Of a stretch of 60,560 nucleotides of DNA, positions 1 through 60,560 are shown in pieces. Source of the DNA: a bacterium (GTDB taxonomy: Bacteria; Bacteroidota; Bacteroidia; B-17B0; Aurantibacillaceae); the NCBI GenBank assembly GCA_029945625.1, contig JAQSCW010000049.1:1-60560 (forward strand), in the 5' to 3' direction. The stretch's first letter is position 1. Every line of letters starts with the position of its first letter. Position numbers and translations under genes: made by a program. The notes under the pieces were generated by a model. The model was not told where the DNA came from, did no database searches, and saw only the letters and a program-made list of their open reading frames with translations.

Positions 1-86
1 AATCGAAATTTTACGAAAATTAGATCTGCTGACCTAAATCGGACAAGTCAGGAAAGGATTGTGAAAATCAATGTGCAGGAATAAAG

Positions 87-161
87 AAAATAATTAAACT
101 GTTATTGTATATGCACGGATTGGCTGGCGCACAGACTAAGGCGCAAATCCGCGCAACCGGG
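87..161. repeat. Dispersed intergenic repeat, copy A
   Basis: This stretch matches 7249-7323 almost base for base. Both copies contain AAATAATTAAACT, GCACGGATTGGCTGGC and AAATCCGCGCAA in the same order. CGGATT and AAATCCG can pair, so each copy can form a short stem. No coding potential is visible. It probably belongs to a multicopy intergenic family, but only two copies lie in this window. Confidence 0.8.
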
Positions 162-163
162 GA

Positions 164-250
164 CAAGAAGTTTATACTTGGAAGATTGTGGTTTCTGCAA
201 CAACGGGAGAACAGAGGGTGCTGGCGGGGAGTGTGATGTTGATGAGGTAA
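164..250 (+). pseudogene. Orphan C-terminal fragment of a T9SS type B sorting domain
   Basis: From 170 to the TAA at 248-250 the frame encodes 26 residues beginning VYTWKIVVSATTGEQ and ending GSVMLMR. The same positions at the end of the 1528-residue protein at 2568-7154 read VYTWKIVVSATNGGQ and GSVMLMR; four residues differ. No start codon or upstream domain precedes it; instead it is joined directly to the intergenic repeat at 87-161. The DNA after the stop (about 251-315) also resembles the DNA after 7154. This looks like a remnant left by duplication or recombination, not a working gene. Confidence 0.85.
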
Positions 251-503
251 TTACTGTTTTTTTTTAACACAGAGGGCGCAGAGGGTTGCACAAAGGACAC
301 GGAGAAGAACAAATTCACTCTGTGGTTTCTGGCTCTTTAACCGCAAAGGTCGCAAGAGGTTTCGCCGAGTAGGCAAAAAAAAATCTCAGCGTCTCTTTAA
401 CCGCAAAGAAAACAAGATAAATGCGAGATTATCATTCTTACAGTCGTGCATGCAAATTCGTATAATTTGAGTTATTAATAAGTTCAAGGGCCTTTTAAAA
501 TAC
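251..503. other. Intergenic stretch with degenerate short repeats
   Basis: The first 65 bases resemble the DNA after the large gene at 7155-7215, including AACACAGAGG/AACACAAAGG and a shared ACAAAGG..CACGGAGAA-like run. Further on, TTTAACCGCAAAG occurs twice, near 337 and 400. No gene is evident. Such 'cacaaagg/ccgcaaagg' runs are common between Bacteroidota genes, by my recollection. Confidence 0.5.
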
Positions 504-923
504 TTACTTTAGACGAAACACTTCTTTTAACATCTTGATTTCTGTTTCCAGATCGCTAATTTTCATTGCAGTTTGTAATTTTAGATATTCTTCATGAACA
601 GTATGAATCTGTGTGACTAGATTAGAAATTTCCTGAAGGTTCTTTTTTTCGTTCTTGGATGACTCTTCCTCGTTCGTAGAATCTAAATTGATATCAGTTC
701 CTGAATTCAACTCCTTTTCAAATTCTGCTATCGTAATAAAAAAAGTCTCCACTATTTTTTGGGTAAGCTCACTAGAAAAATCTTTAAAACCTCTTTCAAG
801 CCTGCTGCATTCCTGTTGACCCGAAAGACCAATGCAAACAGCCAGTCGATGTTGTTTCATATCGACCAATCTTCGAAGCTCCCTGAGTTTTCTACCCAAT
901 GAAATATTTCTTTTCGTTCGCAT
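504..923 (-). CDS. XRE-family helix-turn-helix regulator with C-terminal coiled coil
   Basis: The protein starts MRTKRNISLGRKLRELRR and continues with a Cro/CI-type helix-turn-helix: a first helix with an RKLRELR pattern, then a recognition helix ending SRLERG, then a helix containing AEFEKE. The second half is rich in Glu, Lys and Asn and ends in a heptad-like stretch (VHEEYLKLQTAMKISDLETE), probably a dimerising coiled coil. The frame stays open to 1061, but those 46 extra residues do not resemble the family, so the internal ATG at 923 is preferred. It stands alone, divergent from the putative lipoprotein at 1269. Its target is unknown. Confidence 0.6.
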   Translation of the reverse strand: MRTKRNISLGRKLRELRRLVDMKQHRLAVCIGLSGQQECSRLERGFKDFSSELTQKIVETFFITIAEFEKELNSGTDINLDSTNEEESSKNEKKNLQEISNLVTQIHTVHEEYLKLQTAMKISDLETEIKMLKEVFRLK

Positions 924-1268
924 TTGTTGCTCATGCCTAATCTCTTTACTGGTTAAAAGCGCTAAGGGTTGCGATTTTAGGGCATTTATGAAATGTTTAT
1001 TTTTCGAAATTTTATTGAAATGAAATTTAACATATAGCCAGCATTCCGATGCAAGTCGCAATTATCAGTGGCTCAACGTTTACGCATTTTCACGCATCAC
1101 ATGCGTTTTTTACGCAGGGTTTTGCGTACGATACGCATGTTTTTCTTTGGTGAAGGGATGCGAAGCGATCTAAATTTGTAAAAGTGTTTGAATAGAAACC
1201 TTGGATTTAGAAAAATAACACCTGCGCTTCTCTGAAACTTCAAATAGAAAAATACAATTAATAGAAAA

Positions 1269-1517
1269 ATGAAAAGAAGAATTTTGATACACATACTAAT
1301 TTTTGCAGTTGGGGTTCTTTTCATCCTTTCATGCACAAAAAGGACCATCAAGTATGAATATGAGATAACAAATAACCTAGAGTGCCGGGTTAGGGTGGAA
1401 ATTGAAAATTTGGAAAGAGACCTCTACGGTAATAGCCATCGGGATACAAAATTAATAGAGCCTGGGGCAAAAGTTAAGGGCACTTGGTATAAAATTGATT
1501 TAAATAACAAAGAATGA
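1269..1517 (+). CDS. Putative small lipoprotein
   Basis: This 82-residue product has a basic N-terminus (MKRR), a hydrophobic core and a lipobox-like LFILSC at about residues 17-22. Cys22 is the likely lipidation site, so the mature form would be a short, charged lipoprotein of about 60 residues. The rest has a plausible beta-strand pattern (KYEYEI, RVRVEIENLE). No family is recognised. Its stop codon overlaps the ATG of the next open frame (ATGA at 1514-1517), which would allow translational coupling if that frame is real. Confidence 0.55.
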   Translation: MKRRILIHILIFAVGVLFILSCTKRTIKYEYEITNNLECRVRVEIENLERDLYGNSHRDTKLIEPGAKVKGTWYKIDLNNKE

Positions 1518-1972
1518 GCACGCAAGCCTTCACTAGTAATTTTTCAGAAATTGTGGTGCCAACCTCCATTTTAAGAGCGATTAAAAAGCAGGCAGTAATG
1601 GGGAGATTATGGTCGATTATTAAGCGCGCTTTATTCCGCCACCAGATTATTAATTTCTATAAAAAGTCCTTTTTCATTTTTAAGAACTATTTGCCACGAG
1701 CTGCAGTTTTCATTCGATTTAAATCTTCATATTTACTAGGTAGAACAATGCTCTGGATATCATTTGCCAAAATGCGATTCAGGGCCTGCATCCCCGGGAA
1801 GGTATTGAGGTTTTTTGCCTTCGTCGGTTGTCCTTTTCCAAAAATTGGAAAGGTATTATTGAAAATGCACCTCCTATTGAAACGAAGGGGTACTAAAAAA
1901 TTTACGACGGTTGGAGATTCGAAATTAAAACAACAATTATTAAAACAAATTATAATGAAAAATGAGATTTAA
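1514..1972 (+). CDS. Doubtful open frame, basic 152-residue product
   Basis: The frame overlaps the preceding gene by ATGA and encodes a very basic, Phe/Arg/Lys-rich sequence with no recognisable domain, signal peptide or membrane topology. Its composition (many K, R, F; almost no D or E) is unlike the neighbouring proteins. It is in the same frame as the exported protein downstream. It is listed because the coupling and the absence of another gene in 460 bases leave room for a gene, but it may be a chance frame or a decayed gene. Confidence 0.22.
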   Translation: MSTQAFTSNFSEIVVPTSILRAIKKQAVMGRLWSIIKRALFRHQIINFYKKSFFIFKNYLPRAAVFIRFKSSYLLGRTMLWISFAKMRFRACIPGKVLRFFAFVGCPFPKIGKVLLKMHLLLKRRGTKKFTTVGDSKLKQQLLKQIIMKNEI

Positions 1973-2032
1973 AAAGCAAACAAGTCGGGCAAAAATACGC
2001 GTCCCGCAACTGCAGTCGCACTACTTTTTGCG

Positions 2033-2404
2033 ATGATTTTCTTTTTTGGTGGCAAGTCATTTGCGCAACAATGCAATTGGCATGTGGTAAATTCAATGCA
2101 GTGTCAGGTTTATGTTACTTTAGTGTTTTACGACTCTGGGGGAGCTTGCTCATCAACACCTTCCACGTTGATCTCGGGCAATAGCGATATTTGGCCAACT
2201 TGCAGCGCACCTTGTGGCACGATTACAGATGTAAGGGTAATTCTAGACCTCGTAAACGGAAATGCTATAACATCAGGAAGTAATTTCGTTGATGTGAGTA
2301 ATACCACAGCATCTGGTGGATATGCAGTTCCCATATGCACAGGCGGGTCTACGCCGACCTATAATATGACCTGGGCTACCTCGAATGCCGACGTTTCTTA
2401 CTAA
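2033..2404 (+). CDS. Small exported protein; signal peptide apparently frame-disrupted
   Basis: The product begins inside a hydrophobic segment (MIFFFGGKSFAQQ) that ends in a signal-peptidase-like site (SFA/QQ). The mature part of about 110 residues has six Cys, no charged clusters and a repeated beta-strand pattern; no family is recognised and no T9SS tail is present. The start is abnormal because a signal peptide needs a basic N-region. An ATG at 1962 opens MRFKKQTSRAK in another frame. One extra A in the A5 run at 1991-1995 would join it to this frame as one normal signal peptide. The true gene may therefore run 1962-2404 with a one-base frameshift. Confidence 0.6.
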   Translation: MIFFFGGKSFAQQCNWHVVNSMQCQVYVTLVFYDSGGACSSTPSTLISGNSDIWPTCSAPCGTITDVRVILDLVNGNAITSGSNFVDVSNTTASGGYAVPICTGGSTPTYNMTWATSNADVSY

Positions 2405-2425
2405 AAGTAAAAAGTCGCTTAACAA

Positions 2426-2463
2426 GACCGGCTTCTGAAAATACTTCAGAGACCGGTTTTTTT
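2426..2463 (+). terminator. Rho-independent terminator after the small exported protein
   Basis: GACCGG pairs with CCGGT and the inner TCTGAA pairs with TTCAGA across an AATAC-type loop. A run of seven T follows directly. It begins 21 bases after the stop at 2404. Confidence 0.85.
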
Positions 2464-2567
2464 ACAAAAAGTACATTTCCTACAAATTTTAACTTTTCAG
2501 TTACTTTTTGTACCTTTAAATAGGAAGATTCAATTAAATATTGAATTTATGAACTTGTTTTCAAATT

Positions 2568-5500
2568 TTGAAATTCACACGCCTATATTTAATAGTACTT
2601 TTTGGTAAGTTGTTTTTTTTGCAAATAATTTCCCAGAACCAAAATACCCAATGGTATTTTGGAAATAATGCTGGCTTGAATTTTATGAGTAGCCCCCCAG
2701 CCATTTTAACTGGCTCTATGAATACATGGCAAGGTTGCGCGAGTATTGCCGATCAGGCAGGTAATTTACTCTTTTATAGTAATGCGACCACAGTTTATAA
2801 TAAGTCTCACGGGGTGATGGCAAATGGTACCGGCTTATTTGCAAACACGATTGGTGGTGTGGTTTTTATCGCAAAACAACCAGGTAATTCGAATTTATAT
2901 TATATCTTCTCCAATCATTGCGATCCAAATTGGAACATGCTCCCCTACCCTAATGGTGTATATTACTCAGTGATAGATATGAGCCTAGCTGCAGGGATGG
3001 GTTCTGTAACAACTAAAAACGTCTTACTATGTGCCCCTCCCATAAGAGAAAAGTTAGCTGGCACAAAACACTGCAACGGCAACGACATTTGGATTGTAAT
3101 TCAGAGGCAGTTTTCTAATACATTTAATGCCTATTTGTTAACCAGCACAGGTATTAATACTGTAGCCGTCAACTCCTCGGTAGGTTTTGTAACCACCCAA
3201 ACAATCGGCATCGTTGGAGTTTTGAAATTTTCGGCCAGTGGGAAAAAGATTGTCTCTGCAGTACCTACCGGTACAGCAAATAATAATACTGGTATTTACG
3301 AGCTGTTTGATTTTGACAACTCTACAGGGCTGGTTTCAAATCCAATTACCTTTAGTGTAAGTGGGGGAGTTTATGGCTGCGAATTTTCACCTGATGGTGC
3401 AAAATTATATACAAGCCGAGTATTTGGTAGTGCGCCATCTATGGCAGAAGTAATTCAGTTAGATCTTTGTGCCGGATACAGTTCAGTTTCAGTTTTGCAG
3501 GGTACTACTTCCAGTGCCGGTTCAGTTTCAGGTTCCGGGGCCTTGCAGCTTGCCCCCGACGGGAAGATCTATTGCGCCCGAGCCCTGTCCTCCTCGTTGG
3601 GAGTGATTAACAATCCTAATTCTTCCGGTATTGCTTGTAATGCTGTACAAGTTGGTCAATCCCTTACCCCAAATACCTCCATATATGGCCTCCCCAACAT
3701 GATCGCGATTTTTCAAAAGCCCCCTTTGATACCAATTACATTTACGGTTGGCCCCCAATGCCAAACAGCTCAATTTAATAGTCCCTTAAACCTGGGGGCA
3801 AGTTTTGGAACTTGTGTATTGAATTCTTATACTTTGCAAAGCCTCCAGTGGGATTTTGGTGATCCCTTCTCAGGTTCGGCAAATTCTTCTATCATTAGTA
3901 ATCCCACACATACCTTTACCAGCATTGGCACCTACAGTGTTAAACTCATTTTGAATTTTGGCTGTGGCTATGGTACAGATACTTTAAAGCAAACAGTCAC
4001 CATCAACAATTCCTGCTTTTCCATTGCGAGCACTTCCATTACCTGCGCCACTTTGGGTTCGGCTACAGTTACCCCACCGCCAATAGGTGGCCCGTTTACT
4101 TATACATGGCTACCCGGTTCACAAAATGGCACAGTGGCCACAGGCCTTAACCCCGGCACTTATACTTTATTGGCTTATGATCCTAACATCAATTTTACAC
4201 ATACTCTCACCACTGTTTTTACATCACTCATTCCCTTAACAGGCAATGTCTCCAACAGTAACAGCATCACATGCAATGGCGCTAACACCGGTACAGGCTC
4301 GGTAACCGGATTAGCGGGGGGCTCCGGCACTCAATCCTATTTGTGGACAAATGGCACTTCGACAAGCTCAGTGCCCAACCCTACGAATTTAAGTGCCGGC
4401 ATCTGGAGTGTGAATGTCACAGATGCTTTAACTGGTTGCCAGATCAATCAAAGTTTTTTTATTTCTCAACCACCGCCCTTAAATTTAGTATTGTCTGCCA
4501 ATACACCCACAGCCTGTGCCGGGACAAATATCGCATTGACGGGAACTAACTCAGGGGGCACTGCAGGGTATACTTATACCTGGACAAATAACGCACCCGG
4601 CAACACTGCTTCTATAAGTCAAGCAGCAGGCGGAACTTATGTGTACACACTCAATAGCACCGATGCCAATAATTGTTTGAGCAGTAAAACCATTGCTTTA
4701 AATTTTGTGAATAATCCCGTTCTTTCGGTGAGTAATGTTTCTGTTTGTCCACTTACGGTTGGCACATTGACGGTGAGTGGGGCAAGTACCTATACCTGGA
4801 ACGCTTCGAGTAGCCTCAGCGTCCAGGGGATCTCGTTTACAGATTCTCCAGCTATCAGTCAGCAGTATACAGTGGCAGGAACGGCACTGGGATGCACCGC
4901 TGCAGTTACGGCTTCAATTGTTTTACATCCATTGCCTGTGCCGGTTCTTACAAGTAATTCACCACGATGTAACGGCGATCTTTTATCATTAAATGCTTCA
5001 GGAGGAATTTCTTATTATTGGACCGGACCTTTAGGATTTGGTTCGACTAATGTTATTAGTTTTGTTAGTCCTTGCGCACCGGCAAACTCAGGAGTTTATA
5101 ATTTAACAGTGACGTCGGTGAATGGATGTACTGCCTCTGCAAATACAAACGTAATTGTGAACTCAACGCCAACTCTTTCTGCTTTAGGAAGCACGGTGTG
5201 TACTTCTCAAACACTAACATTAAGTGGATTTGCAAATGTGGGATCTTCATTTTTATGGTCAGGACCAATTGGCTTCGCGAGCAATCAACAAAATCCGGTT
5301 TTGGTAAATCCTTCACTTGCACGAACAGGAGTTTATCTTTTAAAAGTAAGCAGTGCTGTAGGATGCACCAATTTGGCCACTGCCACGGTATCGGTTGTTG
5401 TGCCTCCATCACTTACTGTTGCCTTAAGTAGTCCTTCGCTGTGTTATCAGGCTTTTAATGGTTCGCCCAATTCAATTACTTTAACTTCAAGCGGAGCTAA

Positions 5501-7154
5501 TACCTATACCTTGTTTACTCCCAATTTAATAGGTTCTTCACAAATGGGTGGGGGCACAGCATCCCTTGTGAGTGTGCCTCCACCGGGCACTTCTATTACC
5601 ATTGGCACCGCAACTTTAATGGGCTCGAATGGAGTTTGCGCTTCTTCTGCAACCAGTACCTTTGCAGTGATCCCAAACCCAACGGTAGGAATTAATTCTT
5701 ATACCCCCGTAATTTGCGCGGGTCAGAGTTTTACTTATACCAGCTTTGGCGCTCAGAGTTATACCTGGAGTCAAACAACACCCGGACTTACAACCTACAC
5801 AACTTATATGACAGTGGCCAATCCAAGCGTAACTAGCATCTACTCTGTGTTTGGGGGAAGTATTGGTTGTAATAGTCCAACCCAGACCACCACCATAACG
5901 GTTTACCCTTTACCGACTGTCACCCTTAGCCCAGTCAACCCAATGATCTGCTTAAACGATAAAATTACCTTGAGTGCAAACGGCACCGGGTCTTCTTATT
6001 CATGGATTCCTGTTATTGCAATAAGTAATTCTGTAGGGACCAGTGTAAATGCAAATCCTTTAAGTACTATGAATTATTCAGTGATTGCAAGCGCCAACAA
6101 TTGTACCACCATGGCAAATATTACAGTTTCAGTATTGCCTTTACCAATTCCAACAATTACAGCATTAAGTCAAAGCATTTGCTTAAATGAAATGATCAAC
6201 CTGGAAGGATTTGGAGGCTTAAATTATTATTGGAAAGGTCCGGGAGAAATATCATTTGAAGGAAAAACGGTGAATCTTTTAGCCAGTAATTTAATTTACG
6301 GGGGCATTTATACTTTAACTGTGCAGGACATTAGTTTTTGCAGGAATAGCACAAGCATCCCAATTACCATCAATAATCTACCCAATGGAGCTTTGCTGGG
6401 TTTAAAAGAAAATGGATGTGTGCCATTATGTAGTGATTATATCTTTAGTTCAAGTGGTTCAAGTGGAGTGAGTAGCACTTGGGAGATTAACAACCAAATT
6501 ATTGCCGGAGACAAATTTTCGTATTGTTTTAATCAAGCAGGAAGCTTCACAATTACAGGTAGACTTTATGATCCACAAAGCACTTGCAAAAGCAGCATTG
6601 ATTTTTACGTGACTGTAAAACCAAAACCGGAAGCGGATTTTCAGTATACGCCTTTAAAGCCGATTGAAAATCTTGATGAGGTCATTTTTACAAACACCAG
6701 CAAAGGCGAAAAACAAATTCAGTGGAATTGGTACTTCAATGACAACAGAGGTTACAAATCAAAAACTGAAAATACATCTTACCTCTATGCAAATGCGGGT
6801 GAATACCCTGTAGCATTTATTGTAAGAAACACCTGGGGTTGTATGGATACAGTGATGAAAACCATTATTGTGGAACCCGACTTTGCGATTTATGTGCCGA
6901 ATGCTTTTACTCCGAATGAAGACGATCGCAATGAAGTATTTATGCCGGTGATTAGAAGCGCAAAAAATTACAATATGAAAATTTATGATCGATGGGGGGA
7001 GAAGATTTTTGAGAGTTCAGATACTCAAAAAGGTTGGGATGGTTCTTTTAAGGGAGCTTCATGTAAACAGGATGTATATACTTGGAAGATTGTGGTTTCT
7101 GCTACGAATGGGGGACAGAGGGTGATGACAGGGAGTGTGATGTTGATGCGGTAG
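2568..7154 (+). CDS. Giant secreted T9SS type B protein with beta-propeller, PKD, SprB-like and Ig-like domains
   Basis: This 1528-residue protein has a signal peptide (about residues 1-22, ending LQIISQ). A propeller-like region to about residue 390 has strands such as LKFSASGKKI, CEFSPDGAKLY and LQLAPDGKIY. A PKD domain (WDFGDP...HTFTSIGTYSVKL) follows, then an SprB-like repeat (SNSITCNGANTGTGS), several Ig-like repeats each opening with a Cys, and a second PKD domain near 1370-1450. The last 85 residues are the 'gliding motility-associated C-terminal' (CHU_C) domain, with NAFTPNEDDRNEVF, IYDRWGEKIFES and GWDGSFKG. That tail directs export through the Por system and surface attachment. The start is TTG; the nearest upstream ATG, at 2549, is out of frame. 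Likely an adhesin or matrix protein; the ligand is unknown. Confidence 0.9.
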   Translation: MKFTRLYLIVLFGKLFFLQIISQNQNTQWYFGNNAGLNFMSSPPAILTGSMNTWQGCASIADQAGNLLFYSNATTVYNKSHGVMANGTGLFANTIGGVVFIAKQPGNSNLYYIFSNHCDPNWNMLPYPNGVYYSVIDMSLAAGMGSVTTKNVLLCAPPIREKLAGTKHCNGNDIWIVIQRQFSNTFNAYLLTSTGINTVAVNSSVGFVTTQTIGIVGVLKFSASGKKIVSAVPTGTANNNTGIYELFDFDNSTGLVSNPITFSVSGGVYGCEFSPDGAKLYTSRVFGSAPSMAEVIQLDLCAGYSSVSVLQGTTSSAGSVSGSGALQLAPDGKIYCARALSSSLGVINNPNSSGIACNAVQVGQSLTPNTSIYGLPNMIAIFQKPPLIPITFTVGPQCQTAQFNSPLNLGASFGTCVLNSYTLQSLQWDFGDPFSGSANSSIISNPTHTFTSIGTYSVKLILNFGCGYGTDTLKQTVTINNSCFSIASTSITCATLGSATVTPPPIGGPFTYTWLPGSQNGTVATGLNPGTYTLLAYDPNINFTHTLTTVFTSLIPLTGNVSNSNSITCNGANTGTGSVTGLAGGSGTQSYLWTNGTSTSSVPNPTNLSAGIWSVNVTDALTGCQINQSFFISQPPPLNLVLSANTPTACAGTNIALTGTNSGGTAGYTYTWTNNAPGNTASISQAAGGTYVYTLNSTDANNCLSSKTIALNFVNNPVLSVSNVSVCPLTVGTLTVSGASTYTWNASSSLSVQGISFTDSPAISQQYTVAGTALGCTAAVTASIVLHPLPVPVLTSNSPRCNGDLLSLNASGGISYYWTGPLGFGSTNVISFVSPCAPANSGVYNLTVTSVNGCTASANTNVIVNSTPTLSALGSTVCTSQTLTLSGFANVGSSFLWSGPIGFASNQQNPVLVNPSLARTGVYLLKVSSAVGCTNLATATVSVVVPPSLTVALSSPSLCYQAFNGSPNSITLTSSGANTYTLFTPNLIGSSQMGGGTASLVSVPPPGTSITIGTATLMGSNGVCASSATSTFAVIPNPTVGINSYTPVICAGQSFTYTSFGAQSYTWSQTTPGLTTYTTYMTVANPSVTSIYSVFGGSIGCNSPTQTTTITVYPLPTVTLSPVNPMICLNDKITLSANGTGSSYSWIPVIAISNSVGTSVNANPLSTMNYSVIASANNCTTMANITVSVLPLPIPTITALSQSICLNEMINLEGFGGLNYYWKGPGEISFEGKTVNLLASNLIYGGIYTLTVQDISFCRNSTSIPITINNLPNGALLGLKENGCVPLCSDYIFSSSGSSGVSSTWEINNQIIAGDKFSYCFNQAGSFTITGRLYDPQSTCKSSIDFYVTVKPKPEADFQYTPLKPIENLDEVIFTNTSKGEKQIQWNWYFNDNRGYKSKTENTSYLYANAGEYPVAFIVRNTWGCMDTVMKTIIVEPDFAIYVPNAFTPNEDDRNEVFMPVIRSAKNYNMKIYDRWGEKIFESSDTQKGWDGSFKGASCKQDVYTWKIVVSATNGGQRVMTGSVMLMR

Positions 7155-7248
7155 GGTACTGCTATTTTTAACACAAAGGACACAAAGGATTACACAAAGG
7201 GCACAGAGAATAACAAAGGATTATAAAAATTAGAGTGGAGGAGTATTG

Positions 7249-7323
7249 AAAATAATTAAACTTTAATTGCGCATGCACGGATTGGCTGGCACACAGGCGA
7301 AGGCACAAATCCGCGCAATCGGG
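7249..7323. repeat. Dispersed intergenic repeat, copy B
   Basis: This is the second copy of the repeat at 87-161, about 95 bases downstream of the large gene's stop. It keeps the CGGATT/AAATCCG pairing. Just beyond it, 7337-7346 (CCCGCCCGAA) pairs with 7366-7375 (TTCGGGCGGG). That GC-rich stem could end transcription from one or both of the converging genes, although no long T-run follows. Confidence 0.75.
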
Positions 7324-7336
7324 TGCTCTATGCCCG

Positions 7337-7375
7337 CCCGCCCGAAATAATCATCCATTTTGTCGTTCGGGCGGG
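7337..7375. terminator. GC-rich inverted repeat between convergent genes
   Basis: Ten-base arms CCCGCCCGAA and TTCGGGCGGG are separated by 19 bases. The large T9SS gene ends at 7154 on the plus strand and the transporter ends at 7462 on the minus strand, so a bidirectional terminator is expected here. The missing U-tract makes a canonical intrinsic terminator uncertain. Confidence 0.4.
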
Positions 7376-7461
7376 GTTTATGCCTCTCTACCCGCAAAGG
7401 ACCCAGAGAAAAAGAGACCTTCGTTTTAGTTACTTAAAACATTACGAAATTTAAATCCTCA

Positions 7462-9135
7462 TCAATGACTATATCCTTCTTTAAAAACTTTGTTTAGTCG
7501 TTTTAAGAGAAACATCATGATGATAAATGCGAGCATTAACAGCGCAAAATTTAGCCAAAAATAATTTGCCTTATTGTCGAACTTATCCCAATTTTTAGAG
7601 AGCACCCCGCTGAGTTTGTTTCCCATGCTGGTGGCCAATTGCCAGCCTCCCATCATGAGCGCGGTTAATCGAACAGGTGCTAATTTAGAGACCATGGAAA
7701 GTCCCATAGGACTGAGCAATAATTCACCTACAGTAATAACACCATAACTCGCCATGAGCCATAAGGCACTTGCTTTTTGTTCGCCATTATGGGTGTAATA
7801 CACTGCTATAATCATCACCAAGGTTGAAAGTCCGCTAATTAATAAACCATAGGCGATTTTTGTGGCGGTAGTGGGTTCTTTATTCCTTTTGCGTCGAAAG
7901 GCAAAAAAGGCGATGAGGAGTGGCGTTAAAATAACTACAAAAAAAGGATTGATCGATTGAAAGATCTCTGTGTTCACGAGATTCAGTGATTGGCCTTCCA
8001 GCGGAAGCTTTTCGGGTTCCAGATTCTTAAAATACGGCGGATAATCCTGCACCTTGATCACTTTGCCTTGTTCATCCTTCTGTTTACGAAATTGAGAATC
8101 CGTTAAACTAAATTCCTTTTTCTCATATTTTACATTATCAGAAAAACCGAGTGACTTGGTGAGACCGGTGATGGCCTCCGGGCTTTTCCGATCGGTATAA
8201 GACTCTGCGTAAGTTGTAAGCGCCGTGCCATTTTGTTTGAAGATGGCCCAAAATAAAATCACAATAATAAAAATTGTGAACATCGTGCCTAAGGGTTTTT
8301 TTTCTTCCGCGTTTGCTTTCTTAAAGATGGTGGCATAAAAATAAATTACCGGAAAACAGAACATAAAAAAAGCATCGGTGCTGCGACTTCCCATAATAGT
8401 AAAAAGTTTATCCTCCGAGCCACCCAGAGCATTTGGAAGAAACCAACCAATAACCGCAAAGACCACACCGGTGAGTAATACTTTTACAAATTGCATTAAG
8501 AAAGGTTTATCTTCCGGTGTTGGTTCTTTTCGCACGTCAACATGTTTGTAATGTTTCATGCCCATCCAAAAAGTAATGACGCCCACAAACATACCAATGC
8601 CGGCAGTAATGAATGCGCCATGCCAACCGATTTTATTGCGCATGATAGCAGCAATAAAGTTGCAAATGAAAGCTCCCAAATTAATCCCCATGTAAAAAAT
8701 ATTATAGCCCGTATCTTTATTGGCGCGGTACCGAGGATCGTTGTATAAATTTCCGAGAAGTGTTGCTATGTTAGGTTTAAAAAAACCGTTACCCACCACC
8801 ATAATGCCAAGGGCGGTGAAGAACGCCCATTTCTCGGGAATAGCCAGCATACAATAGCCTATCCCCATGAGAATGCCTCCTAAGGTGATGGAAAATCGGT
8901 AGCCAAGTTTCAAATCTGCCAGTAAGCCTCCCATAAAAGGAGTTAGATACGCGAGGGCGATAAAAGTGCCATAGATATCGGAAGACGTGGCGTTTTCCCA
9001 GCCCATGCCTCCTTCCACACTGTCGGTAGTCATGTATAGGAAAAAGATCCCAATCATGAGGTAATACCCGAAGCGCTCCCAGAATTCTGTAAATACTAAG
9101 AACAATAATCCTTTTGGATATTTTGAATCCGTCAT
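7462..9135 (-). CDS. POT/PTR-family proton-coupled oligopeptide transporter
   Basis: This 557-residue inner-membrane protein carries the POT signature ExxERFxYY at residues 17-25 (EFWERFGYY) and the second family motif as FYMGINLGAF. It has about 14 hydrophobic segments, and a soluble loop of about 70 charged residues (near 315-385) sits between TM segments, as in many Bacteroidota POT proteins. The family imports di- and tripeptides using the proton gradient. The gene lies 25 bases downstream of a run of small membrane-protein genes and could share their transcript. Substrate range cannot be read from sequence. Confidence 0.93.
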   Translation of the reverse strand: MTDSKYPKGLLFLVFTEFWERFGYYLMIGIFFLYMTTDSVEGGMGWENATSSDIYGTFIALAYLTPFMGGLLADLKLGYRFSITLGGILMGIGYCMLAIPEKWAFFTALGIMVVGNGFFKPNIATLLGNLYNDPRYRANKDTGYNIFYMGINLGAFICNFIAAIMRNKIGWHGAFITAGIGMFVGVITFWMGMKHYKHVDVRKEPTPEDKPFLMQFVKVLLTGVVFAVIGWFLPNALGGSEDKLFTIMGSRSTDAFFMFCFPVIYFYATIFKKANAEEKKPLGTMFTIFIIVILFWAIFKQNGTALTTYAESYTDRKSPEAITGLTKSLGFSDNVKYEKKEFSLTDSQFRKQKDEQGKVIKVQDYPPYFKNLEPEKLPLEGQSLNLVNTEIFQSINPFFVVILTPLLIAFFAFRRKRNKEPTTATKIAYGLLISGLSTLVMIIAVYYTHNGEQKASALWLMASYGVITVGELLLSPMGLSMVSKLAPVRLTALMMGGWQLATSMGNKLSGVLSKNWDKFDNKANYFWLNFALLMLAFIIMMFLLKRLNKVFKEGYSH

Positions 9136-9160
9136 AAAAGAGAAATTAAAAAACTTGTGA

Positions 9161-9682
9161 TTAGGTTCCTGACTGAATAAAGGTGTTATTGTTTTTCTTA
9201 TTCATGTGCTTTAGGTTCTGAAAATACAAAACAATAAAAACAAGATCAATAATCACCGCAAAGATGGTGCCGGCGTATGATTTATCCTGAGCATTACCCA
9301 TGTTCATACTAAAAAAATTGGTGGATAATTCGGCGATGGCATAAATAAAGAAACCTATTTTCTCCAAACGCCACATCATGATCACCCCAATGAGGGAAAA
9401 GATGGTGGCGATAAGTCCGTACACACATACCATTCCAAATTCGTGAAAAAACACAACGGGATCAAGATCTTCAAGTTGAGGGTTGCTCTCGATCGCTTTG
9501 GCCCAAAAGGACGAGATCATTTGTTCGTTAAGACCAAGAGACATGGATCCAATGGAATAGAGGAGGATCATTAATCCACAGCCCACGAAAGAAAGAATGC
9601 ACAAAATTTTTAAAAATTGTGGGCGTTCGGGTTCTGTGCTCATGGCATCGGAGAATTGGCTATTAGCAGGTGTTTCCATCAA
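9161..9682 (-). CDS. Uncharacterised four-helix membrane protein
   Basis: The 173-residue protein has a polar N-terminus of about 22 residues followed by roughly four hydrophobic helices (ILCILSFVGCGLMILLYSIG; FGMVCVYGLIATIFSLIGVI; IGFFIYAIAELSTNFF; TIFAVIIDLVFIVLYF). No family is recognised with confidence. It lies three bases after the DUF2752 gene and 25 bases before the POT transporter, on the same strand, so it is likely cotranscribed with both. Function unknown. Confidence 0.8.
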   Translation of the reverse strand: MMETPANSQFSDAMSTEPERPQFLKILCILSFVGCGLMILLYSIGSMSLGLNEQMISSFWAKAIESNPQLEDLDPVVFFHEFGMVCVYGLIATIFSLIGVIMMWRLEKIGFFIYAIAELSTNFFSMNMGNAQDKSYAGTIFAVIIDLVFIVLYFQNLKHMNKKNNNTFIQSGT

Positions 9683-9685
9683 AGA

Positions 9686-10072
9686 TCAAATTAATAAGAT
9701 AGGTAAAAATGCTAATAAAAACAATGAAATACTAATTAAGCCATCACTATTAATAAGGAGCGGACCAATTACATGACGAGTGGCAAAATAGGTGATGAGA
9801 ACCGATGTGCGCGCAAGCCATTGAAAACTGAAAAATAAAAAAACGGAAAAGGCATTCACATTCATGGCTTTCCCCTTTGCAAACTCCCCATGTGTAAACA
9901 AAGAAAACGCTCTTGAAAGTCCACAGGAGGGACAGTCCTTACCTGTTTGAGCTTTCACCACACAATCAAAAGGTTGTGAAGTCGGATAGAACCACCAGGA
10001 GTATAAAAAACCAAAAAGCAACAACACAAAAAACACCCAATTAATAATGATGTAGGAGGGTGCTTTGCGCAT
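9686..10072 (-). CDS. DUF2752-family membrane protein
   Basis: The 128-residue product has two or three hydrophobic helices and the DUF2752 hallmark CPSCGLSRAF, close to the family's CPxCGxTRA motif, with a further Cys ten residues before it (FDCVVKAQTGKDC). The frame is open much further upstream, but that part overlaps the preceding gene. The ATG at 10072, two bases after that gene's stop, gives the normal family length and tight operon spacing. Family function is unknown; the conserved Cys pair could bind metal or form a disulfide. Confidence 0.85.
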   Translation of the reverse strand: MRKAPSYIIINWVFFVLLLFGFLYSWWFYPTSQPFDCVVKAQTGKDCPSCGLSRAFSLFTHGEFAKGKAMNVNAFSVFLFFSFQWLARTSVLITYFATRHVIGPLLINSDGLISISLFLLAFLPILLI

Positions 10073-10074
10073 GC

Positions 10075-10476
10075 TTATTTTTGTTCCTCCGTGTGTGTCG
10101 TATCCGCAACAACTTCGAGAGTTTGAATGGCCGAACTCAGTGAATCCATGCGTGTCGATTGCTCGTAATATTCGTAGCTCTGCATAAACCCTGTACTTGC
10201 TTTGCTCAACACATAGAGCTGCCAACAAGCCAAAGCGCAGGCCACGAGCGAACATACCAAGCCGGCAGTGGCAGTGCTTCGGGAAGCGCGTGCTTTCTTA
10301 GACTGATTGAAACTGATCAAAGAAAGAATGAGACCAACAATTCCGGGCAGCAAAGAAAACAGCCCGATGCAGGGGATGAAGGCAAAAACAAGAGCAATGA
10401 TGCCCAGCACCAAACCTGCAATCCCAAGTCCTGTGCCGGGATTCACCCTTGCATTACCAACTGTGTCATCTTCCAT
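10075..10476 (-). CDS. DUF4190-like small membrane protein
   Basis: This 133-residue protein starts MEDDTVGNARVNPGTG and then has two Gly/Leu-rich hydrophobic helices (LGIAGLVLGIIALVFAFI, LLPGIVGLILSLISF), a basic loop with KKARASRS, and a third helix (TAGLVCSLVACALACW). That arrangement is typical of DUF4190 and related 'two-helix plus one' proteins. The C-terminal 45 residues are polar with acidic and Thr-rich runs. It is the middle gene of a five-gene minus-strand run. Biochemical role unknown. Confidence 0.75.
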   Translation of the reverse strand: MEDDTVGNARVNPGTGLGIAGLVLGIIALVFAFIPCIGLFSLLPGIVGLILSLISFNQSKKARASRSTATAGLVCSLVACALACWQLYVLSKASTGFMQSYEYYEQSTRMDSLSSAIQTLEVVADTTHTEEQK

Positions 10477-10485
10477 AAAAAAGCC

Positions 10486-10881
10486 CTACTTTGTAGTTGA
10501 TGAATCGGTGATCTGGTTAAGTTTCTCTAGTGCTTTGCTTTGATCTACTTGAAGGGCAGAAGAGTCTTTAGGTTCGGCAGGTACCGGACTAGCAGTTGTT
10601 GGTGAATCCACACGTTTCAAAACAACGATCATCAAGGCAATGTATAAGGTAAGGACCGCCAAAAAAATTCCGGCGATAGCTCGACCTGTTTTTGCGCCCA
10701 CCTTTTTAGTTCTATAAAAACTGTAGATGGAAACCACCAATCCAAGCGAAGCACAAATGAGGGCAAATAACTTCCATGCAGGCAAAAACACGCCTGCCAA
10801 TCCAATAATGCTCAAGATCATCCCCGAAAGGGCCAAACCTGTACTTTCCTTTTTCTGTTCTGCGTGATGTTTTTCTGTCAT
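10486..10881 (-). CDS. DUF4190-like small membrane protein, second paralogue
   Basis: This 131-residue protein repeats the plan of its downstream neighbour: a polar N-terminus, helix GLALSGMILSIIGLAGVFL, helix LFALICASLGLVVSIYSFY, a basic RTKKVGAKTGR loop, helix AIAGIFLAVLTLYIALMIVVL, then a soluble tail. The two genes are nine bases apart and probably arose by tandem duplication, although their sequences have diverged. The tail here is Pro/Ser/Ala-rich and probably lies outside the membrane. Function unknown. Confidence 0.75.
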   Translation of the reverse strand: MTEKHHAEQKKESTGLALSGMILSIIGLAGVFLPAWKLFALICASLGLVVSIYSFYRTKKVGAKTGRAIAGIFLAVLTLYIALMIVVLKRVDSPTTASPVPAEPKDSSALQVDQSKALEKLNQITDSSTTK

Positions 10882-10887
10882 AATTTT

Positions 10888-11502
10888 TTATTTTCCTGAA
10901 AAGGGAGGGTATTTATCGGTCATAAACGAAAGATAAATATTTACCCTTGTGGCCCAACGAAAAGTGCCTACCACAAATTCATGCATTCCTTTTGGATAAT
11001 TGCCGGTAAACAATACTGCCCACCAGGCTATAAAGATTATTACGTAGGTGCCAATCATACGGAAAAATAAACAGAAGCCATGCGGAATTAATACATACAG
11101 CATGGAAAAGAATAGCCTGAGAATCAAAACTCCTCTGCTGAGCCTCTCGGGATAGGCAATATCCAGGGTTACCCGTTCGTCCTGCACATTCATGCCAAAT
11201 GCCGGATATCCGTCAGACAAATTCATGATGCGGGCAAGCACACGATTTGACCAGCGCATCACTGATACTTGAAAATCGAAAAAAGTACGCGGGTATTTTG
11301 CTGTAAACAAAACGGCCCACCAGGAAATAAAACCCAGAACACCGGAGGCGATTCCTACCAATGCCAGTAAGAAAAAGTGCGGGATAATAATGTACAAGAA
11401 TCCAAAAAAAGATCGCAATAAAAGTTCGCCACGGGAATATTTTTCCTGGTGAACAATATTGAAGGAAAAGTCAGTTGTTGTAGTTGCTTGTTCCATGATC
11501 AC
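10888..11502 (-). CDS. DUF4389-family protein, two tandem copies of the domain
   Basis: Each half of this 204-residue protein carries the DUF4389 pattern: YSRGELLLRSFFGFLYIIIPH with WWAVLFTAKYPRTFFDF, then YPERLSRGVLILRLFFSMLY with WWAVLFTGNYPKGMHEF. Each half also has a 'RWxxRV' stretch (MRWSNRVLARI, FRWATRVNIYL). About four to six membrane helices are expected. It is the first gene of the minus-strand run 11502-9161, so the promoter should lie just beyond 11502. Domain duplication in one chain is usual in the family. Function unknown. Confidence 0.88.
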   Translation of the reverse strand: MIMEQATTTTDFSFNIVHQEKYSRGELLLRSFFGFLYIIIPHFFLLALVGIASGVLGFISWWAVLFTAKYPRTFFDFQVSVMRWSNRVLARIMNLSDGYPAFGMNVQDERVTLDIAYPERLSRGVLILRLFFSMLYVLIPHGFCLFFRMIGTYVIIFIAWWAVLFTGNYPKGMHEFVVGTFRWATRVNIYLSFMTDKYPPFSGK

Positions 11503-11588
11503 TAATATTTAATTGGTTAATATGATTTGAAAGTACTTGCTTTCCTTTCAAAAATCAATTAAAGTTTTTAACACCCCCGGGTCCTGTT

Positions 11589-13316
11589 CTAGCCCTTCGC
11601 CCACGCTGCATAAGCACTTTGTTGCTCGGCTGTTGCGGAATCGGCTTGCGAGAGAAGAGGCTTAAAAAAGTAGGTGTTTCCTTTTTGGTCCTTCTGCAAA
11701 ACAAGCGTTTTTAATTGTTCGGAGCAATTTACCTGAATCTCAAGTTCGGTATTTATAGAAAAATATAATAGCCAATGGTTGAGATTATTTTTAACCATCA
11801 TCGAATTAACAGCCACAATTTCATCACCGGCAAATAAGCCTGCTTTCCATGCCGGAGAATAGGGTGCTACCAATGTGACTTTACACGTGCCCCCTTGCTC
11901 CTGCGTTTTGAAACCAAAATGAGTTTCAGAACAAAGAGAGGAGGGTTCTTTCGTAAACTTTATTCCTAAAAAATCAAAGCCCTTTTGTAATCCCGGTTCA
12001 AAATCACCAGGCGTATATACATATCTCTTGAAAAAATCTTCAAAATTTATTCCGCTAATTTCATTCACAGCGCTTATCACATCTGTTTCCGAATACCCAA
12101 TTTGTTTTTTTCCAAATCGTTCGTATAAAAGCACGCACACATCCCTTAATGATTTTTTTAAAGAGCTTGCTTCAAGAATCTGAACATCCAGCATAAATGC
12201 AATAAGACTTCCTTCGTCGTAAATATTTGTTTTGCGGTAGGGAGCGCCCGGCACATAGCCGTCGAGCCAGGTTTCCCAGCTGCTCTGCGCCACACTAAGG
12301 TTAAAGCGGCCAAAATTATGGAAATGTTTAAGCATCCGTTCCTGCAAGGTCTCCAAATATTGTTTTTGCGAATATACGTTCGATGCCAGCAAGAGTTTGT
12401 CGCCGTAATACGTCGTAAACCCTTCATACACATAGCCGGTACGCGCATAGTTTTCTTTTGTGAAATCGTAGGGCATCATTTCTGCCGGACGAATGGTTTT
12501 AATGTTCCATACATGAAACAACTCATGACAACTCACGCCTAGAAGTTCATCATACGTGGGGCCACTGTTGATGGCATAACCCGGCCCTATAGCAATCACT
12601 GTGTTCTTTTTGTGTTCAACCCCATGGTAGAATTTTGTTGGCAGCACCTGGATCAAAAAATGGTATTCGCTAGAATGAAAATCATTCCAGAAATCGAATT
12701 GTTTTTGAGTAAATGCCCGGAAATCTTTTTTTAGTTTCTCGAAATCGGGTCGGCACTCCCCGTAAAAATGCAGGTGAAAACGAATTCCGTTTATGTCGTA
12801 ACTATCTGACTTTATTGTAGCAGAGGCCATGAACGGCGAATCCACCAATTCTTCATAATTGGCAGCCATCAACACATTGCCCTTTTGTTTGAGCGACGTA
12901 GCTATGCGATAGGAATCCGGAATTTGCAAGTCAATGTGGTGTTCTTCGTCGGTGCGGCCCGGCACATACATACAACAATGAACAGGATTAACATACACCT
13001 GCGACGCATCGGCAAAACAACTGCCGGCATTGAGTTCGGCAGCATAGTAGCTATAGGTGATCTTGATGCTTCGGGCACCTTGTGTATCCACTTCCCAAAG
13101 ATCTTTGTTCAATTTTGTATAGGACAAGGGCTCATTGTTTTCATTAAAAACATCGACACGTTTTATGTTTTTTGCAAAATTTCCTAATTCATAGCGGCCC
13201 GGTCGCCAAGCAGGAAGCTGCAATTGAAGGGTTGAAGTACTGATGTCACCTACCATCATATCGATATAAATATAATGAGAGGAAGGATTTTTTTGATACA
13301 TCCGATAATTGATCAT
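11589..13316 (-). CDS. M61-family metallopeptidase with PDZ domain
   Basis: The 575-residue protein has an N-terminal beta-rich M61 domain (about 1-170). The catalytic domain has HELFH at 264-268, with the third zinc ligand probably Glu298 in GYVYEGFTTYYGD. A PDZ domain sits near 450-540 (AGLFAGDEIVAVNSMMV). M61 enzymes are glycyl or acidic-residue-preferring aminopeptidases. No signal peptide is visible (starts MINYRMYQKNPSS), so it is probably cytoplasmic, unlike exported M61 homologues. The gene is monocistronic and divergent from the YciH gene at 13437. Confidence 0.92.
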   Translation of the reverse strand: MINYRMYQKNPSSHYIYIDMMVGDISTSTLQLQLPAWRPGRYELGNFAKNIKRVDVFNENNEPLSYTKLNKDLWEVDTQGARSIKITYSYYAAELNAGSCFADASQVYVNPVHCCMYVPGRTDEEHHIDLQIPDSYRIATSLKQKGNVLMAANYEELVDSPFMASATIKSDSYDINGIRFHLHFYGECRPDFEKLKKDFRAFTQKQFDFWNDFHSSEYHFLIQVLPTKFYHGVEHKKNTVIAIGPGYAINSGPTYDELLGVSCHELFHVWNIKTIRPAEMMPYDFTKENYARTGYVYEGFTTYYGDKLLLASNVYSQKQYLETLQERMLKHFHNFGRFNLSVAQSSWETWLDGYVPGAPYRKTNIYDEGSLIAFMLDVQILEASSLKKSLRDVCVLLYERFGKKQIGYSETDVISAVNEISGINFEDFFKRYVYTPGDFEPGLQKGFDFLGIKFTKEPSSLCSETHFGFKTQEQGGTCKVTLVAPYSPAWKAGLFAGDEIVAVNSMMVKNNLNHWLLYFSINTELEIQVNCSEQLKTLVLQKDQKGNTYFFKPLLSQADSATAEQQSAYAAWAKG

Positions 13317-13436
13317 AGCTGCATTTCTTAGCCCTCAAAATTATGCATTTGAAGAAACCGACCGCAGGACAGCGCATAATTTTATCATCAATTTATTGCA
13401 GCAAAATTGTATTTTTGACCTTATAATCCTGATTAA

Positions 13437-13772
13437 ATGAGTAAAAGAGACCGAGGCGGGCTGGTATATTCCACCAATCCCAATTTTAAACCGGAAGAAG
13501 ATGCCGAAGAGGAGGAGTTTGGTGGAAAGAAAGGACAAGATCCTCTAAAAGTGTATCTCGATCGTTTAGGAGGAGGAAAATTATTGAGTCGCATTACAGG
13601 ATTTGTCGGAAAAACCGGGGAGATTGATGCATTGGGAAAATTGCTTAAACAAAAATGCGGAGTGGGTGGTTCGGTGAAAGATAGAGAGATTTTGATTCAG
13701 GGCGATCACCGTGATAAAATTATTTTGCTCTTGTTGAAAGAAGGTTATAAAGCGAAGAAAGCGGGAGGGTGA
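13437..13772 (+). CDS. SUI1/YciH-family translation initiation factor homologue
   Basis: The 111-residue protein has a charged, flexible N-terminus (residues 1-38) and then the SUI1/eIF1 fold: a KVYLDRLGGGKLLSRITGF strand-turn, a helix, a KCGVGGSVKDREILIQGDH hairpin (the family's CGxGGTVKDGEIxIQGD signature) and the C-terminal KIILLLLKEGYKAKK. In bacteria, YciH is a non-essential factor that affects initiation fidelity and stress translation. It is flanked by divergent peptidase and convergent T9SS genes, so it probably has its own promoter. Confidence 0.93.
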   Translation: MSKRDRGGLVYSTNPNFKPEEDAEEEEFGGKKGQDPLKVYLDRLGGGKLLSRITGFVGKTGEIDALGKLLKQKCGVGGSVKDREILIQGDHRDKIILLLLKEGYKAKKAGG

Positions 13773-13784
13773 GGAATGGTAAAT

Positions 13785-13862
13785 GATAAATGTTGAATGT
13801 TAAATGTTGAATGTTGAATGGGAAATTGAAAATTGAAAATTAAAAATTGAAAATTAAAAATT
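13785..13862. repeat. AT-rich simple repeat (TGTTGAATGTTAAA / GAAAATTAAAAATT)
   Basis: Two short degenerate repeat blocks follow each other: AATGTTGAATG/AAATGTTGAATG units, then GAAAATTGAAAATTAAAAATT units. No coding potential is visible. Such 'aaatgttgaatg' runs are familiar between Bacteroidota genes and probably spread by slippage. Confidence 0.8.
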
Positions 13863-13932
13863 ATTAAAGTAGAATTGGCAAGGATGACTGCCTTTTAGTG
13901 TTAAATGACCAATTACCAAGCAGAATTCTGAA

Positions 13933-14820
13933 CTATTGCTTGATGATTTTTGAAGAATAACTTCTGTTTTCCGTAGAAAGAATCAAAAAATAAAGACCCG
14001 CAGGTTCTGATTGTAAATCTATTTTTGTTTTCCCCTGAGGGATGTTTTTCTCACACACTTGTTTACCTAAAATATCCATTACCATTAAGGTTGCATTTTC
14101 AAAAGACTCAATTTCAAAAACGCCATTATTTGGGTTTGGGTAGACAAATAAACTATGATCAATTGATTGTTGGACACCAATTCCATTGGGAATAGGGCCA
14201 ACCTTTTCGCAAGATTGTTTTCCCACTTTATGGGCAGATACCAGGTCTGTTCGTGACCCTCCACGTGGAAGGCTTGTCAAAGACAGGGAATAATAAAAAA
14301 ACCCTATTCCCTCAATAAACAACCTGTTCTCTATTGGTGGCTCCATTAGTTGACAAGAACTGTCATTGCGAAAACGTAATTCCTTACTATGAACAAAAAA
14401 ACCACATTTATCATTGTATGTACTGTCAATCGTTTTCCCGCAAGGGTCACCATTCCAGCCTAGTTTGAAGTTGATAATGGTATCGTTGAGGTTAGTGACA
14501 TAGAAACTGTTTATTTTAGAATTAATGGTTGTGCTATAAGTATACCCTTGTGGGGTTGGTATCAATTTAGATGATTTAGTTACATCATGAACTAAATAAC
14601 GAATGGTGTCAGCTAATGGGGAGATGGTTTTGCTCAAAAATACACGATATGTGTATATTGTTGGATCCTGGAAATAATCAGGATTGTAGTAAAAGCGGGT
14701 ATAAGAGGTGACGATGGTGTCGCCCATCGAATAATCATAAACACTTCCATTGGTGAAGTATTGCGAATGTGAATTAAAGTGGAGAAAAGAAAGGCAGAAA
14801 AAAAATAAAAACCTTTTCAT
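13933..14820 (-). CDS. Secreted T9SS type A protein of unknown function
   Basis: The 295-residue protein has a clear signal peptide (MKRFLFFFCLSFLHFNSHSQ, cut near residue 18-20) and ends in a type A Por sorting domain of about 75 residues: VYPNPNNGVFEIESF, DILGKQVCEKNIPQG, LQSEPAGLYFLIL and a basic end IIKQ. The central 190 residues are beta-rich with several Asp/Thr-rich strands and four Cys; no family is recognised. Proteins with this tail are exported across the outer membrane and released or attached to surface lipopolysaccharide. Confidence 0.85.
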   Translation of the reverse strand: MKRFLFFFCLSFLHFNSHSQYFTNGSVYDYSMGDTIVTSYTRFYYNPDYFQDPTIYTYRVFLSKTISPLADTIRYLVHDVTKSSKLIPTPQGYTYSTTINSKINSFYVTNLNDTIINFKLGWNGDPCGKTIDSTYNDKCGFFVHSKELRFRNDSSCQLMEPPIENRLFIEGIGFFYYSLSLTSLPRGGSRTDLVSAHKVGKQSCEKVGPIPNGIGVQQSIDHSLFVYPNPNNGVFEIESFENATLMVMDILGKQVCEKNIPQGKTKIDLQSEPAGLYFLILSTENRSYSSKIIKQ

Positions 14821-14879
14821 ATCATCTGGGTTGAAATACCTAAGTTAGATAATTTTAAACCATGATGAACATTTTGGCA

Positions 14880-14905
14880 TAAAAAAAGCCGGATCATCTC
14901 CGGCT
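14880..14905 (-). terminator. Rho-independent terminator of the AhpC-like gene
   Basis: Read on the minus strand, AGCCGGA (14905-14899) pairs with TCCGGCT (14893-14887) across a five-base loop, followed by a run of T. It lies 22 bases after the stop of the gene at 14928. Confidence 0.92.
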
Positions 14906-14927
14906 CTTAGGTTCATAAAATTTTGAA

Positions 14928-15560
14928 CTAGTGTTTGCCCAAATAATCGGCAACACCTTGGTGACTTTCTTTCATGCCGGCGCTTCCTTTTGTCCAGTTT
15001 GCGGGACAAACTTCCCCGTTTTCTTCAAAGAACTGAAGAGCATCCACCATACGCAAGGTCTCGTCAACATTACGTCCCAGAGGAAAATCGTTGATCAATT
15101 GGTGACGCACGGTTCCTTCTTTGTCGATCAGGTATAAGCCTCTGAAAGCGATCATGGGACCCGTTGCGATCAAATTGCCGTCATCGTCCACATCGTAATC
15201 ACCCGAAAGCGTTCCGTAATTTAAGGCAATCGTTTTGGTAGTGTCGGCAACGATAGGATACGTAATTCCTTTGATGCCGCCTGCTTTTTTCTCCATTTGG
15301 AGCCAGCCCCAGTGACTTTGTTCGGTATCGGTACTGCATGCAACCACGGCGCAATTGCGACTTTCAAATTCCTTTAATTTTTCCTGAAAGGCGTGCAACT
15401 CGGTTGGGCACACAAATGTGAAATCCTTTGGGTAAAAGAAAAATACTACATGTTTTTTACCCAAATATTGGTCGAGAGAAAAATTATTCACCACTTCTCC
15501 GCCATTGGTAACTGCTTTTGCTCTGAATAAGGGAGCTTTTTGTCCTACTAAACTTGCCAT
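14928..15560 (-). CDS. Typical 2-Cys peroxiredoxin (AhpC/Prx1 type)
   Basis: The 210-residue protein has the peroxidatic site FTFVCPTE with Cys51, the upstream FYPKDF motif, and a resolving Cys185 in GEVCPANW, as in typical 2-Cys peroxiredoxins. These reduce H2O2 and alkyl hydroperoxides in the cytoplasm using thioredoxin or AhpF. Length and motifs match Bacteroidota homologues. The gene diverges from a second, atypical peroxiredoxin at 15666. A good -7 box (TACTTTTG, minus strand, 15601-15594) lies 33 bases before the ATG. Confidence 0.96.
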   Translation of the reverse strand: MASLVGQKAPLFRAKAVTNGGEVVNNFSLDQYLGKKHVVFFFYPKDFTFVCPTELHAFQEKLKEFESRNCAVVACSTDTEQSHWGWLQMEKKAGGIKGITYPIVADTTKTIALNYGTLSGDYDVDDDGNLIATGPMIAFRGLYLIDKEGTVRHQLINDFPLGRNVDETLRMVDALQFFEENGEVCPANWTKGSAGMKESHQGVADYLGKH

Positions 15561-15593
15561 ATTATTTTGGTTTTAAATCGTTAATTAAGTATG

Positions 15594-15621
15594 CAAAAGT
15601 AACTATTAGTTTTAAACCAAT
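15594..15621 (-). promoter_or_regulatory. Bacteroidota-type promoter for the AhpC-like gene
   Basis: On the minus strand TTG is followed after 16 bases by TACTTTTG, matching the TAnnTTTG -7 consensus. Its last base is about 33 bases before the ATG at 15560. The spacing is slightly shorter than the usual 19 bases. Confidence 0.55.
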
Positions 15622-15665
15622 TTTGAGTAATATTGTTTAAAATTTAAACCTTAACAAATATTATT

Positions 15666-16133
15666 ATGAGTCTTCCATTGAACCAAAAAGCCCCTGATTT
15701 TAAGCTGTTTAACACCAGCAAACAAGAAGTAAGTCTGAGCGAAAACAAGGGTAAGAATGTGCTCTTGTTATTTTTTCCGCTCGCATTTAGCGGTACTTGT
15801 ACCAAAGAATTGTGCAGCGTTCGCGACAGTTTTGCTGTTTACGGCAGTTTAAACGCGGTTGTTTACGGCATTTCGATTGATTCTGTTTTTTCACTGGCAA
15901 AATTTAAGGAAGAGCAACACCTGGGCTTTGAACTGTTGAGTGATTTTAATAAAGAGGCGGCGGCAAGCTACGGTTGTTTGAACGAGCTTTTTATACTGGG
16001 CATGAAAGGCGTTGCCAAGCGTTCGGCCTTTGTGATTGACAAGGAAGGCCTCCTAAAATACGCTGAAGTACTTGAGGTGGCAAGTGAATTGCCCAATTTT
16101 GAGGCGATTCAAAACTGTTTAAAGGGACTGTAG
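15666..16133 (+). CDS. Peroxiredoxin/redoxin-domain protein (BCP/AhpE-like)
   Basis: The 155-residue thioredoxin-fold protein has the peroxidatic motif PLAFSGTCTKELC, with Cys45 as the probable peroxidatic residue and Cys50 five residues later, as in BCP/AhpE-type 1-Cys or atypical 2-Cys enzymes. Strand VLLLFF and segment VVYGISIDSVFSLAKFKEE are as expected for the family. It is transcribed away from the AhpC-like gene, so the 105-base gap holds both promoters. Two different peroxidases side by side suggest shared oxidative-stress control, although no OxyR-like site was recognised. Confidence 0.9.
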   Translation: MSLPLNQKAPDFKLFNTSKQEVSLSENKGKNVLLLFFPLAFSGTCTKELCSVRDSFAVYGSLNAVVYGISIDSVFSLAKFKEEQHLGFELLSDFNKEAAASYGCLNELFILGMKGVAKRSAFVIDKEGLLKYAEVLEVASELPNFEAIQNCLKGL

Positions 16134-16154
16134 TAAAATTAACCGACTAGTAGT

Positions 16155-16189
16155 ACAACTATCTGTCAAAATTATTGACAAATAGTTGT
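16155..16189. promoter_or_regulatory. 15-bp inverted repeat upstream of the DUF4143 ATPase
   Basis: ACAACTATCTGTCAA (16155-16169) and TTGACAAATAGTTGT (16175-16189) are inverted copies with one mismatch and a five-base spacer. The right arm includes a TTG, and the repeat ends 19 bases before the ATPase ATG, so it could be an operator over that promoter. It could also be a hairpin ending the peroxiredoxin transcript, but no proper T-run follows. Confidence 0.6.
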
Positions 16190-16208
16190 ATTTTGATTAC
16201 CTTTGGGT

Positions 16209-17396
16209 ATGATTCTGAGGAGAATATATACCGAACTTGAGCGGCATTTAAAGAAAAAACACGTCACGGTTATTTTGGGAATGCGGCGTGTGGGCAAGAG
16301 TACTGCTGTAAAGTACCTGTTAAGCAAGGTTAAACATTCCAACAAATTGTATTTAGATTGTGAGAAGATCGAGTTGCAAACGCTCTTCAACACGCCCAGT
16401 TACGATACCATCATCTCGGCCTTGGAGCTCATGGGCATCGATTTTCAAAAGCCCGCGGTGATCGCACTTGATGAAATTCAATTGGTGAAAAATTTGCCCA
16501 GTTTTATCAAGTATGTGTACGACACCTACCAAATCAAATTCATCGTCACCGGATCAAGTACCTACTATTTAAAGAACCAATTCACCGAAAGTCTGGCTGG
16601 ACGAAAGCTGATCTATGAAATGGCCCCCTTGTCTTTTGACGAGTTTCTTATTTTCAAGCAGGTTAAGATCCCCTCGGTACAAAAATACAGTCAAACATTT
16701 TATAACGCTGCCTGGTACACTAAAACAAAAAGTTATTACACCGAATACCTGCGTTTTGGCGGTTTTCCTGAGGTGGTGTTGCAAAAAAAAACAAACGATA
16801 AAATAGAACTGTTGTGGGATATCGTAAATTCCTACATTGATATGGACGTGAAGCTGCTTTCGGACTACTCATTGAGTAAAGATCTGTTCGCGCTGGTGAA
16901 GTTATTAGCAGCAAGAGTTGGCTCCAAGCTGGATTTTACAAAGCTGAGCAGTGTTTCGGGTATTGACCGGCGAAAGATAAGTGACTATGTGTATTTGTTT
17001 GAGAACACCTATTTTCTGCATCTTGTTACTCCCTATACCAAAAACATTGATAAAGAGATCTCACAACAAGCCAAGATCTATTTTGCCGACAACGGCCTGT
17101 TGCACATTTTGGGAGGAGAGAACATTTCGAGCGGACAGGTATTTGAAAATGCCGTAGCGATTCAATTGCAGCAGCTGCATAGCCTAAACTACTACCAAAA
17201 GAAGAATGGGCAGGAAATCGATTTCATCTTAGACAAAAAAACGGCAGTTGAGGTAAAGGAAACGCCCATCCAACAGGACCGGCAGATACTGACCCGAAGG
17301 GCCGGCGAACTGGGACTTAAGCACGCGTATCTGGTGGGTAGACAGGTCGCAGCAAGCGGATTCGACGAGTTCAAATGGGGAGGAAATTTGTTCTAA
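16209..17396 (+). CDS. AAA_14/DUF4143-family ATPase
   Basis: This protein of about 395 residues has Walker A GMRRVGKST near residues 24-32, Walker B VIALDEIQ near residue 90 and a sensor-like FIVTGSST. A winged-helix-like middle (KLLAARVGSKLDFTKLSSVSGID) follows, and the C-terminal DUF4143 part contains FENAVAIQL and a PD-(D/E)XK-like EIDFILDKKTAVEVKE. Such ATPases are widespread and patchily distributed in Bacteroidota and Archaea; their function is unsettled. A TTG at 16203 is in frame, but the ATG at 16209 is preferred. The gene is bracketed by a strong palindrome on each side and lies between unrelated housekeeping genes, so it may be a recent arrival. Confidence 0.9.
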   Translation: MILRRIYTELERHLKKKHVTVILGMRRVGKSTAVKYLLSKVKHSNKLYLDCEKIELQTLFNTPSYDTIISALELMGIDFQKPAVIALDEIQLVKNLPSFIKYVYDTYQIKFIVTGSSTYYLKNQFTESLAGRKLIYEMAPLSFDEFLIFKQVKIPSVQKYSQTFYNAAWYTKTKSYYTEYLRFGGFPEVVLQKKTNDKIELLWDIVNSYIDMDVKLLSDYSLSKDLFALVKLLAARVGSKLDFTKLSSVSGIDRRKISDYVYLFENTYFLHLVTPYTKNIDKEISQQAKIYFADNGLLHILGGENISSGQVFENAVAIQLQQLHSLNYYQKKNGQEIDFILDKKTAVEVKETPIQQDRQILTRRAGELGLKHAYLVGRQVAASGFDEFKWGGNLF

Positions 17397-17408
17397 AAGT
17401 TCAACTAA

Positions 17409-17431
17409 TAGTCATATATTATGACTACTAG
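17409..17431. promoter_or_regulatory. Palindrome between the DUF4143 ATPase and rnhB
   Basis: TAGTCATA and TATGACTA form an 8-bp inverted repeat with a three-base centre. Directly after it, ACTACTAGT is the exact reverse complement of ACTAGTAGT at 16146-16154, in front of the ATPase. The two 9-mers therefore frame the ATPase as inverted ends. Whether this is an operator pair or the trace of an insertion cannot be told from one copy. Confidence 0.4.
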
Positions 17432-17447
17432 TACAGAAACAAAACAC

Positions 17448-18047
17448 ATGTTAAAGTCATATTTTGATAAGAAAGCTGTTGAGGCAGGATGCGACGAAGC
17501 CGGAAGAGGCTGTCTGGCCGGGCCCGTGTATGCCTCGGCAGTGATCTTACCAAAAACATACCGCAATAAATGGCTCAACGATAGTAAAAAATTAAGTGAT
17601 GCCAATCGGTATGAGCTGCGTCCTGAAATCGAATCAACGGCCCTCTCGTGGGCTGTGGGAGTTGTAACGCATACCGAAATAGATGAGATCAATATTTTAA
17701 ATGCCTCTTTTTTGGCCATGCACCGGGCAATTGATCAATTGATGGTGAGACCCAATTTACTGTTGATTGACGGGAACCGATTCAACGCCTATCCTGAAAT
17801 TAAGCATACCTGTATTATAAAGGGCGACGGCAAATACTTGAGCATTGCCGCGGCCAGTATTTTAGCCAAAACATACCGCGACGATTTTATGAAGGCGGCC
17901 GCAGAAAAACACCCACAGTATGGCTGGGAACATAATATGGGATACCCTACAAAGAGCCACCGACAAGCCATCAGGGACTTTGGAGTGACAGTACATCACC
18001 GTTTAACGTTTCAATTATTACCGGCTCAACTGGAATTGGATCTTTAG
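17448..18047 (+). CDS. rnhB: Ribonuclease HII
   Basis: The 199-residue protein carries the RNase HII active site: [14 protein letters not shown] gives Asp16 and Glu17, LLIDGNRF gives the third Asp, and the block [21 protein letters not shown] holds the last acidic residue. It removes RNA from RNA/DNA hybrids, including single ribonucleotides in DNA. An in-frame ATG at 17421 would add nine residues, but it lies inside the palindrome before the gene, and family members usually start close to 'MLKSY'. The ATG at 17448 is therefore preferred. Confidence 0.95.
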
Positions 18048-18234
18048 TAATGTGTTCAAATCATCTTTTGGTTGCGCTTAGTCAACACTTAGAACATCGC
18101 GCCCAATTAAGCCTTCTTCCATCATTCGGTCCTCCCACTAAACCATACTTCCAAGTTCCGCCACCAACAATTCTTTCTTAATAATTCACGTAAAATAGCA
18201 GTGCTGAAGAGGCATAATTTTTTACTTTTATACA

Positions 18235-20838
18235 GTGTCCGGATTTAGAAAAGTAATTTTTTGGTTATTTGTAGTACTTGCCATAAGTTTGGGTTTCTAC
18301 GGCTATTTTCAATTAAAAAATAATAAAAAGCCAAAGGTAGAGGCCATCAGCATGCTTCCCGACAGCTGTCTTGTGTACGTTAACACGCATGATTTTTTTG
18401 AACTCAATAAAAAGATCAATTCCCAAAGTTTAATCATTGACAAACTTCAGTTGTTTGATGAAGTTAATCAATTTTGTATCCGGCTCGCTCACTTCGACTC
18501 TCTGTTGACTTCCAACCTTGAACTCAAAGAAGAATTGGAGGGGACCCAAATTCACTTTGCATTATATAGAGAATCGCAGTGGCTACTGTCGTTAAATATA
18601 AAAGAGTTAGGCAAACAAGAAGCAATAGAGAAGAAACTGGAAAAGATTCTTGGCTCTCCCCTTCAGGAAAAAGCTACTCATACCTTCAAACTCGATGGAA
18701 CGCAAACCGCCCAATTCGTTTTAGAGGCGGGAGTGCTCCTGATTTCCAACAGCAAGTTACTCCTCAAATCTGCACTCAATTCAACACGTCCAAAATTTGA
18801 AAATAGCAAGTCGTATCAGGAGTTTAGATCTAATTTAACGGAGTCGAATTTTTTAGGCATCTATGTCAATCAAACTCTCTATCTAAAAAATACGGGTGGA
18901 AATAATATAGACCTGTCTGCCGTAACTTTGAAAGGGTTTTTAGCGGGTACTATTGATCTGGAGCCTTCTGAAATAAGAAGTAATGGGTATTTGGTTCCCG
19001 ATAGCAGCACTCTTTTTTCACAATTTCTTGTTCAAGATCCGCAGAAGACCGATGAAGTGTTTGATGCTCTTCCTTTGAATACCATTTCTTTTCAAGCGTA
19101 CGGTTTTAGCTCCTATCTGCGATTTGTAAAAAACAGTCCGCAAGGCGGCGAATCTGAAAACACAAATTATTGGTCGAACGTTAACAAATTGGCCCTATAC
19201 AACGTAAAAAATGAATTCGATGAAAACCTCGCCAATCATTTACTTGTATTCAAAACTCCCGCCTCAACACAATTTGTTTGTTCTCAGATCAAAGATCCCA
19301 TTCGGGCCGCTAACTATTTAAAATTTATGAGCGACACGCTCTTTTCAATAGATTCTCTCATTATATACCGCCTTCAAACGAAAGATCATGAAAACGATTT
19401 AGAACTGTTCCGCCCTCTAATCGCGCGCCCTACAAAGTACGGTACGCTGTGGGGTGACTATATCTACTTCGCGGATGAGGAACAAGATTTACGCACCCTA
19501 GTAGCTAATCTCAAAAGAAAATACAGAATGCGTGAAAACGAGAATTTTATCCAGTATAAGAACCAATACCTTGCCGAAGAATATAATTACCTCGCTTATT
19601 CTTCCCCCGCTAAGGATAAAGAAGGTACAGGGGTCTTCTTTAAATTCAAAAATACCACAGAGACAGATCCATTTGAGAATTTTAAACACTTTTCCTACTC
19701 GCTCACGCAAGACCGAAAACGGTTTAAATACAGATTTCACGTGTTGCATCAAACAGAAAACAAACAAAAGAACACGCTATGGACACTCGATTTGGATACA
19801 ACAGCAACAAGGCCACCGAATGCGTTTGTAAATCACCTCACCAAAGAAAATGAGATGGTCATTCAGGATCTCAAAAATAATTTGTATTTGATTAACGCGA
19901 AAGGAAACAAGCTGTGGATGAAACATCTTAACGAGTCCATTATTTCGGAAATACATCTGGTGGACATTTTTAAGAACAATAAATTTCAAATGCTATTTAA
20001 TACACGCAATTACCTTTATTTGATTGACCGAAACGGCAATACTGTGGAAGGGTATCCCGTAAAACTACCTTCCCCTGCCAGCTCGGCCTTGAGTGTATTC
20101 GATTATGAGCACACGAAGGATTACCGTGTTTTCATTTCCTGCAAAAATAAAATGATTTACAATTACTCTATCTACGGAACCAAACAAACAGGGTTTGTAC
20201 CATTTAAAACAGAAGCGGAAGTACTTTTGCCTATTCAATACCTCACTGTATCAGAAAGCCAGTATCTGGTAGCGATCGACAAAGAAGGAAAAATTTATAC
20301 GTTCAGCCGTAAAGGTATAGGTAGGATAGGCCTTCGCAATAGAACCGTTGCTAATTGTACTTCCTTTTACATCGACGCCTCTAATTCCATCAATAGCACT
20401 TACCTGATTTACTTTGATGAAAAAGAGGGTCTGATCAATAAAATTTCCTTCGACGACCGCAAGGAGATCGTAAAAATAGGTGTCAATCTTGATAGTGCCG
20501 GCGTTTCGTTTAATTTGGTAGATGATAACCGAAGTATGGACATAATCATTACCAACGGCACTTCGGTAAAAGCGTACGACTTCTCGGGAAGTTTGTTACT
20601 AGAAAATTCCAGCAATGCGCTTCTTAGTCAGTCGGCCTTGTATAAAGACGAAAGTCGTTCGAAGTTGATCTCATACAGTGCGGAAAACGCCACACTCGAA
20701 ATTTTTGACCTGTTCGATCAAACTCATAAACAAATGGGGGCAAGTGCGATGCCACTGGTAAGTGACTTGTTTAAAGACAATAAAAAATATCTGATTTTTA
20801 CTAATGGCAAACGCCTCACCTGCGTATTGATGAATTAA
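18235..20838 (+). CDS. Membrane-anchored DUF3352-like protein with C-terminal propeller-like domain
   Basis: This 867-residue protein starts at GTG. It has one N-terminal membrane helix (VIFWLFVVLAISLGFYGYF), so most of it lies in the periplasm. Residues about 35-480 resemble DUF3352-type regions (ISMLPDSCLVYVNTHDF, later FLGIYVN and LVFKTP). The last 350 residues repeat strands such as NNLYLINAKGNKLWMKHL, NYLYLIDRNGNTVEGYPV and GKIYTFSRKG, typical of a PQQ/WD-like beta-propeller. No catalytic motif is visible. Its stop codon interlocks with that of the convergent purM gene (TTAA). Function unknown; a scaffold or envelope-assembly role is only a guess. Confidence 0.7.
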   Translation: MSGFRKVIFWLFVVLAISLGFYGYFQLKNNKKPKVEAISMLPDSCLVYVNTHDFFELNKKINSQSLIIDKLQLFDEVNQFCIRLAHFDSLLTSNLELKEELEGTQIHFALYRESQWLLSLNIKELGKQEAIEKKLEKILGSPLQEKATHTFKLDGTQTAQFVLEAGVLLISNSKLLLKSALNSTRPKFENSKSYQEFRSNLTESNFLGIYVNQTLYLKNTGGNNIDLSAVTLKGFLAGTIDLEPSEIRSNGYLVPDSSTLFSQFLVQDPQKTDEVFDALPLNTISFQAYGFSSYLRFVKNSPQGGESENTNYWSNVNKLALYNVKNEFDENLANHLLVFKTPASTQFVCSQIKDPIRAANYLKFMSDTLFSIDSLIIYRLQTKDHENDLELFRPLIARPTKYGTLWGDYIYFADEEQDLRTLVANLKRKYRMRENENFIQYKNQYLAEEYNYLAYSSPAKDKEGTGVFFKFKNTTETDPFENFKHFSYSLTQDRKRFKYRFHVLHQTENKQKNTLWTLDLDTTATRPPNAFVNHLTKENEMVIQDLKNNLYLINAKGNKLWMKHLNESIISEIHLVDIFKNNKFQMLFNTRNYLYLIDRNGNTVEGYPVKLPSPASSALSVFDYEHTKDYRVFISCKNKMIYNYSIYGTKQTGFVPFKTEAEVLLPIQYLTVSESQYLVAIDKEGKIYTFSRKGIGRIGLRNRTVANCTSFYIDASNSINSTYLIYFDEKEGLINKISFDDRKEIVKIGVNLDSAGVSFNLVDDNRSMDIIITNGTSVKAYDFSGSLLLENSSNALLSQSALYKDESRSKLISYSAENATLEIFDLFDQTHKQMGASAMPLVSDLFKDNKKYLIFTNGKRLTCVLMN

Positions 20839-22043
20839 GCCGAGTAATCAAACTCACCGAAAGGCGAATGGATGCTCACTTTTTTCCCTTTACCTTTTTC
20901 TACCCGTCCAATGATTTTGGCATCCACGTTGAATGACTTGCTTATGGCGATCACTTCAGCTGCGTACTGTTCATCTAGGTATACTTCCATTCGGTGACCC
21001 ATGTTAAACACTTTGTACATTTCCTTGTACTCGGTATGACTTTGTTCATGAATTGTTTTAAAAAGCGGCGGCACCTCAAACAAGTCATCCTTTATTACAT
21101 GAAGATTGTCGCTCAAAAAATGCAGCACCTTGGTTTGCGCACCACCACTACAATGCACGATACCCTGAATGTTTTTTCCGAGAGCCGAAATGAGTTTCTT
21201 AATGATTGGGGCGTAAGTTCTTGTTGGCGACAGTACTAATTTTCCGGCTTCAATCTGTTCGGTGATTGGTTTTGAATTGGCGTTAGAATAAGTTACAGAA
21301 ATTTTATCCCTTAGGTTCAATCCCCCTGTATACACTACGCTCTCGGGCAATAAGGCATCATAACTTTCGGGAAATTTTTTGGAAAGAGATTTGTTAAAAA
21401 CATCGTGACGGGCACTGGTAAGACCATTGCTGCCCATTCCCCCATTGTATTCGGTTTCATAAGAGGCCTTGCCCGAACTGCTCAGTCCAACAATCACATT
21501 TCCCGCTCTGATGGCATCATTAGAAATAACATCCGAACGTTTCATGCGACACATCACGGTGCTATCTACAATGAGCGTACGCACAATATCGCCTACATCG
21601 GCCGTTTCACCCCCTGTGGAATAAATGGAAATACCGTTCTCGCGCAAATTTTGCAATACCTCTTCCGTGCCATTGATGAGCGCAGAAATAACCTCGCCGG
21701 GTATCAGATTTTTATTTCTTCCAATGGTGGAAGAAAGCAAAATATTATCAGTGGCACCCACACATATAAGGTCGTCCACATTCATAATCACCGCATCCTG
21801 AGCGATGCCGCGCCATACAGAAAGATCGCCGGTTTCTTTCCAGTACATATAGGCCAACGATGACTTGGTGCCTGCTCCGTCGGCATGCATCACCAAACAA
21901 TGATCTTCGCTACCGCTCAGTAGATCGGGAACGATCTTACAAAATGCTTTGGGGAACAAACCCTTGTCAAGTTTAGAAATAGCGGCATGCACATCTTCTT
22001 TGCCTGCCGAAACGCCTCGTAATTGGTATTTATTGTCACTCAT
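20835..22043 (-). CDS. purM: Phosphoribosylformylglycinamidine cyclo-ligase (AIR synthetase)
   Basis: The 402-residue protein is of the PurM/PurL superfamily. It has HADGAGTKSSLAY near residue 53, DAVIMNVDDLICVGATD near 83-99, STGGETADVGD, and GLSSSGKASYETEYNGGMGSNGLT, the long glycine-rich loop with family features. It converts FGAM to AIR with ATP in de novo purine synthesis. It is longer than the 345-residue E. coli enzyme, as is usual in Bacteroidota. It is divergent from mqnA with only 35 bases between the starts. Confidence 0.93.
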   Translation of the reverse strand: MSDNKYQLRGVSAGKEDVHAAISKLDKGLFPKAFCKIVPDLLSGSEDHCLVMHADGAGTKSSLAYMYWKETGDLSVWRGIAQDAVIMNVDDLICVGATDNILLSSTIGRNKNLIPGEVISALINGTEEVLQNLRENGISIYSTGGETADVGDIVRTLIVDSTVMCRMKRSDVISNDAIRAGNVIVGLSSSGKASYETEYNGGMGSNGLTSARHDVFNKSLSKKFPESYDALLPESVVYTGGLNLRDKISVTYSNANSKPITEQIEAGKLVLSPTRTYAPIIKKLISALGKNIQGIVHCSGGAQTKVLHFLSDNLHVIKDDLFEVPPLFKTIHEQSHTEYKEMYKVFNMGHRMEVYLDEQYAAEVIAISKSFNVDAKIIGRVEKGKGKKVSIHSPFGEFDYSA

Positions 22044-22078
22044 GCCGGGCTCAAAGATAAATAATTGTTTTAGTTATT

Positions 22079-22855
22079 ATGTTTATTTTTGCTGTCCTGA
22101 AACCGGAGAAGATTAAAATATCCATTGTTAATTACACCAATACCCTGCCCTTTAAGTGGGCCATTAAAAACAGTCCCTTCCTTGAAAAAATCGATCTTCA
22201 GGAGGATATCCCAAGTATTTGTGCTCAAAAATTAAAGTACAAACAAGTAGATCTTGCCCTGGTACCGGTGGCACTGATTCCTGAACTGGATTCCTATTTT
22301 ATTGAAACCGATTACTGTATAGGGGCCAATGGCAAAGTGGACAGCGTAAAGCTCTATAGCCGGGTGCCCCTCGAGAAAATAACGAATGTGACGCTGGATT
22401 ACCAATCTAAAACATCGATTACGCTAGTGAAGGTGCTGTTCAAATTTTTTTGGAAATACGAAGTGAATTTTGCAGATGCCAAACCCGGTTTTGAATCAGA
22501 AATAAGGGGAGACAATGCTGCAGTGATAATTGGCGACCGCACATTTGGACTCAACGGCACATTTCCCTATGAGTACGATTTGGCAGAGGAATGGAAGAAA
22601 TTTACCGGTTTGCCTTTTATTTTTGCAGCATGGGTGAGTACCGAAAAACTTCCGCAAAATTTTATACTTGAATTTAATGCCTTGCTCCAAAAAGGGGTGA
22701 ATGAAATTGGTGCCGCTGTGGAAGAAAGCTTTGATCAGGATTTTCCATCAAAAGCTGAGATAACCAACTACCTCATCAAGCGGATAGACTATCGCCTGAA
22801 TGAAGAAAAACGAAAGGCTTTGGATTTATTTTTTAGTTATATAAAGCTTCTTTAA
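22079..22855 (+). CDS. mqnA: Chorismate dehydratase of the futalosine menaquinone pathway
   Basis: The 258-residue protein shows the MqnA pattern: an N-terminal KIKISIVNYTNTLPFKWAI, a DLALVPVALIP segment, a SVKLYSRVPLEKI strand, a VIIGDRTFG strand and LPFIFAAWVS. MqnA dehydrates chorismate to 3-enolpyruvylbenzoate, the first step of futalosine-dependent menaquinone synthesis. This indicates that the host uses the futalosine route rather than MenFDHCEB. The fold is that of a periplasmic-binding protein but without a signal peptide. The other mqn genes are not in this window. Confidence 0.92.
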   Translation: MFIFAVLKPEKIKISIVNYTNTLPFKWAIKNSPFLEKIDLQEDIPSICAQKLKYKQVDLALVPVALIPELDSYFIETDYCIGANGKVDSVKLYSRVPLEKITNVTLDYQSKTSITLVKVLFKFFWKYEVNFADAKPGFESEIRGDNAAVIIGDRTFGLNGTFPYEYDLAEEWKKFTGLPFIFAAWVSTEKLPQNFILEFNALLQKGVNEIGAAVEESFDQDFPSKAEITNYLIKRIDYRLNEEKRKALDLFFSYIKLL

Positions 22856-23020
22856 AAATCACAGAAAATTTTCTCAGCGTTGCGGCCATTGCATTGCATT
22901 TGCTGTGCCGATGGTGCAACGTTAAGGCAAAATTAGTAAGTCAACTTTACAGAAGATGTCTACCTCACATTCATAATGTTTTGATCACAAAGGAGTAATG
23001 TTCTTGAATTCATGTGTACG

Positions 23021-23028
23021 TAGTTTTG
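23021..23028 (+). promoter_or_regulatory. -7 box (TAGTTTTG) of the PhoX-like T9SS gene
   Basis: TAGTTTTG matches the Bacteroidota -7 consensus TAnnTTTG, 20 bases before the ATG at 23049. A TTG lies upstream, but with short spacing, so only the -7 element is called. Confidence 0.55.
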
Positions 23029-23048
23029 TATCTTAAAATCTAATAACT

Positions 23049-25508
23049 ATGAAAAAACACGTTACAACATTATTACTAAGTCTTGGACTGGTGCATTTAA
23101 CACTAGCGCAAAATTTGCAAACAGGCCCAAGCACAACAGCCACCCCCTATATGTGGCCTGCAGTTCCCGGGGCTACGGTTAAATCTGTTCTAACTGCAGG
23201 CGATGTGGTAGGTTCCTATACCTTTTCGGGATTGGGCGACGGCATGGGAGCATATGATAATGGGGGATCAACATTTACCTTGTTAATGAACCATGAATTG
23301 GGTAATACTTCAGGAAGTATTAGAAACCATGGGCAGGCAGGCTCCTTCATTTCAAAATTGGTGATTAATAAAACTACGCTTCAGGTGCAAAGCGCCGGAG
23401 ACCTTATTCAAAATGTGAACATTTGGACCGGTACTACTTATACTACCTACAATGCCGTAAATACCTCCACTCTTATTAATTTTAACCGTTTTTGTGCCGC
23501 CGATCTTGCTGAAGTTTCAGCATTCTACAATTCGAAAACTGGTAGGGGGACACAGGATCGCATTTTTATGAATGGTGAGGAGGCAGGTTCTGAAGGGCGT
23601 GCGTTTGCGCATATTGCTACAGGTATAGAGGCCGGCACATCCTATCAACTGCCCTATTTAGGAAGATTTTCCTGGGAAAATGCGGTAGCGAGTCCCAACT
23701 CGAGCGACAAAACAATTGTGATGGGAATGGACGACGCCACACCAGGGCAAGTATACGTATATGTTGGTAATAAAACGTACAGCGGAACTACCATTGAAAA
23801 GGCAGGGTTGCATGGCGGTAATTTGTATGGAATAGCTATAATGGGATTTGCCAATGAGCAAAGCACTGGTTTTCCTGCACCAAACACTCCATTTTACATG
23901 GTAAGCTTAGGCGCCGGGGTACAAAATCAAACAGGAGCTACTTTAAATACCAACAGTAATAATGCCGGTGTCACCAATTTTCTTCGTCCCGAAGATGGAG
24001 CATGGGATCCCAACCGTCCAAGCGATTTCTATTTTAATACTACCAACGCTTTCACAAGTCCAAGTCGCCTGTGGAGATTACGTTTTTTCGATATCAATAA
24101 CCCTGAATTAGGTGGTACCATCACTGCGGTGTTAGATGGTACAGAAGGTCAAAAAATGTTAGACAACATTACATTTGATAATCATGGACATATTCTTTTA
24201 CAAGAAGATCCAGGAGGAAATAACTACCGAGCCAAGATTTATCAATACAAAATCTCAACCGATGTGCTCACTACACTAATGGATCAGGACTCTACACGTT
24301 TCCAAACAGGAGGAACAAATTTTTTGACCATTGACGAAGAAACTTCAGGAATCATCGATGCACAAGGCATATTGGGGGCCGGCTGGTTCTTGTTCTTCCA
24401 TCAGTCGCATTATTCCTTACCAAACCCAGTAGCCGAAGGTGGGCAGCTTATTGCCTATTATAACCCGGCAACTGCTGCGGCAAATCCCGAAATAAATTTA
24501 CAGGGAAATAACTTAAGTATCCCCGATGGTAATACAGTTACGTCCACAGCAGATAATACCTTCTTTGGAACGAGCAATGTTGGCACAAGTGTTAGTAAAA
24601 CTTTTGTGATTCAAAATACGAATACCGGAAGTCTTATAGTGTCCTCTCTCTCAATTTCAGGAATTAATGCAGGAGATTTTGTGGTTTCAGGACCCGGCAC
24701 TCCCTTCACTCTTGGTCCCAACGCATCACAAAGCATTACGGTGATTTTTACTTCACCGCTCCTTGGGTTGCGATTGGCAAAACTCAATGTGCTGAACAGT
24801 GATTTTGACGAAAAGAATTACGATATTGCTTTGAGCGGAACAGGCGCCTTGCCTGAAATTAATATTCAGGGTAATGGAAATTCTATTCTTTCGGGAAGTA
24901 CAATCAGTAACGTAAATGACAATACCGATTTTGGAGCCATTCAGTTTGGCTCATCGATTAGCAAGACCTTTGTGATACAAAATACCAGCACCGGAACTTT
25001 GATTATTAACGGAATAAACGTGACGGGTCAAAATTCAAATGAGTTCAATCTTATTAACCCGCCGGCTTTTCCAATGCTTATTAGTGCCAATTCTGCGCAG
25101 AGCATTACTGTGAATTTTACGCCATTGATGACTAACACACGCACAGCCAAAATGTGGATTATGAATAACGACAGCGATGAACCAAGTTACTCATTTGATA
25201 TTCAGGGAAGTTCGTTTGTGGATGTGGGTATTGCCACTCAACAAAAGGCGCCGTCTACTTTATCAATTTTCCCAAATCCGGGACAAGATGAGGTTAATCT
25301 CTCGATACAACTAAGTGAGGATGCTGACATTTTGCTGAACATGTATGATGTAAGCGGAGCTCTTGTGTATTCACTCGAAGACCAAATGCTGTCAAAAGGG
25401 ACGCAAGAGATTAAAGTCAACACCTCTTCACTTGCGAACGGCATGTATTTAGTTTCGGTTACAAACGGAACCAACGTTCAAAGCATAAAATTAATGATCC
25501 AACATTAA
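23049..25508 (+). CDS. Secreted DUF839/PhoX-like protein with two choice-of-anchor D domains and a T9SS type A tail
   Basis: The 819-residue protein has a signal peptide ending LTLAQ near residue 20. Its N-terminal domain (about 30-475) follows the PhoX/DUF839 propeller pattern: FTLLMNHELG, RNHGQAGSFISKLVIN, FCAADLAEVSAFYN, MNGEEAGSEGRAFAH and GGQLIAYYNP. Two tandem choice-of-anchor D domains follow (PEINLQGNNLSIPDG and PEINIQGNGNSILSG starts, each with KTFVIQNTxTGxLI). The end is a type A sorting domain (IFPNPGQDEVNLSI, MYDVSGALVYSLE). PhoX relatives are calcium-dependent phosphatases; activity here is plausible but unproven. A terminator follows the gene. Confidence 0.88.
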   Translation: MKKHVTTLLLSLGLVHLTLAQNLQTGPSTTATPYMWPAVPGATVKSVLTAGDVVGSYTFSGLGDGMGAYDNGGSTFTLLMNHELGNTSGSIRNHGQAGSFISKLVINKTTLQVQSAGDLIQNVNIWTGTTYTTYNAVNTSTLINFNRFCAADLAEVSAFYNSKTGRGTQDRIFMNGEEAGSEGRAFAHIATGIEAGTSYQLPYLGRFSWENAVASPNSSDKTIVMGMDDATPGQVYVYVGNKTYSGTTIEKAGLHGGNLYGIAIMGFANEQSTGFPAPNTPFYMVSLGAGVQNQTGATLNTNSNNAGVTNFLRPEDGAWDPNRPSDFYFNTTNAFTSPSRLWRLRFFDINNPELGGTITAVLDGTEGQKMLDNITFDNHGHILLQEDPGGNNYRAKIYQYKISTDVLTTLMDQDSTRFQTGGTNFLTIDEETSGIIDAQGILGAGWFLFFHQSHYSLPNPVAEGGQLIAYYNPATAAANPEINLQGNNLSIPDGNTVTSTADNTFFGTSNVGTSVSKTFVIQNTNTGSLIVSSLSISGINAGDFVVSGPGTPFTLGPNASQSITVIFTSPLLGLRLAKLNVLNSDFDEKNYDIALSGTGALPEINIQGNGNSILSGSTISNVNDNTDFGAIQFGSSISKTFVIQNTSTGTLIINGINVTGQNSNEFNLINPPAFPMLISANSAQSITVNFTPLMTNTRTAKMWIMNNDSDEPSYSFDIQGSSFVDVGIATQQKAPSTLSIFPNPGQDEVNLSIQLSEDADILLNMYDVSGALVYSLEDQMLSKGTQEIKVNTSSLANGMYLVSVTNGTNVQSIKLMIQH

Positions 25509-25527
25509 GATAAAGTGCCACCATATA

Positions 25528-25562
25528 AGAACCAGACGTGAAAACGTTTGGTTCTTTTTTTT
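25528..25562 (+). terminator. Rho-independent terminator after the PhoX-like gene
   Basis: AGAACCAGACGT (25528-25539) pairs with ACGTTTGGTTCT (25544-25555), with one G-T-type position, across a GAAA-type loop, and a run of eight T follows. It starts 20 bases after the stop. Confidence 0.93.
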
Positions 25563-25613
25563 GAGATTATTTTCCGCTGATTTTGTTGCAGGAAATGTGA
25601 CTGAACCCTAAAC

Positions 25614-25768
25614 ATGCTTTGAAAAAGCATCTGCCTGCGATGTAAGTGTTTGTAAGGGTTTAATTGCTATTAAAAGATTCGAAACCCTAACAAACACTAA
25701 ATCGGGATTAACCGCACTAAGACAGTTAATCGCCTTAAAGAAGGCTCCTACTGTCTAATTGCGGTTAA
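25614..25768. other. Cluster of nested inverted repeats (possible structured RNA or palindromic element)
   Basis: Three foldbacks lie in a row. ATGCTTT/AAAGCAT pairs at 25614-25620 and 25624-25630. AGTGTTTGTAAGGGTTT (25645-25661) pairs with AAACCCTAACAAACACT (25682-25698) with one mismatch. TTAACCGCACTAAGACAGT (25708-25726) pairs with ACTGTCTAATTGCGGTTAA (25750-25768) with two mismatches and encloses a smaller GCCTT/AAGGC stem. The stretch lies between two convergent genes and already has a terminator upstream, so termination alone does not explain it. No coding potential is seen. Confidence 0.7.
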
Positions 25769-25823
25769 AAAAGCGCAGCTTTTCAAGATTCACTTAAAAA
25801 CGGAATTTAAAAAAAATGTTTTC

Positions 25824-26705
25824 TTATTTGCTTTTCCCCACAATCACATGAAGGGATTGTTTCTCGTTCACGAATGCGAGTTCTTGTCCTTGTAAAGAAG
25901 GTTCACCATCAAAATGAATGCTATCTTCTTTGGTTCTTTTTATGGTGAGATGATTGGTTACAAATGTTTCAATCGCCCTGCTGGTATGTGCTTTTCGGCG
26001 AAGAATCTTTACAAACATGGCAGGCAATTGAAACACATTAAATGGTTTCAAAATCACCACATGAAATAAGCCATCATCCAACAGGGCCTGTGGTGCAATG
26101 TAAAAATCGTTGCCATATTGGCCCGCATTCGCTACAGTTATAAGAAATGCTTTCCGTACCAACGTTTGTCCCTCAAAAGCCAAGGTATATTCTTCAGCGC
26201 GGTACAAAAATAACTGCTGAAGTATAATCTTAACATAACTTTTCAAGCCACGCGATTTTGAGGAGGCAAACAGATAACTGATATGCGCATCAAAACCTAC
26301 TCCTGAGGTGCAAAAAAAGTTCTTGCCATTTATCGTACCGCTGTCAATAACCACCGATCTACCCTCCACTAATTGTTTGATGGTAGTTTCAATTTTCATG
26401 GATAGACCTAAAGATCGTGCCAAACCGTTACCCGAACCAATGGGAATTATTCCTAATCGAATAGACGTGTTAAGGATGGATTTGGCAACCTCGTTTACAG
26501 TTCCATCGCCCCCTACGGCAACCGCATCGGTAAAACTTCCTGATTTTAATAGGTCTGTAATTTCATCGAACTTGTCTTTGTTTTCCCAAATCACTATTTG
26601 AAAATTAATGCTCTTTGGAAACTCCCTCTTGATGGTTGCGACAATACGTTCTGAAATTCGTTTGCCCGCATTAGGATTAACAATAAACAATACATTGCGG
26701 GGCAT
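25824..26705 (-). CDS. Diacylglycerol/lipid kinase (DagK/YegS family)
   Basis: The product of about 293 residues starts MPRNVLFIVNPNAGKR and has the lipid-kinase signature GGDGTVNEVA followed by GIIPIGSGNGLARSLG, with nucleotide-binding Gly-rich loops. The C-terminal sandwich domain includes DGLFHVVIL and DGEPSL. The family phosphorylates diacylglycerol or related lipids with ATP. The frame is open to 26747, but the ATG at 26705, one base after the glycosyltransferase stop, gives normal length and removes a 41-base overlap. It is the third gene of a likely glycolipid operon. Confidence 0.9.
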   Translation of the reverse strand: MPRNVLFIVNPNAGKRISERIVATIKREFPKSINFQIVIWENKDKFDEITDLLKSGSFTDAVAVGGDGTVNEVAKSILNTSIRLGIIPIGSGNGLARSLGLSMKIETTIKQLVEGRSVVIDSGTINGKNFFCTSGVGFDAHISYLFASSKSRGLKSYVKIILQQLFLYRAEEYTLAFEGQTLVRKAFLITVANAGQYGNDFYIAPQALLDDGLFHVVILKPFNVFQLPAMFVKILRRKAHTSRAIETFVTNHLTIKRTKEDSIHFDGEPSLQGQELAFVNEKQSLHVIVGKSK

Positions 26706-26706
26706 A

Positions 26707-27795
26707 CTAGACGCTAATGATTTCGCTGTAGATTCGATGTTTTGCATTTCCTACCCAATTTTTGAACCAACTATTTGACCCGTCAAAAGTAGTAGAAAAA
26801 CTGGTTAATTTACTCAAATCAAAACTATCGGAAAATATCCCGGCCCCCGCCTTAAAGGCATCTCTGGAGTTGCAAAATTGTTCGTAGTGGCCTTCAATAG
26901 GCACCATCAGGACAGGCTTTCCTAAATACATGGCCTCGCACACGCTTTCAAAACCGGCAGTGCTGGCAAGGCCTTTTGATCGACTCATCATTTCTAAAAA
27001 TAAGGTGTCGTTTATGGCGTGGACAAATAGTTTAGATCGGTCGAACTCATAGGTAGTGTTTATCTTTTCCGGCTGGTCGGTGAAACAATGTAAGATTACT
27101 CCGGGATTCTCAGCGTGCCAACTCACAAGCTCCTCAAAATAACCGCTATTTACTAAATAAACAAGGTAAAAATCGTCTTTTACGGTCTCCATGTTAAAGA
27201 TCTCCTTCCTCAGCAGGGGAGGCACAATAACTACACCTTCGTTGCCCGTATCCATTTTGTAGAAAGAAAGTCCCAAATTTTTTGAAGAGCCCCGAGCTGT
27301 TAAGCGCGTATAAAATTTAATGGCCGCACGGTCAAGCCAATGGCCTTCGGGGAATTCAAAATCAGGATGAAAATACACATATTGATGCGCCACACAAATC
27401 ATCTTTGCGTTAGGCTTATAAAATCGATAGTACATGCTAATGAGCAAATCAAAAAAGTTGATGACGACATCTGGTTCGTATTCTTTCATCAGCTTATCAA
27501 TTTTCTTCAGGCTTGCCTTAAACGACTTAAATTTCGAAATATTATGAAAGATAGACTTTGTAATATTAATACTCTTATTGTTCTTATCACATACAAAATT
27601 GGGACTTTGAAGCTGGATAATTGGCGCCTTAATTTTTTCAAAAAAGAATTTTGGCACATCTCTGCTTCCGCTGGAACCTAATATGACGGCACATACCGTA
27701 TGTCCTTGTTCCACCAACAAATCATGCATGCTCATGGCCTGCGTCATGTGCCCGCGTCCTTCGCCCTGAACCGCTAAAATATACTTCTTCCCCAT
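26707..27795 (-). CDS. MurG-like (GT28-type) glycosyltransferase
   Basis: The 362-residue protein starts MGKKYILAVQGEGRGHMTQAMSM, a nucleotide-sugar glycosyltransferase N-terminus of the MurG/MGDG-synthase type. It ends with a donor-binding region containing STAGFESVCEAMYLGKPVLMVP and EGHYEQFCNSRDAF. No signal peptide or membrane helix is evident, so it is cytoplasmic or peripheral at the inner membrane. It lies three bases after an LpxH-like phosphoesterase gene and one base before a lipid kinase gene. An acceptor that is a lipid (diacylglycerol or lipid A precursor) is inferred from context only. Confidence 0.85.
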   Translation of the reverse strand: MGKKYILAVQGEGRGHMTQAMSMHDLLVEQGHTVCAVILGSSGSRDVPKFFFEKIKAPIIQLQSPNFVCDKNNKSINITKSIFHNISKFKSFKASLKKIDKLMKEYEPDVVINFFDLLISMYYRFYKPNAKMICVAHQYVYFHPDFEFPEGHWLDRAAIKFYTRLTARGSSKNLGLSFYKMDTGNEGVVIVPPLLRKEIFNMETVKDDFYLVYLVNSGYFEELVSWHAENPGVILHCFTDQPEKINTTYEFDRSKLFVHAINDTLFLEMMSRSKGLASTAGFESVCEAMYLGKPVLMVPIEGHYEQFCNSRDAFKAGAGIFSDSFDLSKLTSFSTTFDGSNSWFKNWVGNAKHRIYSEIISV

Positions 27796-27798
27796 TTT

Positions 27799-28629
27799 TT
27801 ATGAATGATTGTTTGTTGTTACACCCTGCGGGAGAATCTCACTTATATCGTGTGATTTTGTTTTTGAATTCGCTGCTTCTTGAAAAGTATTGATCCAGTC
27901 TTGATAACGGATTATTTTCCAATTTCCTTCTACGTCCTCCACCAGAGCGGTAAGACTCTCTACCCAATCACCTGAGTTGAGGTATTCAATTTCCCCTATC
28001 ATTTTAATTGCCGGTTGATGGATGTGGCCGCAAATAATTCCCTGGCATTTCCTTGCCTTGGCTACTTTCGAAAGTTCCTCTTCAAAATCTGAGATGAATG
28101 AAACGGCGGATTTTACCTTTGCCTTAATTGCTTGAGATAAGGAAAAATAGGGCATGCCGCGTTTTTCTCGGTACGTGTTATAATGCCGATTAACCCACAG
28201 TAAAAATGTATACCCTACATCTCCCAATTTAGCGATCCACTTTAATTTGGTGGTGACATTGTCGAAAATGTCTCCATGGGTGACAAAGTACTTTTTTTGC
28301 ACGCCGTAGTGGATGTAGTATTTTTTGATGGAGAAGTTACCAAGGCGAAAGGGCATGATCTCTTCCAGAAAATCATCATGATTACCTCTGATGTAGATGA
28401 TTTTGCATTTATTCTTGGAGGTTAGTCCGATAATATGCTTAAAGAAATTACTGTGCTGTTTGGTCCATTTTCCGTTTTTACGAAGTTGCCACCCATCAAT
28501 AATATCTCCATTGAGGATGAGTGTTTCACATTTGTGTTGTTTGAGGAAGTGAAGAACTTCTTTGGCTTTGCTGGCTCGGATGCCTAAATGAATATCAGAA
28601 AGGACGATTGTTTTGTAAAATGTCTTCAT
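27799..28629 (-). CDS. LpxH-like UDP-2,3-diacylglucosamine diphosphatase family metallophosphoesterase
   Basis: The 276-residue calcineurin-fold protein has all five metal-site motifs in order: DIHLG, GDIIDGW, GNHDDF, THGDIFDN and GHIHQP. A helical cap lies between the last two motifs, as in LpxH/LpxG-like enzymes. LpxH cleaves UDP-diacylglucosamine to lipid X in lipid A synthesis; many Bacteroidota carry several paralogues, so this copy may instead act on another phospho-lipid. It is the first gene of a three-gene operon with a glycosyltransferase and a lipid kinase. Confidence 0.87.
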   Translation of the reverse strand: MKTFYKTIVLSDIHLGIRASKAKEVLHFLKQHKCETLILNGDIIDGWQLRKNGKWTKQHSNFFKHIIGLTSKNKCKIIYIRGNHDDFLEEIMPFRLGNFSIKKYYIHYGVQKKYFVTHGDIFDNVTTKLKWIAKLGDVGYTFLLWVNRHYNTYREKRGMPYFSLSQAIKAKVKSAVSFISDFEEELSKVAKARKCQGIICGHIHQPAIKMIGEIEYLNSGDWVESLTALVEDVEGNWKIIRYQDWINTFQEAANSKTKSHDISEILPQGVTTNNHS

Positions 28630-28927
28630 TAAAAGAGTTTTACAAATTTGGGCTTATGTCCTCAACTGAATGTAAAGCCTGTATAATTAAACAATTATTA
28701 ATAGCCTAAAGAATGTTACAGGCACGTTAAGGACTTAGATAAATGTCTTAACCAAAAAGCTATCGGAATTTCAGAAAATGGTGTAGATAAGTATTCCGGA
28801 ATAACAACCGACGCTGTTCCTACTCACCAAGTGATTTCCTCATTCTCTCTAGTCACCATTATCGCCTAATACCCAAAATAGATATTGGCAACAAACAAAA
28901 TATGTTGCTGGCAAAGGGTAGCCCTTC

Positions 28928-29044
28928 CTAGTGCACATTTCCTAGGAATGCCCAGATACCCAGGATTATAACTATGGAAAGAATTGCCATCAGCAAATGC
29001 TTTACACTTCCATAATCATGTTCGTGTTGCTTATCGTCACTCAT
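28928..29044 (-). CDS. 38-residue single-helix membrane protein
   Basis: The product begins MSDDKQHEHDYGSVKHLL, then has one hydrophobic helix (MAILSIVIILGIWAFLG) and ends NVH. A short acidic/His-rich cytoplasmic tail and one transmembrane segment are typical of respiratory-complex or transporter small subunits. It stands alone in an 815-base gap and is preceded by a promoter-like TATGTTTG box with an upstream TTTTTG. Function unknown; the coding call rests on the clean helix, the promoter and the lack of any competing frame. Confidence 0.65.
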   Translation of the reverse strand: MSDDKQHEHDYGSVKHLLMAILSIVIILGIWAFLGNVH

Positions 29045-29071
29045 TATCTTATTCTTTAAAATTTTGAGCCC

Positions 29072-29108
29072 CAAACATATGCAAACTTGTCCTCACTTGT
29101 CAAAAAAA
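29072..29108 (-). promoter_or_regulatory. Promoter of the 38-residue membrane protein
   Basis: Minus-strand reading: TTTTTTTG (29108-29101), 21 bases, then TATGTTTG (29079-29072), an exact TAnnTTTG box. The gene's ATG follows 27 bases later. Confidence 0.65.
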
Positions 29109-29420
29109 TAAGTTTAAACAAAGAATAATAACGATAAATTTACTTTCAGCTTCCAAAATCTATGTTATTGGGGAATCTTCGTGATCCAATTTTAACACCA
29201 TCTTCGAAAATTTTCTTCCTTTAAAAAACTATCGTCTGATTATTCTCTACTTTTATTTATACGGGCTACTCCATCAAGGCATCATAAGTTTGTTTTTCCG
29301 TCCTCATCAGTCGTTAGCTTAAGCTCATTCAATTCGTGAGCCGGCGCATTGCCCAATTTTTTTGAAAATTTCTACTAAAAAGCCCTGTTTTTGTTCCCAA
29401 ACAGAGATCGCGAAAATAAC
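29109..29420. other. Intergenic stretch, no gene seen
   Basis: This 312-base AT-rich stretch holds no convincing gene on either strand. The frame that opens at 29362 is only an N-terminal extension of the aldehyde dehydrogenase frame. The -7 box of that gene begins just to the right. Confidence 0.5.
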
Positions 29421-29428
29421 TACCTTTG
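29421..29428 (+). promoter_or_regulatory. -7 box (TACCTTTG) of the ALDH7-type gene
   Basis: TACCTTTG is an exact TAnnTTTG match ending 17 bases before the ATG at 29446. It lies inside the region that would be coding if the upstream ATG at 29362 were used, and so supports the later start. Confidence 0.7.
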
Positions 29429-29445
29429 CAACGAAATTTAAATAT

Positions 29446-30972
29446 ATGCAAAAGACATTAAGAGCATTGGGTATTAAGGATGTAAATGAAGGTTGTTCAA
29501 CAGGGGCCGAATGGTTCTCGAGTGGCGAAGCCCTGCAGTCATACAGTCCCGTTGACGGTAAATTGATCGCCAAAGTAAAAACAGCCACCAAAAACGACTA
29601 TCAAAAGGTGATTGCTACGGCAAAAACTGCATTTAAATACTGGCGAGAGGTGCCCGCACCGAAACGTGGTGAGTATGTGCGCCAGTTCGGTGACAAATTA
29701 CGCGCTAAAAAATCAGATCTTGGCAAACTTGTTTCATACGAAATGGGAAAATCATTGCAAGAAGGTTTGGGGGAAGTGCAGGAAATGATTGATATCTGCG
29801 ATTTTGCAGTGGGCCAATCACGTCAGCTTTATGGTTTGCAAATGCACAGTGAGCGTCCCCGTCACCGCATGATGGAACAATGGCACCCACTTGGAATTGT
29901 AGGAATTATTTCTGCCTTTAACTTTCCTGTTGCTGTTTGGAGTTGGAACACGGCATTGGCATGGATAGGCGGGAATGTATGTATTTGGAAACCTTCCGAA
30001 AAAACGCCTTTATGCTCCATCGCTTGTCAACATATTTGGAATGAAGTAGCTAAAGAAAATAAATTACCCGAGGGAATCTCCAACATAATTAATGGAAATT
30101 ACCTCATTGGCGAATACATGACCACAGATACTAACGTTTCACTCATTTCCGCAACAGGCTCTACCCGCATGGGTAAAATTGTGGGGACTAAGGTGGCCGA
30201 ACGCTTCGGGAAAAGCATTTTAGAACTGGGTGGAAACAATGCCATCATTATTACCGAACATGCCGATCTTAACATGACCCTAGTGGGCGCCATCTTCGGC
30301 GCAGTTGGTACTGCCGGTCAACGCTGCACGTCCACACGACGCCTCATTATTCACGAAAATGTATATGATAAGGTTCGGGATAGTTTGGTAAAAGCGTATG
30401 GACAATTGAAGATTGGAGATCCGCTCGATCAAAAAAATCATGTTGGTCCGCTCATCGACAAACAGGCGGTAGGAAATTACCAAAGTACCCTGGAACGCAT
30501 CATTGCAGAAGGCGGAAAAATTATTGTGCAGGGCGGTGTGCTCGAAGGAAGAGGGTATGAAAGCGGCTGTTATGTGAAACCGGCAATAGCTGAAGTGAAG
30601 AACGACATGGCCATTGTGCAACACGAAACATTTGCTCCTATTTTGTATCTGATAAAATACAAAACACTGGAGGAAGCCATTGACTTACAGAATGGGGTTC
30701 CACAAGGTCTGTCGAGCGCCATCATGACCTTAAACATGCGTGAGGCAGAGTTATTTTTAAGTGCACGTGGAAGTGATTGCGGCATTGCCAACGTAAACAT
30801 TGGAACCAGCGGAGCCGAAATAGGCGGAGCATTTGGGGGCGAAAAAGAAACCGGCGGCGGGCGTGAAAGCGGTTCGGATGCCTGGAAAGCCTACATGCGC
30901 AGACAAACCAATACACTCAATTGGGGCGATACCTTGCCTCTGGCACAGGGTATTAAATTCGATTTGGGATAA
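29446..30972 (+). CDS. ALDH7-type semialdehyde dehydrogenase (antiquitin/AmaB-like)
   Basis: The 508-residue protein matches the ALDH7 group: [14 protein letters not shown] at the start, [22 protein letters not shown] with Asn160, ELGGNN with general base Glu260, and [12 protein letters not shown] with catalytic Cys294. This subfamily oxidises alpha-aminoadipic semialdehyde (lysine degradation) and related aldehydes with NAD+. The frame opens earlier, at 29362, but the promoter box at 29421 and the family length support the ATG at 29446. No other lysine-catabolic gene is adjacent, so the physiological substrate is uncertain. Confidence 0.94.
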
Positions 30973-31004
30973 ATTTATTTTTTAGGTTTTTTTCCCAAAA
31001 GAAA

Positions 31005-32282
31005 TTACTGCGAGCGAAGTTCTTCTTTCAAATTTTCCGCCTCTTCTTCCTTGAATGGATTCCTTGGAATCCATGCCGCTGGCTGCAGGAAGGCAATAAA
31101 TGGTTTTTGAATAATTTTCGAAATGGTGTTTTGAGGTTTGATGTAACAAGTGAGGTCTTCCGGTTTTGCTCCAACTGTTGTTTTGATTTCTGCTGCAGTT
31201 CTTCCTAAGTTTACCCTCGTGCGTTTATGAACGATTGCTTCCTTGATCAATGAATATAAGAGATTTTGGTAGAGGTTGTGTTGAGCATTTAATTCATAAT
31301 CAAATCCAACATAGTGCGCTTCCATACACCCGTCGCCTTTCAGAAAGCAAGTGCCAAATGCAACCAGAGTATCATTGAGGAAAAATGCTTTTACCGTGAA
31401 ATTTTTGTGGAAGAGTTTTTTTACTTCACTAAAATAATTGCGCGGCAACTTGATGAGTTTAAATTTCGCTTTTTCAAAAATATTTTCATAAAGTCGGTAC
31501 ATGTCCTTTTCATAGGATACTACTTCTTCCAAATCCAAATACCTAACATCAATGCCGTGAAGCCCTTTTAAAATACCCTTCGCACGGTTTCTGTATTTTT
31601 TGGAGAACAAGCCAATATACTCCTCCAAAGAATTCACCTGTGGCGGAATGTTCACAATCATATTGGGTTCCACACTAAATTCGTAGTAGTTATTTTCCAA
31701 AAAAGGTGCTTTAGGCTGCAGGGGTTTATAATAATCTTTAAGCAAAATTGCCGAGATAGTGCCACGAAGTTTTTCTTCTTTTGAAACAACGTTGATGAGT
31801 TCAAGAAGCACCTCATGCGCCCTTTTTGCACTTAATTTTTTGTCGAACAAAAATCCATATTCGCCGCTTACCAAATTATTGCCGCAGGTAAACAAGCGAA
31901 GCATTACTTCATGTTTATTAGAGTCGATGTAACGTTCGAACAAATTTCGCCGACGTTCTTTAATTGTTTCCACTTCCTTATTCAGAAGTTCCCCAAACAC
32001 ACCGGCTTTAAAATCGGCTATTTGAAAATAAATAATGCCGCAGGGTTTTTTGTCACAATACACAATAACATATCTGTACATGAGTTTTGTGTACTCGCTC
32101 CCTTCCACAATTTGTAAGTATTCCTTTTCTAAGAAAATGGTTTTGTGATGGGTTATGGCTTCCCAATCATGGGTATTGATTGCATCGGCACGTTCATAGA
32201 GGGTAAACGAAAATTCCTCGTTCAATTTCCTGAATGGTAAAAATCTTCTCTTAGAAGAAACCGGCTTACAAAAGCTGAACAT
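31005..32282 (-). CDS. GNAT/FemAB-fold acyltransferase-like protein
   Basis: The 425-residue protein has the layout of double-GNAT proteins (FemAB or BioF2-like acyltransferase). Its second half contains KKYRNRAKGILKGLHGIDVRYL, a KAFFLNDTLVAFGTCFLKGD strand pair, and an AHYVGFDYELNAQHNLYQNLL block that resembles the YxGFDY-type acyl-CoA or acyl-tRNA site. No signal peptide or membrane helix is seen. Such proteins act in peptidoglycan, lipid or cell-envelope acylation. It is monocistronic and convergent with the ALDH7 gene. The substrate is unknown. Confidence 0.65.
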   Translation of the reverse strand: MFSFCKPVSSKRRFLPFRKLNEEFSFTLYERADAINTHDWEAITHHKTIFLEKEYLQIVEGSEYTKLMYRYVIVYCDKKPCGIIYFQIADFKAGVFGELLNKEVETIKERRRNLFERYIDSNKHEVMLRLFTCGNNLVSGEYGFLFDKKLSAKRAHEVLLELINVVSKEEKLRGTISAILLKDYYKPLQPKAPFLENNYYEFSVEPNMIVNIPPQVNSLEEYIGLFSKKYRNRAKGILKGLHGIDVRYLDLEEVVSYEKDMYRLYENIFEKAKFKLIKLPRNYFSEVKKLFHKNFTVKAFFLNDTLVAFGTCFLKGDGCMEAHYVGFDYELNAQHNLYQNLLYSLIKEAIVHKRTRVNLGRTAAEIKTTVGAKPEDLTCYIKPQNTISKIIQKPFIAFLQPAAWIPRNPFKEEEAENLKEELRSQ

Positions 32283-32381
32283 AACGTATAAAATTACTCA
32301 AATAAATGCGATCTCTACCGGTATAATCATACTAAAAAATCTTAAATAGCAGGCGCTAAAAGCAGTATATTTAATTCCGGA

Positions 32382-33278
32382 ATGGAATGGAATCATCAAC
32401 AATTTCCCCCCGTGGATCAGGTGGGAATTCAGGAACGGGTGGCGCGTTTTATCACCCGAAGTCTTAAAAAGGAAACGAAGTCAAAGGCCCTTCGCCTCGC
32501 TCTAAGCATGATCGATCTTACTACCTTGGAGGGGAAGGACACTCCCGGTAAAATCGAACAGGTATGTCATAAAGCCCTTCACCCCTGTGATGATATTCAG
32601 GGATTGCCTTTAGTAGCGGCGGTTTGCGTGTACCCTATTTATGTGTCAACAGCTAAAAAATGTTTGGAAAACAGTTCGGTAAAAGTAGCTTCGGTTGCCA
32701 CCGGTTTTCCCAGTGGCAATGTGCCACTGAATTTAAAAATAGAGGAGACCCTTTACGCGGTGGATCATGGTGCCGATGAAATTGACATGGTAATTAGTCG
32801 TGGCGAATTTTTAATAGGCAATTACAATTTTGTTTATGATGAAATTGCGGCTATTAAAGCGGCTTGTGGAGCGGCGCGATTAAAAGTGATCCTGGAAACA
32901 GGAGAATTGTCAACCCTAGACAATGTGAGAAAAGCCAGTGAACTAGCTATTGCTGCCGGCGCCGATTTTATTAAAACCTCTACCGGAAAAATACAACCTG
33001 CCGCCACCATGCCTGTTACGTTGGTGATGCTGGAAACCATCAAAGATCATTTTTTAAGAACGAATCGCCTTGTTGGGATGAAACCCGCGGGTGGAATATC
33101 CACTTCAAAAGTGGCCTTACAGTATTTGGTGATGCTGCATGAAACACTCGGCGAGCGCTGGATGACAAACGAATGGTTTCGATTTGGGGCGAGCAGTCTG
33201 GCAAATGACATCGTTTTGCAATTGGGAAAAGAACGAAGAGGAGTGTACTTTAGTAAGAATTATGTGAGTAGTGATTAG
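32382..33278 (+). CDS. deoC: Deoxyribose-phosphate aldolase
   Basis: The 298-residue TIM-barrel protein has the DeoC signatures: SMIDLTTLEG, VASVATGFPSG, DEIDMVISRGEF, Schiff-base Lys198 in GADFIKTSTGK and Lys234 in VGMKPAGGI. It cleaves 2-deoxyribose-5-phosphate to glyceraldehyde-3-phosphate and acetaldehyde in deoxynucleoside catabolism. It is about 40 residues longer at the N-terminus than E. coli DeoC, as in other Bacteroidota and eukaryotic forms. An aldehyde dehydrogenase that could handle the acetaldehyde lies downstream, separated by the GxxExxY unit. Confidence 0.95.
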   Translation: MEWNHQQFPPVDQVGIQERVARFITRSLKKETKSKALRLALSMIDLTTLEGKDTPGKIEQVCHKALHPCDDIQGLPLVAAVCVYPIYVSTAKKCLENSSVKVASVATGFPSGNVPLNLKIEETLYAVDHGADEIDMVISRGEFLIGNYNFVYDEIAAIKAACGAARLKVILETGELSTLDNVRKASELAIAAGADFIKTSTGKIQPAATMPVTLVMLETIKDHFLRTNRLVGMKPAGGISTSKVALQYLVMLHETLGERWMTNEWFRFGASSLANDIVLQLGKERRGVYFSKNYVSSD

Positions 33279-33335
33279 GTGATAATAACAATAATAAGAC
33301 ACAGATCGGATTATTTTCGATCCAGGGATTAAAAG

Positions 33336-33370
33336 ATGGCCGCAGATTTCGCAGATTACACAGAATTAAT
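33336..33370 (+). repeat. Left inverted repeat of the GxxExxY unit
   Basis: The stretch contains CCGCAGATTTCGCAGATTAC. Its inverted counterpart is at 33991-34024; CAGATTTCGCAGATT is shared exactly and the flanks match with a few changes. It lies 20 bases before the GxxExxY start. Confidence 0.8.
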
Positions 33371-33390
33371 ATCCGACTTAATAAAAATCA

Positions 33391-33831
33391 ATGCTTATGG
33401 ACAAAATTTTTGATGATGAAAACCGTATTGTCAGTGAAGAATTTGGAGAATACGGAACCAGAGAAATCAACGCATTGACTCATACAATTATTGGGTCTTC
33501 AATGGAGGTATATAATACGATAGGAAGAGGATTTTTGGAATCTGTTTACAAGGATTGTTTGTGTTTGGAGTTCGAAAAAAGGAAAATAAAATATCAGAAA
33601 GAGAAACAATACAATATTTGCTACAAAGGAGTACAGATTCCTCATCACTATTTTGCAGATTTCTTGGTAGAAGAAAAAATTATACTTGAAGTTAAGGCAC
33701 AAAATTCTGTCATAGCTGAAAATCACAAACAAATAATCAACTATTTGGCTGTTTCAGGATGCAAAATCGGTTTACTAATAAATTTCGGTGAAAGTTCACT
33801 AAAATACAAACGATTTATTTTAACTAAATGA
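33391..33831 (+). CDS. GxxExxY family protein (PD-(D/E)XK nuclease-like, PF13366 type)
   Basis: The 146-residue protein has the name-giving GFLESVY (GxxExxY) near residue 48 and a PD-(D/E)XK core: Asp in HHYFADFLVEEKI, then ILEVKAQ about twelve residues on, with VIAENHKQIINYLAVSGCKIGLLINFG as the C-terminal part. The family is small, patchily distributed and of unknown function. It is often found beside 'cgcagatttcgcagattacacag' repeats (from memory). Here it is framed by inverted repeats of just that type, between deoC and an aldehyde dehydrogenase. A nuclease role in its own movement is possible but untested. Confidence 0.9.
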   Translation: MLMDKIFDDENRIVSEEFGEYGTREINALTHTIIGSSMEVYNTIGRGFLESVYKDCLCLEFEKRKIKYQKEKQYNICYKGVQIPHHYFADFLVEEKIILEVKAQNSVIAENHKQIINYLAVSGCKIGLLINFGESSLKYKRFILTK

Positions 33832-33990
33832 ATAAAGTTAAGACAAGTAGCGGGCAACAGGGTTTTTCAAAGTCTACCTTCTATTTCCTTTTTTGGATTG
33901 TAAAATCTGAGAAATCATCCACAATTAATTTTGGTGACCGATATGTTAAAGAATACTCAATTTGCAACACGTAATCTTATTACTTGATGA

Positions 33991-34024
33991 AATAAATCTG
34001 CGAAATCTGCGAAATCTGTGGCAT
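33991..34024 (-). repeat. Right inverted repeat of the GxxExxY unit
   Basis: Read on the minus strand the stretch gives CCACAGATTTCGCAGATTTC and aligns with the left repeat at 33336-33370 over about 34 bases with few mismatches. It contains the direct repeat CTGCGAAAT twice. It starts 159 bases after the GxxExxY stop, and 65 bases separate it from the next gene. Confidence 0.8.
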
Positions 34025-34089
34025 AAAATAGTTAGCATTTCATGATACTCCGACAAAATCCATAACTTGTGCTATTACGAACAAACCCT

Positions 34090-35535
34090 ATGAAAAATAA
34101 TTTTGAATGGAAATACTCTCCCGCCCCTGAGTCAACCGAGCACATCAAGATCGATCCGCGATACGATTTGTTCATTAATGGAAAATTTGTAAAGCCGCTG
34201 AGTAAAACATATTTTGAAACCAGTGATCCCGCTACCGGCAAAATGTTGGCCAGTATGGCTCATGCGAACGAAAAGGATGTAAATACCGCGGTGCTGGCGG
34301 CAAAAACGGCGTATGACAAAACCTGGAAAAAAATGCCGGGCAAAGAACGCGGTAAATATATTTTCAGGATCGCCCGCATGATCCAAGAGAGAGCCCGCGA
34401 GTTTGCGATTATTGAATCGTTAAACGGCGGAAAACCCATTCGCGAAAGTCGCGATTTCGATATTCCTTTAGCGGCGAATCATTTTTCTTATTATGCCGGC
34501 TGGGCCGATAAACTGGATTATGCTTTTCCAAACAGAACTCCTAAATCGCTGGGAGTAGTGGGACAAATTATTCCCTGGAATTTCCCATTATTAATGGCGG
34601 CATGGAAAATTGCACCGGCACTTGCAACCGGCAATACTGTGGTGTTGAAACCGGCCGAAACCACCTCTCTTACTGCGCTTAAATTAGCAGAATTGATTCG
34701 CGATTGCGACCTTCCTCCGGGAGTCGTAAATATTGTAACCGGCTTTGGTAATACCGGCGCAGCACTCGTCAACCACTCCTTGGTAAACAAAATTGCATTT
34801 ACAGGAAGTACCGGAGTGGGGAAACTTATTCAAAAATCCATTGCCGGAACCTCGAAGAAATTAAGTTTGGAATTAGGTGGAAAAGGGGCTCATCTTGTGT
34901 TTGACGATGCTCCCATTAATCAAGCAGTAGAGGGAATTGTGAATGGCATTTTTTTTAATCAGGGTCATGTGTGTTGTGCCGGCTCACGTTTGTATGTGCA
35001 GGAAAATGTCGCGTCCGAGGTAATTACCAAATTGAAGGCCCGGATGCAAACACTGATTGTGGGAGATCCTTTGGATAAGAATACCGATATAGGGGCCATT
35101 AACAGCGAAGGTCAATTGAAGAAAATTAAAGATTATATTCAGTTGGGAAAAAATGAAGGTCTTGAAATTTATCAACCCGAGTGTGGAATTCCTACAAAAG
35201 GCTTTTTTTGCAAACCCACTTTAATTATTGGCGCAGGTCAAAGCAGTCGTCTCGTGCAGGAAGAGATTTTTGGGCCTGTACTAAGTATTCAAACATTTAG
35301 AACCATTGAAGAAGTGATAGAAAAGGCCAATCAGGTACCTTATGGATTAAGCGCCGGGGTATGGACAGACAAAGGCTCCAAAATTTTTAATTTAACTTCT
35401 AAGTTAAGGGCGGGGGTAATTTGGGCCAATACCTATAATAAGTTTGATCCTACTTCCCCTTTTGGCGGTTATAAAGAAAGTGGATTTGGACGTGAAGGGG
35501 GATTACATGGTTTACAGCCCTATCTTTCATTTTGA
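34090..35535 (+). CDS. NAD(P)+-dependent aldehyde dehydrogenase
   Basis: The 481-residue protein carries the classical ALDH motifs: IIPWNFPLLM with Asn164, KPAETTSLTAL, FTGSTGVGKLI, ELGGKG with Glu261, and NQGHVCCAGSR with catalytic Cys295. The ending GGYKESGFGREGG is also typical. Proteins of this type often accompany deoC and oxidise acetaldehyde from deoxyribose breakdown; the deoC gene here is upstream on the same strand. A GTG at 34069 is in frame, but the ATG at 34090 is preferred. Its TGA overlaps the TTG start of the next gene. Confidence 0.93.
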   Translation: MKNNFEWKYSPAPESTEHIKIDPRYDLFINGKFVKPLSKTYFETSDPATGKMLASMAHANEKDVNTAVLAAKTAYDKTWKKMPGKERGKYIFRIARMIQERAREFAIIESLNGGKPIRESRDFDIPLAANHFSYYAGWADKLDYAFPNRTPKSLGVVGQIIPWNFPLLMAAWKIAPALATGNTVVLKPAETTSLTALKLAELIRDCDLPPGVVNIVTGFGNTGAALVNHSLVNKIAFTGSTGVGKLIQKSIAGTSKKLSLELGGKGAHLVFDDAPINQAVEGIVNGIFFNQGHVCCAGSRLYVQENVASEVITKLKARMQTLIVGDPLDKNTDIGAINSEGQLKKIKDYIQLGKNEGLEIYQPECGIPTKGFFCKPTLIIGAGQSSRLVQEEIFGPVLSIQTFRTIEEVIEKANQVPYGLSAGVWTDKGSKIFNLTSKLRAGVIWANTYNKFDPTSPFGGYKESGFGREGGLHGLQPYLSF

Positions 35536-36911
35536 AATTAAGATCCCTGATAGCAAAAACCAAATCCAAACACATCCTCTGGCTGGTGTTTATTTCGGTC
35601 ACCTGGTTAAATTTTAATCAGGAACGTTGGCTACATAAGGAAGTCATCAGTAACGATGTAAATCAGTATTACAGTTATTTGCCCGCTTTCTTTTACGAAA
35701 ACGATCTTTCACTTTCCTTCCTGAAGGATAGTTTGAATGTAGGGCTCGAGACCCGTCATTACGCTCCAAATGCAACACCTGAAGGACATCCGGTAATTAA
35801 AATGAGTATGGGAATGGCTCTCGGATATTTGCCCTTTTTTGCATTGGCACATGCGTATGCCACCTTTTTTCACTATGATGTGAATGGGTTTTCTGTGCCT
35901 TATCATTTTGCCATTCAGTTTTCTTCACTCTTCTACTTTCTTTTCGGCCTCTATTTTCTAACTAAATTACTACGTTACTATTTTGATGAGAAGATCATTG
36001 CCCTGACTCTCTTCTTATTAAGTTTTGGCACCAATGTTTTTTATTATCTCAGTGTACGGGCCGGCAATGTTCATACGTTTGACTTTTTTCTTGTCTCCGC
36101 TTTCCTATACACCGTTGTGAAGTGGCTTCTGCATCAAAAGACACACATGGCAGTTATAGGGGGGACTCTACTTGGGCTCTTAACACTTACCCGGCCAATA
36201 AATTTACTTTTTATAGTGGTAGTTGTTTTATATGATGTGAAAACGCCTGCGCAGTTGTGGGCAAAATTAAAATTATGTTATGGTCAAAAACTGCAGTTAA
36301 TTCTTGCGCTTGTTTGCTTTTTAATTGTGGTATTGCCTCAACTGTTATATTGGCAGTGTGTAAGCGGACACTTCTTGTTCAATTCCTATGTGAACGAACA
36401 TTTCTTTTTCAATCACCCTCATGTTCTTAAGGGTTTGTTTAGTTTCAGAAACGGGTGGCTGATCTATACGCCAATTATGGTCATATCACTTGAAGGTCTC
36501 TTTTGGTTAAGAAAATACGCGCCCGCATTCCTGTTTGTCCTTCCGGTCTTTGTTGGCATTTATATTTATGTCATATTTTCCTGGTGGTGTTGGTGGTATG
36601 GGGGCAGTTTTGGACAAAGGGCGCTTATTGATCTTTACCCAATTTTAGCAATTCCATTTTCGGCAGCTCTATCTGAAATACGATCGTATTCAAAGACACC
36701 GAGAACAGTCGCATACAGCATTCTTACTACACTGGTATTGCTCAATTTATTCCAAACCATGCAGGCAAAATACAATATCATCCACTACGATAGCATGACG
36801 CGGGCCAATTACTTCAGAGTCTTTTTAACAACCAGCGGCAAGTCTGATCGAGAAAAGTATCTCCAACACCCCAATTATGCCAGGGCACAAAAAGGTGAAG
36901 ACGATAATTGA
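35532..36911 (+). CDS. Polytopic membrane protein, possibly GT-C glycosyltransferase-like
   Basis: The 459-residue protein has about nine or ten hydrophobic helices. After the first helix comes an aromatic, Asp-rich loop (SNDVNQYYSYLPAFFYENDL) that recalls the first extracytoplasmic loop of GT-C/PMT-type transferases, where an Asp is catalytic. A second aromatic loop WWCWWYGGSFGQRALIDLYP is also typical of such families. The start is TTG, overlapping the ALDH stop as TTGA. Its place before a sugar-nucleotide dehydratase gene suggests a role in surface glycan work, but this is inference. Confidence 0.65.
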   Translation: MKLRSLIAKTKSKHILWLVFISVTWLNFNQERWLHKEVISNDVNQYYSYLPAFFYENDLSLSFLKDSLNVGLETRHYAPNATPEGHPVIKMSMGMALGYLPFFALAHAYATFFHYDVNGFSVPYHFAIQFSSLFYFLFGLYFLTKLLRYYFDEKIIALTLFLLSFGTNVFYYLSVRAGNVHTFDFFLVSAFLYTVVKWLLHQKTHMAVIGGTLLGLLTLTRPINLLFIVVVVLYDVKTPAQLWAKLKLCYGQKLQLILALVCFLIVVLPQLLYWQCVSGHFLFNSYVNEHFFFNHPHVLKGLFSFRNGWLIYTPIMVISLEGLFWLRKYAPAFLFVLPVFVGIYIYVIFSWWCWWYGGSFGQRALIDLYPILAIPFSAALSEIRSYSKTPRTVAYSILTTLVLLNLFQTMQAKYNIIHYDSMTRANYFRVFLTTSGKSDREKYLQHPNYARAQKGEDDN

Positions 36912-36965
36912 ATCGAATCACCTCTGCCGGGACCTCAAAAAAATTAAGTATTTTTACCCTGCGTC

Positions 36966-38849
36966 ATGTACAGACTCTTCAATCTTTTTTGGCAATACAA
37001 TTTGCCGCGCTGGTCAATATTAATTATTGACACGCTCATTTGCGCATTTGCACTCAGCCTGGCGTTTTTATTGCGCTTCGATTTTGATCGTATCCCCGAA
37101 ATTGATGCTCGCAACTTACCTTACGATTTTGTTGCAGTTTTGGGTATTCGCTTTCTGTCTTTTGCAATATCTAAAACCTACAAAGGGGTTGTGCGTTATA
37201 CTAGCACGCGTGATACCGTAAGAATCTTCACAGTGATCCTATCCGGTAGTTTGCTGATTATTGGATTGAATCTTGTTTCACTCTACTTTCTGGATTATTA
37301 TTTTATTCCCAACTCCGTAATCATTATTGACGGATTAGTGACGCTTTTTTTAATGATCAGTTCACGTCTTGCGGTAAAAGCCCTCTACTTTGAAATCAAA
37401 AATCCGGCAAAGGAAAAGATAAACGTGATCATTTATGGCGCCGGTGAATCGGGAATTATTACCAAACGGACGCTCGACCGCGACGCCGCCATCAAATACA
37501 AAGTGGTAGGTTTTGTGGACGATGATGTAAAGAAACACGGCCGCAGTGTGGAAGGCGTGTTTGTAAGCGGTCCCCAAAAACTCGAAAAACTGATCCGTGA
37601 AAATGAAGTAGAATCGGTGATTATTTCAATACAAAATATTCCCTTCAAAAAGAAAAATGAAATCGCCGATGTGTGTCTTCAAAATAATGTACGATTGTTG
37701 AATGTACCGCCTGCCGCCAAATGGATTAATGGCGAGCTGAGTTTTAATCAGATTAAAAGTCTTCGCATTGAAGACTTGTTGCAACGCGACCCCATCCAGC
37801 TTGATGAGGCAGCAATTAATGCCTACATTAAGGGCAAAGTAATTTTGATTACCGGTGCGGCAGGAAGTATTGGGAGTGAATTGGCAAGACAATGCCTGCG
37901 TTTCGGCCCCAAGAAAATTTATTTACTCGATCAGGCTGAAAGTCCATTGCACGAAATAGAACTCGAGTTTTCAGATAGTCCGTTAAAACCACCCTTTGAA
38001 GTGGTGATGGCAGATGTGCGCAATGTGGACAGAATTAAAAATGTGTTTGCCACCTTTAAGCCTCAGATCGTTTTCCATGCGGCAGCCTACAAACACGTGC
38101 CCATGATGGAAAACAATCCTTCCGAATCCATCCTCACAAATGTTCTTGGCACAAAAACTATTGCCGATCTTTCGCATGAGTATCAAGTGGAACGTTTTGT
38201 GTTTGTAAGCACCGACAAAGCCGTTAACCCCACTAACGTAATGGGGGCTAGCAAACGCATTGCTGAAATTTATATTCAAAGTCTGGGAAAAACCTCCGGC
38301 ACAAAATTCATCACCACGCGTTTTGGCAATGTACTTGGCTCAAGCGGGTCTGTTATTCCGCGCTTTAAAAAACAAATCGAAAATGGCGGACCAATTACCA
38401 TCACTCACCGCGAAATTACGAGGTATTTTATGACCATCCCTGAAGCCAGCCAGTTGGTATTGGAGGCCGCTTCCATGGGAAAAGGAGGAGAAATTTTTGT
38501 TTTTGACATGGGTGAATCGGTGAAGATAATTGATTTGGCGCATAAAATGATTCAATTGGTGGGCATGAAAGAAGGTCGTGACATTGAAATTGTGTACACG
38601 GGATTGCGTCCGGGTGAAAAATTATTTGAAGAATTATTGGCGAACAGTGAAAACACATTGCCCACACACCACAGTCAGATCCTTATTGGAAAAGTAAGAG
38701 AGTACCCTTACGAGGAGGTGAAGGACATTATTAATGGTTTGATAAAATCGTTTGATACACAGAATAATGAATTGATTGTTCAACGGATGAAGGATCTGGT
38801 GCCTGAATTTAAAAGCAATAATTCTATATTTCAAAAACTAGACTCCTGA
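36966..38849 (+). CDS. Membrane-bound UDP-sugar 4,6-dehydratase (FlaA1/CapD/WbpM type)
   Basis: The 627-residue protein has four N-terminal membrane helices (about 15-135), a first Rossmann domain with GAGESGIITKR, and a C-terminal SDR domain with ITGAAGSIGSELARQ. The SDR active site reads STDKAVNPTNVMGASK, with Met in place of the usual catalytic Tyr, as in the WbpM/PglF group of configuration-retaining UDP-GlcNAc C4,6-dehydratases. The product UDP-4-keto-6-deoxy-GlcNAc feeds O-antigen, capsule or glycoprotein synthesis. It is followed after four bases by a phosphatase gene on the same strand. Confidence 0.92.
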   Translation: MYRLFNLFWQYNLPRWSILIIDTLICAFALSLAFLLRFDFDRIPEIDARNLPYDFVAVLGIRFLSFAISKTYKGVVRYTSTRDTVRIFTVILSGSLLIIGLNLVSLYFLDYYFIPNSVIIIDGLVTLFLMISSRLAVKALYFEIKNPAKEKINVIIYGAGESGIITKRTLDRDAAIKYKVVGFVDDDVKKHGRSVEGVFVSGPQKLEKLIRENEVESVIISIQNIPFKKKNEIADVCLQNNVRLLNVPPAAKWINGELSFNQIKSLRIEDLLQRDPIQLDEAAINAYIKGKVILITGAAGSIGSELARQCLRFGPKKIYLLDQAESPLHEIELEFSDSPLKPPFEVVMADVRNVDRIKNVFATFKPQIVFHAAAYKHVPMMENNPSESILTNVLGTKTIADLSHEYQVERFVFVSTDKAVNPTNVMGASKRIAEIYIQSLGKTSGTKFITTRFGNVLGSSGSVIPRFKKQIENGGPITITHREITRYFMTIPEASQLVLEAASMGKGGEIFVFDMGESVKIIDLAHKMIQLVGMKEGRDIEIVYTGLRPGEKLFEELLANSENTLPTHHSQILIGKVREYPYEEVKDIINGLIKSFDTQNNELIVQRMKDLVPEFKSNNSIFQKLDS

Positions 38850-38853
38850 TCTA

Positions 38854-40494
38854 ATGAAAGCGCCTTTTAGTATTCTCACTATTTCTATTCTTCTGCTTTC
38901 CTCTTCTGTTTATTCTCAATCCAACAAGGCCGCATCTTCAACACCTTTATTAGTTGTAGGAATTGTGGTAGATCAAATGCGAAACGATTATATCTACCGG
39001 TACTGGTCACGTTTTGGGGAAGGTGGATTCAAACGCCTGGTAAACGAGGGCTACTATTTTAAGAACAGCCATTATAATTACATTCCTACCTATACCGGGC
39101 CCGGCCACTGCAGTATATATACCGGCACTACACCGCGCAGTCACGGCATCATTGGCAATGATTGGGTGCTTAAAAATAATTTCGCCGCTACCTATTGCGT
39201 GGAAGACAGTCTGGTACTGTCGGTAGGCGCATCGGATAAAGCCGGCCAAATGTCTCCTAAGCGGCAATTAAGCACTACTATTGGCGACGAACTTATAATG
39301 AGTTCCAATCACCGATCGAAAGTTTTTGCACTCGCCTTAAAAGATCGCAGTGCGGTGCTTCCGGCCGGACATGTAGCCAACGGTGCCTTTTGGTTCGACG
39401 ATGCCAGCGGGAATTTTATTTCTTCGTCATGGTACTGCAAAGAACTACCGGTGTGGGTAAAAGAATTCAACACCAAACAATTCGCCAAGTCTTATCTCGA
39501 AAAAGGCTGGAACACGCTCTATCCTGTTGCATCCTACACCAACTCCCCTGCCGACGACAATGTATATGAAGGAACACCGTTTAAAGATAAACCAGTATTT
39601 CCATACGAGTTTAGCTCCTTTTTAAGTAAGAACAATTTTGGAATAATAAAAGTGACACCCTATGGTAATTCCCTCACAAAAGACCTGGCATTAAGTTGTA
39701 TCAAAAATGAACACTTAGGTAAAGATGAATTTACAGACCTTCTTTGCATTAGTTTTTCGAGTACCGACTATGTGGGTCACACGTTTGGTCCGCGCGCTGT
39801 GGAAATGGAAGATGTGTATCTGCGGCTAGACAAAGATCTGGAAGAACTTCTCAACTATCTCGACGCAGAAGTGGGCAAACATAAGTATACGGTTTTTTTG
39901 ACGGCCGATCATGGAGCGGCTGATGTTCCGCGTCAGTTGACAGATAACAAGATTCCCGCCGGACGTTCGAGCGAATCCACACTCTCACAACGCATTAAAT
40001 CTTATTTTAATGTAACCTATGGCGATACCTCGCTACTTGCGAAAGTGAGTAATGAACAAATTTATTTAAATGAAAATAAAGTGAGTCAATTAAAATTAGA
40101 CCTCACGCAGGTGGAAGAAAAACTGAGTATGTTTATGGTAAGTATTACTGGCGTAGCAGAGGCCTACTCTTCAGCCACCATGAAATACCGGTCGTTCGAA
40201 AAAAATGATTACCGGGCCTTATTGCAAAACGGTTACAATCATAAACTCAGCGGTAATGTGTGTTTTATGTTTGAGCCGGGCTGGATGGATCATGGTGAAA
40301 AAGGCACCACGCACGGAAGCGGGTATAATTACGACACCCACGTCCCCCTCCTATTTTACGGCTTCGGCATTAAAAAAGGTGAATCCACCCACTATACTAC
40401 CATCACACAAATTGCCCCCAGCATTTGTGAATTGCTGCACCTCAATCAGCCATCCGCCTGCACATCAGAACCGCTCAATTCGTTTTTTAAATGA
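38854..40494 (+). CDS. PafA-like alkaline phosphatase (nucleotide pyrophosphatase/phosphodiesterase superfamily)
   Basis: The 546-residue protein has a signal peptide (to about SVYSQS, residue 22) and the PafA layout: VVDQMRND with metal-binding Asp40, NYIPTYTGPGHCSIYTGTTP with nucleophile Thr81, STDYVGHTFGP, TADHGAADVP and the late HGEKGTTHGSGYNYDTHVP metal block. Length equals that of the Flavobacterium/Elizabethkingia enzyme as I remember it. PafA is a periplasmic, phosphate-insensitive monoesterase. The gene ends in an ATGA overlap with a serine hydrolase gene. Confidence 0.92.
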   Translation: MKAPFSILTISILLLSSSVYSQSNKAASSTPLLVVGIVVDQMRNDYIYRYWSRFGEGGFKRLVNEGYYFKNSHYNYIPTYTGPGHCSIYTGTTPRSHGIIGNDWVLKNNFAATYCVEDSLVLSVGASDKAGQMSPKRQLSTTIGDELIMSSNHRSKVFALALKDRSAVLPAGHVANGAFWFDDASGNFISSSWYCKELPVWVKEFNTKQFAKSYLEKGWNTLYPVASYTNSPADDNVYEGTPFKDKPVFPYEFSSFLSKNNFGIIKVTPYGNSLTKDLALSCIKNEHLGKDEFTDLLCISFSSTDYVGHTFGPRAVEMEDVYLRLDKDLEELLNYLDAEVGKHKYTVFLTADHGAADVPRQLTDNKIPAGRSSESTLSQRIKSYFNVTYGDTSLLAKVSNEQIYLNENKVSQLKLDLTQVEEKLSMFMVSITGVAEAYSSATMKYRSFEKNDYRALLQNGYNHKLSGNVCFMFEPGWMDHGEKGTTHGSGYNYDTHVPLLFYGFGIKKGESTHYTTITQIAPSICELLHLNQPSACTSEPLNSFFK

Positions 40495-41684
40495 TAAAAC
40501 GAGCACTTGTTGGAGTCGCGGTGGTAATTCTTTTTCAATCGTGTTATGTTGGCCGATTTTTCATTTACAATTTTGCAGATGTGCGGGATTACAAAAAATT
40601 TCCAAAAAGGGAATTAAAAAAATCTCCTGTCCCCTACTATTTTACGGAAGCCACACATAGCAAAGCTATTAAACTTCCAAAAACAATTACCCAAAGAAAA
40701 AAAACATATGATTTTGAATCAGGACTAAAAAAAACGGGTACTCTCTCTTTTTTGGTGATTCGGAACGATAGCATATTATACGAATGGTATCGTGAGGGCA
40801 ACGATCAGTCATCGTTGGTAACTACCTTTTCAATGTCTAAGTCCTATGTTTCGGCACTCACGGGCATTGCCATTGGTGAAGGATATATAAAAAGCAGCAA
40901 AGATCCAATATGCAAGTACCTTACATTTTTGGACACCAATACATTTGGAAAAATTACAATTCAGCACTTGTTGGATATGCAATCGGGAATCGCGTTTAAT
41001 GAGAACTATTTTAACCCCTTTGGCGACATTGCCAAATATTATTATGGTACTAAACTAAAAAAGTATTTGCACCATCTCAAAATTGAGAGCGAACCGGGAA
41101 GCGTTTTTCGCTACATTAGTTTAAATTCACAACTCCTAGGGCTGGTTTTGGAAAGCGCAACAGGAAAACAACTCACCGACTACCTACAGGAAAAATTATG
41201 GACCCCGCTCGGCATGGAATACGATGCCAGTTGGAGCATCGATAGCAAAAAACATCATACCGAAAAGGCCTTTTGTTGTTTGAATGGTCGGGCCAAAGAC
41301 TTTGCTAAACTAGGAAGACTGTACCTGAATAATGGCAATTGGAATGGCAAACAACTCATTCCGGCGGCATACGTGGATGAATCGGTGAATTTTAAAAACG
41401 TGAAGAATAACTTAACTTACTCCAATAATTGGTGGCATACGCGCTGGGCTTTTCCTCTTTCAGATTCATCTAAGATAAAGGCAGTGCATTATACAACTTC
41501 TCCTAAAGACGCAAATTCCACCCCATTTATTTACGCAGCAAGTGGCGACTTTTTTGCGCAGGGATTATTGGGTCAATATTTATACATGTACCCTCAAAAG
41601 AATATGATCATTGTGCGTTTTAGTAAAAAAGAAGGTGATATTGCCTGGACAAAACTATTCAGAGATATTTGTTTGAAAAACTAA
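40491..41684 (+). CDS. Beta-lactamase-family serine hydrolase, probable lipoprotein
   Basis: The 397-residue protein has a lipobox LFQSC with Cys18 and the class C/penicillin-binding fold: SxxK as SMSK (Ser114, Lys117), a YISLNSQLLG segment in the place of the YxN motif, and a later HYTTSP region. Such proteins are esterases, DD-peptidases or amidases; a true beta-lactamase role is not implied. The gene is translationally coupled to the PafA-like gene (ATGA) and ends nine bases from the convergent AsmA-like gene. Confidence 0.9.
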   Translation: MIKRALVGVAVVILFQSCYVGRFFIYNFADVRDYKKFPKRELKKSPVPYYFTEATHSKAIKLPKTITQRKKTYDFESGLKKTGTLSFLVIRNDSILYEWYREGNDQSSLVTTFSMSKSYVSALTGIAIGEGYIKSSKDPICKYLTFLDTNTFGKITIQHLLDMQSGIAFNENYFNPFGDIAKYYYGTKLKKYLHHLKIESEPGSVFRYISLNSQLLGLVLESATGKQLTDYLQEKLWTPLGMEYDASWSIDSKKHHTEKAFCCLNGRAKDFAKLGRLYLNNGNWNGKQLIPAAYVDESVNFKNVKNNLTYSNNWWHTRWAFPLSDSSKIKAVHYTTSPKDANSTPFIYAASGDFFAQGLLGQYLYMYPQKNMIIVRFSKKEGDIAWTKLFRDICLKN

Positions 41685-41693
41685 GTCCCTCTG

Positions 41694-44108
41694 TTATTTC
41701 AGTTCCTTATGTCCAAAACTAATCTTTAGATTTTTTTTCGGACCTTGAAAATTAAGTTTTAATCCCCTTGTACTTTGGGCACTTTTGCCGGTATTTTTTG
41801 GAGAAAGCAACCGGTTTTTAGTCTTCAGATTGCTCCATGGCACCAACACATTAATATTTGAAACACCTTTAAAATCGTATACACCGTTTACTACGTATAG
41901 ATTCAGGAGGTTGGACGAGATCTCTAATTCATCGATCTCCATCACATAACCTTTTAGTCTGAACGTTTCGTTCAACTCCGAAAATTCAACATCGTCCAAG
42001 TTACGATTGAGCACTAAGAATCTGGAAAGATTTTGTATGGGTTCAAAATTTATCAAATGACCAGCCTTCAGCTTCAGATCAACTTCACCCCACATGCTCT
42101 CCCCCGCTATTTTCATTCCGGGTTCCAGATCTGTTTTAAATTTTGCATTAAGACTTAAGTTCCCCTTTATGTTTTCGCTCTGCACTGCCTCTTGCCCAAA
42201 ATTATCACATTGTGTAAATAGGGTATTAATGTTCAGGTCCATGGCCGAAATATCGGCGCTGATGTGTTTAAGATCAACCAGTTTTGCGGCACCACTTATC
42301 CGACCATTGCATGTGTTCAATTTAATGGATGAAAAACTCCACACCTCATCTTTGTATGTTACATTGCCATTCACCTTTTCTGCGACAAACTTTTTAAATA
42401 GTATCTTGTTTGCAGCCAATTGCACTTTCAATTCCATGTCGTACTTTATGTTTCCAGGTTTCTGCTTATCTGGTAATCGTTTAGTATCAGTAACACCTGC
42501 TGCTTCAAGTTTGTCCGGATTAAAAAAAGAATTCAGATCCAAGGTGCCGGCTTTTGCAACAAGATCAAATTTCATCACATCTTTTTTATTAAAAAGGTAA
42601 CTCACAAAATTCTCCACTCGCCCCTTCAACGCTATTTTGCCGGCCCTGCTAGTCAAGATCAGATTTTCAAAGTAAACATCTTTATTTCTTGCAGTTGCTT
42701 TGCCGTTAATGCTATAGGGCTCAGATTTGTTATTTTTTCGATACGTGAAATTATGCATGTCCACATCAGCCAGAAATTTCATGGGCTCATCCAAAAACCT
42801 GCCATCATTGAGCTGTTTCGCGGGACCTTGAAAACTAATCTGAGCTTTGGCTGAACCTGACAGAATAATGTGTTTTGTTTCTTTAAATTTGAGGCGTGAA
42901 GCTTCGATTAGTAGATTACCATGGATTTCAAGAATTGGAGCTTTCAGGTTGGTAACGTTCACAGAGGCCCTCATGGGAAGATCCAGAATATTTCCCGTAA
43001 CTTGCGCAAAGCTTATTGCTGCCGTTTCAGAATTACCTTTTGTTCCATTACTGTCGCTGCTTAATAACCTCCCTTTAAATGAAAGATCCGTGAATGGGAT
43101 CTTTTTCTTTCCCAGCTCAAGTGCGATATGCTGTGCCATTACATCCACCAGCAAAAATGGTTCCTTTTTGCGACCAATGCTAGACACCAACACAAAGCGC
43201 ACATCAATGGTGTTTTTCAGAACAAAAGCCGAAAGTGCTTTTTTGATGTTAGGAGCTAATAACTCTGCGGCTTTTGACACCGAACAAGTCTTGTTTTCCA
43301 CGATCAATGCGAACCGTTGCTTTTCACCCACATCAATAAGCGAAGCAACCCGGTATATCTCATCTTCAATTTTAATAGTGGAGGGCGGAAACACACAAAT
43401 TGTTTTGGTGGCCTTAAAATAAGCCAAGTCCAGATTCAGCTGCGTCTCTTTATTTTTTAGGAAGACGCCATTTTTAGGATTGAATAAGAGTCCCAACACA
43501 TGAACATTTCCGACCAATCGTGCCCTCGCACCATCGCTGTAATTCCTAATTCGCAACGCTGTATTAAACAGATTAATTGCGATGCGCTGTTTTTTTTGCC
43601 GATTTGTAAAATTAAATGATGTGTTCTCCAATTTCAGATTTTCAATTTCAAAAACAACGGTGTTGGCAGTGTCTTTTGACAATAAACTATCTCCCTGATT
43701 GCTTTTTTTGAAAATTTCAAAATTACTCGTCCCATTTTCAAGACGGATAAGATCTATCCGGGCATCCTTCAGCCCTATATAACTCACAATAAATTCGCCA
43801 CCCAGCATTCTGCGAAGATTAAAAGACAAGGACATTGAACGGGCATTAAAAAATTCCCTATTTTGAGGATTATGAAGCAGACTCTGAATTCTAACATTTG
43901 TAAACCTTACAGAAGTCCGCGGCCAATTTTCGAAAAAAGAAACCTGTATTTTGTCCACTTCAAATTTAAGACCATACTTACTTTTCAACTCATTGCTCAA
44001 TCTTTCCTGAAGTACCTTTTTATTAGAAATGACGAGAATATACGCCGAAGAAATGAGCAGAAACAGCAGACCTAGAAGAATTAAAGTTGCTCTCTTAACA
44101 AGTTTCAT
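41694..44108 (-). CDS. AsmA-family envelope protein
   Basis: This 804-residue protein has one N-terminal membrane helix (ATLILLGLLFLLISSAYILV), then the AsmA start pattern LSNELKSKYGLKFEVDKIQVSFFENWPRTSVRFTNVRI. A very long beta-strand-rich region and an AsmA-like C-terminal part (SGAAKLVDLKHISADISAMDLN; GEVDLKLKAGHLINFEPIQNLSRFLVL) complete it. AsmA/TamB/YhdP-type proteins form lipid-conducting beta-groove bridges in the periplasm. It is monocistronic and divergent from the TonB-dependent receptor gene. Confidence 0.88.
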   Translation of the reverse strand: MKLVKRATLILLGLLFLLISSAYILVISNKKVLQERLSNELKSKYGLKFEVDKIQVSFFENWPRTSVRFTNVRIQSLLHNPQNREFFNARSMSLSFNLRRMLGGEFIVSYIGLKDARIDLIRLENGTSNFEIFKKSNQGDSLLSKDTANTVVFEIENLKLENTSFNFTNRQKKQRIAINLFNTALRIRNYSDGARARLVGNVHVLGLLFNPKNGVFLKNKETQLNLDLAYFKATKTICVFPPSTIKIEDEIYRVASLIDVGEKQRFALIVENKTCSVSKAAELLAPNIKKALSAFVLKNTIDVRFVLVSSIGRKKEPFLLVDVMAQHIALELGKKKIPFTDLSFKGRLLSSDSNGTKGNSETAAISFAQVTGNILDLPMRASVNVTNLKAPILEIHGNLLIEASRLKFKETKHIILSGSAKAQISFQGPAKQLNDGRFLDEPMKFLADVDMHNFTYRKNNKSEPYSINGKATARNKDVYFENLILTSRAGKIALKGRVENFVSYLFNKKDVMKFDLVAKAGTLDLNSFFNPDKLEAAGVTDTKRLPDKQKPGNIKYDMELKVQLAANKILFKKFVAEKVNGNVTYKDEVWSFSSIKLNTCNGRISGAAKLVDLKHISADISAMDLNINTLFTQCDNFGQEAVQSENIKGNLSLNAKFKTDLEPGMKIAGESMWGEVDLKLKAGHLINFEPIQNLSRFLVLNRNLDDVEFSELNETFRLKGYVMEIDELEISSNLLNLYVVNGVYDFKGVSNINVLVPWSNLKTKNRLLSPKNTGKSAQSTRGLKLNFQGPKKNLKISFGHKELK

Positions 44109-44329
44109 AGGGACGCCGGCTTATTAATCCGGCCGCACAAAGATAATTCAAAATAGGTCCGGTTTATGTGAATTAAGACTAAAAGTATGCTGCAGTACAG
44201 GTGGCAGACGTGATTTTAAGCTGTAAATGCCGGTCTTTTACAATTCAAGGATCTAAATCTACAACTCATCCGCTTTTAACTGGATAGCTTCCGCTCCTAG
44301 CCCTAAACTTGTACTCATAAAATTTTACT

Positions 44330-46702
44330 ATGAAAACTATTTTTACAGCAGTTACCATTTTGATCCTTACCACCAATGTGGCATTTGGCCAAATCTCAAC
44401 TCAATCCATCAGAGGCACAGTAATGGATAAACAATCACAAACCATGATTCCTGGAGTCAGTATAGTTTTGCTTGGCTCAGTGCCTTTAAAAGGTTCCACT
44501 ACTGATGGCAACGGTCATTTTAAAATTACCGAGGTAACACCGGGGAGGTATGATTTAAAGATAAGTTATCTTGGATATAAGGAAATTGTGATGCCTAATG
44601 TTGTGGTAACCTCCGGAAAAGAGGTGGTACTAGATATCGGCATGGAAGAGAATGTAAGTGCCCTGCAGGAAATAGTTGTAACAGGCAACAAGAAAAATGA
44701 AACCAACAATGAAATGGTATCGGTAAGTGGCCGTTCATTTTCTATGGAAGAAGTGAACAGATATGCCGGCGGACGTTCAGATCCATCACGTTTAGCCGCC
44801 AATTTTGCGGGAGTGAGTTCACCCGACGATTCTCGAAATGATCTGGTGATTCGCGGAAATTCCCCGGTAGGTGTTCTTTGGCGCATCGAAGGGCTCAACA
44901 TCCCAAATCCCAATCATTTTTCAACCGTAGGTACCACCGGGGGCCCCGTGAGTGCCATCAATACCAACGTAATAAAGAACTCTGACTTTTTCACATCGGC
45001 TTTTCCCGCCGAATATGGGAATGCCAATGCCGGTGTGTTTGATCTAGGTTTTAGAACAGGCAATTCAGAAAAATATGAACATACCTTTCAATTAGGAGCC
45101 CTTACCGGACTAGAAGGCATGACAGAGGGGCCAATTAATAAACGAAAAGGATCGTCCTACCTCATTGCCTACCGCTATTCTTTTACCGGCGTTGCCCAAA
45201 AACTGGGAATTCCTATTGGCACTACTGCCACCCCCTTCTATCAAGATTTGTCATTTAAGTTCAACGGAGGAGCTACCAAATTTGGAAGATTTACCCTCTT
45301 TGGAATGGGAGGCAAAAGTAAAATATCTTTTCTACATGATCAAATAGACAGCAGCGACCTGTTTGCTAACCCTGCTAAGGATAGCTACTTCACAAGCGAC
45401 ATAGGTTTGCTGGGGGTGAAACATTTTTACAAACTCAACGCCAAGTCCTATATCAACACTATTGTGGGATCAACCTACAATGCCGGCAATTATCTTGAAG
45501 ACAATGTGGCCACTGATCTAAAACCTGCCGAAAGAAATATAGAAAACAAATCGAGCCAACTTCGCTATTCGCTCAACACTTCCTTCAATTCTAAAATAAG
45601 CTCGAAACTTTTTGTTAAAGCCGGTCTTATTTCGGAGGTTATAAATCTTTTACTGGATGCGCGTCAAAGAGATTCAAATTCAGTTTGGCGTCAATATTGG
45701 GATTTCAACGACAAGACCATGCTCAATCAGGCCTATGCACAAATGAAATACCGTTTCACGGAAAAACTAACCGTTAACGCCGGCCTTCACTTCCAATACC
45801 TAACACTTAACAACGCTACATCCATAGAACCCCGGTTAGGACTGAAATATCAGTTTACAAGAAAACAATGTCTAATTGCGGGATACGGCATGCACAGCCA
45901 AATGCAACCTATCGATGTGTATTTCTACAGAACCCACTATACAGATGGATCTTATACCACCTCCAATCAGAATTTAGATTTTACCCACAGTCAGCACTTT
46001 GTAATTGGATACGACCTACTTCCCGCTAGTGATTGGAGAATCAAAACAGAAATTTATTACCAGTTGCTTTCCAATGTTCCTGTGACCCGCAATTCATCAA
46101 GCTACTCCATGCTAAATTCAGGAGCCAGCTTTCTGCCCAACGATCAATCTTTGCTTGAAAATAAGGGAACTGGAACAAATTACGGTGCTGAATTAACCGT
46201 AGAAAAATTCTTCAGCAAAGGCTATTACGTGCTTCTGACCGGAAGTATCTATGAAGCCAAATATAAAGGCAGCGATCATATAGAACGGAATACGGCATTT
46301 AACGGACAGTATGTGTACAACGTGTTGGGGGGTAAGGACATTAAGATTGGAGCAGAAAAACGAAATGTATTTTCATTGGGGATGAAATTGACTCAGGCGG
46401 GTGGCCGCTATTATACCCCTGTGGATCTGGAAGCTTCTCAAGCCTCCGGCACTCAAATAGTAAAGGGAGATGAATATGCGTTTTCACAGCGGTATCCCGA
46501 CTTCTTCAGACTCGATGTAAAGGTTGGTATTACCCTGAACAGCAAATTGAAAAAACTTTCACAATCATTTTCGCTCGACATACAGAATGTTACCAATACT
46601 CAAAATGTATTTGCTCAAAGATATAGTCCGGTAACAAATATCATTAATACAGCTTATCAAATAGGCTTCTTTCCCAATTTTGTGTACAAAGTGCAGTTTT
46701 GA
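44330..46702 (+). CDS. TonB-dependent receptor with CarboxypepD-reg-like N-terminal domain
   Basis: The 790-residue outer-membrane protein has a signal peptide (to NVAFGQ, residue 21). A carboxypeptidase-regulatory-like domain (SIRGTVMDKQSQTMIPGVSIVL to LDIGMEE, about 27-105) follows, then a plug (EIVVTGNKKNE, DDSRNDLVIRGNSPVGVLWRIEGLNIPNPNHF) and a barrel ending in aromatic FPNFVYKVQF. No SusD partner is adjacent, so it is not a standard polysaccharide locus receptor. A LytS/LytTR pair follows about 110 bases downstream on the same strand and may regulate it. The substrate is unknown. Confidence 0.92.
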   Translation: MKTIFTAVTILILTTNVAFGQISTQSIRGTVMDKQSQTMIPGVSIVLLGSVPLKGSTTDGNGHFKITEVTPGRYDLKISYLGYKEIVMPNVVVTSGKEVVLDIGMEENVSALQEIVVTGNKKNETNNEMVSVSGRSFSMEEVNRYAGGRSDPSRLAANFAGVSSPDDSRNDLVIRGNSPVGVLWRIEGLNIPNPNHFSTVGTTGGPVSAINTNVIKNSDFFTSAFPAEYGNANAGVFDLGFRTGNSEKYEHTFQLGALTGLEGMTEGPINKRKGSSYLIAYRYSFTGVAQKLGIPIGTTATPFYQDLSFKFNGGATKFGRFTLFGMGGKSKISFLHDQIDSSDLFANPAKDSYFTSDIGLLGVKHFYKLNAKSYINTIVGSTYNAGNYLEDNVATDLKPAERNIENKSSQLRYSLNTSFNSKISSKLFVKAGLISEVINLLLDARQRDSNSVWRQYWDFNDKTMLNQAYAQMKYRFTEKLTVNAGLHFQYLTLNNATSIEPRLGLKYQFTRKQCLIAGYGMHSQMQPIDVYFYRTHYTDGSYTTSNQNLDFTHSQHFVIGYDLLPASDWRIKTEIYYQLLSNVPVTRNSSSYSMLNSGASFLPNDQSLLENKGTGTNYGAELTVEKFFSKGYYVLLTGSIYEAKYKGSDHIERNTAFNGQYVYNVLGGKDIKIGAEKRNVFSLGMKLTQAGGRYYTPVDLEASQASGTQIVKGDEYAFSQRYPDFFRLDVKVGITLNSKLKKLSQSFSLDIQNVTNTQNVFAQRYSPVTNIINTAYQIGFFPNFVYKVQF

Positions 46703-46810
46703 GAAGGTAATGAATCATCGCCTAATCAACACATAAAAAGATAAAACCCACTTGCTGATGCATTAAAAATAACCAAAGCACAAAAACAATTATTTGATTA
46801 AATTTATGCC

Positions 46811-47830
46811 ATGCGAACGAAGAAAATAAGATTCTTATACATGTTATTCACCGGCATTGTTATTTCTTTGCTGCTAGATGCCATGAATGTAGGTGTGGCT
46901 GCAAAGCAGCATCAGTTTGTTGACTTCCTCATTTCAATACTCATTACCATTATTGTTTGGGAGGGAAACCTTCGGATTGACACCCGTATTGATCGCCACT
47001 ATCCCTGGGAAAAATCGGCAGGTCGTCGAATAATGATACAGCTCCCCATTAACATTGTATTTAGTGCCTTTTCAATCTATTTATCGATGCTGGCCTTTAA
47101 TGCTTACGTATGTGAATTTCCTGTTGAGACCAAAAAACAATTTACCATAGTAGCAATTATTGTTGGAGTATTGGTTTCAATTATTCTCTTAACCGTAGAA
47201 GTGAGCTCACAGTTTTTTTCCAAGTGGAAACGTTCATTGGTGGAAGTAGAAAAATACAAAGCCGAAAGTTTGCAGGCACAACTTCAAAACCTCAAGGACC
47301 AAGTGAATCCTCATTTTCTTTTTAATAATCTGAGCGTGCTTTCGTCACTAGTTTATAAGGACCAGGATAAGGCAGTAGATTTTATCAATCAATTAAGCAA
47401 GGTATACCGTTACTTACTGGATTCTCGCAACAGTGAATTAGTGACACTCCGAGATGAATTAACTTTTGTCCATTCCTATGCTTATTTACTGCAAATAAGA
47501 TTCGATAAGAACCTAATCTTTCTTTTTGATATTCCCAAAGCCTATGAAGGATATAGCGTTCCGCCAATGGCGCTGCAGATCCTCATCGAAAATGCGATCA
47601 AACACAATGAAGTTTCTTCCGAACTTCCCCTTACCATTTCTGTTACCATTAAAGGAGACACTTTGCAAATTGCGAACAATCTTCAAAAACGAACTATGCA
47701 TGAAGGGAGTTCCAAAACAGGACTCAAAAATATTTGCGACCGTTACCTTTTTTTTACAAACAAAACGGTTGAGATTGAAGAAACCCCCGGCACTTTTACA
47801 GTCAGAATTCCATTGCTTAAGTTAACATGA
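46811..47830 (+). CDS. LytS/YehU-type sensor histidine kinase (His_kinase PF06580)
   Basis: The 339-residue protein has four N-terminal membrane helices (about 8-130), a short coiled-coil linker and the HisK domain LKDQVNPHFLFNNL with His168. The ATP site contains VPPMALQILIENAIKHN and ends with TGLKNICDRYLF. It senses through the membrane region alone; no periplasmic domain is present. It overlaps the response regulator gene by four bases (ATGA), so the two are one operon. Confidence 0.94.
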   Translation: MRTKKIRFLYMLFTGIVISLLLDAMNVGVAAKQHQFVDFLISILITIIVWEGNLRIDTRIDRHYPWEKSAGRRIMIQLPINIVFSAFSIYLSMLAFNAYVCEFPVETKKQFTIVAIIVGVLVSIILLTVEVSSQFFSKWKRSLVEVEKYKAESLQAQLQNLKDQVNPHFLFNNLSVLSSLVYKDQDKAVDFINQLSKVYRYLLDSRNSELVTLRDELTFVHSYAYLLQIRFDKNLIFLFDIPKAYEGYSVPPMALQILIENAIKHNEVSSELPLTISVTIKGDTLQIANNLQKRTMHEGSSKTGLKNICDRYLFFTNKTVEIEETPGTFTVRIPLLKLT

Positions 47831-48582
47831 AAGCCGTTATCATCGAAGACGAAAAGCTGTCAGCAGAGCATCTAGCTAATCTCCTATCGAGAGTTGATGC
47901 TGACTTGTCGATAATCGCCAATTTCGACTCCATAAAAAAAACGGTAGCTGAATTTAAAAAGGGCTTAACGGCCGACCTCCTTTTTGTTGATATTCATTTG
48001 GCTGACGGTCTTAGCTTTGATATTTTTTCTCAGTTCCCCATCGACATTCCCGTTATTTTCACCACTGCCTATGATGAATACGCCATTCAAGCATTTAAAC
48101 TTAATAGTGTGGATTATCTCCTCAAACCCATTGGCCTGGAAGATCTCAGAAAAGCAGTTGAAAAATTCAGAAAATGGAACGCTGCCGGTCAGGCAGTTTT
48201 GCTTGAGAACATCGCCGGCGCTTATCTAGCCATCAACAAACAATACAAAAATAGATTTTTAGTAAAAGTGGGCGACAGCATCTCCTCCATAAAAACGGAC
48301 GAGGTAGCGCACTTTGTATCGGAAGAAGGCTGTGTGCTGTTGGTTACGCAAACAGGTAGACGCTATGTTATCGATTATGTGCTTGATCAATTGGAATCGA
48401 TGCTTCCTCCCGATAGTTTCTTCAGAATAAATCGAAAAGCGATCGTTAACATCAGTTGTATAGAAAAAGTAAGTTCGTATTTTAACAGCCGTTTAAAAAT
48501 AAAATCTCCCGCTCTAAGCGATGACGACGGTATTGTGAGCCGCGAACGCGTGAATGATTTTAAGGCATGGCTGGATAAGTAA
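47827..48582 (+). CDS. LytTR-family response regulator
   Basis: The 251-residue protein has a receiver domain with acidic pocket IIEDE and phospho-acceptor Asp55 (LLFVDIHLADG), Thr at FTTAYDEYAI and Lys at DYLLKPI. A LytTR DNA-binding domain follows from about residue 150: LVKVGDSISSIKTDEVAHFVSEEGCVLLVT, then SFFRINRKAIVNISCI. It is the partner of the kinase encoded just upstream. Targets are unknown; the preceding TonB receptor gene is one candidate by proximity. Confidence 0.95.
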   Translation: MKAVIIEDEKLSAEHLANLLSRVDADLSIIANFDSIKKTVAEFKKGLTADLLFVDIHLADGLSFDIFSQFPIDIPVIFTTAYDEYAIQAFKLNSVDYLLKPIGLEDLRKAVEKFRKWNAAGQAVLLENIAGAYLAINKQYKNRFLVKVGDSISSIKTDEVAHFVSEEGCVLLVTQTGRRYVIDYVLDQLESMLPPDSFFRINRKAIVNISCIEKVSSYFNSRLKIKSPALSDDDGIVSRERVNDFKAWLDK

Positions 48583-48691
48583 GCTTCTGCAAAACCTGCT
48601 CTTATTGCCTCAATGTAGTATTTGGGCATACTTGAGTCACAAAGTCGGTATTAACTTGCTTGGGTCCACAAACTTTATTTTGTAGACAATT

Positions 48692-49228
48692 TCACTCCTT
48701 CCGCATTAATGCCGAAGTACCCATCAAATCCCTAAGGAAATCTTTTTGTTGTTGTGTAAGCTTGCTATACCCTTCTACCCTTCCGCAACAGGTGGGTGCT
48801 CCACAGCTGCAGTCAAACGGATTTTCATTGATCCATTTAAAGGTATTGTAATTGCAGGTAAGTTCCTCTCCTACTTCTATTTTTCTGGCGGCAATAACAT
48901 CATATTTAAATGGATCGTTTTGATGGGCTTTATCGTGCGTGGAGGGATCGCAATGATGATTCATCACCGAGTCAAATGTGTAAACGGCATAGCGGCCATC
49001 TGTAAATGGCGTAATGTGATTATATGACGGCAGATAATAGGTGTTCTGCTCTACCACCAATTCAATCTCTTTAGGGAAGTCCTCCTTTTGCACTGCAATA
49101 AATGTACCGGTGTAAACAATGTCATCTTTTTTAACAGCACGCGTTGCAAAAAGTCCCCACCCATTTAGAACACTGAATCGGATGGTGACTCCCTGCGGCA
49201 ACTTACATTCTATTTTGTAGGCCTTCAT
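48692..49228 (-). CDS. SET-domain protein with post-SET cysteine cluster
   Basis: The 178-residue protein consists of a SET domain: GWGLFATRAVKKDDIV (the GxGLFA start), MNHHCDPS (the NHxCxPN cofactor motif) and VGEELTCNYNTFKW (the GEELTxxY motif). It is followed by CSCGAPTCCGR, a post-SET zinc-binding cysteine set. SET proteins methylate protein lysines using S-adenosylmethionine. No signal peptide is present, so it is cytoplasmic. It lies directly after, with no spacer, an exported small protein and an SGNH hydrolase gene. The methylated substrate is unknown. Confidence 0.88.
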   Translation of the reverse strand: MKAYKIECKLPQGVTIRFSVLNGWGLFATRAVKKDDIVYTGTFIAVQKEDFPKEIELVVEQNTYYLPSYNHITPFTDGRYAVYTFDSVMNHHCDPSTHDKAHQNDPFKYDVIAARKIEVGEELTCNYNTFKWINENPFDCSCGAPTCCGRVEGYSKLTQQQKDFLRDLMGTSALMRKE

Positions 49229-49750
49229 TTAATCTACTCGCTTAATTAGAATTTTTTTTAATCCCTGTATATATCTATGCCCCACATTTTCATCCCCAGT
49301 ACTAATAAAAAGAATACGTTCCGGAAGTTGTGTTAATTTCTTTCCGTTTATTTCCGTGATAAAATAACAACGATTTCCCAAATCCGAATTAAAGATCTCA
49401 TTATATGAAAATACAACTTTGTGGTCTTCCGAACCCACCATCACAAAATACAATTCATCCAGTTCTCTGGGTTTTTTATACACAAATTCAATCTTCCCAA
49501 GAATTACGTTAAGTGGTACTCCCTTTACATTTTTTAGTGTGTCTTTAATCTCGCCTTTGTGATTCCGCAGAATCTGATCTTGTATTGGCAAAGAAGGCAG
49601 AGATTCCAGCGCGGCGACTGTAATCATGAGTTCGCTTTTGATCGTTCCTCCTATCGTAAATTCATCACTTGAAACCACTTTCCTTTGGGCCATCAGAGCG
49701 AGGCAAAAAAATGAAGAAAAAAACAATAAAAGTCTTAGTCTCATGTCCAA
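49229..49750 (-). CDS. Small exported protein resembling a molybdopterin-binding oxidoreductase domain
   Basis: The 173-residue protein has a signal peptide (MDMRLRLLLFFSSFFCLALMAQR). Its mature part runs SDEFTIGGTIKSELMITVAALESLPSL, then LKNVKGVPLNVILGKIEF, then YFVMVGSEDHKVVFSYNEIFNS. This resembles the core of sulfite-oxidase-type molybdopterin domains, although it is shorter than that domain and lacks an obvious cofactor Cys, so it may not bind molybdopterin. Start and stop abut its neighbours without spacing (49228 and 49751), so it is cotranscribed with them. Role unknown. Confidence 0.6.
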   Translation of the reverse strand: MDMRLRLLLFFSSFFCLALMAQRKVVSSDEFTIGGTIKSELMITVAALESLPSLPIQDQILRNHKGEIKDTLKNVKGVPLNVILGKIEFVYKKPRELDELYFVMVGSEDHKVVFSYNEIFNSDLGNRCYFITEINGKKLTQLPERILFISTGDENVGHRYIQGLKKILIKRVD

Positions 49751-51007
49751 CTATTGCAAAATTATTTTTTTTGTCCTCATACCATAAACGGGGTCTATCA
49801 CCTTCATCACATAAATCCCCTTCGGTAAAAGCGATACATCCGCTTCTATTTCTGATCCGTTTCCTTTACCCCTTAGAACTTCATGTCCAAGTGCATTTAT
49901 CAGTTGAAATTCAGTGATTACTCGGGAGGAGGAAATTGTTATACTTACCGATGCAGGATTGGGAAAGATGTTGAGTTCACTTTCTGAAGGCGCGTACTTG
50001 CTAATGAATGTAATGTCGGACACAACATAATCCAGACTGCGATACATGCAATTAGTTGCGTCAAACAAAATGGCATAATAAGTTCCCGGCTGCGTAATAT
50101 GTAAAATTCCTGAAGTGCTCATCAAAAATGTTCCATTGAGGTACCAGCGACAGATAGGATAACCAGTGATTGATAAGGTATTGCCTCCTTTGACGATAGT
50201 CGGAGTAATTGCAAGTAGTCCTGAATAATTTAAACTATCCATCACCGTTTGAAATCCTGTATTTTTCAGAATGGTATCCGTGCCTAAAGAAATTCCCGCG
50301 GGAGTATAGGTGCTTTGACGGGCCGATGTTTTGAAAATAGTGGCGTAGACTACATCGGCAGTTAACGCCGTGCCATTTATTCCCGGATGCACATCATCCG
50401 CATCCCAGAGGTTGATGTTTGTGTAGCTGCTAATAATTCTTTCCCAGGCCGGACCTATTGGCGCAATAACCTGTCCCGCCACACCATATAAATACAAATA
50501 GTTGGCATAAATTTTTTCAATCAATCCCTTGCCTGTACTGGAATAAGGAGGGTATCCGGCCTTTGGTCCCCAGCCCGCAAACCAAATCATTTTAGCACAG
50601 GGATGATAATACAAGAGAGAATCTCGTATCATTTTATGACCTTCAATCACTTTACTTGAACCCGGAAAAATTCCGTAATTATTTACAAATCTTCCCTGAT
50701 TATCCTGCAATACCAAATAATCCCAGTTTCTACTTTTTATAAGAGAATACACCTGCGGATTGTTCATATGCGCATAGGTGCCTTGGGCTGTATCTCCCAC
50801 GGTGGCTCCTCCCGGACTGTGGTCGCCTACTACAACCGGTTTACCTGCTCCTGCAGCCAATTGTTGAAAAACCACCGGTAAATTATTCACACTGGTAAAA
50901 CTGTTGCCAATAAAGAGTACTCTCATGGTATCAGTTGACTGAGAAACCAAGGGCTTGACATCGATAGTAAATGAAAATAATATGAGTATTCTGAAGATCC
51001 TTAACAT
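49751..51007 (-). CDS. SGNH/GDSL-type hydrolase with T9SS type A tail
   Basis: The product of about 418 residues has a signal peptide (MLRIFRILILFSFTIDVKPLVSQ). An SGNH catalytic domain follows: VLFIGNSFTSVNNL holds the Ser, LVLQDNQG the later block, and DADDVHPGINGTALTADV the Asp-His pair. It ends in a type A sorting domain (IFPNPASVSITISS, LINALGHEVLRGKG, TKKIILQ). It is a secreted esterase or deacetylase, and surface carbohydrate or acyl substrates are likely for this family. The frame extends to 51091 without a better start; the ATG at 51007 begins the signal peptide. Confidence 0.88.
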   Translation of the reverse strand: MLRIFRILILFSFTIDVKPLVSQSTDTMRVLFIGNSFTSVNNLPVVFQQLAAGAGKPVVVGDHSPGGATVGDTAQGTYAHMNNPQVYSLIKSRNWDYLVLQDNQGRFVNNYGIFPGSSKVIEGHKMIRDSLLYYHPCAKMIWFAGWGPKAGYPPYSSTGKGLIEKIYANYLYLYGVAGQVIAPIGPAWERIISSYTNINLWDADDVHPGINGTALTADVVYATIFKTSARQSTYTPAGISLGTDTILKNTGFQTVMDSLNYSGLLAITPTIVKGGNTLSITGYPICRWYLNGTFLMSTSGILHITQPGTYYAILFDATNCMYRSLDYVVSDITFISKYAPSESELNIFPNPASVSITISSSRVITEFQLINALGHEVLRGKGNGSEIEADVSLLPKGIYVMKVIDPVYGMRTKKIILQ

Positions 51008-51113
51008 TTTCTTCTCAATGTTGTGCGAATAGGTACAACAAATATCGTCAAAAATTGTGAAATGCGCTCGACGTCTATTCAAACGAAACACGCATTTGTT
51101 GGAGGATCATCTC

Positions 51114-51746
51114 TTACAATTTTGCCGCAATCAAAATTACATCACAAACCTTTGAGCCATCTGTCATGAAGGATTCCTTTCGCTCCATTTTTAAAATTTT
51201 GAACTTGTTTTGAATAAGTGTACTTGTTAAAAATTTCGCTTCATAATAGTGCATATACATTTCTTCTCCGGTACTTCCGGTTCTTAAACCGGACTTGTCA
51301 TAATCATCTTCCATGGTACTGATGTAAATGACACCAGTAGGTTTTAAGATTTTAGACGCATCCGAAAATAGTTTCTCCACTTCTACTTTCGACAAATAGG
51401 GCAGAAAAAATCCACACATCAAGCCATCGAATTTCTTGTTCAGGGTGAGGATGTCTCTGCCGTCCATTTTTTTAAAATTGGCTTCCGGATTATTAATTCG
51501 CGCCAGTTCCAGCATTTGGGGCGCGAGATCTGTCCCCAATAGATTAAAATCAGGTCGTTGATTGAGTAGATACCGCGTAATATTACCCGGACCGCAGGCG
51601 ATCTCAAGAATATCAGCATCTTTTGTTTTAATGGCTCTACAAAAATAATCAAAGGTATCTCCATACAAATTTACATCCATAAATTTGTCCTGGTACAATT
51701 TGGCGTACCTGTTAAAAATAGCGACGGCTTTTTTGTTTTTATTCAT
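51114..51746 (-). CDS. Class I SAM-dependent methyltransferase
   Basis: The 210-residue protein has the Rossmann-type motif I DILEIACGPGNITRYLL with GxGxG-like ACGPG, motif II LLGTDLAPQMLELAR, and the later NFKKMDGRDI and GLMCGFFLPYL strands. It is typical of small-molecule methyltransferases (Methyltransf_11/25). No substrate-defining domain is present. It is on the same strand as the SGNH-SET operon, with 106 bases between it and the SGNH start, so cotranscription is uncertain. Confidence 0.88.
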   Translation of the reverse strand: MNKNKKAVAIFNRYAKLYQDKFMDVNLYGDTFDYFCRAIKTKDADILEIACGPGNITRYLLNQRPDFNLLGTDLAPQMLELARINNPEANFKKMDGRDILTLNKKFDGLMCGFFLPYLSKVEVEKLFSDASKILKPTGVIYISTMEDDYDKSGLRTGSTGEEMYMHYYEAKFLTSTLIQNKFKILKMERKESFMTDGSKVCDVILIAAKL

Positions 51747-51956
51747 TTCGAGTTTTAATTTTGTTTCGGCTCTATCTCAGATTATTGACGCCACAGTAGA
51801 TTAAATTGTAAAAATAGGCGAGTTCGTTCTATTTGTCAAATGGAGGCTTATTATATGCCGTCTTTTTCAATTTAATTTTTTTTCCGCCAATTTATTTTTA
51901 ATAGTATTGTTCTATTGGCTTGACCTTAAACACATTTTTCGGGTCAATCGGAAAAG

Positions 51957-52094
51957 CCCGGGAGAAAGTTTTTGGGCGTGCCCCCGCTTTTCTTTTTTTA
52001 TTCCGTTTGGCAGGGTCGCGCTTTCCGTTGCAAGTCCTCGCCACGCGAAGAGACAGGCGTGGCTGCGGGCTTTCCACTACAATCGCTCACGCAG
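51957..52094. repeat. Palindromic multicopy-type intergenic element (GGGCGTGCCCCC / GCGGGCTTTCC)
   Basis: TTTGGGCGTGCCCCC (51971-51985) is followed by two related units: GGTCGCGCTTTCCGTTGCAA and CTCGCCACGCG at 52013-52047, and GGCTGCGGGCTTTCCACTAC with ATCGCTCACGC at 52061-52094. I recall similar 'gggcgtgccccc...cgggctttccgctacaatc' stretches between genes in many Bacteroidota, as multicopy elements of unknown origin. GC content is clearly higher than the AT-rich surroundings. No coding potential is accepted here. The rest of the 51747-52116 gap shows nothing. Confidence 0.5.
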
Positions 52095-52116
52095 CAAATT
52101 AGTTGTTTCCATTTAT

Positions 52117-52151
52117 AAAAAAAATCCTGTCAGCACATGCTGACAGGATTT
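52117..52151 (-). terminator. Rho-independent terminator of the glycine-rich T9SS gene
   Basis: AAATCCTGTCAGCA (52122-52135) and TGCTGACAGGATTT (52138-52151) are perfect inverted copies. On the minus strand a run of T follows (plus-strand A-run at 52117-52124). It begins 20 bases after the stop at 52171. Confidence 0.95.
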
Positions 52152-52170
52152 AATAATTGGAAAAAAATAA

Positions 52171-54909
52171 TTACTTCGCAACCACTACTTTCTGGCTCAC
52201 TTTGCCATCGGCGTTTTGGCCAACAATAAAATACACACCATTGTCCAAATCTTTCACATGGGCTGTATAGTTATTGGAATCTGTAAGTGTTATTACCCTA
52301 ACCTCTTGACCTATTGCATTAACCAGTTTCAAAACCATGTTACTGTTGGTTTCAATAGTGAACTCGCCATTGCTTGGATTCGGGTAGATTGAAATTCCGG
52401 TATTTCCGTTTGCCATTTCCGACAATCCCAAACAGGCGTTTACTATTACCGAAATCAACTGCGTTCCCACACATCCGTTGGCATCAATTCCAATAGCTGT
52501 ATAAATAGTAGTGGTGTTCGGTTTCACAACAATCACAGAGCCGCTTCCTGCAGCGCCCCAGGTGTATGTTACTGCACCAGTCGCCGTAAGTGTGTTTGAC
52601 TGCGCCTTACAAATGAGAGATTTGGTGGGAACAATTGAAATGGTTGGTGTTGGGAATACACCAACCTGAACTGTTTTGGTTACCGGACAGTTGATACTGT
52701 TGGAAGAGGTAGTTGCTACTACCGTATAAACCGTCGTAGCACTTGGTGTTACCTGGAAAATTCCATTTCCAAATTGAGGAATACCGTTCCACACATAAGA
52801 GCTGGCCCCAGATGCCGTTAAAGTGGCAGTTCCTCCGGGACAAACAGACGTGTTGGAAGAAACTGAGACATTAGATACAACTGCGGTAATAGCGATTGTT
52901 TTGGAGCTTGTGCAAATATTTCCCGTTTGTGTTCCGGTTACTGTGTACACTGCAGAACTTAGGGGATTAATGGTATATCCTGCCGTACTAGGGCCACCAG
53001 TCCACGCATACGTATTGGCGCCGCTCGCCAGCATTTGCACTGCATCGCCGCTACACACTACAATTTTGTTAGCAGCGATATTAACGGTTGGGCTACTATT
53101 TACAATTACCCCCTGATTGGTAAAGTTGTAACACCCTACACTATTAGTGCCTGTTAATTGGTACAACGTTGAAGTGGCTGGAGTTACTGTTACGGATTGA
53201 CCCGAAAGATTTCCCGGCATCCAGTTGTATGAAGTACCACCTCCGGCCGTTAGTACCACCGAATTACCCGGACAAATCATAGAAGCCGATGTAGAGGCCG
53301 TTATAGTGGGTGTAACTTTTGTTGCCAAGGCAAGCGTTTGTGTACCCGAACAGGTGCCATCACTGGCTGTAACAGTGTATATAATGCTTGCCATCGGGGC
53401 TACAGATATGGTAGGGCCAAACAAAGCAGCAGGTTGCCACGTGTACCCGGTTACTGAGGAACTTGCGGACAATACCGCTGCAAATCCTTCGCAAACAATT
53501 GTGGGGTTAGCAAGTGCGCTCACCGGGAGAGGCGCCACGACGATAGATGTAGTGCTTGTTGTAATGCCGCATCCGTTCTGTCCTGACACCGTATAAATTT
53601 GAGTTGCAGAAGGAGTAAATGATTGGCCATTCACAACACCGGGATTTGTCCATGTATAGGTAAGTGCTCCTGTTGCAGTTAATGAAACAGTTCGACCCAA
53701 ACAAATGTTGTTGCTGGGATTTGAAATTGACAACACAGGCACCCCTGAGTTAACAGATATCGTAATAGTTCTTGATGTGGTACAGTTTGAAGGAGAAGTA
53801 GCTGTTAACACATAAACTGTATTAGATGTTGGTGAAACTACTAATGAAGAAGTTATAGCACCGGTACTCCAGGAATAGTTACTGATGGCATTGGTCACCA
53901 GCGTAACGCTCTGTCCTGCACAAATCATCGGGTTAAGGCTGTTAGTATTTCCCGCACCATACAACGTGATGTTGCATAACTCTGTAATAACCACTCTGCC
54001 GTTTCCTATAACATCCGGATTGAGTGTAAACCCGGGTTGACCAAACATGATGGTTGTAGCAGTAGTTACTCCTCCAATGTAGGAAGAACCGCCACCACCG
54101 CCAACACCCGCATTAACTGTTTGCGTTCCGCCAGCTCCGCCTGCATATCCGCCGCCGCCACCGCCGGCGCCACCTGTTGCTCCACCTGCACTGGTGCCAC
54201 CATAGCCACCGGCGCCACCTCCAGTACCTTGGGTCCCAAATCCTGTTGGACTATGCCCGCCGCCCCCGCCGCCGCTAGCCAGACCATCTGTAAGAGGATA
54301 ACCAAAACCACCCACACCCGGCGAACCGCCATTTGCTCCGGCACCTCCACCACCAAGGGTAGTTACGTTGCCACTGGTAATAAAATCTCCATTCTGTGCC
54401 AATACAGCACCGCCATTACCTCCTACTGCCAATTGATTATAATAAGCAGCACCGCCACCGCCACCGGCAACAATGATTCTATTTGAGGCTGCAATTCCAC
54501 CTACGCGAACATCCGTAGCACCACCACCGCCACCGCCTGATTTACCACAATAACCGCCGCCGCCGCCACCATTCCAACCGCCGTTTCCGGCAGGGCCACT
54601 GGTTCCGCTGGCGGACACCCCTTTACCTCCTACAAAAATATTTAGTTGTGTTCCGGGAGTTACGACGTTAAACTCTCCCCTTGAGTAACCTCCTTTTCCA
54701 GCGCCACCAGGTCCCGCAGTAACGTCTCCACCATTTGCACCCCAGCACGCTATACCCCAAAAACCTGCCGGAAGTGTGAGTGTTTGTACAGCTCCCGTGT
54801 AGGCAATGGTATAGGACAGTTGCGAATGCGCCGTACCCGACACAACCAATGCAAGTGCAAACAATCCTTGTTTTGCACCTGATACTAATTTGTAAATTTT
54901 TCTTTTCAT
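52171..54909 (-). CDS. Glycine-rich secreted protein with seven Ig-like repeats and a T9SS type A tail
   Basis: The 912-residue protein has a signal peptide (to TAHSQ, residue 30). A glycine-rich domain of about 280 residues follows (GGNGGWNGGGGGGYCGKSG, RIIVAGGGGGAAYYNQ), the pattern of 'glycine-rich protein' domains near ALK-type receptors. Seven Ig-like repeats of about 75 residues come next, each opening with a Cys block: PMICAG, NNICLG, TIVCEG, SMICPG, IVVCSG, TSVCPG, SLICKA. The tail is a type A sorting domain (IYPNPSNGEFTIETN, KVVVAK). It is a candidate surface adhesin or matrix protein; the binding partner is unknown. Confidence 0.9.
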   Translation of the reverse strand: MKRKIYKLVSGAKQGLFALALVVSGTAHSQLSYTIAYTGAVQTLTLPAGFWGIACWGANGGDVTAGPGGAGKGGYSRGEFNVVTPGTQLNIFVGGKGVSASGTSGPAGNGGWNGGGGGGYCGKSGGGGGGATDVRVGGIAASNRIIVAGGGGGAAYYNQLAVGGNGGAVLAQNGDFITSGNVTTLGGGGAGANGGSPGVGGFGYPLTDGLASGGGGGGHSPTGFGTQGTGGGAGGYGGTSAGGATGGAGGGGGGYAGGAGGTQTVNAGVGGGGGSSYIGGVTTATTIMFGQPGFTLNPDVIGNGRVVITELCNITLYGAGNTNSLNPMICAGQSVTLVTNAISNYSWSTGAITSSLVVSPTSNTVYVLTATSPSNCTTSRTITISVNSGVPVLSISNPSNNICLGRTVSLTATGALTYTWTNPGVVNGQSFTPSATQIYTVSGQNGCGITTSTTSIVVAPLPVSALANPTIVCEGFAAVLSASSSVTGYTWQPAALFGPTISVAPMASIIYTVTASDGTCSGTQTLALATKVTPTITASTSASMICPGNSVVLTAGGGTSYNWMPGNLSGQSVTVTPATSTLYQLTGTNSVGCYNFTNQGVIVNSSPTVNIAANKIVVCSGDAVQMLASGANTYAWTGGPSTAGYTINPLSSAVYTVTGTQTGNICTSSKTIAITAVVSNVSVSSNTSVCPGGTATLTASGASSYVWNGIPQFGNGIFQVTPSATTVYTVVATTSSNSINCPVTKTVQVGVFPTPTISIVPTKSLICKAQSNTLTATGAVTYTWGAAGSGSVIVVKPNTTTIYTAIGIDANGCVGTQLISVIVNACLGLSEMANGNTGISIYPNPSNGEFTIETNSNMVLKLVNAIGQEVRVITLTDSNNYTAHVKDLDNGVYFIVGQNADGKVSQKVVVAK

Positions 54910-55631
54910 GTTACTGTCTGTTTTAATTAAAATGAATACTTCTTTTACAATTATTACTGTTTCACCAATTCACCGCCTCCGTCCACAACTGCGCAGGGCT
55001 AACTCCATACTTTGCTCCGCATGGCGTGAATTGAAAGAAAGCTGCAAGTAGGAAATTCCCGCGAACAACAACAGGAAATTCAGGGATAGGATTCTTGTGG
55101 CACTACTTTATTTACTGCCGCAGATTGAAAGTAATTTTTTTTTTTCATAGTTTGAGATTTAATGATATAATAAAACTAGTAAATATTAATATATAAACAT
55201 AATAATTTAGTGAATCGCAATTTAACAAACCAGGAATCGTTAATTTTCATGAATTTATTAATCGGGCCATATTGGTGAATACAACGGAACACCTGTTCTA
55301 TTTAACTACATCGGTATTGATCAAGAACCTAAAATATAGCTGTCTAAGCTGCGTGCCGGCAAAAAGGGCGGCATACCCGCATTGAGTTGTCATAAATTTT
55401 GCTGGCTCATGCCCCAGAGCGCAGGCCAAATGATGCCCACTGCTTGCGATCAGGCGTCGGAAATAAAATTTACGGATTTTATAATTGTAAACCATCAAGT
55501 GCGCTACCACTTAAACCGACTTAATTATAAAAGCTCAGGCTTGCCGCCGCATTGTTGTAACGCCCTACCGCAAAAACACCTATAACTTAGCGACTGTTAA
55601 CGGTACTAGCTTATTCTTTGTTGTCAGTTAT
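54910..55631. other. Long intergenic stretch with a partial cassette-like repeat
   Basis: No credible gene is visible in these 722 bases. The left part is AT-rich low-complexity sequence. Around 55550-55590, read on the minus strand, GTTATAG is followed after a short gap by GCGGTAGGGCG; the same order GTTATAG, GGTAGGACG appears on the minus strand around 57290-57312. The short frames at 55298-55510 (minus) and 55382-55585 (plus) overlap each other and resemble no protein family. Confidence 0.45.
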
Positions 55632-55898
55632 TTAAAACTGCTGTATTAAGTTCAAATATTCTACGCTTTTTTTCAACTGATACAAAGGCAATTTTTGCAT
55701 TAATTCTTTGGCTTTTTCTTCGTCAATATCTTTAAAAATTAATACTGCTCCGTTTTTGTTTTGTCTTAAAAATAAATGCTCCAAAAAGCCTTCCTCTTTC
55801 CATTGTGCAACAACCTCTTTTTCGTGAGTAAGTATTTCTTGAAAATTGGCCGGAATATTATCCATATCCAATGATAAAATTGCTTGTATTCTTTTCAT
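55632..55898 (-). CDS. Small ferredoxin-fold protein (YCII/muconolactone-isomerase-like)
   Basis: The 88-residue protein runs MKRIQAILSLDMDNIPANFQE, helix AQWKEEGFLEHLFL, strand GAVLIFKDIDEEKAKELMQKLPL and ends SVEYLNLIQQF. This beta-alpha-beta layout of a dimeric alpha/beta barrel occurs in muconolactone isomerase-like and YCII proteins. No catalytic residue set can be named. It is the last gene of the minus-strand group with the SRPBCC and TetR genes, but a 144-base gap separates it from them. Confidence 0.7.
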   Translation of the reverse strand: MKRIQAILSLDMDNIPANFQEILTHEKEVVAQWKEEGFLEHLFLRQNKNGAVLIFKDIDEEKAKELMQKLPLYQLKKSVEYLNLIQQF

Positions 55899-56042
55899 AC
55901 TAATTTATTTACGTGTGTTTAAAAATTGAAAATTTATCTAAGGTTTATGTTAAAAACGGATAATCAATCGTCAGCTCCCATTTCGTGTAATCGCTGTTAG
56001 CAAAAGGGATCTTTGTAAAGCAATAAGCTCGGGAAGGCCTAA

Positions 56043-56552
56043 TTACAGCTTGATAACTTTATCCAATTCTAATTTCGTGTCCTTTTTTACAATCTCACCA
56101 GTCTCAATGTATTTTTTGTGTCCTGCGGCAATTCCATCAATAAGTTGAGAGTTCATTTTTTTCATCATTAAGCTATTCATCACATCAAAAAATGAATTTT
56201 TCATAGAATATTCCATTGTGGAAGTCAGCAAAGTTTTGTCTCCTTTTGCCTCAATAGCAAAATCCACCACAATTTTTTTTATTCCCGGAAGCTTTTTCAT
56301 TTCATAAGCTTCAATCTTAATATTCTTTCCTTCATTCCATTCTATTGCTCTTTCTTCTGAAGTTGCACCCATCATATTAAAATTGCAATGTCTGGTTGCT
56401 CCTACGCCTTGCTTTTGCGTTGATGTTATGTTTGATGTGTCTACCGCAGGATGCGCATGACATATGTTACCAAAGTCGGCTAATGCATTCCATACCTTTT
56501 CCTTTGAAGCATTTATTTCAATTGCTCTTTTGAATGTTGTTGTTTTACCCAT
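56043..56552 (-). CDS. SRPBCC-family ligand-binding protein
   Basis: The 169-residue protein starts MGKTTTFKRAIEINASKEKVWNALADFGNICHAHP, the N-terminal strand-helix of the START/SRPBCC fold (polyketide-cyclase-like, COG3832-type). It continues with the curved sheet (RHCNFNMMGATSEERAIEW, LLTSTMEYSM) and a C-terminal helix. The fold binds hydrophobic ligands. It lies one base after a TetR-family regulator gene, so the regulator probably controls it and the ligand may be the inducer or a related compound. Confidence 0.85.
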   Translation of the reverse strand: MGKTTTFKRAIEINASKEKVWNALADFGNICHAHPAVDTSNITSTQKQGVGATRHCNFNMMGATSEERAIEWNEGKNIKIEAYEMKKLPGIKKIVVDFAIEAKGDKTLLTSTMEYSMKNSFFDVMNSLMMKKMNSQLIDGIAAGHKKYIETGEIVKKDTKLELDKVIKL

Positions 56553-56553
56553 T

Positions 56554-57138
56554 TTATTTTTGTTTTAGATTGTTAAATAATAATTCCATTGTTTTGAATC
56601 CTTTTTTGTTGCTTCCAAGACTTTTAGATCTTGTTAATACTCCGTAAAATGTGGCGTGGAGCAGTGCAGCCATTTCTTTTGAGTCGTAGTCGGGATTGAT
56701 GTCTCCTTCTTTTTGTGCTCGTTTTACGCAAGGTTCAACTGCTCCAATAATCTTTTCAAAGCCTTTGCAAGTTGCATCAGCAACTTTTTCATTTATTGCT
56801 CCTAGTTCCGACATCATATTGTTAACCATACAACCCATGTAATTCATTTTGGGTTGCATTTTGAGCATTACATTATAAAAGTCTTGCAGCTGGTCAATAG
56901 CTTTTACCTTATGATTTGGTGTCAACACCTTGGTAATTCTCTCGGTATTTGATTTGTCAAAACTGCCTAGTGTTATAAGCAAAAAATTCTCTTTACTTTC
57001 AAAGGCATTATAAAATGCTCCTTTGGTCATGCCTGTTTCGGTGCATATTTCATCAAGACCAACATTGCCATAGCCCTTTGAGCAAAACAGATTGAGGCCA
57101 ATTTGAATGACTTTCTCCTTATCGTGTTTTATATTCAC
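56554..57138 (-). CDS. TetR/AcrR-family transcriptional regulator
   Basis: The 194-residue protein has the TetR helix-turn-helix (residues about 8-52): VIQIGLNLFCSKGYGNVGLDEICTETGMTKGAFYNAFESKENFL. The remainder is an all-helical ligand and dimer domain with a short C-terminus. It starts at GTG. The promoter -7 box TATATTTG lies directly before this start, so the message may be almost leaderless. A TetR-like palindrome overlaps the -33 region, which predicts autorepression. It is cotranscribed with the SRPBCC gene. Confidence 0.93.
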   Translation of the reverse strand: MNIKHDKEKVIQIGLNLFCSKGYGNVGLDEICTETGMTKGAFYNAFESKENFLLITLGSFDKSNTERITKVLTPNHKVKAIDQLQDFYNVMLKMQPKMNYMGCMVNNMMSELGAINEKVADATCKGFEKIIGAVEPCVKRAQKEGDINPDYDSKEMAALLHATFYGVLTRSKSLGSNKKGFKTMELLFNNLKQK

Positions 57139-57142
57139 GACG

Positions 57143-57172
57143 CAAATATACTAAAAAAACTAAATAAACCAA
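57143..57172 (-). promoter_or_regulatory. Promoter of the TetR-SRPBCC operon
   Basis: On the minus strand TTG (57172-57170) is followed after exactly 19 bases by TATATTTG (57150-57143), a full match to the Bacteroidota promoter. The GTG start at 57138 lies about where transcription should begin. Confidence 0.85.
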
Positions 57173-57187
57173 CCGTTCGGTCTGTTT
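57166..57187. promoter_or_regulatory. Probable TetR operator
   Basis: AAACCAACCG and CGGTCTGTTT form an imperfect palindrome around a TT centre, with ACCG and CGGT exactly paired. It covers the TTG of the promoter, so bound repressor would block transcription of its own operon. Confidence 0.75.
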
Positions 57188-57305
57188 GAAGTAATACCTG
57201 CTCTAACTTGTCTCATTTATTGGTCGCCGATCAAAGTTTATAAATACGATGAAGCTTACTTTTTTGCTCGTCTGTGTCTTGGTTGTAGTGTCGTCCTACC
57301 ATTGG

Positions 57306-57402
57306 CTATAACGTTTTGCTACTAAGCGAGCGTTTTTTGCTTAGTCCAATTTACACATTTGAGCGTTAACCCGCAAAAAATGGCGCTTAGTAGCTGTTAT
57401 GC
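57306..57402 (-). other. attC-like foldback site (integron-cassette type)
   Basis: Read on the minus strand the site opens with GCATAAC (57402-57396). A two-base unpaired spacer and GCTACTAAGCG follow, then, after a central part, CGCTTAGTAGC, an AAAAC spacer and GTTATAG (57312-57306). The outer ATAAC/GTTAT and the inner 11-bp arms pair while the spacers differ. This is the R''-spacer-L''...L'-spacer-R' plan of integron attC sites, and the 97-base length is in their range. The R boxes deviate from GTTRRRY by one or two bases. Confidence 0.45.
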
Positions 57403-57536
57403 GTTGTAGCCGGCACACAGTTGCGGTTCGCTTGCGTGTCTGCATACAAAAACGATTACGCTTTAATGTCACACAGGTTTTGCGTCCGTGTTTAGCTTAA
57501 ACAAACTTTTTTGTCCGAGTAAAGATTAAACGGCGG

Positions 57537-57824
57537 TCAAACACGTTTCCGTCGCATATTAAATAATTTGTCAACCAGAAAAATTAATAAAAACGAAAAT
57601 AATAAGTTAGAAAGTATTATTGCCCATGGAGTTTCATAAACAGGTATTCCAAGTTTTAAGTAATAAGAAAGCCCGGAAGCAATTGCAACAGGTGTCTCAA
57701 CTAAGGCAGTCGCCGCTCGCATTGGTTTTGGTAACATTTCGTGAGCATAGAAAAACCAAGTCAAGAAAGCTGTCAGTAAAACAATTGTCGAAATAAATTT
57801 TATCTGTCTGCTTGTAATTTTCAT
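57537..57824 (-). CDS. Two-helix membrane protein, cassette-like gene
   Basis: The 95-residue protein has two hydrophobic helices (FISTIVLLTAFLTWFFYA near 10-27 and WAIILSNLLFSFLLIFLVDKLF near 67-88), with a conserved-looking loop between them and a basic tail RRKRV. No family is recognised. The gene is flanked by the same 16-base motif in opposite orientation: GGCTATTACGCATAAC at 57852-57867 and the inverse GTTATGCGTTGTAGCC at 57396-57411. That is the layout expected of an integron-type gene cassette with its site after the stop codon. Confidence 0.7.
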   Translation of the reverse strand: MKITSRQIKFISTIVLLTAFLTWFFYAHEMLPKPMRAATALVETPVAIASGLSYYLKLGIPVYETPWAIILSNLLFSFLLIFLVDKLFNMRRKRV

Positions 57825-58000
57825 TTTTTCTATCTTCCGAATACTTTGTCCGGCTATTACGCATAACTACCACCTATACGCCACAAACAAATACTTACAA
57901 ATGACCGTAAGATCTTATTTGTACTTATTCAAAGATAAAACAATTCTCCTTGCCTTTTAGAGGAAATACAGGCCCAAAATTAATCGCATTTCTTCCGCTA
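57825..58000. other. Intergenic stretch with the 5' cassette-boundary motif
   Basis: GGCTATTACGCATAAC at 57852-57867 matches, in 14 of 16 positions, the reverse complement of 57396-57411 on the other side of the small membrane-protein gene. No gene is seen between it and the recA terminator. Confidence 0.5.
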
Positions 58001-58001
58001 C

Positions 58002-58029
58002 AAAAAAAGCCGACCCCTCCGGGTCGGCT
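58002..58029 (-). terminator. Rho-independent terminator of recA
   Basis: AGCCGACCC (58008-58016) pairs with GGGTCGGCT (58021-58029) across CTCC. On the minus strand seven T follow (plus-strand A-run at 58002-58008). It lies about 60 bases after the recA stop. Confidence 0.95.
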
Positions 58030-58087
58030 TCCACACTCAGCGATGGGCAACATCCTTGAGTATTAACAAATCTCTCAACCAAAAACC

Positions 58088-59161
58088 TTATTCCGTTACC
58101 GGATTGGCTTCAGCATTTAATATCTCCTTAATTTTTACTTCGATCTCTTCGGCCAAATCAGGATTTTCCAAAAACAATGCTTTCACGGCATCACGTCCTT
58201 GTCCTAATTTAGTATCATCGTAACTGAACCAGGATCCGGCTTTCTTAATAATGCCTTTCTCCACCCCAATATCAATGATCTCTCCCACCTTGCTGATGCC
58301 TTCTCCAAAAATAATGTCAAACTCAGCCATACGGAATGGCGGCGCTACTTTATTCTTGATCACTTTCACCCGCGCACGATTACCGGATACCACATCACCT
58401 TCTTTTAATTGAGAGATCCGACGGATATCCAAACGCACCGAAGCATAAAATTTAAGTGCATTCCCACCGGTAGTGGTCTCCGGATTGCCAAACATGATGC
58501 CGATCTTCTCACGCAACTGATTGATAAAAATACAACAACATCCCGTTTTGCTAATGGTGCCGGTTAACTTACGCAAAGCCTGACTCATTAATCGGGCTTG
58601 CAGACCCATGCGGCTGTCTCCCATTTCACCTTCAATCTCGGCTTTTGGGGTTAAGGCAGCTACTGAGTCGATTACCACCAGGTCCACCGCCCCACTGCGA
58701 ATTAAATTCTCGGCAATCTCAAGGGCTTGCTCACCATTATCGGGTTGTGATATTAAAAGACCTTCTGTGTCCACACCTAATTTCTCGGCATAAAACCGGT
58801 CAAAGGCGTGTTCCGCATCTATAAACGCAGCAATGCCTCCTGTCTTTTGCACATTGGCAATCGCGTGAATGGCCAGGGTGGTTTTACCGGACGATTCAGG
58901 CCCGTAGATCTCAACAATACGGCCCTTCGGCAATCCCCCAATTCCCAAAGCTATATCCAAGCCCAAAGAGCCGGTGGAAATCGCTTCCATTGGTTCGACC
59001 TTCTTATCGCCCAAACGCATGATGCTTCCCTTGCCATAGGTTTTTTCCAATTTGTCTAATGTGAGTTGAAGGGCTTTTAATTTCTCTGAGTTCACTTCCT
59101 TCTTGGCAGCCGAACTTGTTGCTCCAGCCTCCATCACATCTTCTGAATTTTTCTTTGCCAT
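58088..59161 (-). CDS. recA: Recombinase RecA
   Basis: The 357-residue protein has Walker A GPESSGKT (87-94), Walker [11 protein letters not shown], the L1/L2 DNA-binding regions ([39 protein letters not shown]) and the RecA C-terminal domain ending in acidic residues. It forms filaments on single-stranded DNA and drives recombination and SOS cleavage. A 25-residue charged N-terminal extension is common in Bacteroidota. The gene is monocistronic with its own terminator; no LexA box was identified. Confidence 0.98.
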
Positions 59162-59592
59162 GATATATTTCTTATTTATTGATTACGTGTTTTGTTAAAG
59201 CTAGGGATCCTTATTCTCTTTCTGTTTCAATCTTTTGCACCGTATCACCTAACTTCTCCACAAAGATATGTTGCAGGATAGCAAGGGCTTGCTACGAATT
59301 GTAGTATTTTTAAAAATGTGTGTGGAATGCCTGATGGTACTGGGTTTTAGACTGCACCAACAGAACATAACTAACGAGAATTAGGAGCAGTACCTTAAAT
59401 AAAGTCGCTCTAAAAATCCCAAATTCCACACATCACCGGGGTACATAAGTGCTCCTAAAGTTTAGGGGCCGCAATTGAAAACGATTGGCAATTAACAGAA
59501 CAACTAGGTGTATTTAATGAAATTCGTGTCTTAATTACATGCGGTAAATCAAATCTTGACACTCCTTGCATCCCCTCACCTGTGTGTACTCA
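59162..59592. other. Intergenic stretch with interlocked inverted repeats
   Basis: TGTGTGGAAT (59319-59328) pairs with ATTCCACACA (59423-59432), and AGGAGCA (59383-59389) pairs with TGCTCCT (59450-59456). The two pairings cross, so an RNA could only hold both as a pseudoknot. No coding frame is credible. This may be an untranslated RNA or chance. Confidence 0.3.
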
Positions 59593-60285
59593 TCATTTCA
59601 CCACCAACATATATCCATTCCCATGAAGATTCGTAATCTCCAACCGCCCATCGGTCGATAAATATTTTCGCAACTTGGTTATGTACACATCCATACTTCT
59701 CCCTGTAAAATAGGTATCTTCTTTCCAAATCTCCTTCAACGCTTTTTCACGTGGCAAAATATCATTACGGTATAAACATAATAAATGAAGTAAAGCCGCT
59801 TCTTTTGGTGAGAGTTTCACTTCTGCTCCCTTATTGATTTTTAAGGTCCTGAATTTGGCATTGAAAGTGAATTTACCAAACTCGTGCACAATAACTTCAG
59901 CACTCGTATTGATCTCGTTGTACCGGTTCATAATTGCCATGATTTTCAAAAGCAATAATTCCGAGTCAAATGGTTTGGTGATATAATCATCAGCCCCAAT
60001 CTTATACCCCTTTATCAGATCCTCACGCATACTTCGCGCCGTTAAAAAAATAAATGGCGTGTTGAGATCGAGTGCCCGAATTTCTTTGCTTAAAGTAAAC
60101 CCATCCTTCTTGGGCATCATCACATCAAAAATACATAAATCAAATTTCTCCTTCCGAAACGCCTCTATGCCTTCTTCACCATTAGCGCAGAGGGTCACTT
60201 CAAAATCATTCATCTTCAGGTAGTCTTTTAATACCTGAGCGAAATTCTTTTCGTCCTCAACCAAGAGTATCTTATTCATCTTCAA
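59593..60285 (-). CDS. OmpR/PhoB-family response regulator (RprY-like)
   Basis: The 230-residue protein has a receiver domain (ILLVEDE acidic pocket, phospho-acceptor Asp54 in CIFDVMMPKKDG, Thr in FLTARS, Lys in DDYITKPFD). A winged-helix DNA-binding domain follows (KLSPKEAALLHLLCLY, FTGRSMDVYITKLRKYLS, NLHGNGYML). The layout resembles Bacteroides RprY, which pairs with the kinase RprX; no kinase gene lies in the window, but it may lie beyond the right end. The first ATG at 60285 or the next at 60279 could be the start. Confidence 0.93.
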   Translation of the reverse strand: MKMNKILLVEDEKNFAQVLKDYLKMNDFEVTLCANGEEGIEAFRKEKFDLCIFDVMMPKKDGFTLSKEIRALDLNTPFIFLTARSMREDLIKGYKIGADDYITKPFDSELLLLKIMAIMNRYNEINTSAEVIVHEFGKFTFNAKFRTLKINKGAEVKLSPKEAALLHLLCLYRNDILPREKALKEIWKEDTYFTGRSMDVYITKLRKYLSTDGRLEITNLHGNGYMLVVK

Positions 60286-60435
60286 ATTTAGTTTTCCAAA
60301 AATTGTTTTCCAAAAAACATGAGCACCTGTTGAGGAACTGTGACTTCATCGCAACATACGAGGATGTTCTTTTCTGCACTCTTTCCGTCTCCCCATTCCT
60401 CTCTTTTTCCTTCAGCATTCCACTCCTAATAAATA

Positions 60436-60560
60436 CACAATTTCCTAAGTGCTTCTTCGTGTTCTAAGTGTCTGAGTGGTTTGCAAATTGAACCACAAAT
60501 TCCTTAGTGCTTCTTCGTGTTCTAAGTGTCTGAGTGGTTTGCAAATTGAACCACAAATTC
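60436..60560. repeat. 58-bp tandem repeat, running off the window end
   Basis: A 58-base unit beginning CACAATTTCC/CACAAATTCC and containing GTGCTTCTTCGTGTTC and GTCTGAGTGGTTTGC occurs at 60436 and 60494; a third starts at 60552 and is cut by the window end. The two full units differ in only a few bases. The whole unit repeats, with no unique spacers, so it is not CRISPR. It lies upstream of the response regulator gene. Confidence 0.93.

Follow-up and report, generated by a model that had tools for sequence, protein, structure and literature searches.

Introduction

Nucleases of the RecB/Cas4 type within the PD-(D/E)XK group combine an aspartate, an E-x-K motif and a QxxxY motif in one fold, and the Cas4 proteins are recognised by conserved cysteines for an Fe-S cluster. 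To our knowledge, no function has been agreed upon for the GxxExxY family; the papers found that name the family mention it, in the passages concerned, only in passing, and the literature searched for the family or for the repeat strings held no description of the system reported here. A partnership of an enzyme with short repeats is described in passages of two papers on the REPIN-RAYT systems (PMC3116915, PMC8049555): a chromosomal and largely vertically inherited enzyme gene lies beside its own repeats, these repeats form short inverted doublets that fold into hairpins with compensatory changes and occur between genes as non-autonomous copies, and several such enzyme-repeat pairs may be present in one genome. 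A small open reading frame between inverted repeats is also seen in the 23S rRNA intervening sequences with an S23 gene; a passage on the Coxiella intervening sequence reports a terminal 28-bp stem and excision by RNase III (PMC4990558).

Results

The repeat-bounded GxxExxY gene between deoC and the aldehyde dehydrogenase gene

The gene studied here lies in a 60,560-nt stretch of bacterial DNA (the whole stretch analysed, called the window). The features of the locus are as follows.

32382-33278, plus strand: deoC, left neighbour outside the element (PF01791 DeoC-family aldolase, 66.3 bits)
33336-34024, no strand: the whole repeat-bounded unit
33339-33368, plus strand: left inverted arm, three units of about 9 nt, CGCAGATTT CGCAGATTA CACAGAATT
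33391-33831, plus strand: GxxExxY gene, 146 amino acids, PD-(D/E)XK nuclease family (TIGR04256, PF13366)
33993-34022, minus strand: right inverted arm, three units, in minus-strand reading CACAGATTT CGCAGATTT CGCAGATTT
34090-35535, plus strand: aldehyde dehydrogenase (ALDH) gene, right neighbour outside the element (PF00171, 518 bits)

The original prediction that inverted repeats frame the GxxExxY gene was confirmed, and the 15-nt exact core and 34-nt span given there are close to the values obtained by us, namely two 30-nt arms that are complementary at 87% and share CGCAGATTTCGCAGATT as an exact core of 17 nt. The predicted position of the unit between deoC and an ALDH gene likewise agrees with the Pfam matches of the two neighbours. 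Each arm consists of three copies of a degenerate 9-mer (approximately), CRCAGATTN. When up to three mismatches were allowed, CGCAGATTNCGCAGATT matched four times in the window, always in the arms of the GxxExxY gene (expected 0.39; none of 100 shuffles reached four), and in the whole of its own genome the arm motif (up to two mismatches) gave 27 matches against 0 for the reversed control. A unit-like stretch inside the gene (33650-33663, encoding YFADF) was considered as a candidate target and judged a coincidence.

The protein is a predicted nuclease of the RecB/Cas4 type

The TIGR04256 profile matches the open reading frame with 139.2 bits (cut-off 35) over profile positions 2-116 of 116. 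The motifs of the window protein are G47xxE50xxY53, D90, E100xK102 and Q114xxxY118; in an alignment of 60 sequences G47 and K102 were invariant, and E50, D90, E100, Q114 and Y118 were present in at least 90%. The structure model (pLDDT 90.4, pTM 0.80) had its best fold match in SSO0001, which we take to be a Cas4 protein (E 5.6e-5, Z 9.7, TM-score about 0.5, rmsd 5.2 over 103), followed by weaker matches (E above 0.001, Z at most 7.7) to RecE, to lambda and related exonucleases and to many endonucleases of the fold. Judged by its residues and by the modelled fold, the window protein is a predicted PD-(D/E)XK nuclease of the RecB/Cas4 type. It shares with Cas4 and the RecB-like nucleases the core fold and the order of the E, D, ExK and QxxxY motifs, but it is smaller and has no conserved Fe-S cysteines: among the nearly invariant columns of the 60 GxxExxY sequences none was a cysteine column, which rules out Cas4 membership. 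Searches with PADLOC gave weak Cas4 similarity at most and those against PHROGs weak matches at most, while sequence searches of the PDB returned no relative, weak matches to S100 proteins being taken as chance.

The enzyme also separates the locus from the REPIN-RAYT systems. Since PF13366 is the sole Pfam match of the protein (128 bits) and the fold is restriction-endonuclease-like, it is not a RAYT, and assignment to that group was rejected; the enzyme is of the Cas4/RecB kind and not a Y1 HUH tyrosine transposase.

Inverted repeats flank many GxxExxY genes across the family

GxxExxY matches were found in 35 of 40 genomes of the genus, with up to nine per genome, and they exceeded the TIGR04256 cut-off in 33 of the 40. 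The flanks were scored by the best inverted match between the upstream and the downstream side, with a threshold of 30. In the genus set, which holds 105 loci of about 111 GxxExxY places, 44 of 105 reached the threshold, against 1 of 105 after shuffling, 8 of 315 when the partners were swapped and 11 of 507 other genes taken from 40 stretches of the same genus, 39 of them 20 kb long. A second, named set of 80 loci from many phyla contained 74 with enough flank; here 39 of 74 reached the threshold, while the shuffled flanks gave 0 of 74 and the swapped ones 12 of 218. These 39 loci span 12 phyla (named as in the records, many of which are MAGs), among which one is archaeal and contributes one locus. 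Thus the view that the gene and the inverted repeats belong together was upheld, and, as in the REPIN-RAYT systems, the gene of the window and the loci at threshold in both sets are flanked by their own repeat type. The expectation that each GxxExxY gene would be flanked by repeats held only in part, as the threshold was missed by 61 of 105 loci in the genus set and by 35 of 74 in the named set; some of the genus loci below it still had one or two units.

Direct repeats scored high as well, in 10 of 105 genus and 23 of 74 named loci. Since each flank can hold whole palindromes, this direct-orientation control is contaminated by real repeats, and the shuffles, the swapped partners and the other genes were used as nulls. 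The gene-bearing copies are found mostly at conserved sites: the 105 genus loci collapse to 37 sites, 23 of which have at least one member at threshold. The sites were grouped by single linkage of flank matches; the largest group (16) contains members of two protein clades, and distinct sites may have been merged in it.

The repeat unit follows the protein clade

The arm types share a common grammar, [CT]RC-xyA-z, often headed by A[A/G]CCAC, and the unit words read were CRCAGAT, CACGAAT, CACTAAT, CRCAAAG, CACATAG, CACTAAG, CACAGAG and CACGGAG. Unlike in the REPIN-RAYT systems, where a single REP is the building block, each GxxExxY arm is built as an array of a 7-9 nt unit, whose letter code is linked to the protein clade. 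Within 250 nt of the genes, 898 units of the genus set were oriented on the arm strand and 339 on the opposite one; the corresponding values for the named set were 730 and 514. The code rests on the loci with a readable unit, 73 of 105 in the genus set and 45 of 80 in the named set; in the other 32 and 35 loci none could be read.

In the protein tree of the genus the last letter of the unit needs two changes among 65 labelled rows, many of which are orthologous. The tree across phyla comprises 70 sites, 44 from the named set and 26 from the genus, most of which are separate; in 68 the last letter is G or T, and here three changes are sufficient, as compared with a minimum of 13 and a mean of 18.3 in 300 shuffles. 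Where it is readable, the unit type follows the protein clade across phyla. Exceptions are the loci L243 and L111, neither of which has a matching residue switch. Residues 117, 133 and 136 are among the strongest differences between the G and T clades, a contrast that is confounded with descent. A variant word, CATATAAG, is present in the arms of two GxxExxY genes that are nearest relatives, those of genomes G019 (L407) and G030 (L121); the G019 gene groups with the ATAG clade, with L121 as its nearest member.

The same junction in related genomes

Of the 30 loci fetched from the same genus, 26 contained deoC as well as the ALDH gene, and a GxxExxY match lay between the two in four of these 26: L032 (the window's own), L033, L040 and L059, the last with a split gene containing a stop. 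In L041 the junction is a deletion relic: the middle has been lost, and what is left are the two arms with the final codons of the gene. The gene was also found at the junction in L047, where the contig begins inside the junction, and in G016 (L124), and a fragment is left in G022 (L161). Counted by genome, the gene with the same repeat type is at the junction in G010, G011, G016 and G029, a degenerate copy in G002 and a relic in G022 and G032. The junction of L039 holds a palindrome without a gene, built of another unit (TACGAAT), that of L051 a small palindrome (by eye), and no unit array was seen by eye in the remaining junction loci. An uninterrupted deoC-ALDH junction, for which the original prediction had advised to look, is present in many relatives.

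Other contents were noticed at this junction. In G008 (L046:2937-3653, minus strand) a different insert of 0.9 kb carries a 238-codon open reading frame with a P-loop, GPNGSGKSS, which appears zeta-toxin-like by eye only. In L047 and L040 the arms are multiplied, with two or three modules per side (by eye), which suggests that copies of the element accrete beside the gene.

On the deoC and ALDH tree the presence of GxxExxY is scattered and needs seven changes, its clustering being no better than that of shuffled labels; L054, L055 and L057 were scored as lacking the gene, but there is no deoC in these loci, which makes them uninformative. The scattered presence fits an old residence with repeated loss, and repeated gain at one junction would be compatible with it as well. 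Since the same gene and repeat type occupy the junction in congeners and degenerate copies or relics are left in others, the copy of the window looks old, and it is most likely an inherited resident which has been lost or has decayed repeatedly, not a fresh insertion. Thus the idea of a nuclease-carrying element that recently moved into the locus found no support and was rejected. Nor do all relatives carry the gene at this place, an outcome that had been named as a refutation of the prediction: several have it there, and others have lost it or keep a decayed copy.

Gene-less palindromes and their tie to a matching gene

In the genome of the window AGAT palindromes are present away from any copy of the gene. 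Dimers of the AAAG unit were found there 32 times against 4 in the control, and the excess was weak for ATAG (7 against 4). Within the genus, exact AGAT dimers were detected in 14 of 40 genomes and exact ATAG dimers in 22 of 40, and their presence went with that of the matching gene. Where an ATAG-clade gene is present, ATAG dimers were found in 18 of 21 genomes, and where it is not, in 4 of 19 (Fisher 7.9e-5); AGAT dimers were found in 7 of 8 genomes with the gene or a relic at the deoC site and in 7 of 32 without (p 0.0012); these tests treat related genomes as independent. The three ATAG genomes missed were G016, with no exact dimer, and G019 and G030, where the variant word lies beside the gene; dimers with no detected matching gene were those of G024, G026, G027 and G031. 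In G029 the AGAT gene is present and no exact AGAT dimer was found.

The carriers keep matches more than 3 kb from any GxxExxY gene (7 of 7 AGAT and 16 of 16 ATAG carriers among those listed, by a hand count in which G014 and G018 were not listed), thus the presence link is not made by the gene's own arms. The cross-pairing controls gave weaker links that were only on the border of a null result, with Fisher values of 0.054 and 0.096 and a Mann-Whitney value of 0.017 in one case, so that shared ancestry explains part of the link. Reversed-pattern controls gave 0-1 matches per strand and genome, as compared with dozens of real matches in several genomes. The original prediction had held that repeats occurring equally often without the gene would speak against it. 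That repeats occur without the gene is literally the case, but this proved to belong to the system, as the gene-less palindromes are numerous and their presence goes with the matching GxxExxY gene.

The ATAG family is best seen in G003, which has 85 ATAG matches and 4 GxxExxY matches. In 20 copies chosen for paired arms the outer arms were largely invariant, and an inner stem of at least 7 was present in 17 of 20 with differing sequence (mean 9.3 against 4.96 shuffled). The gene-bearing element on contig C14 of this genome is made up of arm, open reading frame and arm alone, 468 bp in all.

Two further observations concern single genomes. Beside the ATAG-clade GxxExxY gene on contig C30 of the window's genome (L003:300-1070) there are repeats of about 320 bp in direct order; each of them combines a CACATAG arm with an inner hairpin (by eye). 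In G014 there were zero AGAT dimers (up to one mismatch), the near relatives G003 and G031 having 53 and 69.

Presence and absence of elements at orthologous sites

A 270-kb region of G003 contains six palindromes, none of which overlaps an open reading frame of at least 100 amino acids, and in this the elements resemble the dispersed inverted doublets that lie between genes in the REPIN-RAYT systems. In the corresponding collinear region of G014, 273 kb at 85% identity, there are none, and shuffles gave 0-1. All six element sites were located in G014 without an array, and at the 725260 site a short terminator-like hairpin is found instead. The element at position 671980 of contig C7 of G003 has an identical counterpart in G031 but none in G014, G032 or G013, consistent with a single gain in the line of G003 and G031; in G009, G010, G021 and G024 the site is occupied by 0.6-4 kb of other DNA and is uninformative. 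Since the intergenic DNA at the six G003/G014 sites has diverged, neither a target-site duplication, which together with a related full-length insertion sequence would mark a MITE of a DDE insertion sequence, nor the exact sequence before insertion was readable there. The site neighbouring 671980 holds terminator-like hairpins in G010 and G013. The elements may favour or target terminators, mimic them, or decay and collapse into them. Short GCC..GGC terminator-like hairpins were noticed in L347, in L344 and on contig C7 of G014 near 161,200, where G003 has an element.

These sites bear on the possibility that the nuclease is a homing-type passenger, which we regard as unlikely. The palindromic arrays, perhaps terminators spread by another enzyme, would have come first, and the nuclease gene would land in palindromes of the right unit and would not move them. 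The excess of gene-less palindromes over genes in G003, the hairpins at element sites in G010, G013 and G014 (the 725260 site) and the elements of genomes with no detected matching gene are what such a history would leave behind; however, the presence of the elements tracks the clade of the matching gene, and unit and protein clade co-vary across phyla.

Comparison with the S23 intervening sequences

Among the control genes of the flank survey, the one with the highest score and a second near the top proved to be S23 / 23S-IVP genes (L283:3288-3689, minus strand, and L262:10227-10622, plus strand). A set of such genes (PF05635) was scored in the same genus (loci L377-L406; 30 fetched, one cut, 29 scored), and 9 of 29 reached a score of 30 against 0 of 29 shuffled, with other units. 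Two unrelated small proteins, GxxExxY and S23, share the inverted-array anatomy, and the S23 loci are possibly a second system of the same kind. The window locus resembles the 23S rRNA intervening sequences in having a small open reading frame between inverted repeats, but the protein is unrelated, the repeat units are different and the locus is not in rRNA; as it lies between deoC and the ALDH gene and the window gave nothing at the gathering threshold against Rfam, an intervening sequence is ruled out.

The shared plan could mean that the arms act in RNA, the gene being placed in the loop of a long stem as the S23 genes are, with processing by RNase III, and that the spread is incidental. 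We consider this quite unlikely. The stem and RNase III excision of the Coxiella sequence, the anatomy of the PF05635 four-helix-bundle genes and the inner hairpins of G003, which keep their pairing despite differing sequence, would all be in line with it, but the GxxExxY loci lie outside rRNA, none of the 8 sources searched gave an Rfam match at the gathering threshold, the protein model is best matched by a Cas4-type DNA nuclease, and a sequence code between clade and repeat is unexpected if stem formation alone matters.

That GxxExxY is an ordinary chromosomal gene with selected regulatory or terminator repeats at a fixed place, the dispersed repeats being due to chance or composition, is highly improbable: the conservation of gene-bearing sites across congeners would agree with it, but it is already disfavoured by the shuffled DNA (0 or 1 elements; shuffled flanks 1 of 105 and 0 of 74), by the reversed-pattern controls (0-1 against dozens of real matches in several genomes) and by the presence and absence of elements at orthologous sites.

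Discussion

It seems rather likely to us that GxxExxY serves a family of miniature palindromic elements as their dedicated nuclease, in a system that is REPIN-RAYT-like in its working and has an unrelated enzyme; nuclease and palindromes together are probably a family of miniature mobile DNA driven by the nuclease. The proposal starts from the association of gene and repeats, the orientation of the units, their code, the correlated presence, the polymorphism at orthologous sites and the stability of the gene, all of which were observed directly. GxxExxY would recognise inverted arrays of the short unit [CT]RC-xyA-z (CRCAGATTN in the window) and would bind the palindrome at these units in a single-stranded or extruded, cruciform form. 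The PD-(D/E)XK centre, of Cas4/RecB type, may then cut the bound palindrome, which would feed a copy step, or an excision and reinsertion step, carried out with host repair, by which a copy would be inserted into intergenic DNA. A resident nuclease gene would in this way maintain a population of non-autonomous palindromes in trans.

Mobilisation of the palindromes by the nuclease is what we infer, and the evidence for action in trans is the presence correlation; no cleavage, excision or insertion event was observed among the compared genomes. The gene-bearing copies hardly move, and autonomous mobility was not seen across the compared loci. The original prediction had suggested that GxxExxY proteins serve as their own mobility nuclease. 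The part that stands is a nuclease with its own repeats; the rest is better restated as a nuclease that may act on dispersed palindromes, its own flanks included.

A bolder statement is put forward tentatively, as one that falls a little short of an even chance: a lone Cas4-like nuclease of about 140 residues would read a modular DNA word and drive the spread of palindromes in bacteria and in at least one archaeal genome, with no transposase, integrase or HUH enzyme, and with a code that can be read from the sequence (last letter G or T according to the clade, residues 117, 133 and 136 being the candidates).

Once GxxExxY is linked to a defined DNA substrate, the function of this widespread family becomes directly testable, and the letter code linking protein clade and unit is a natural dataset for learning how a minimal nuclease recognises DNA. 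If the nuclease does move or maintain the palindromes, a large class of intergenic repeats in bacteria, undescribed in the literature searched, would gain its engine, and biology of the REPIN-RAYT kind would have arisen more than once with unrelated enzymes.
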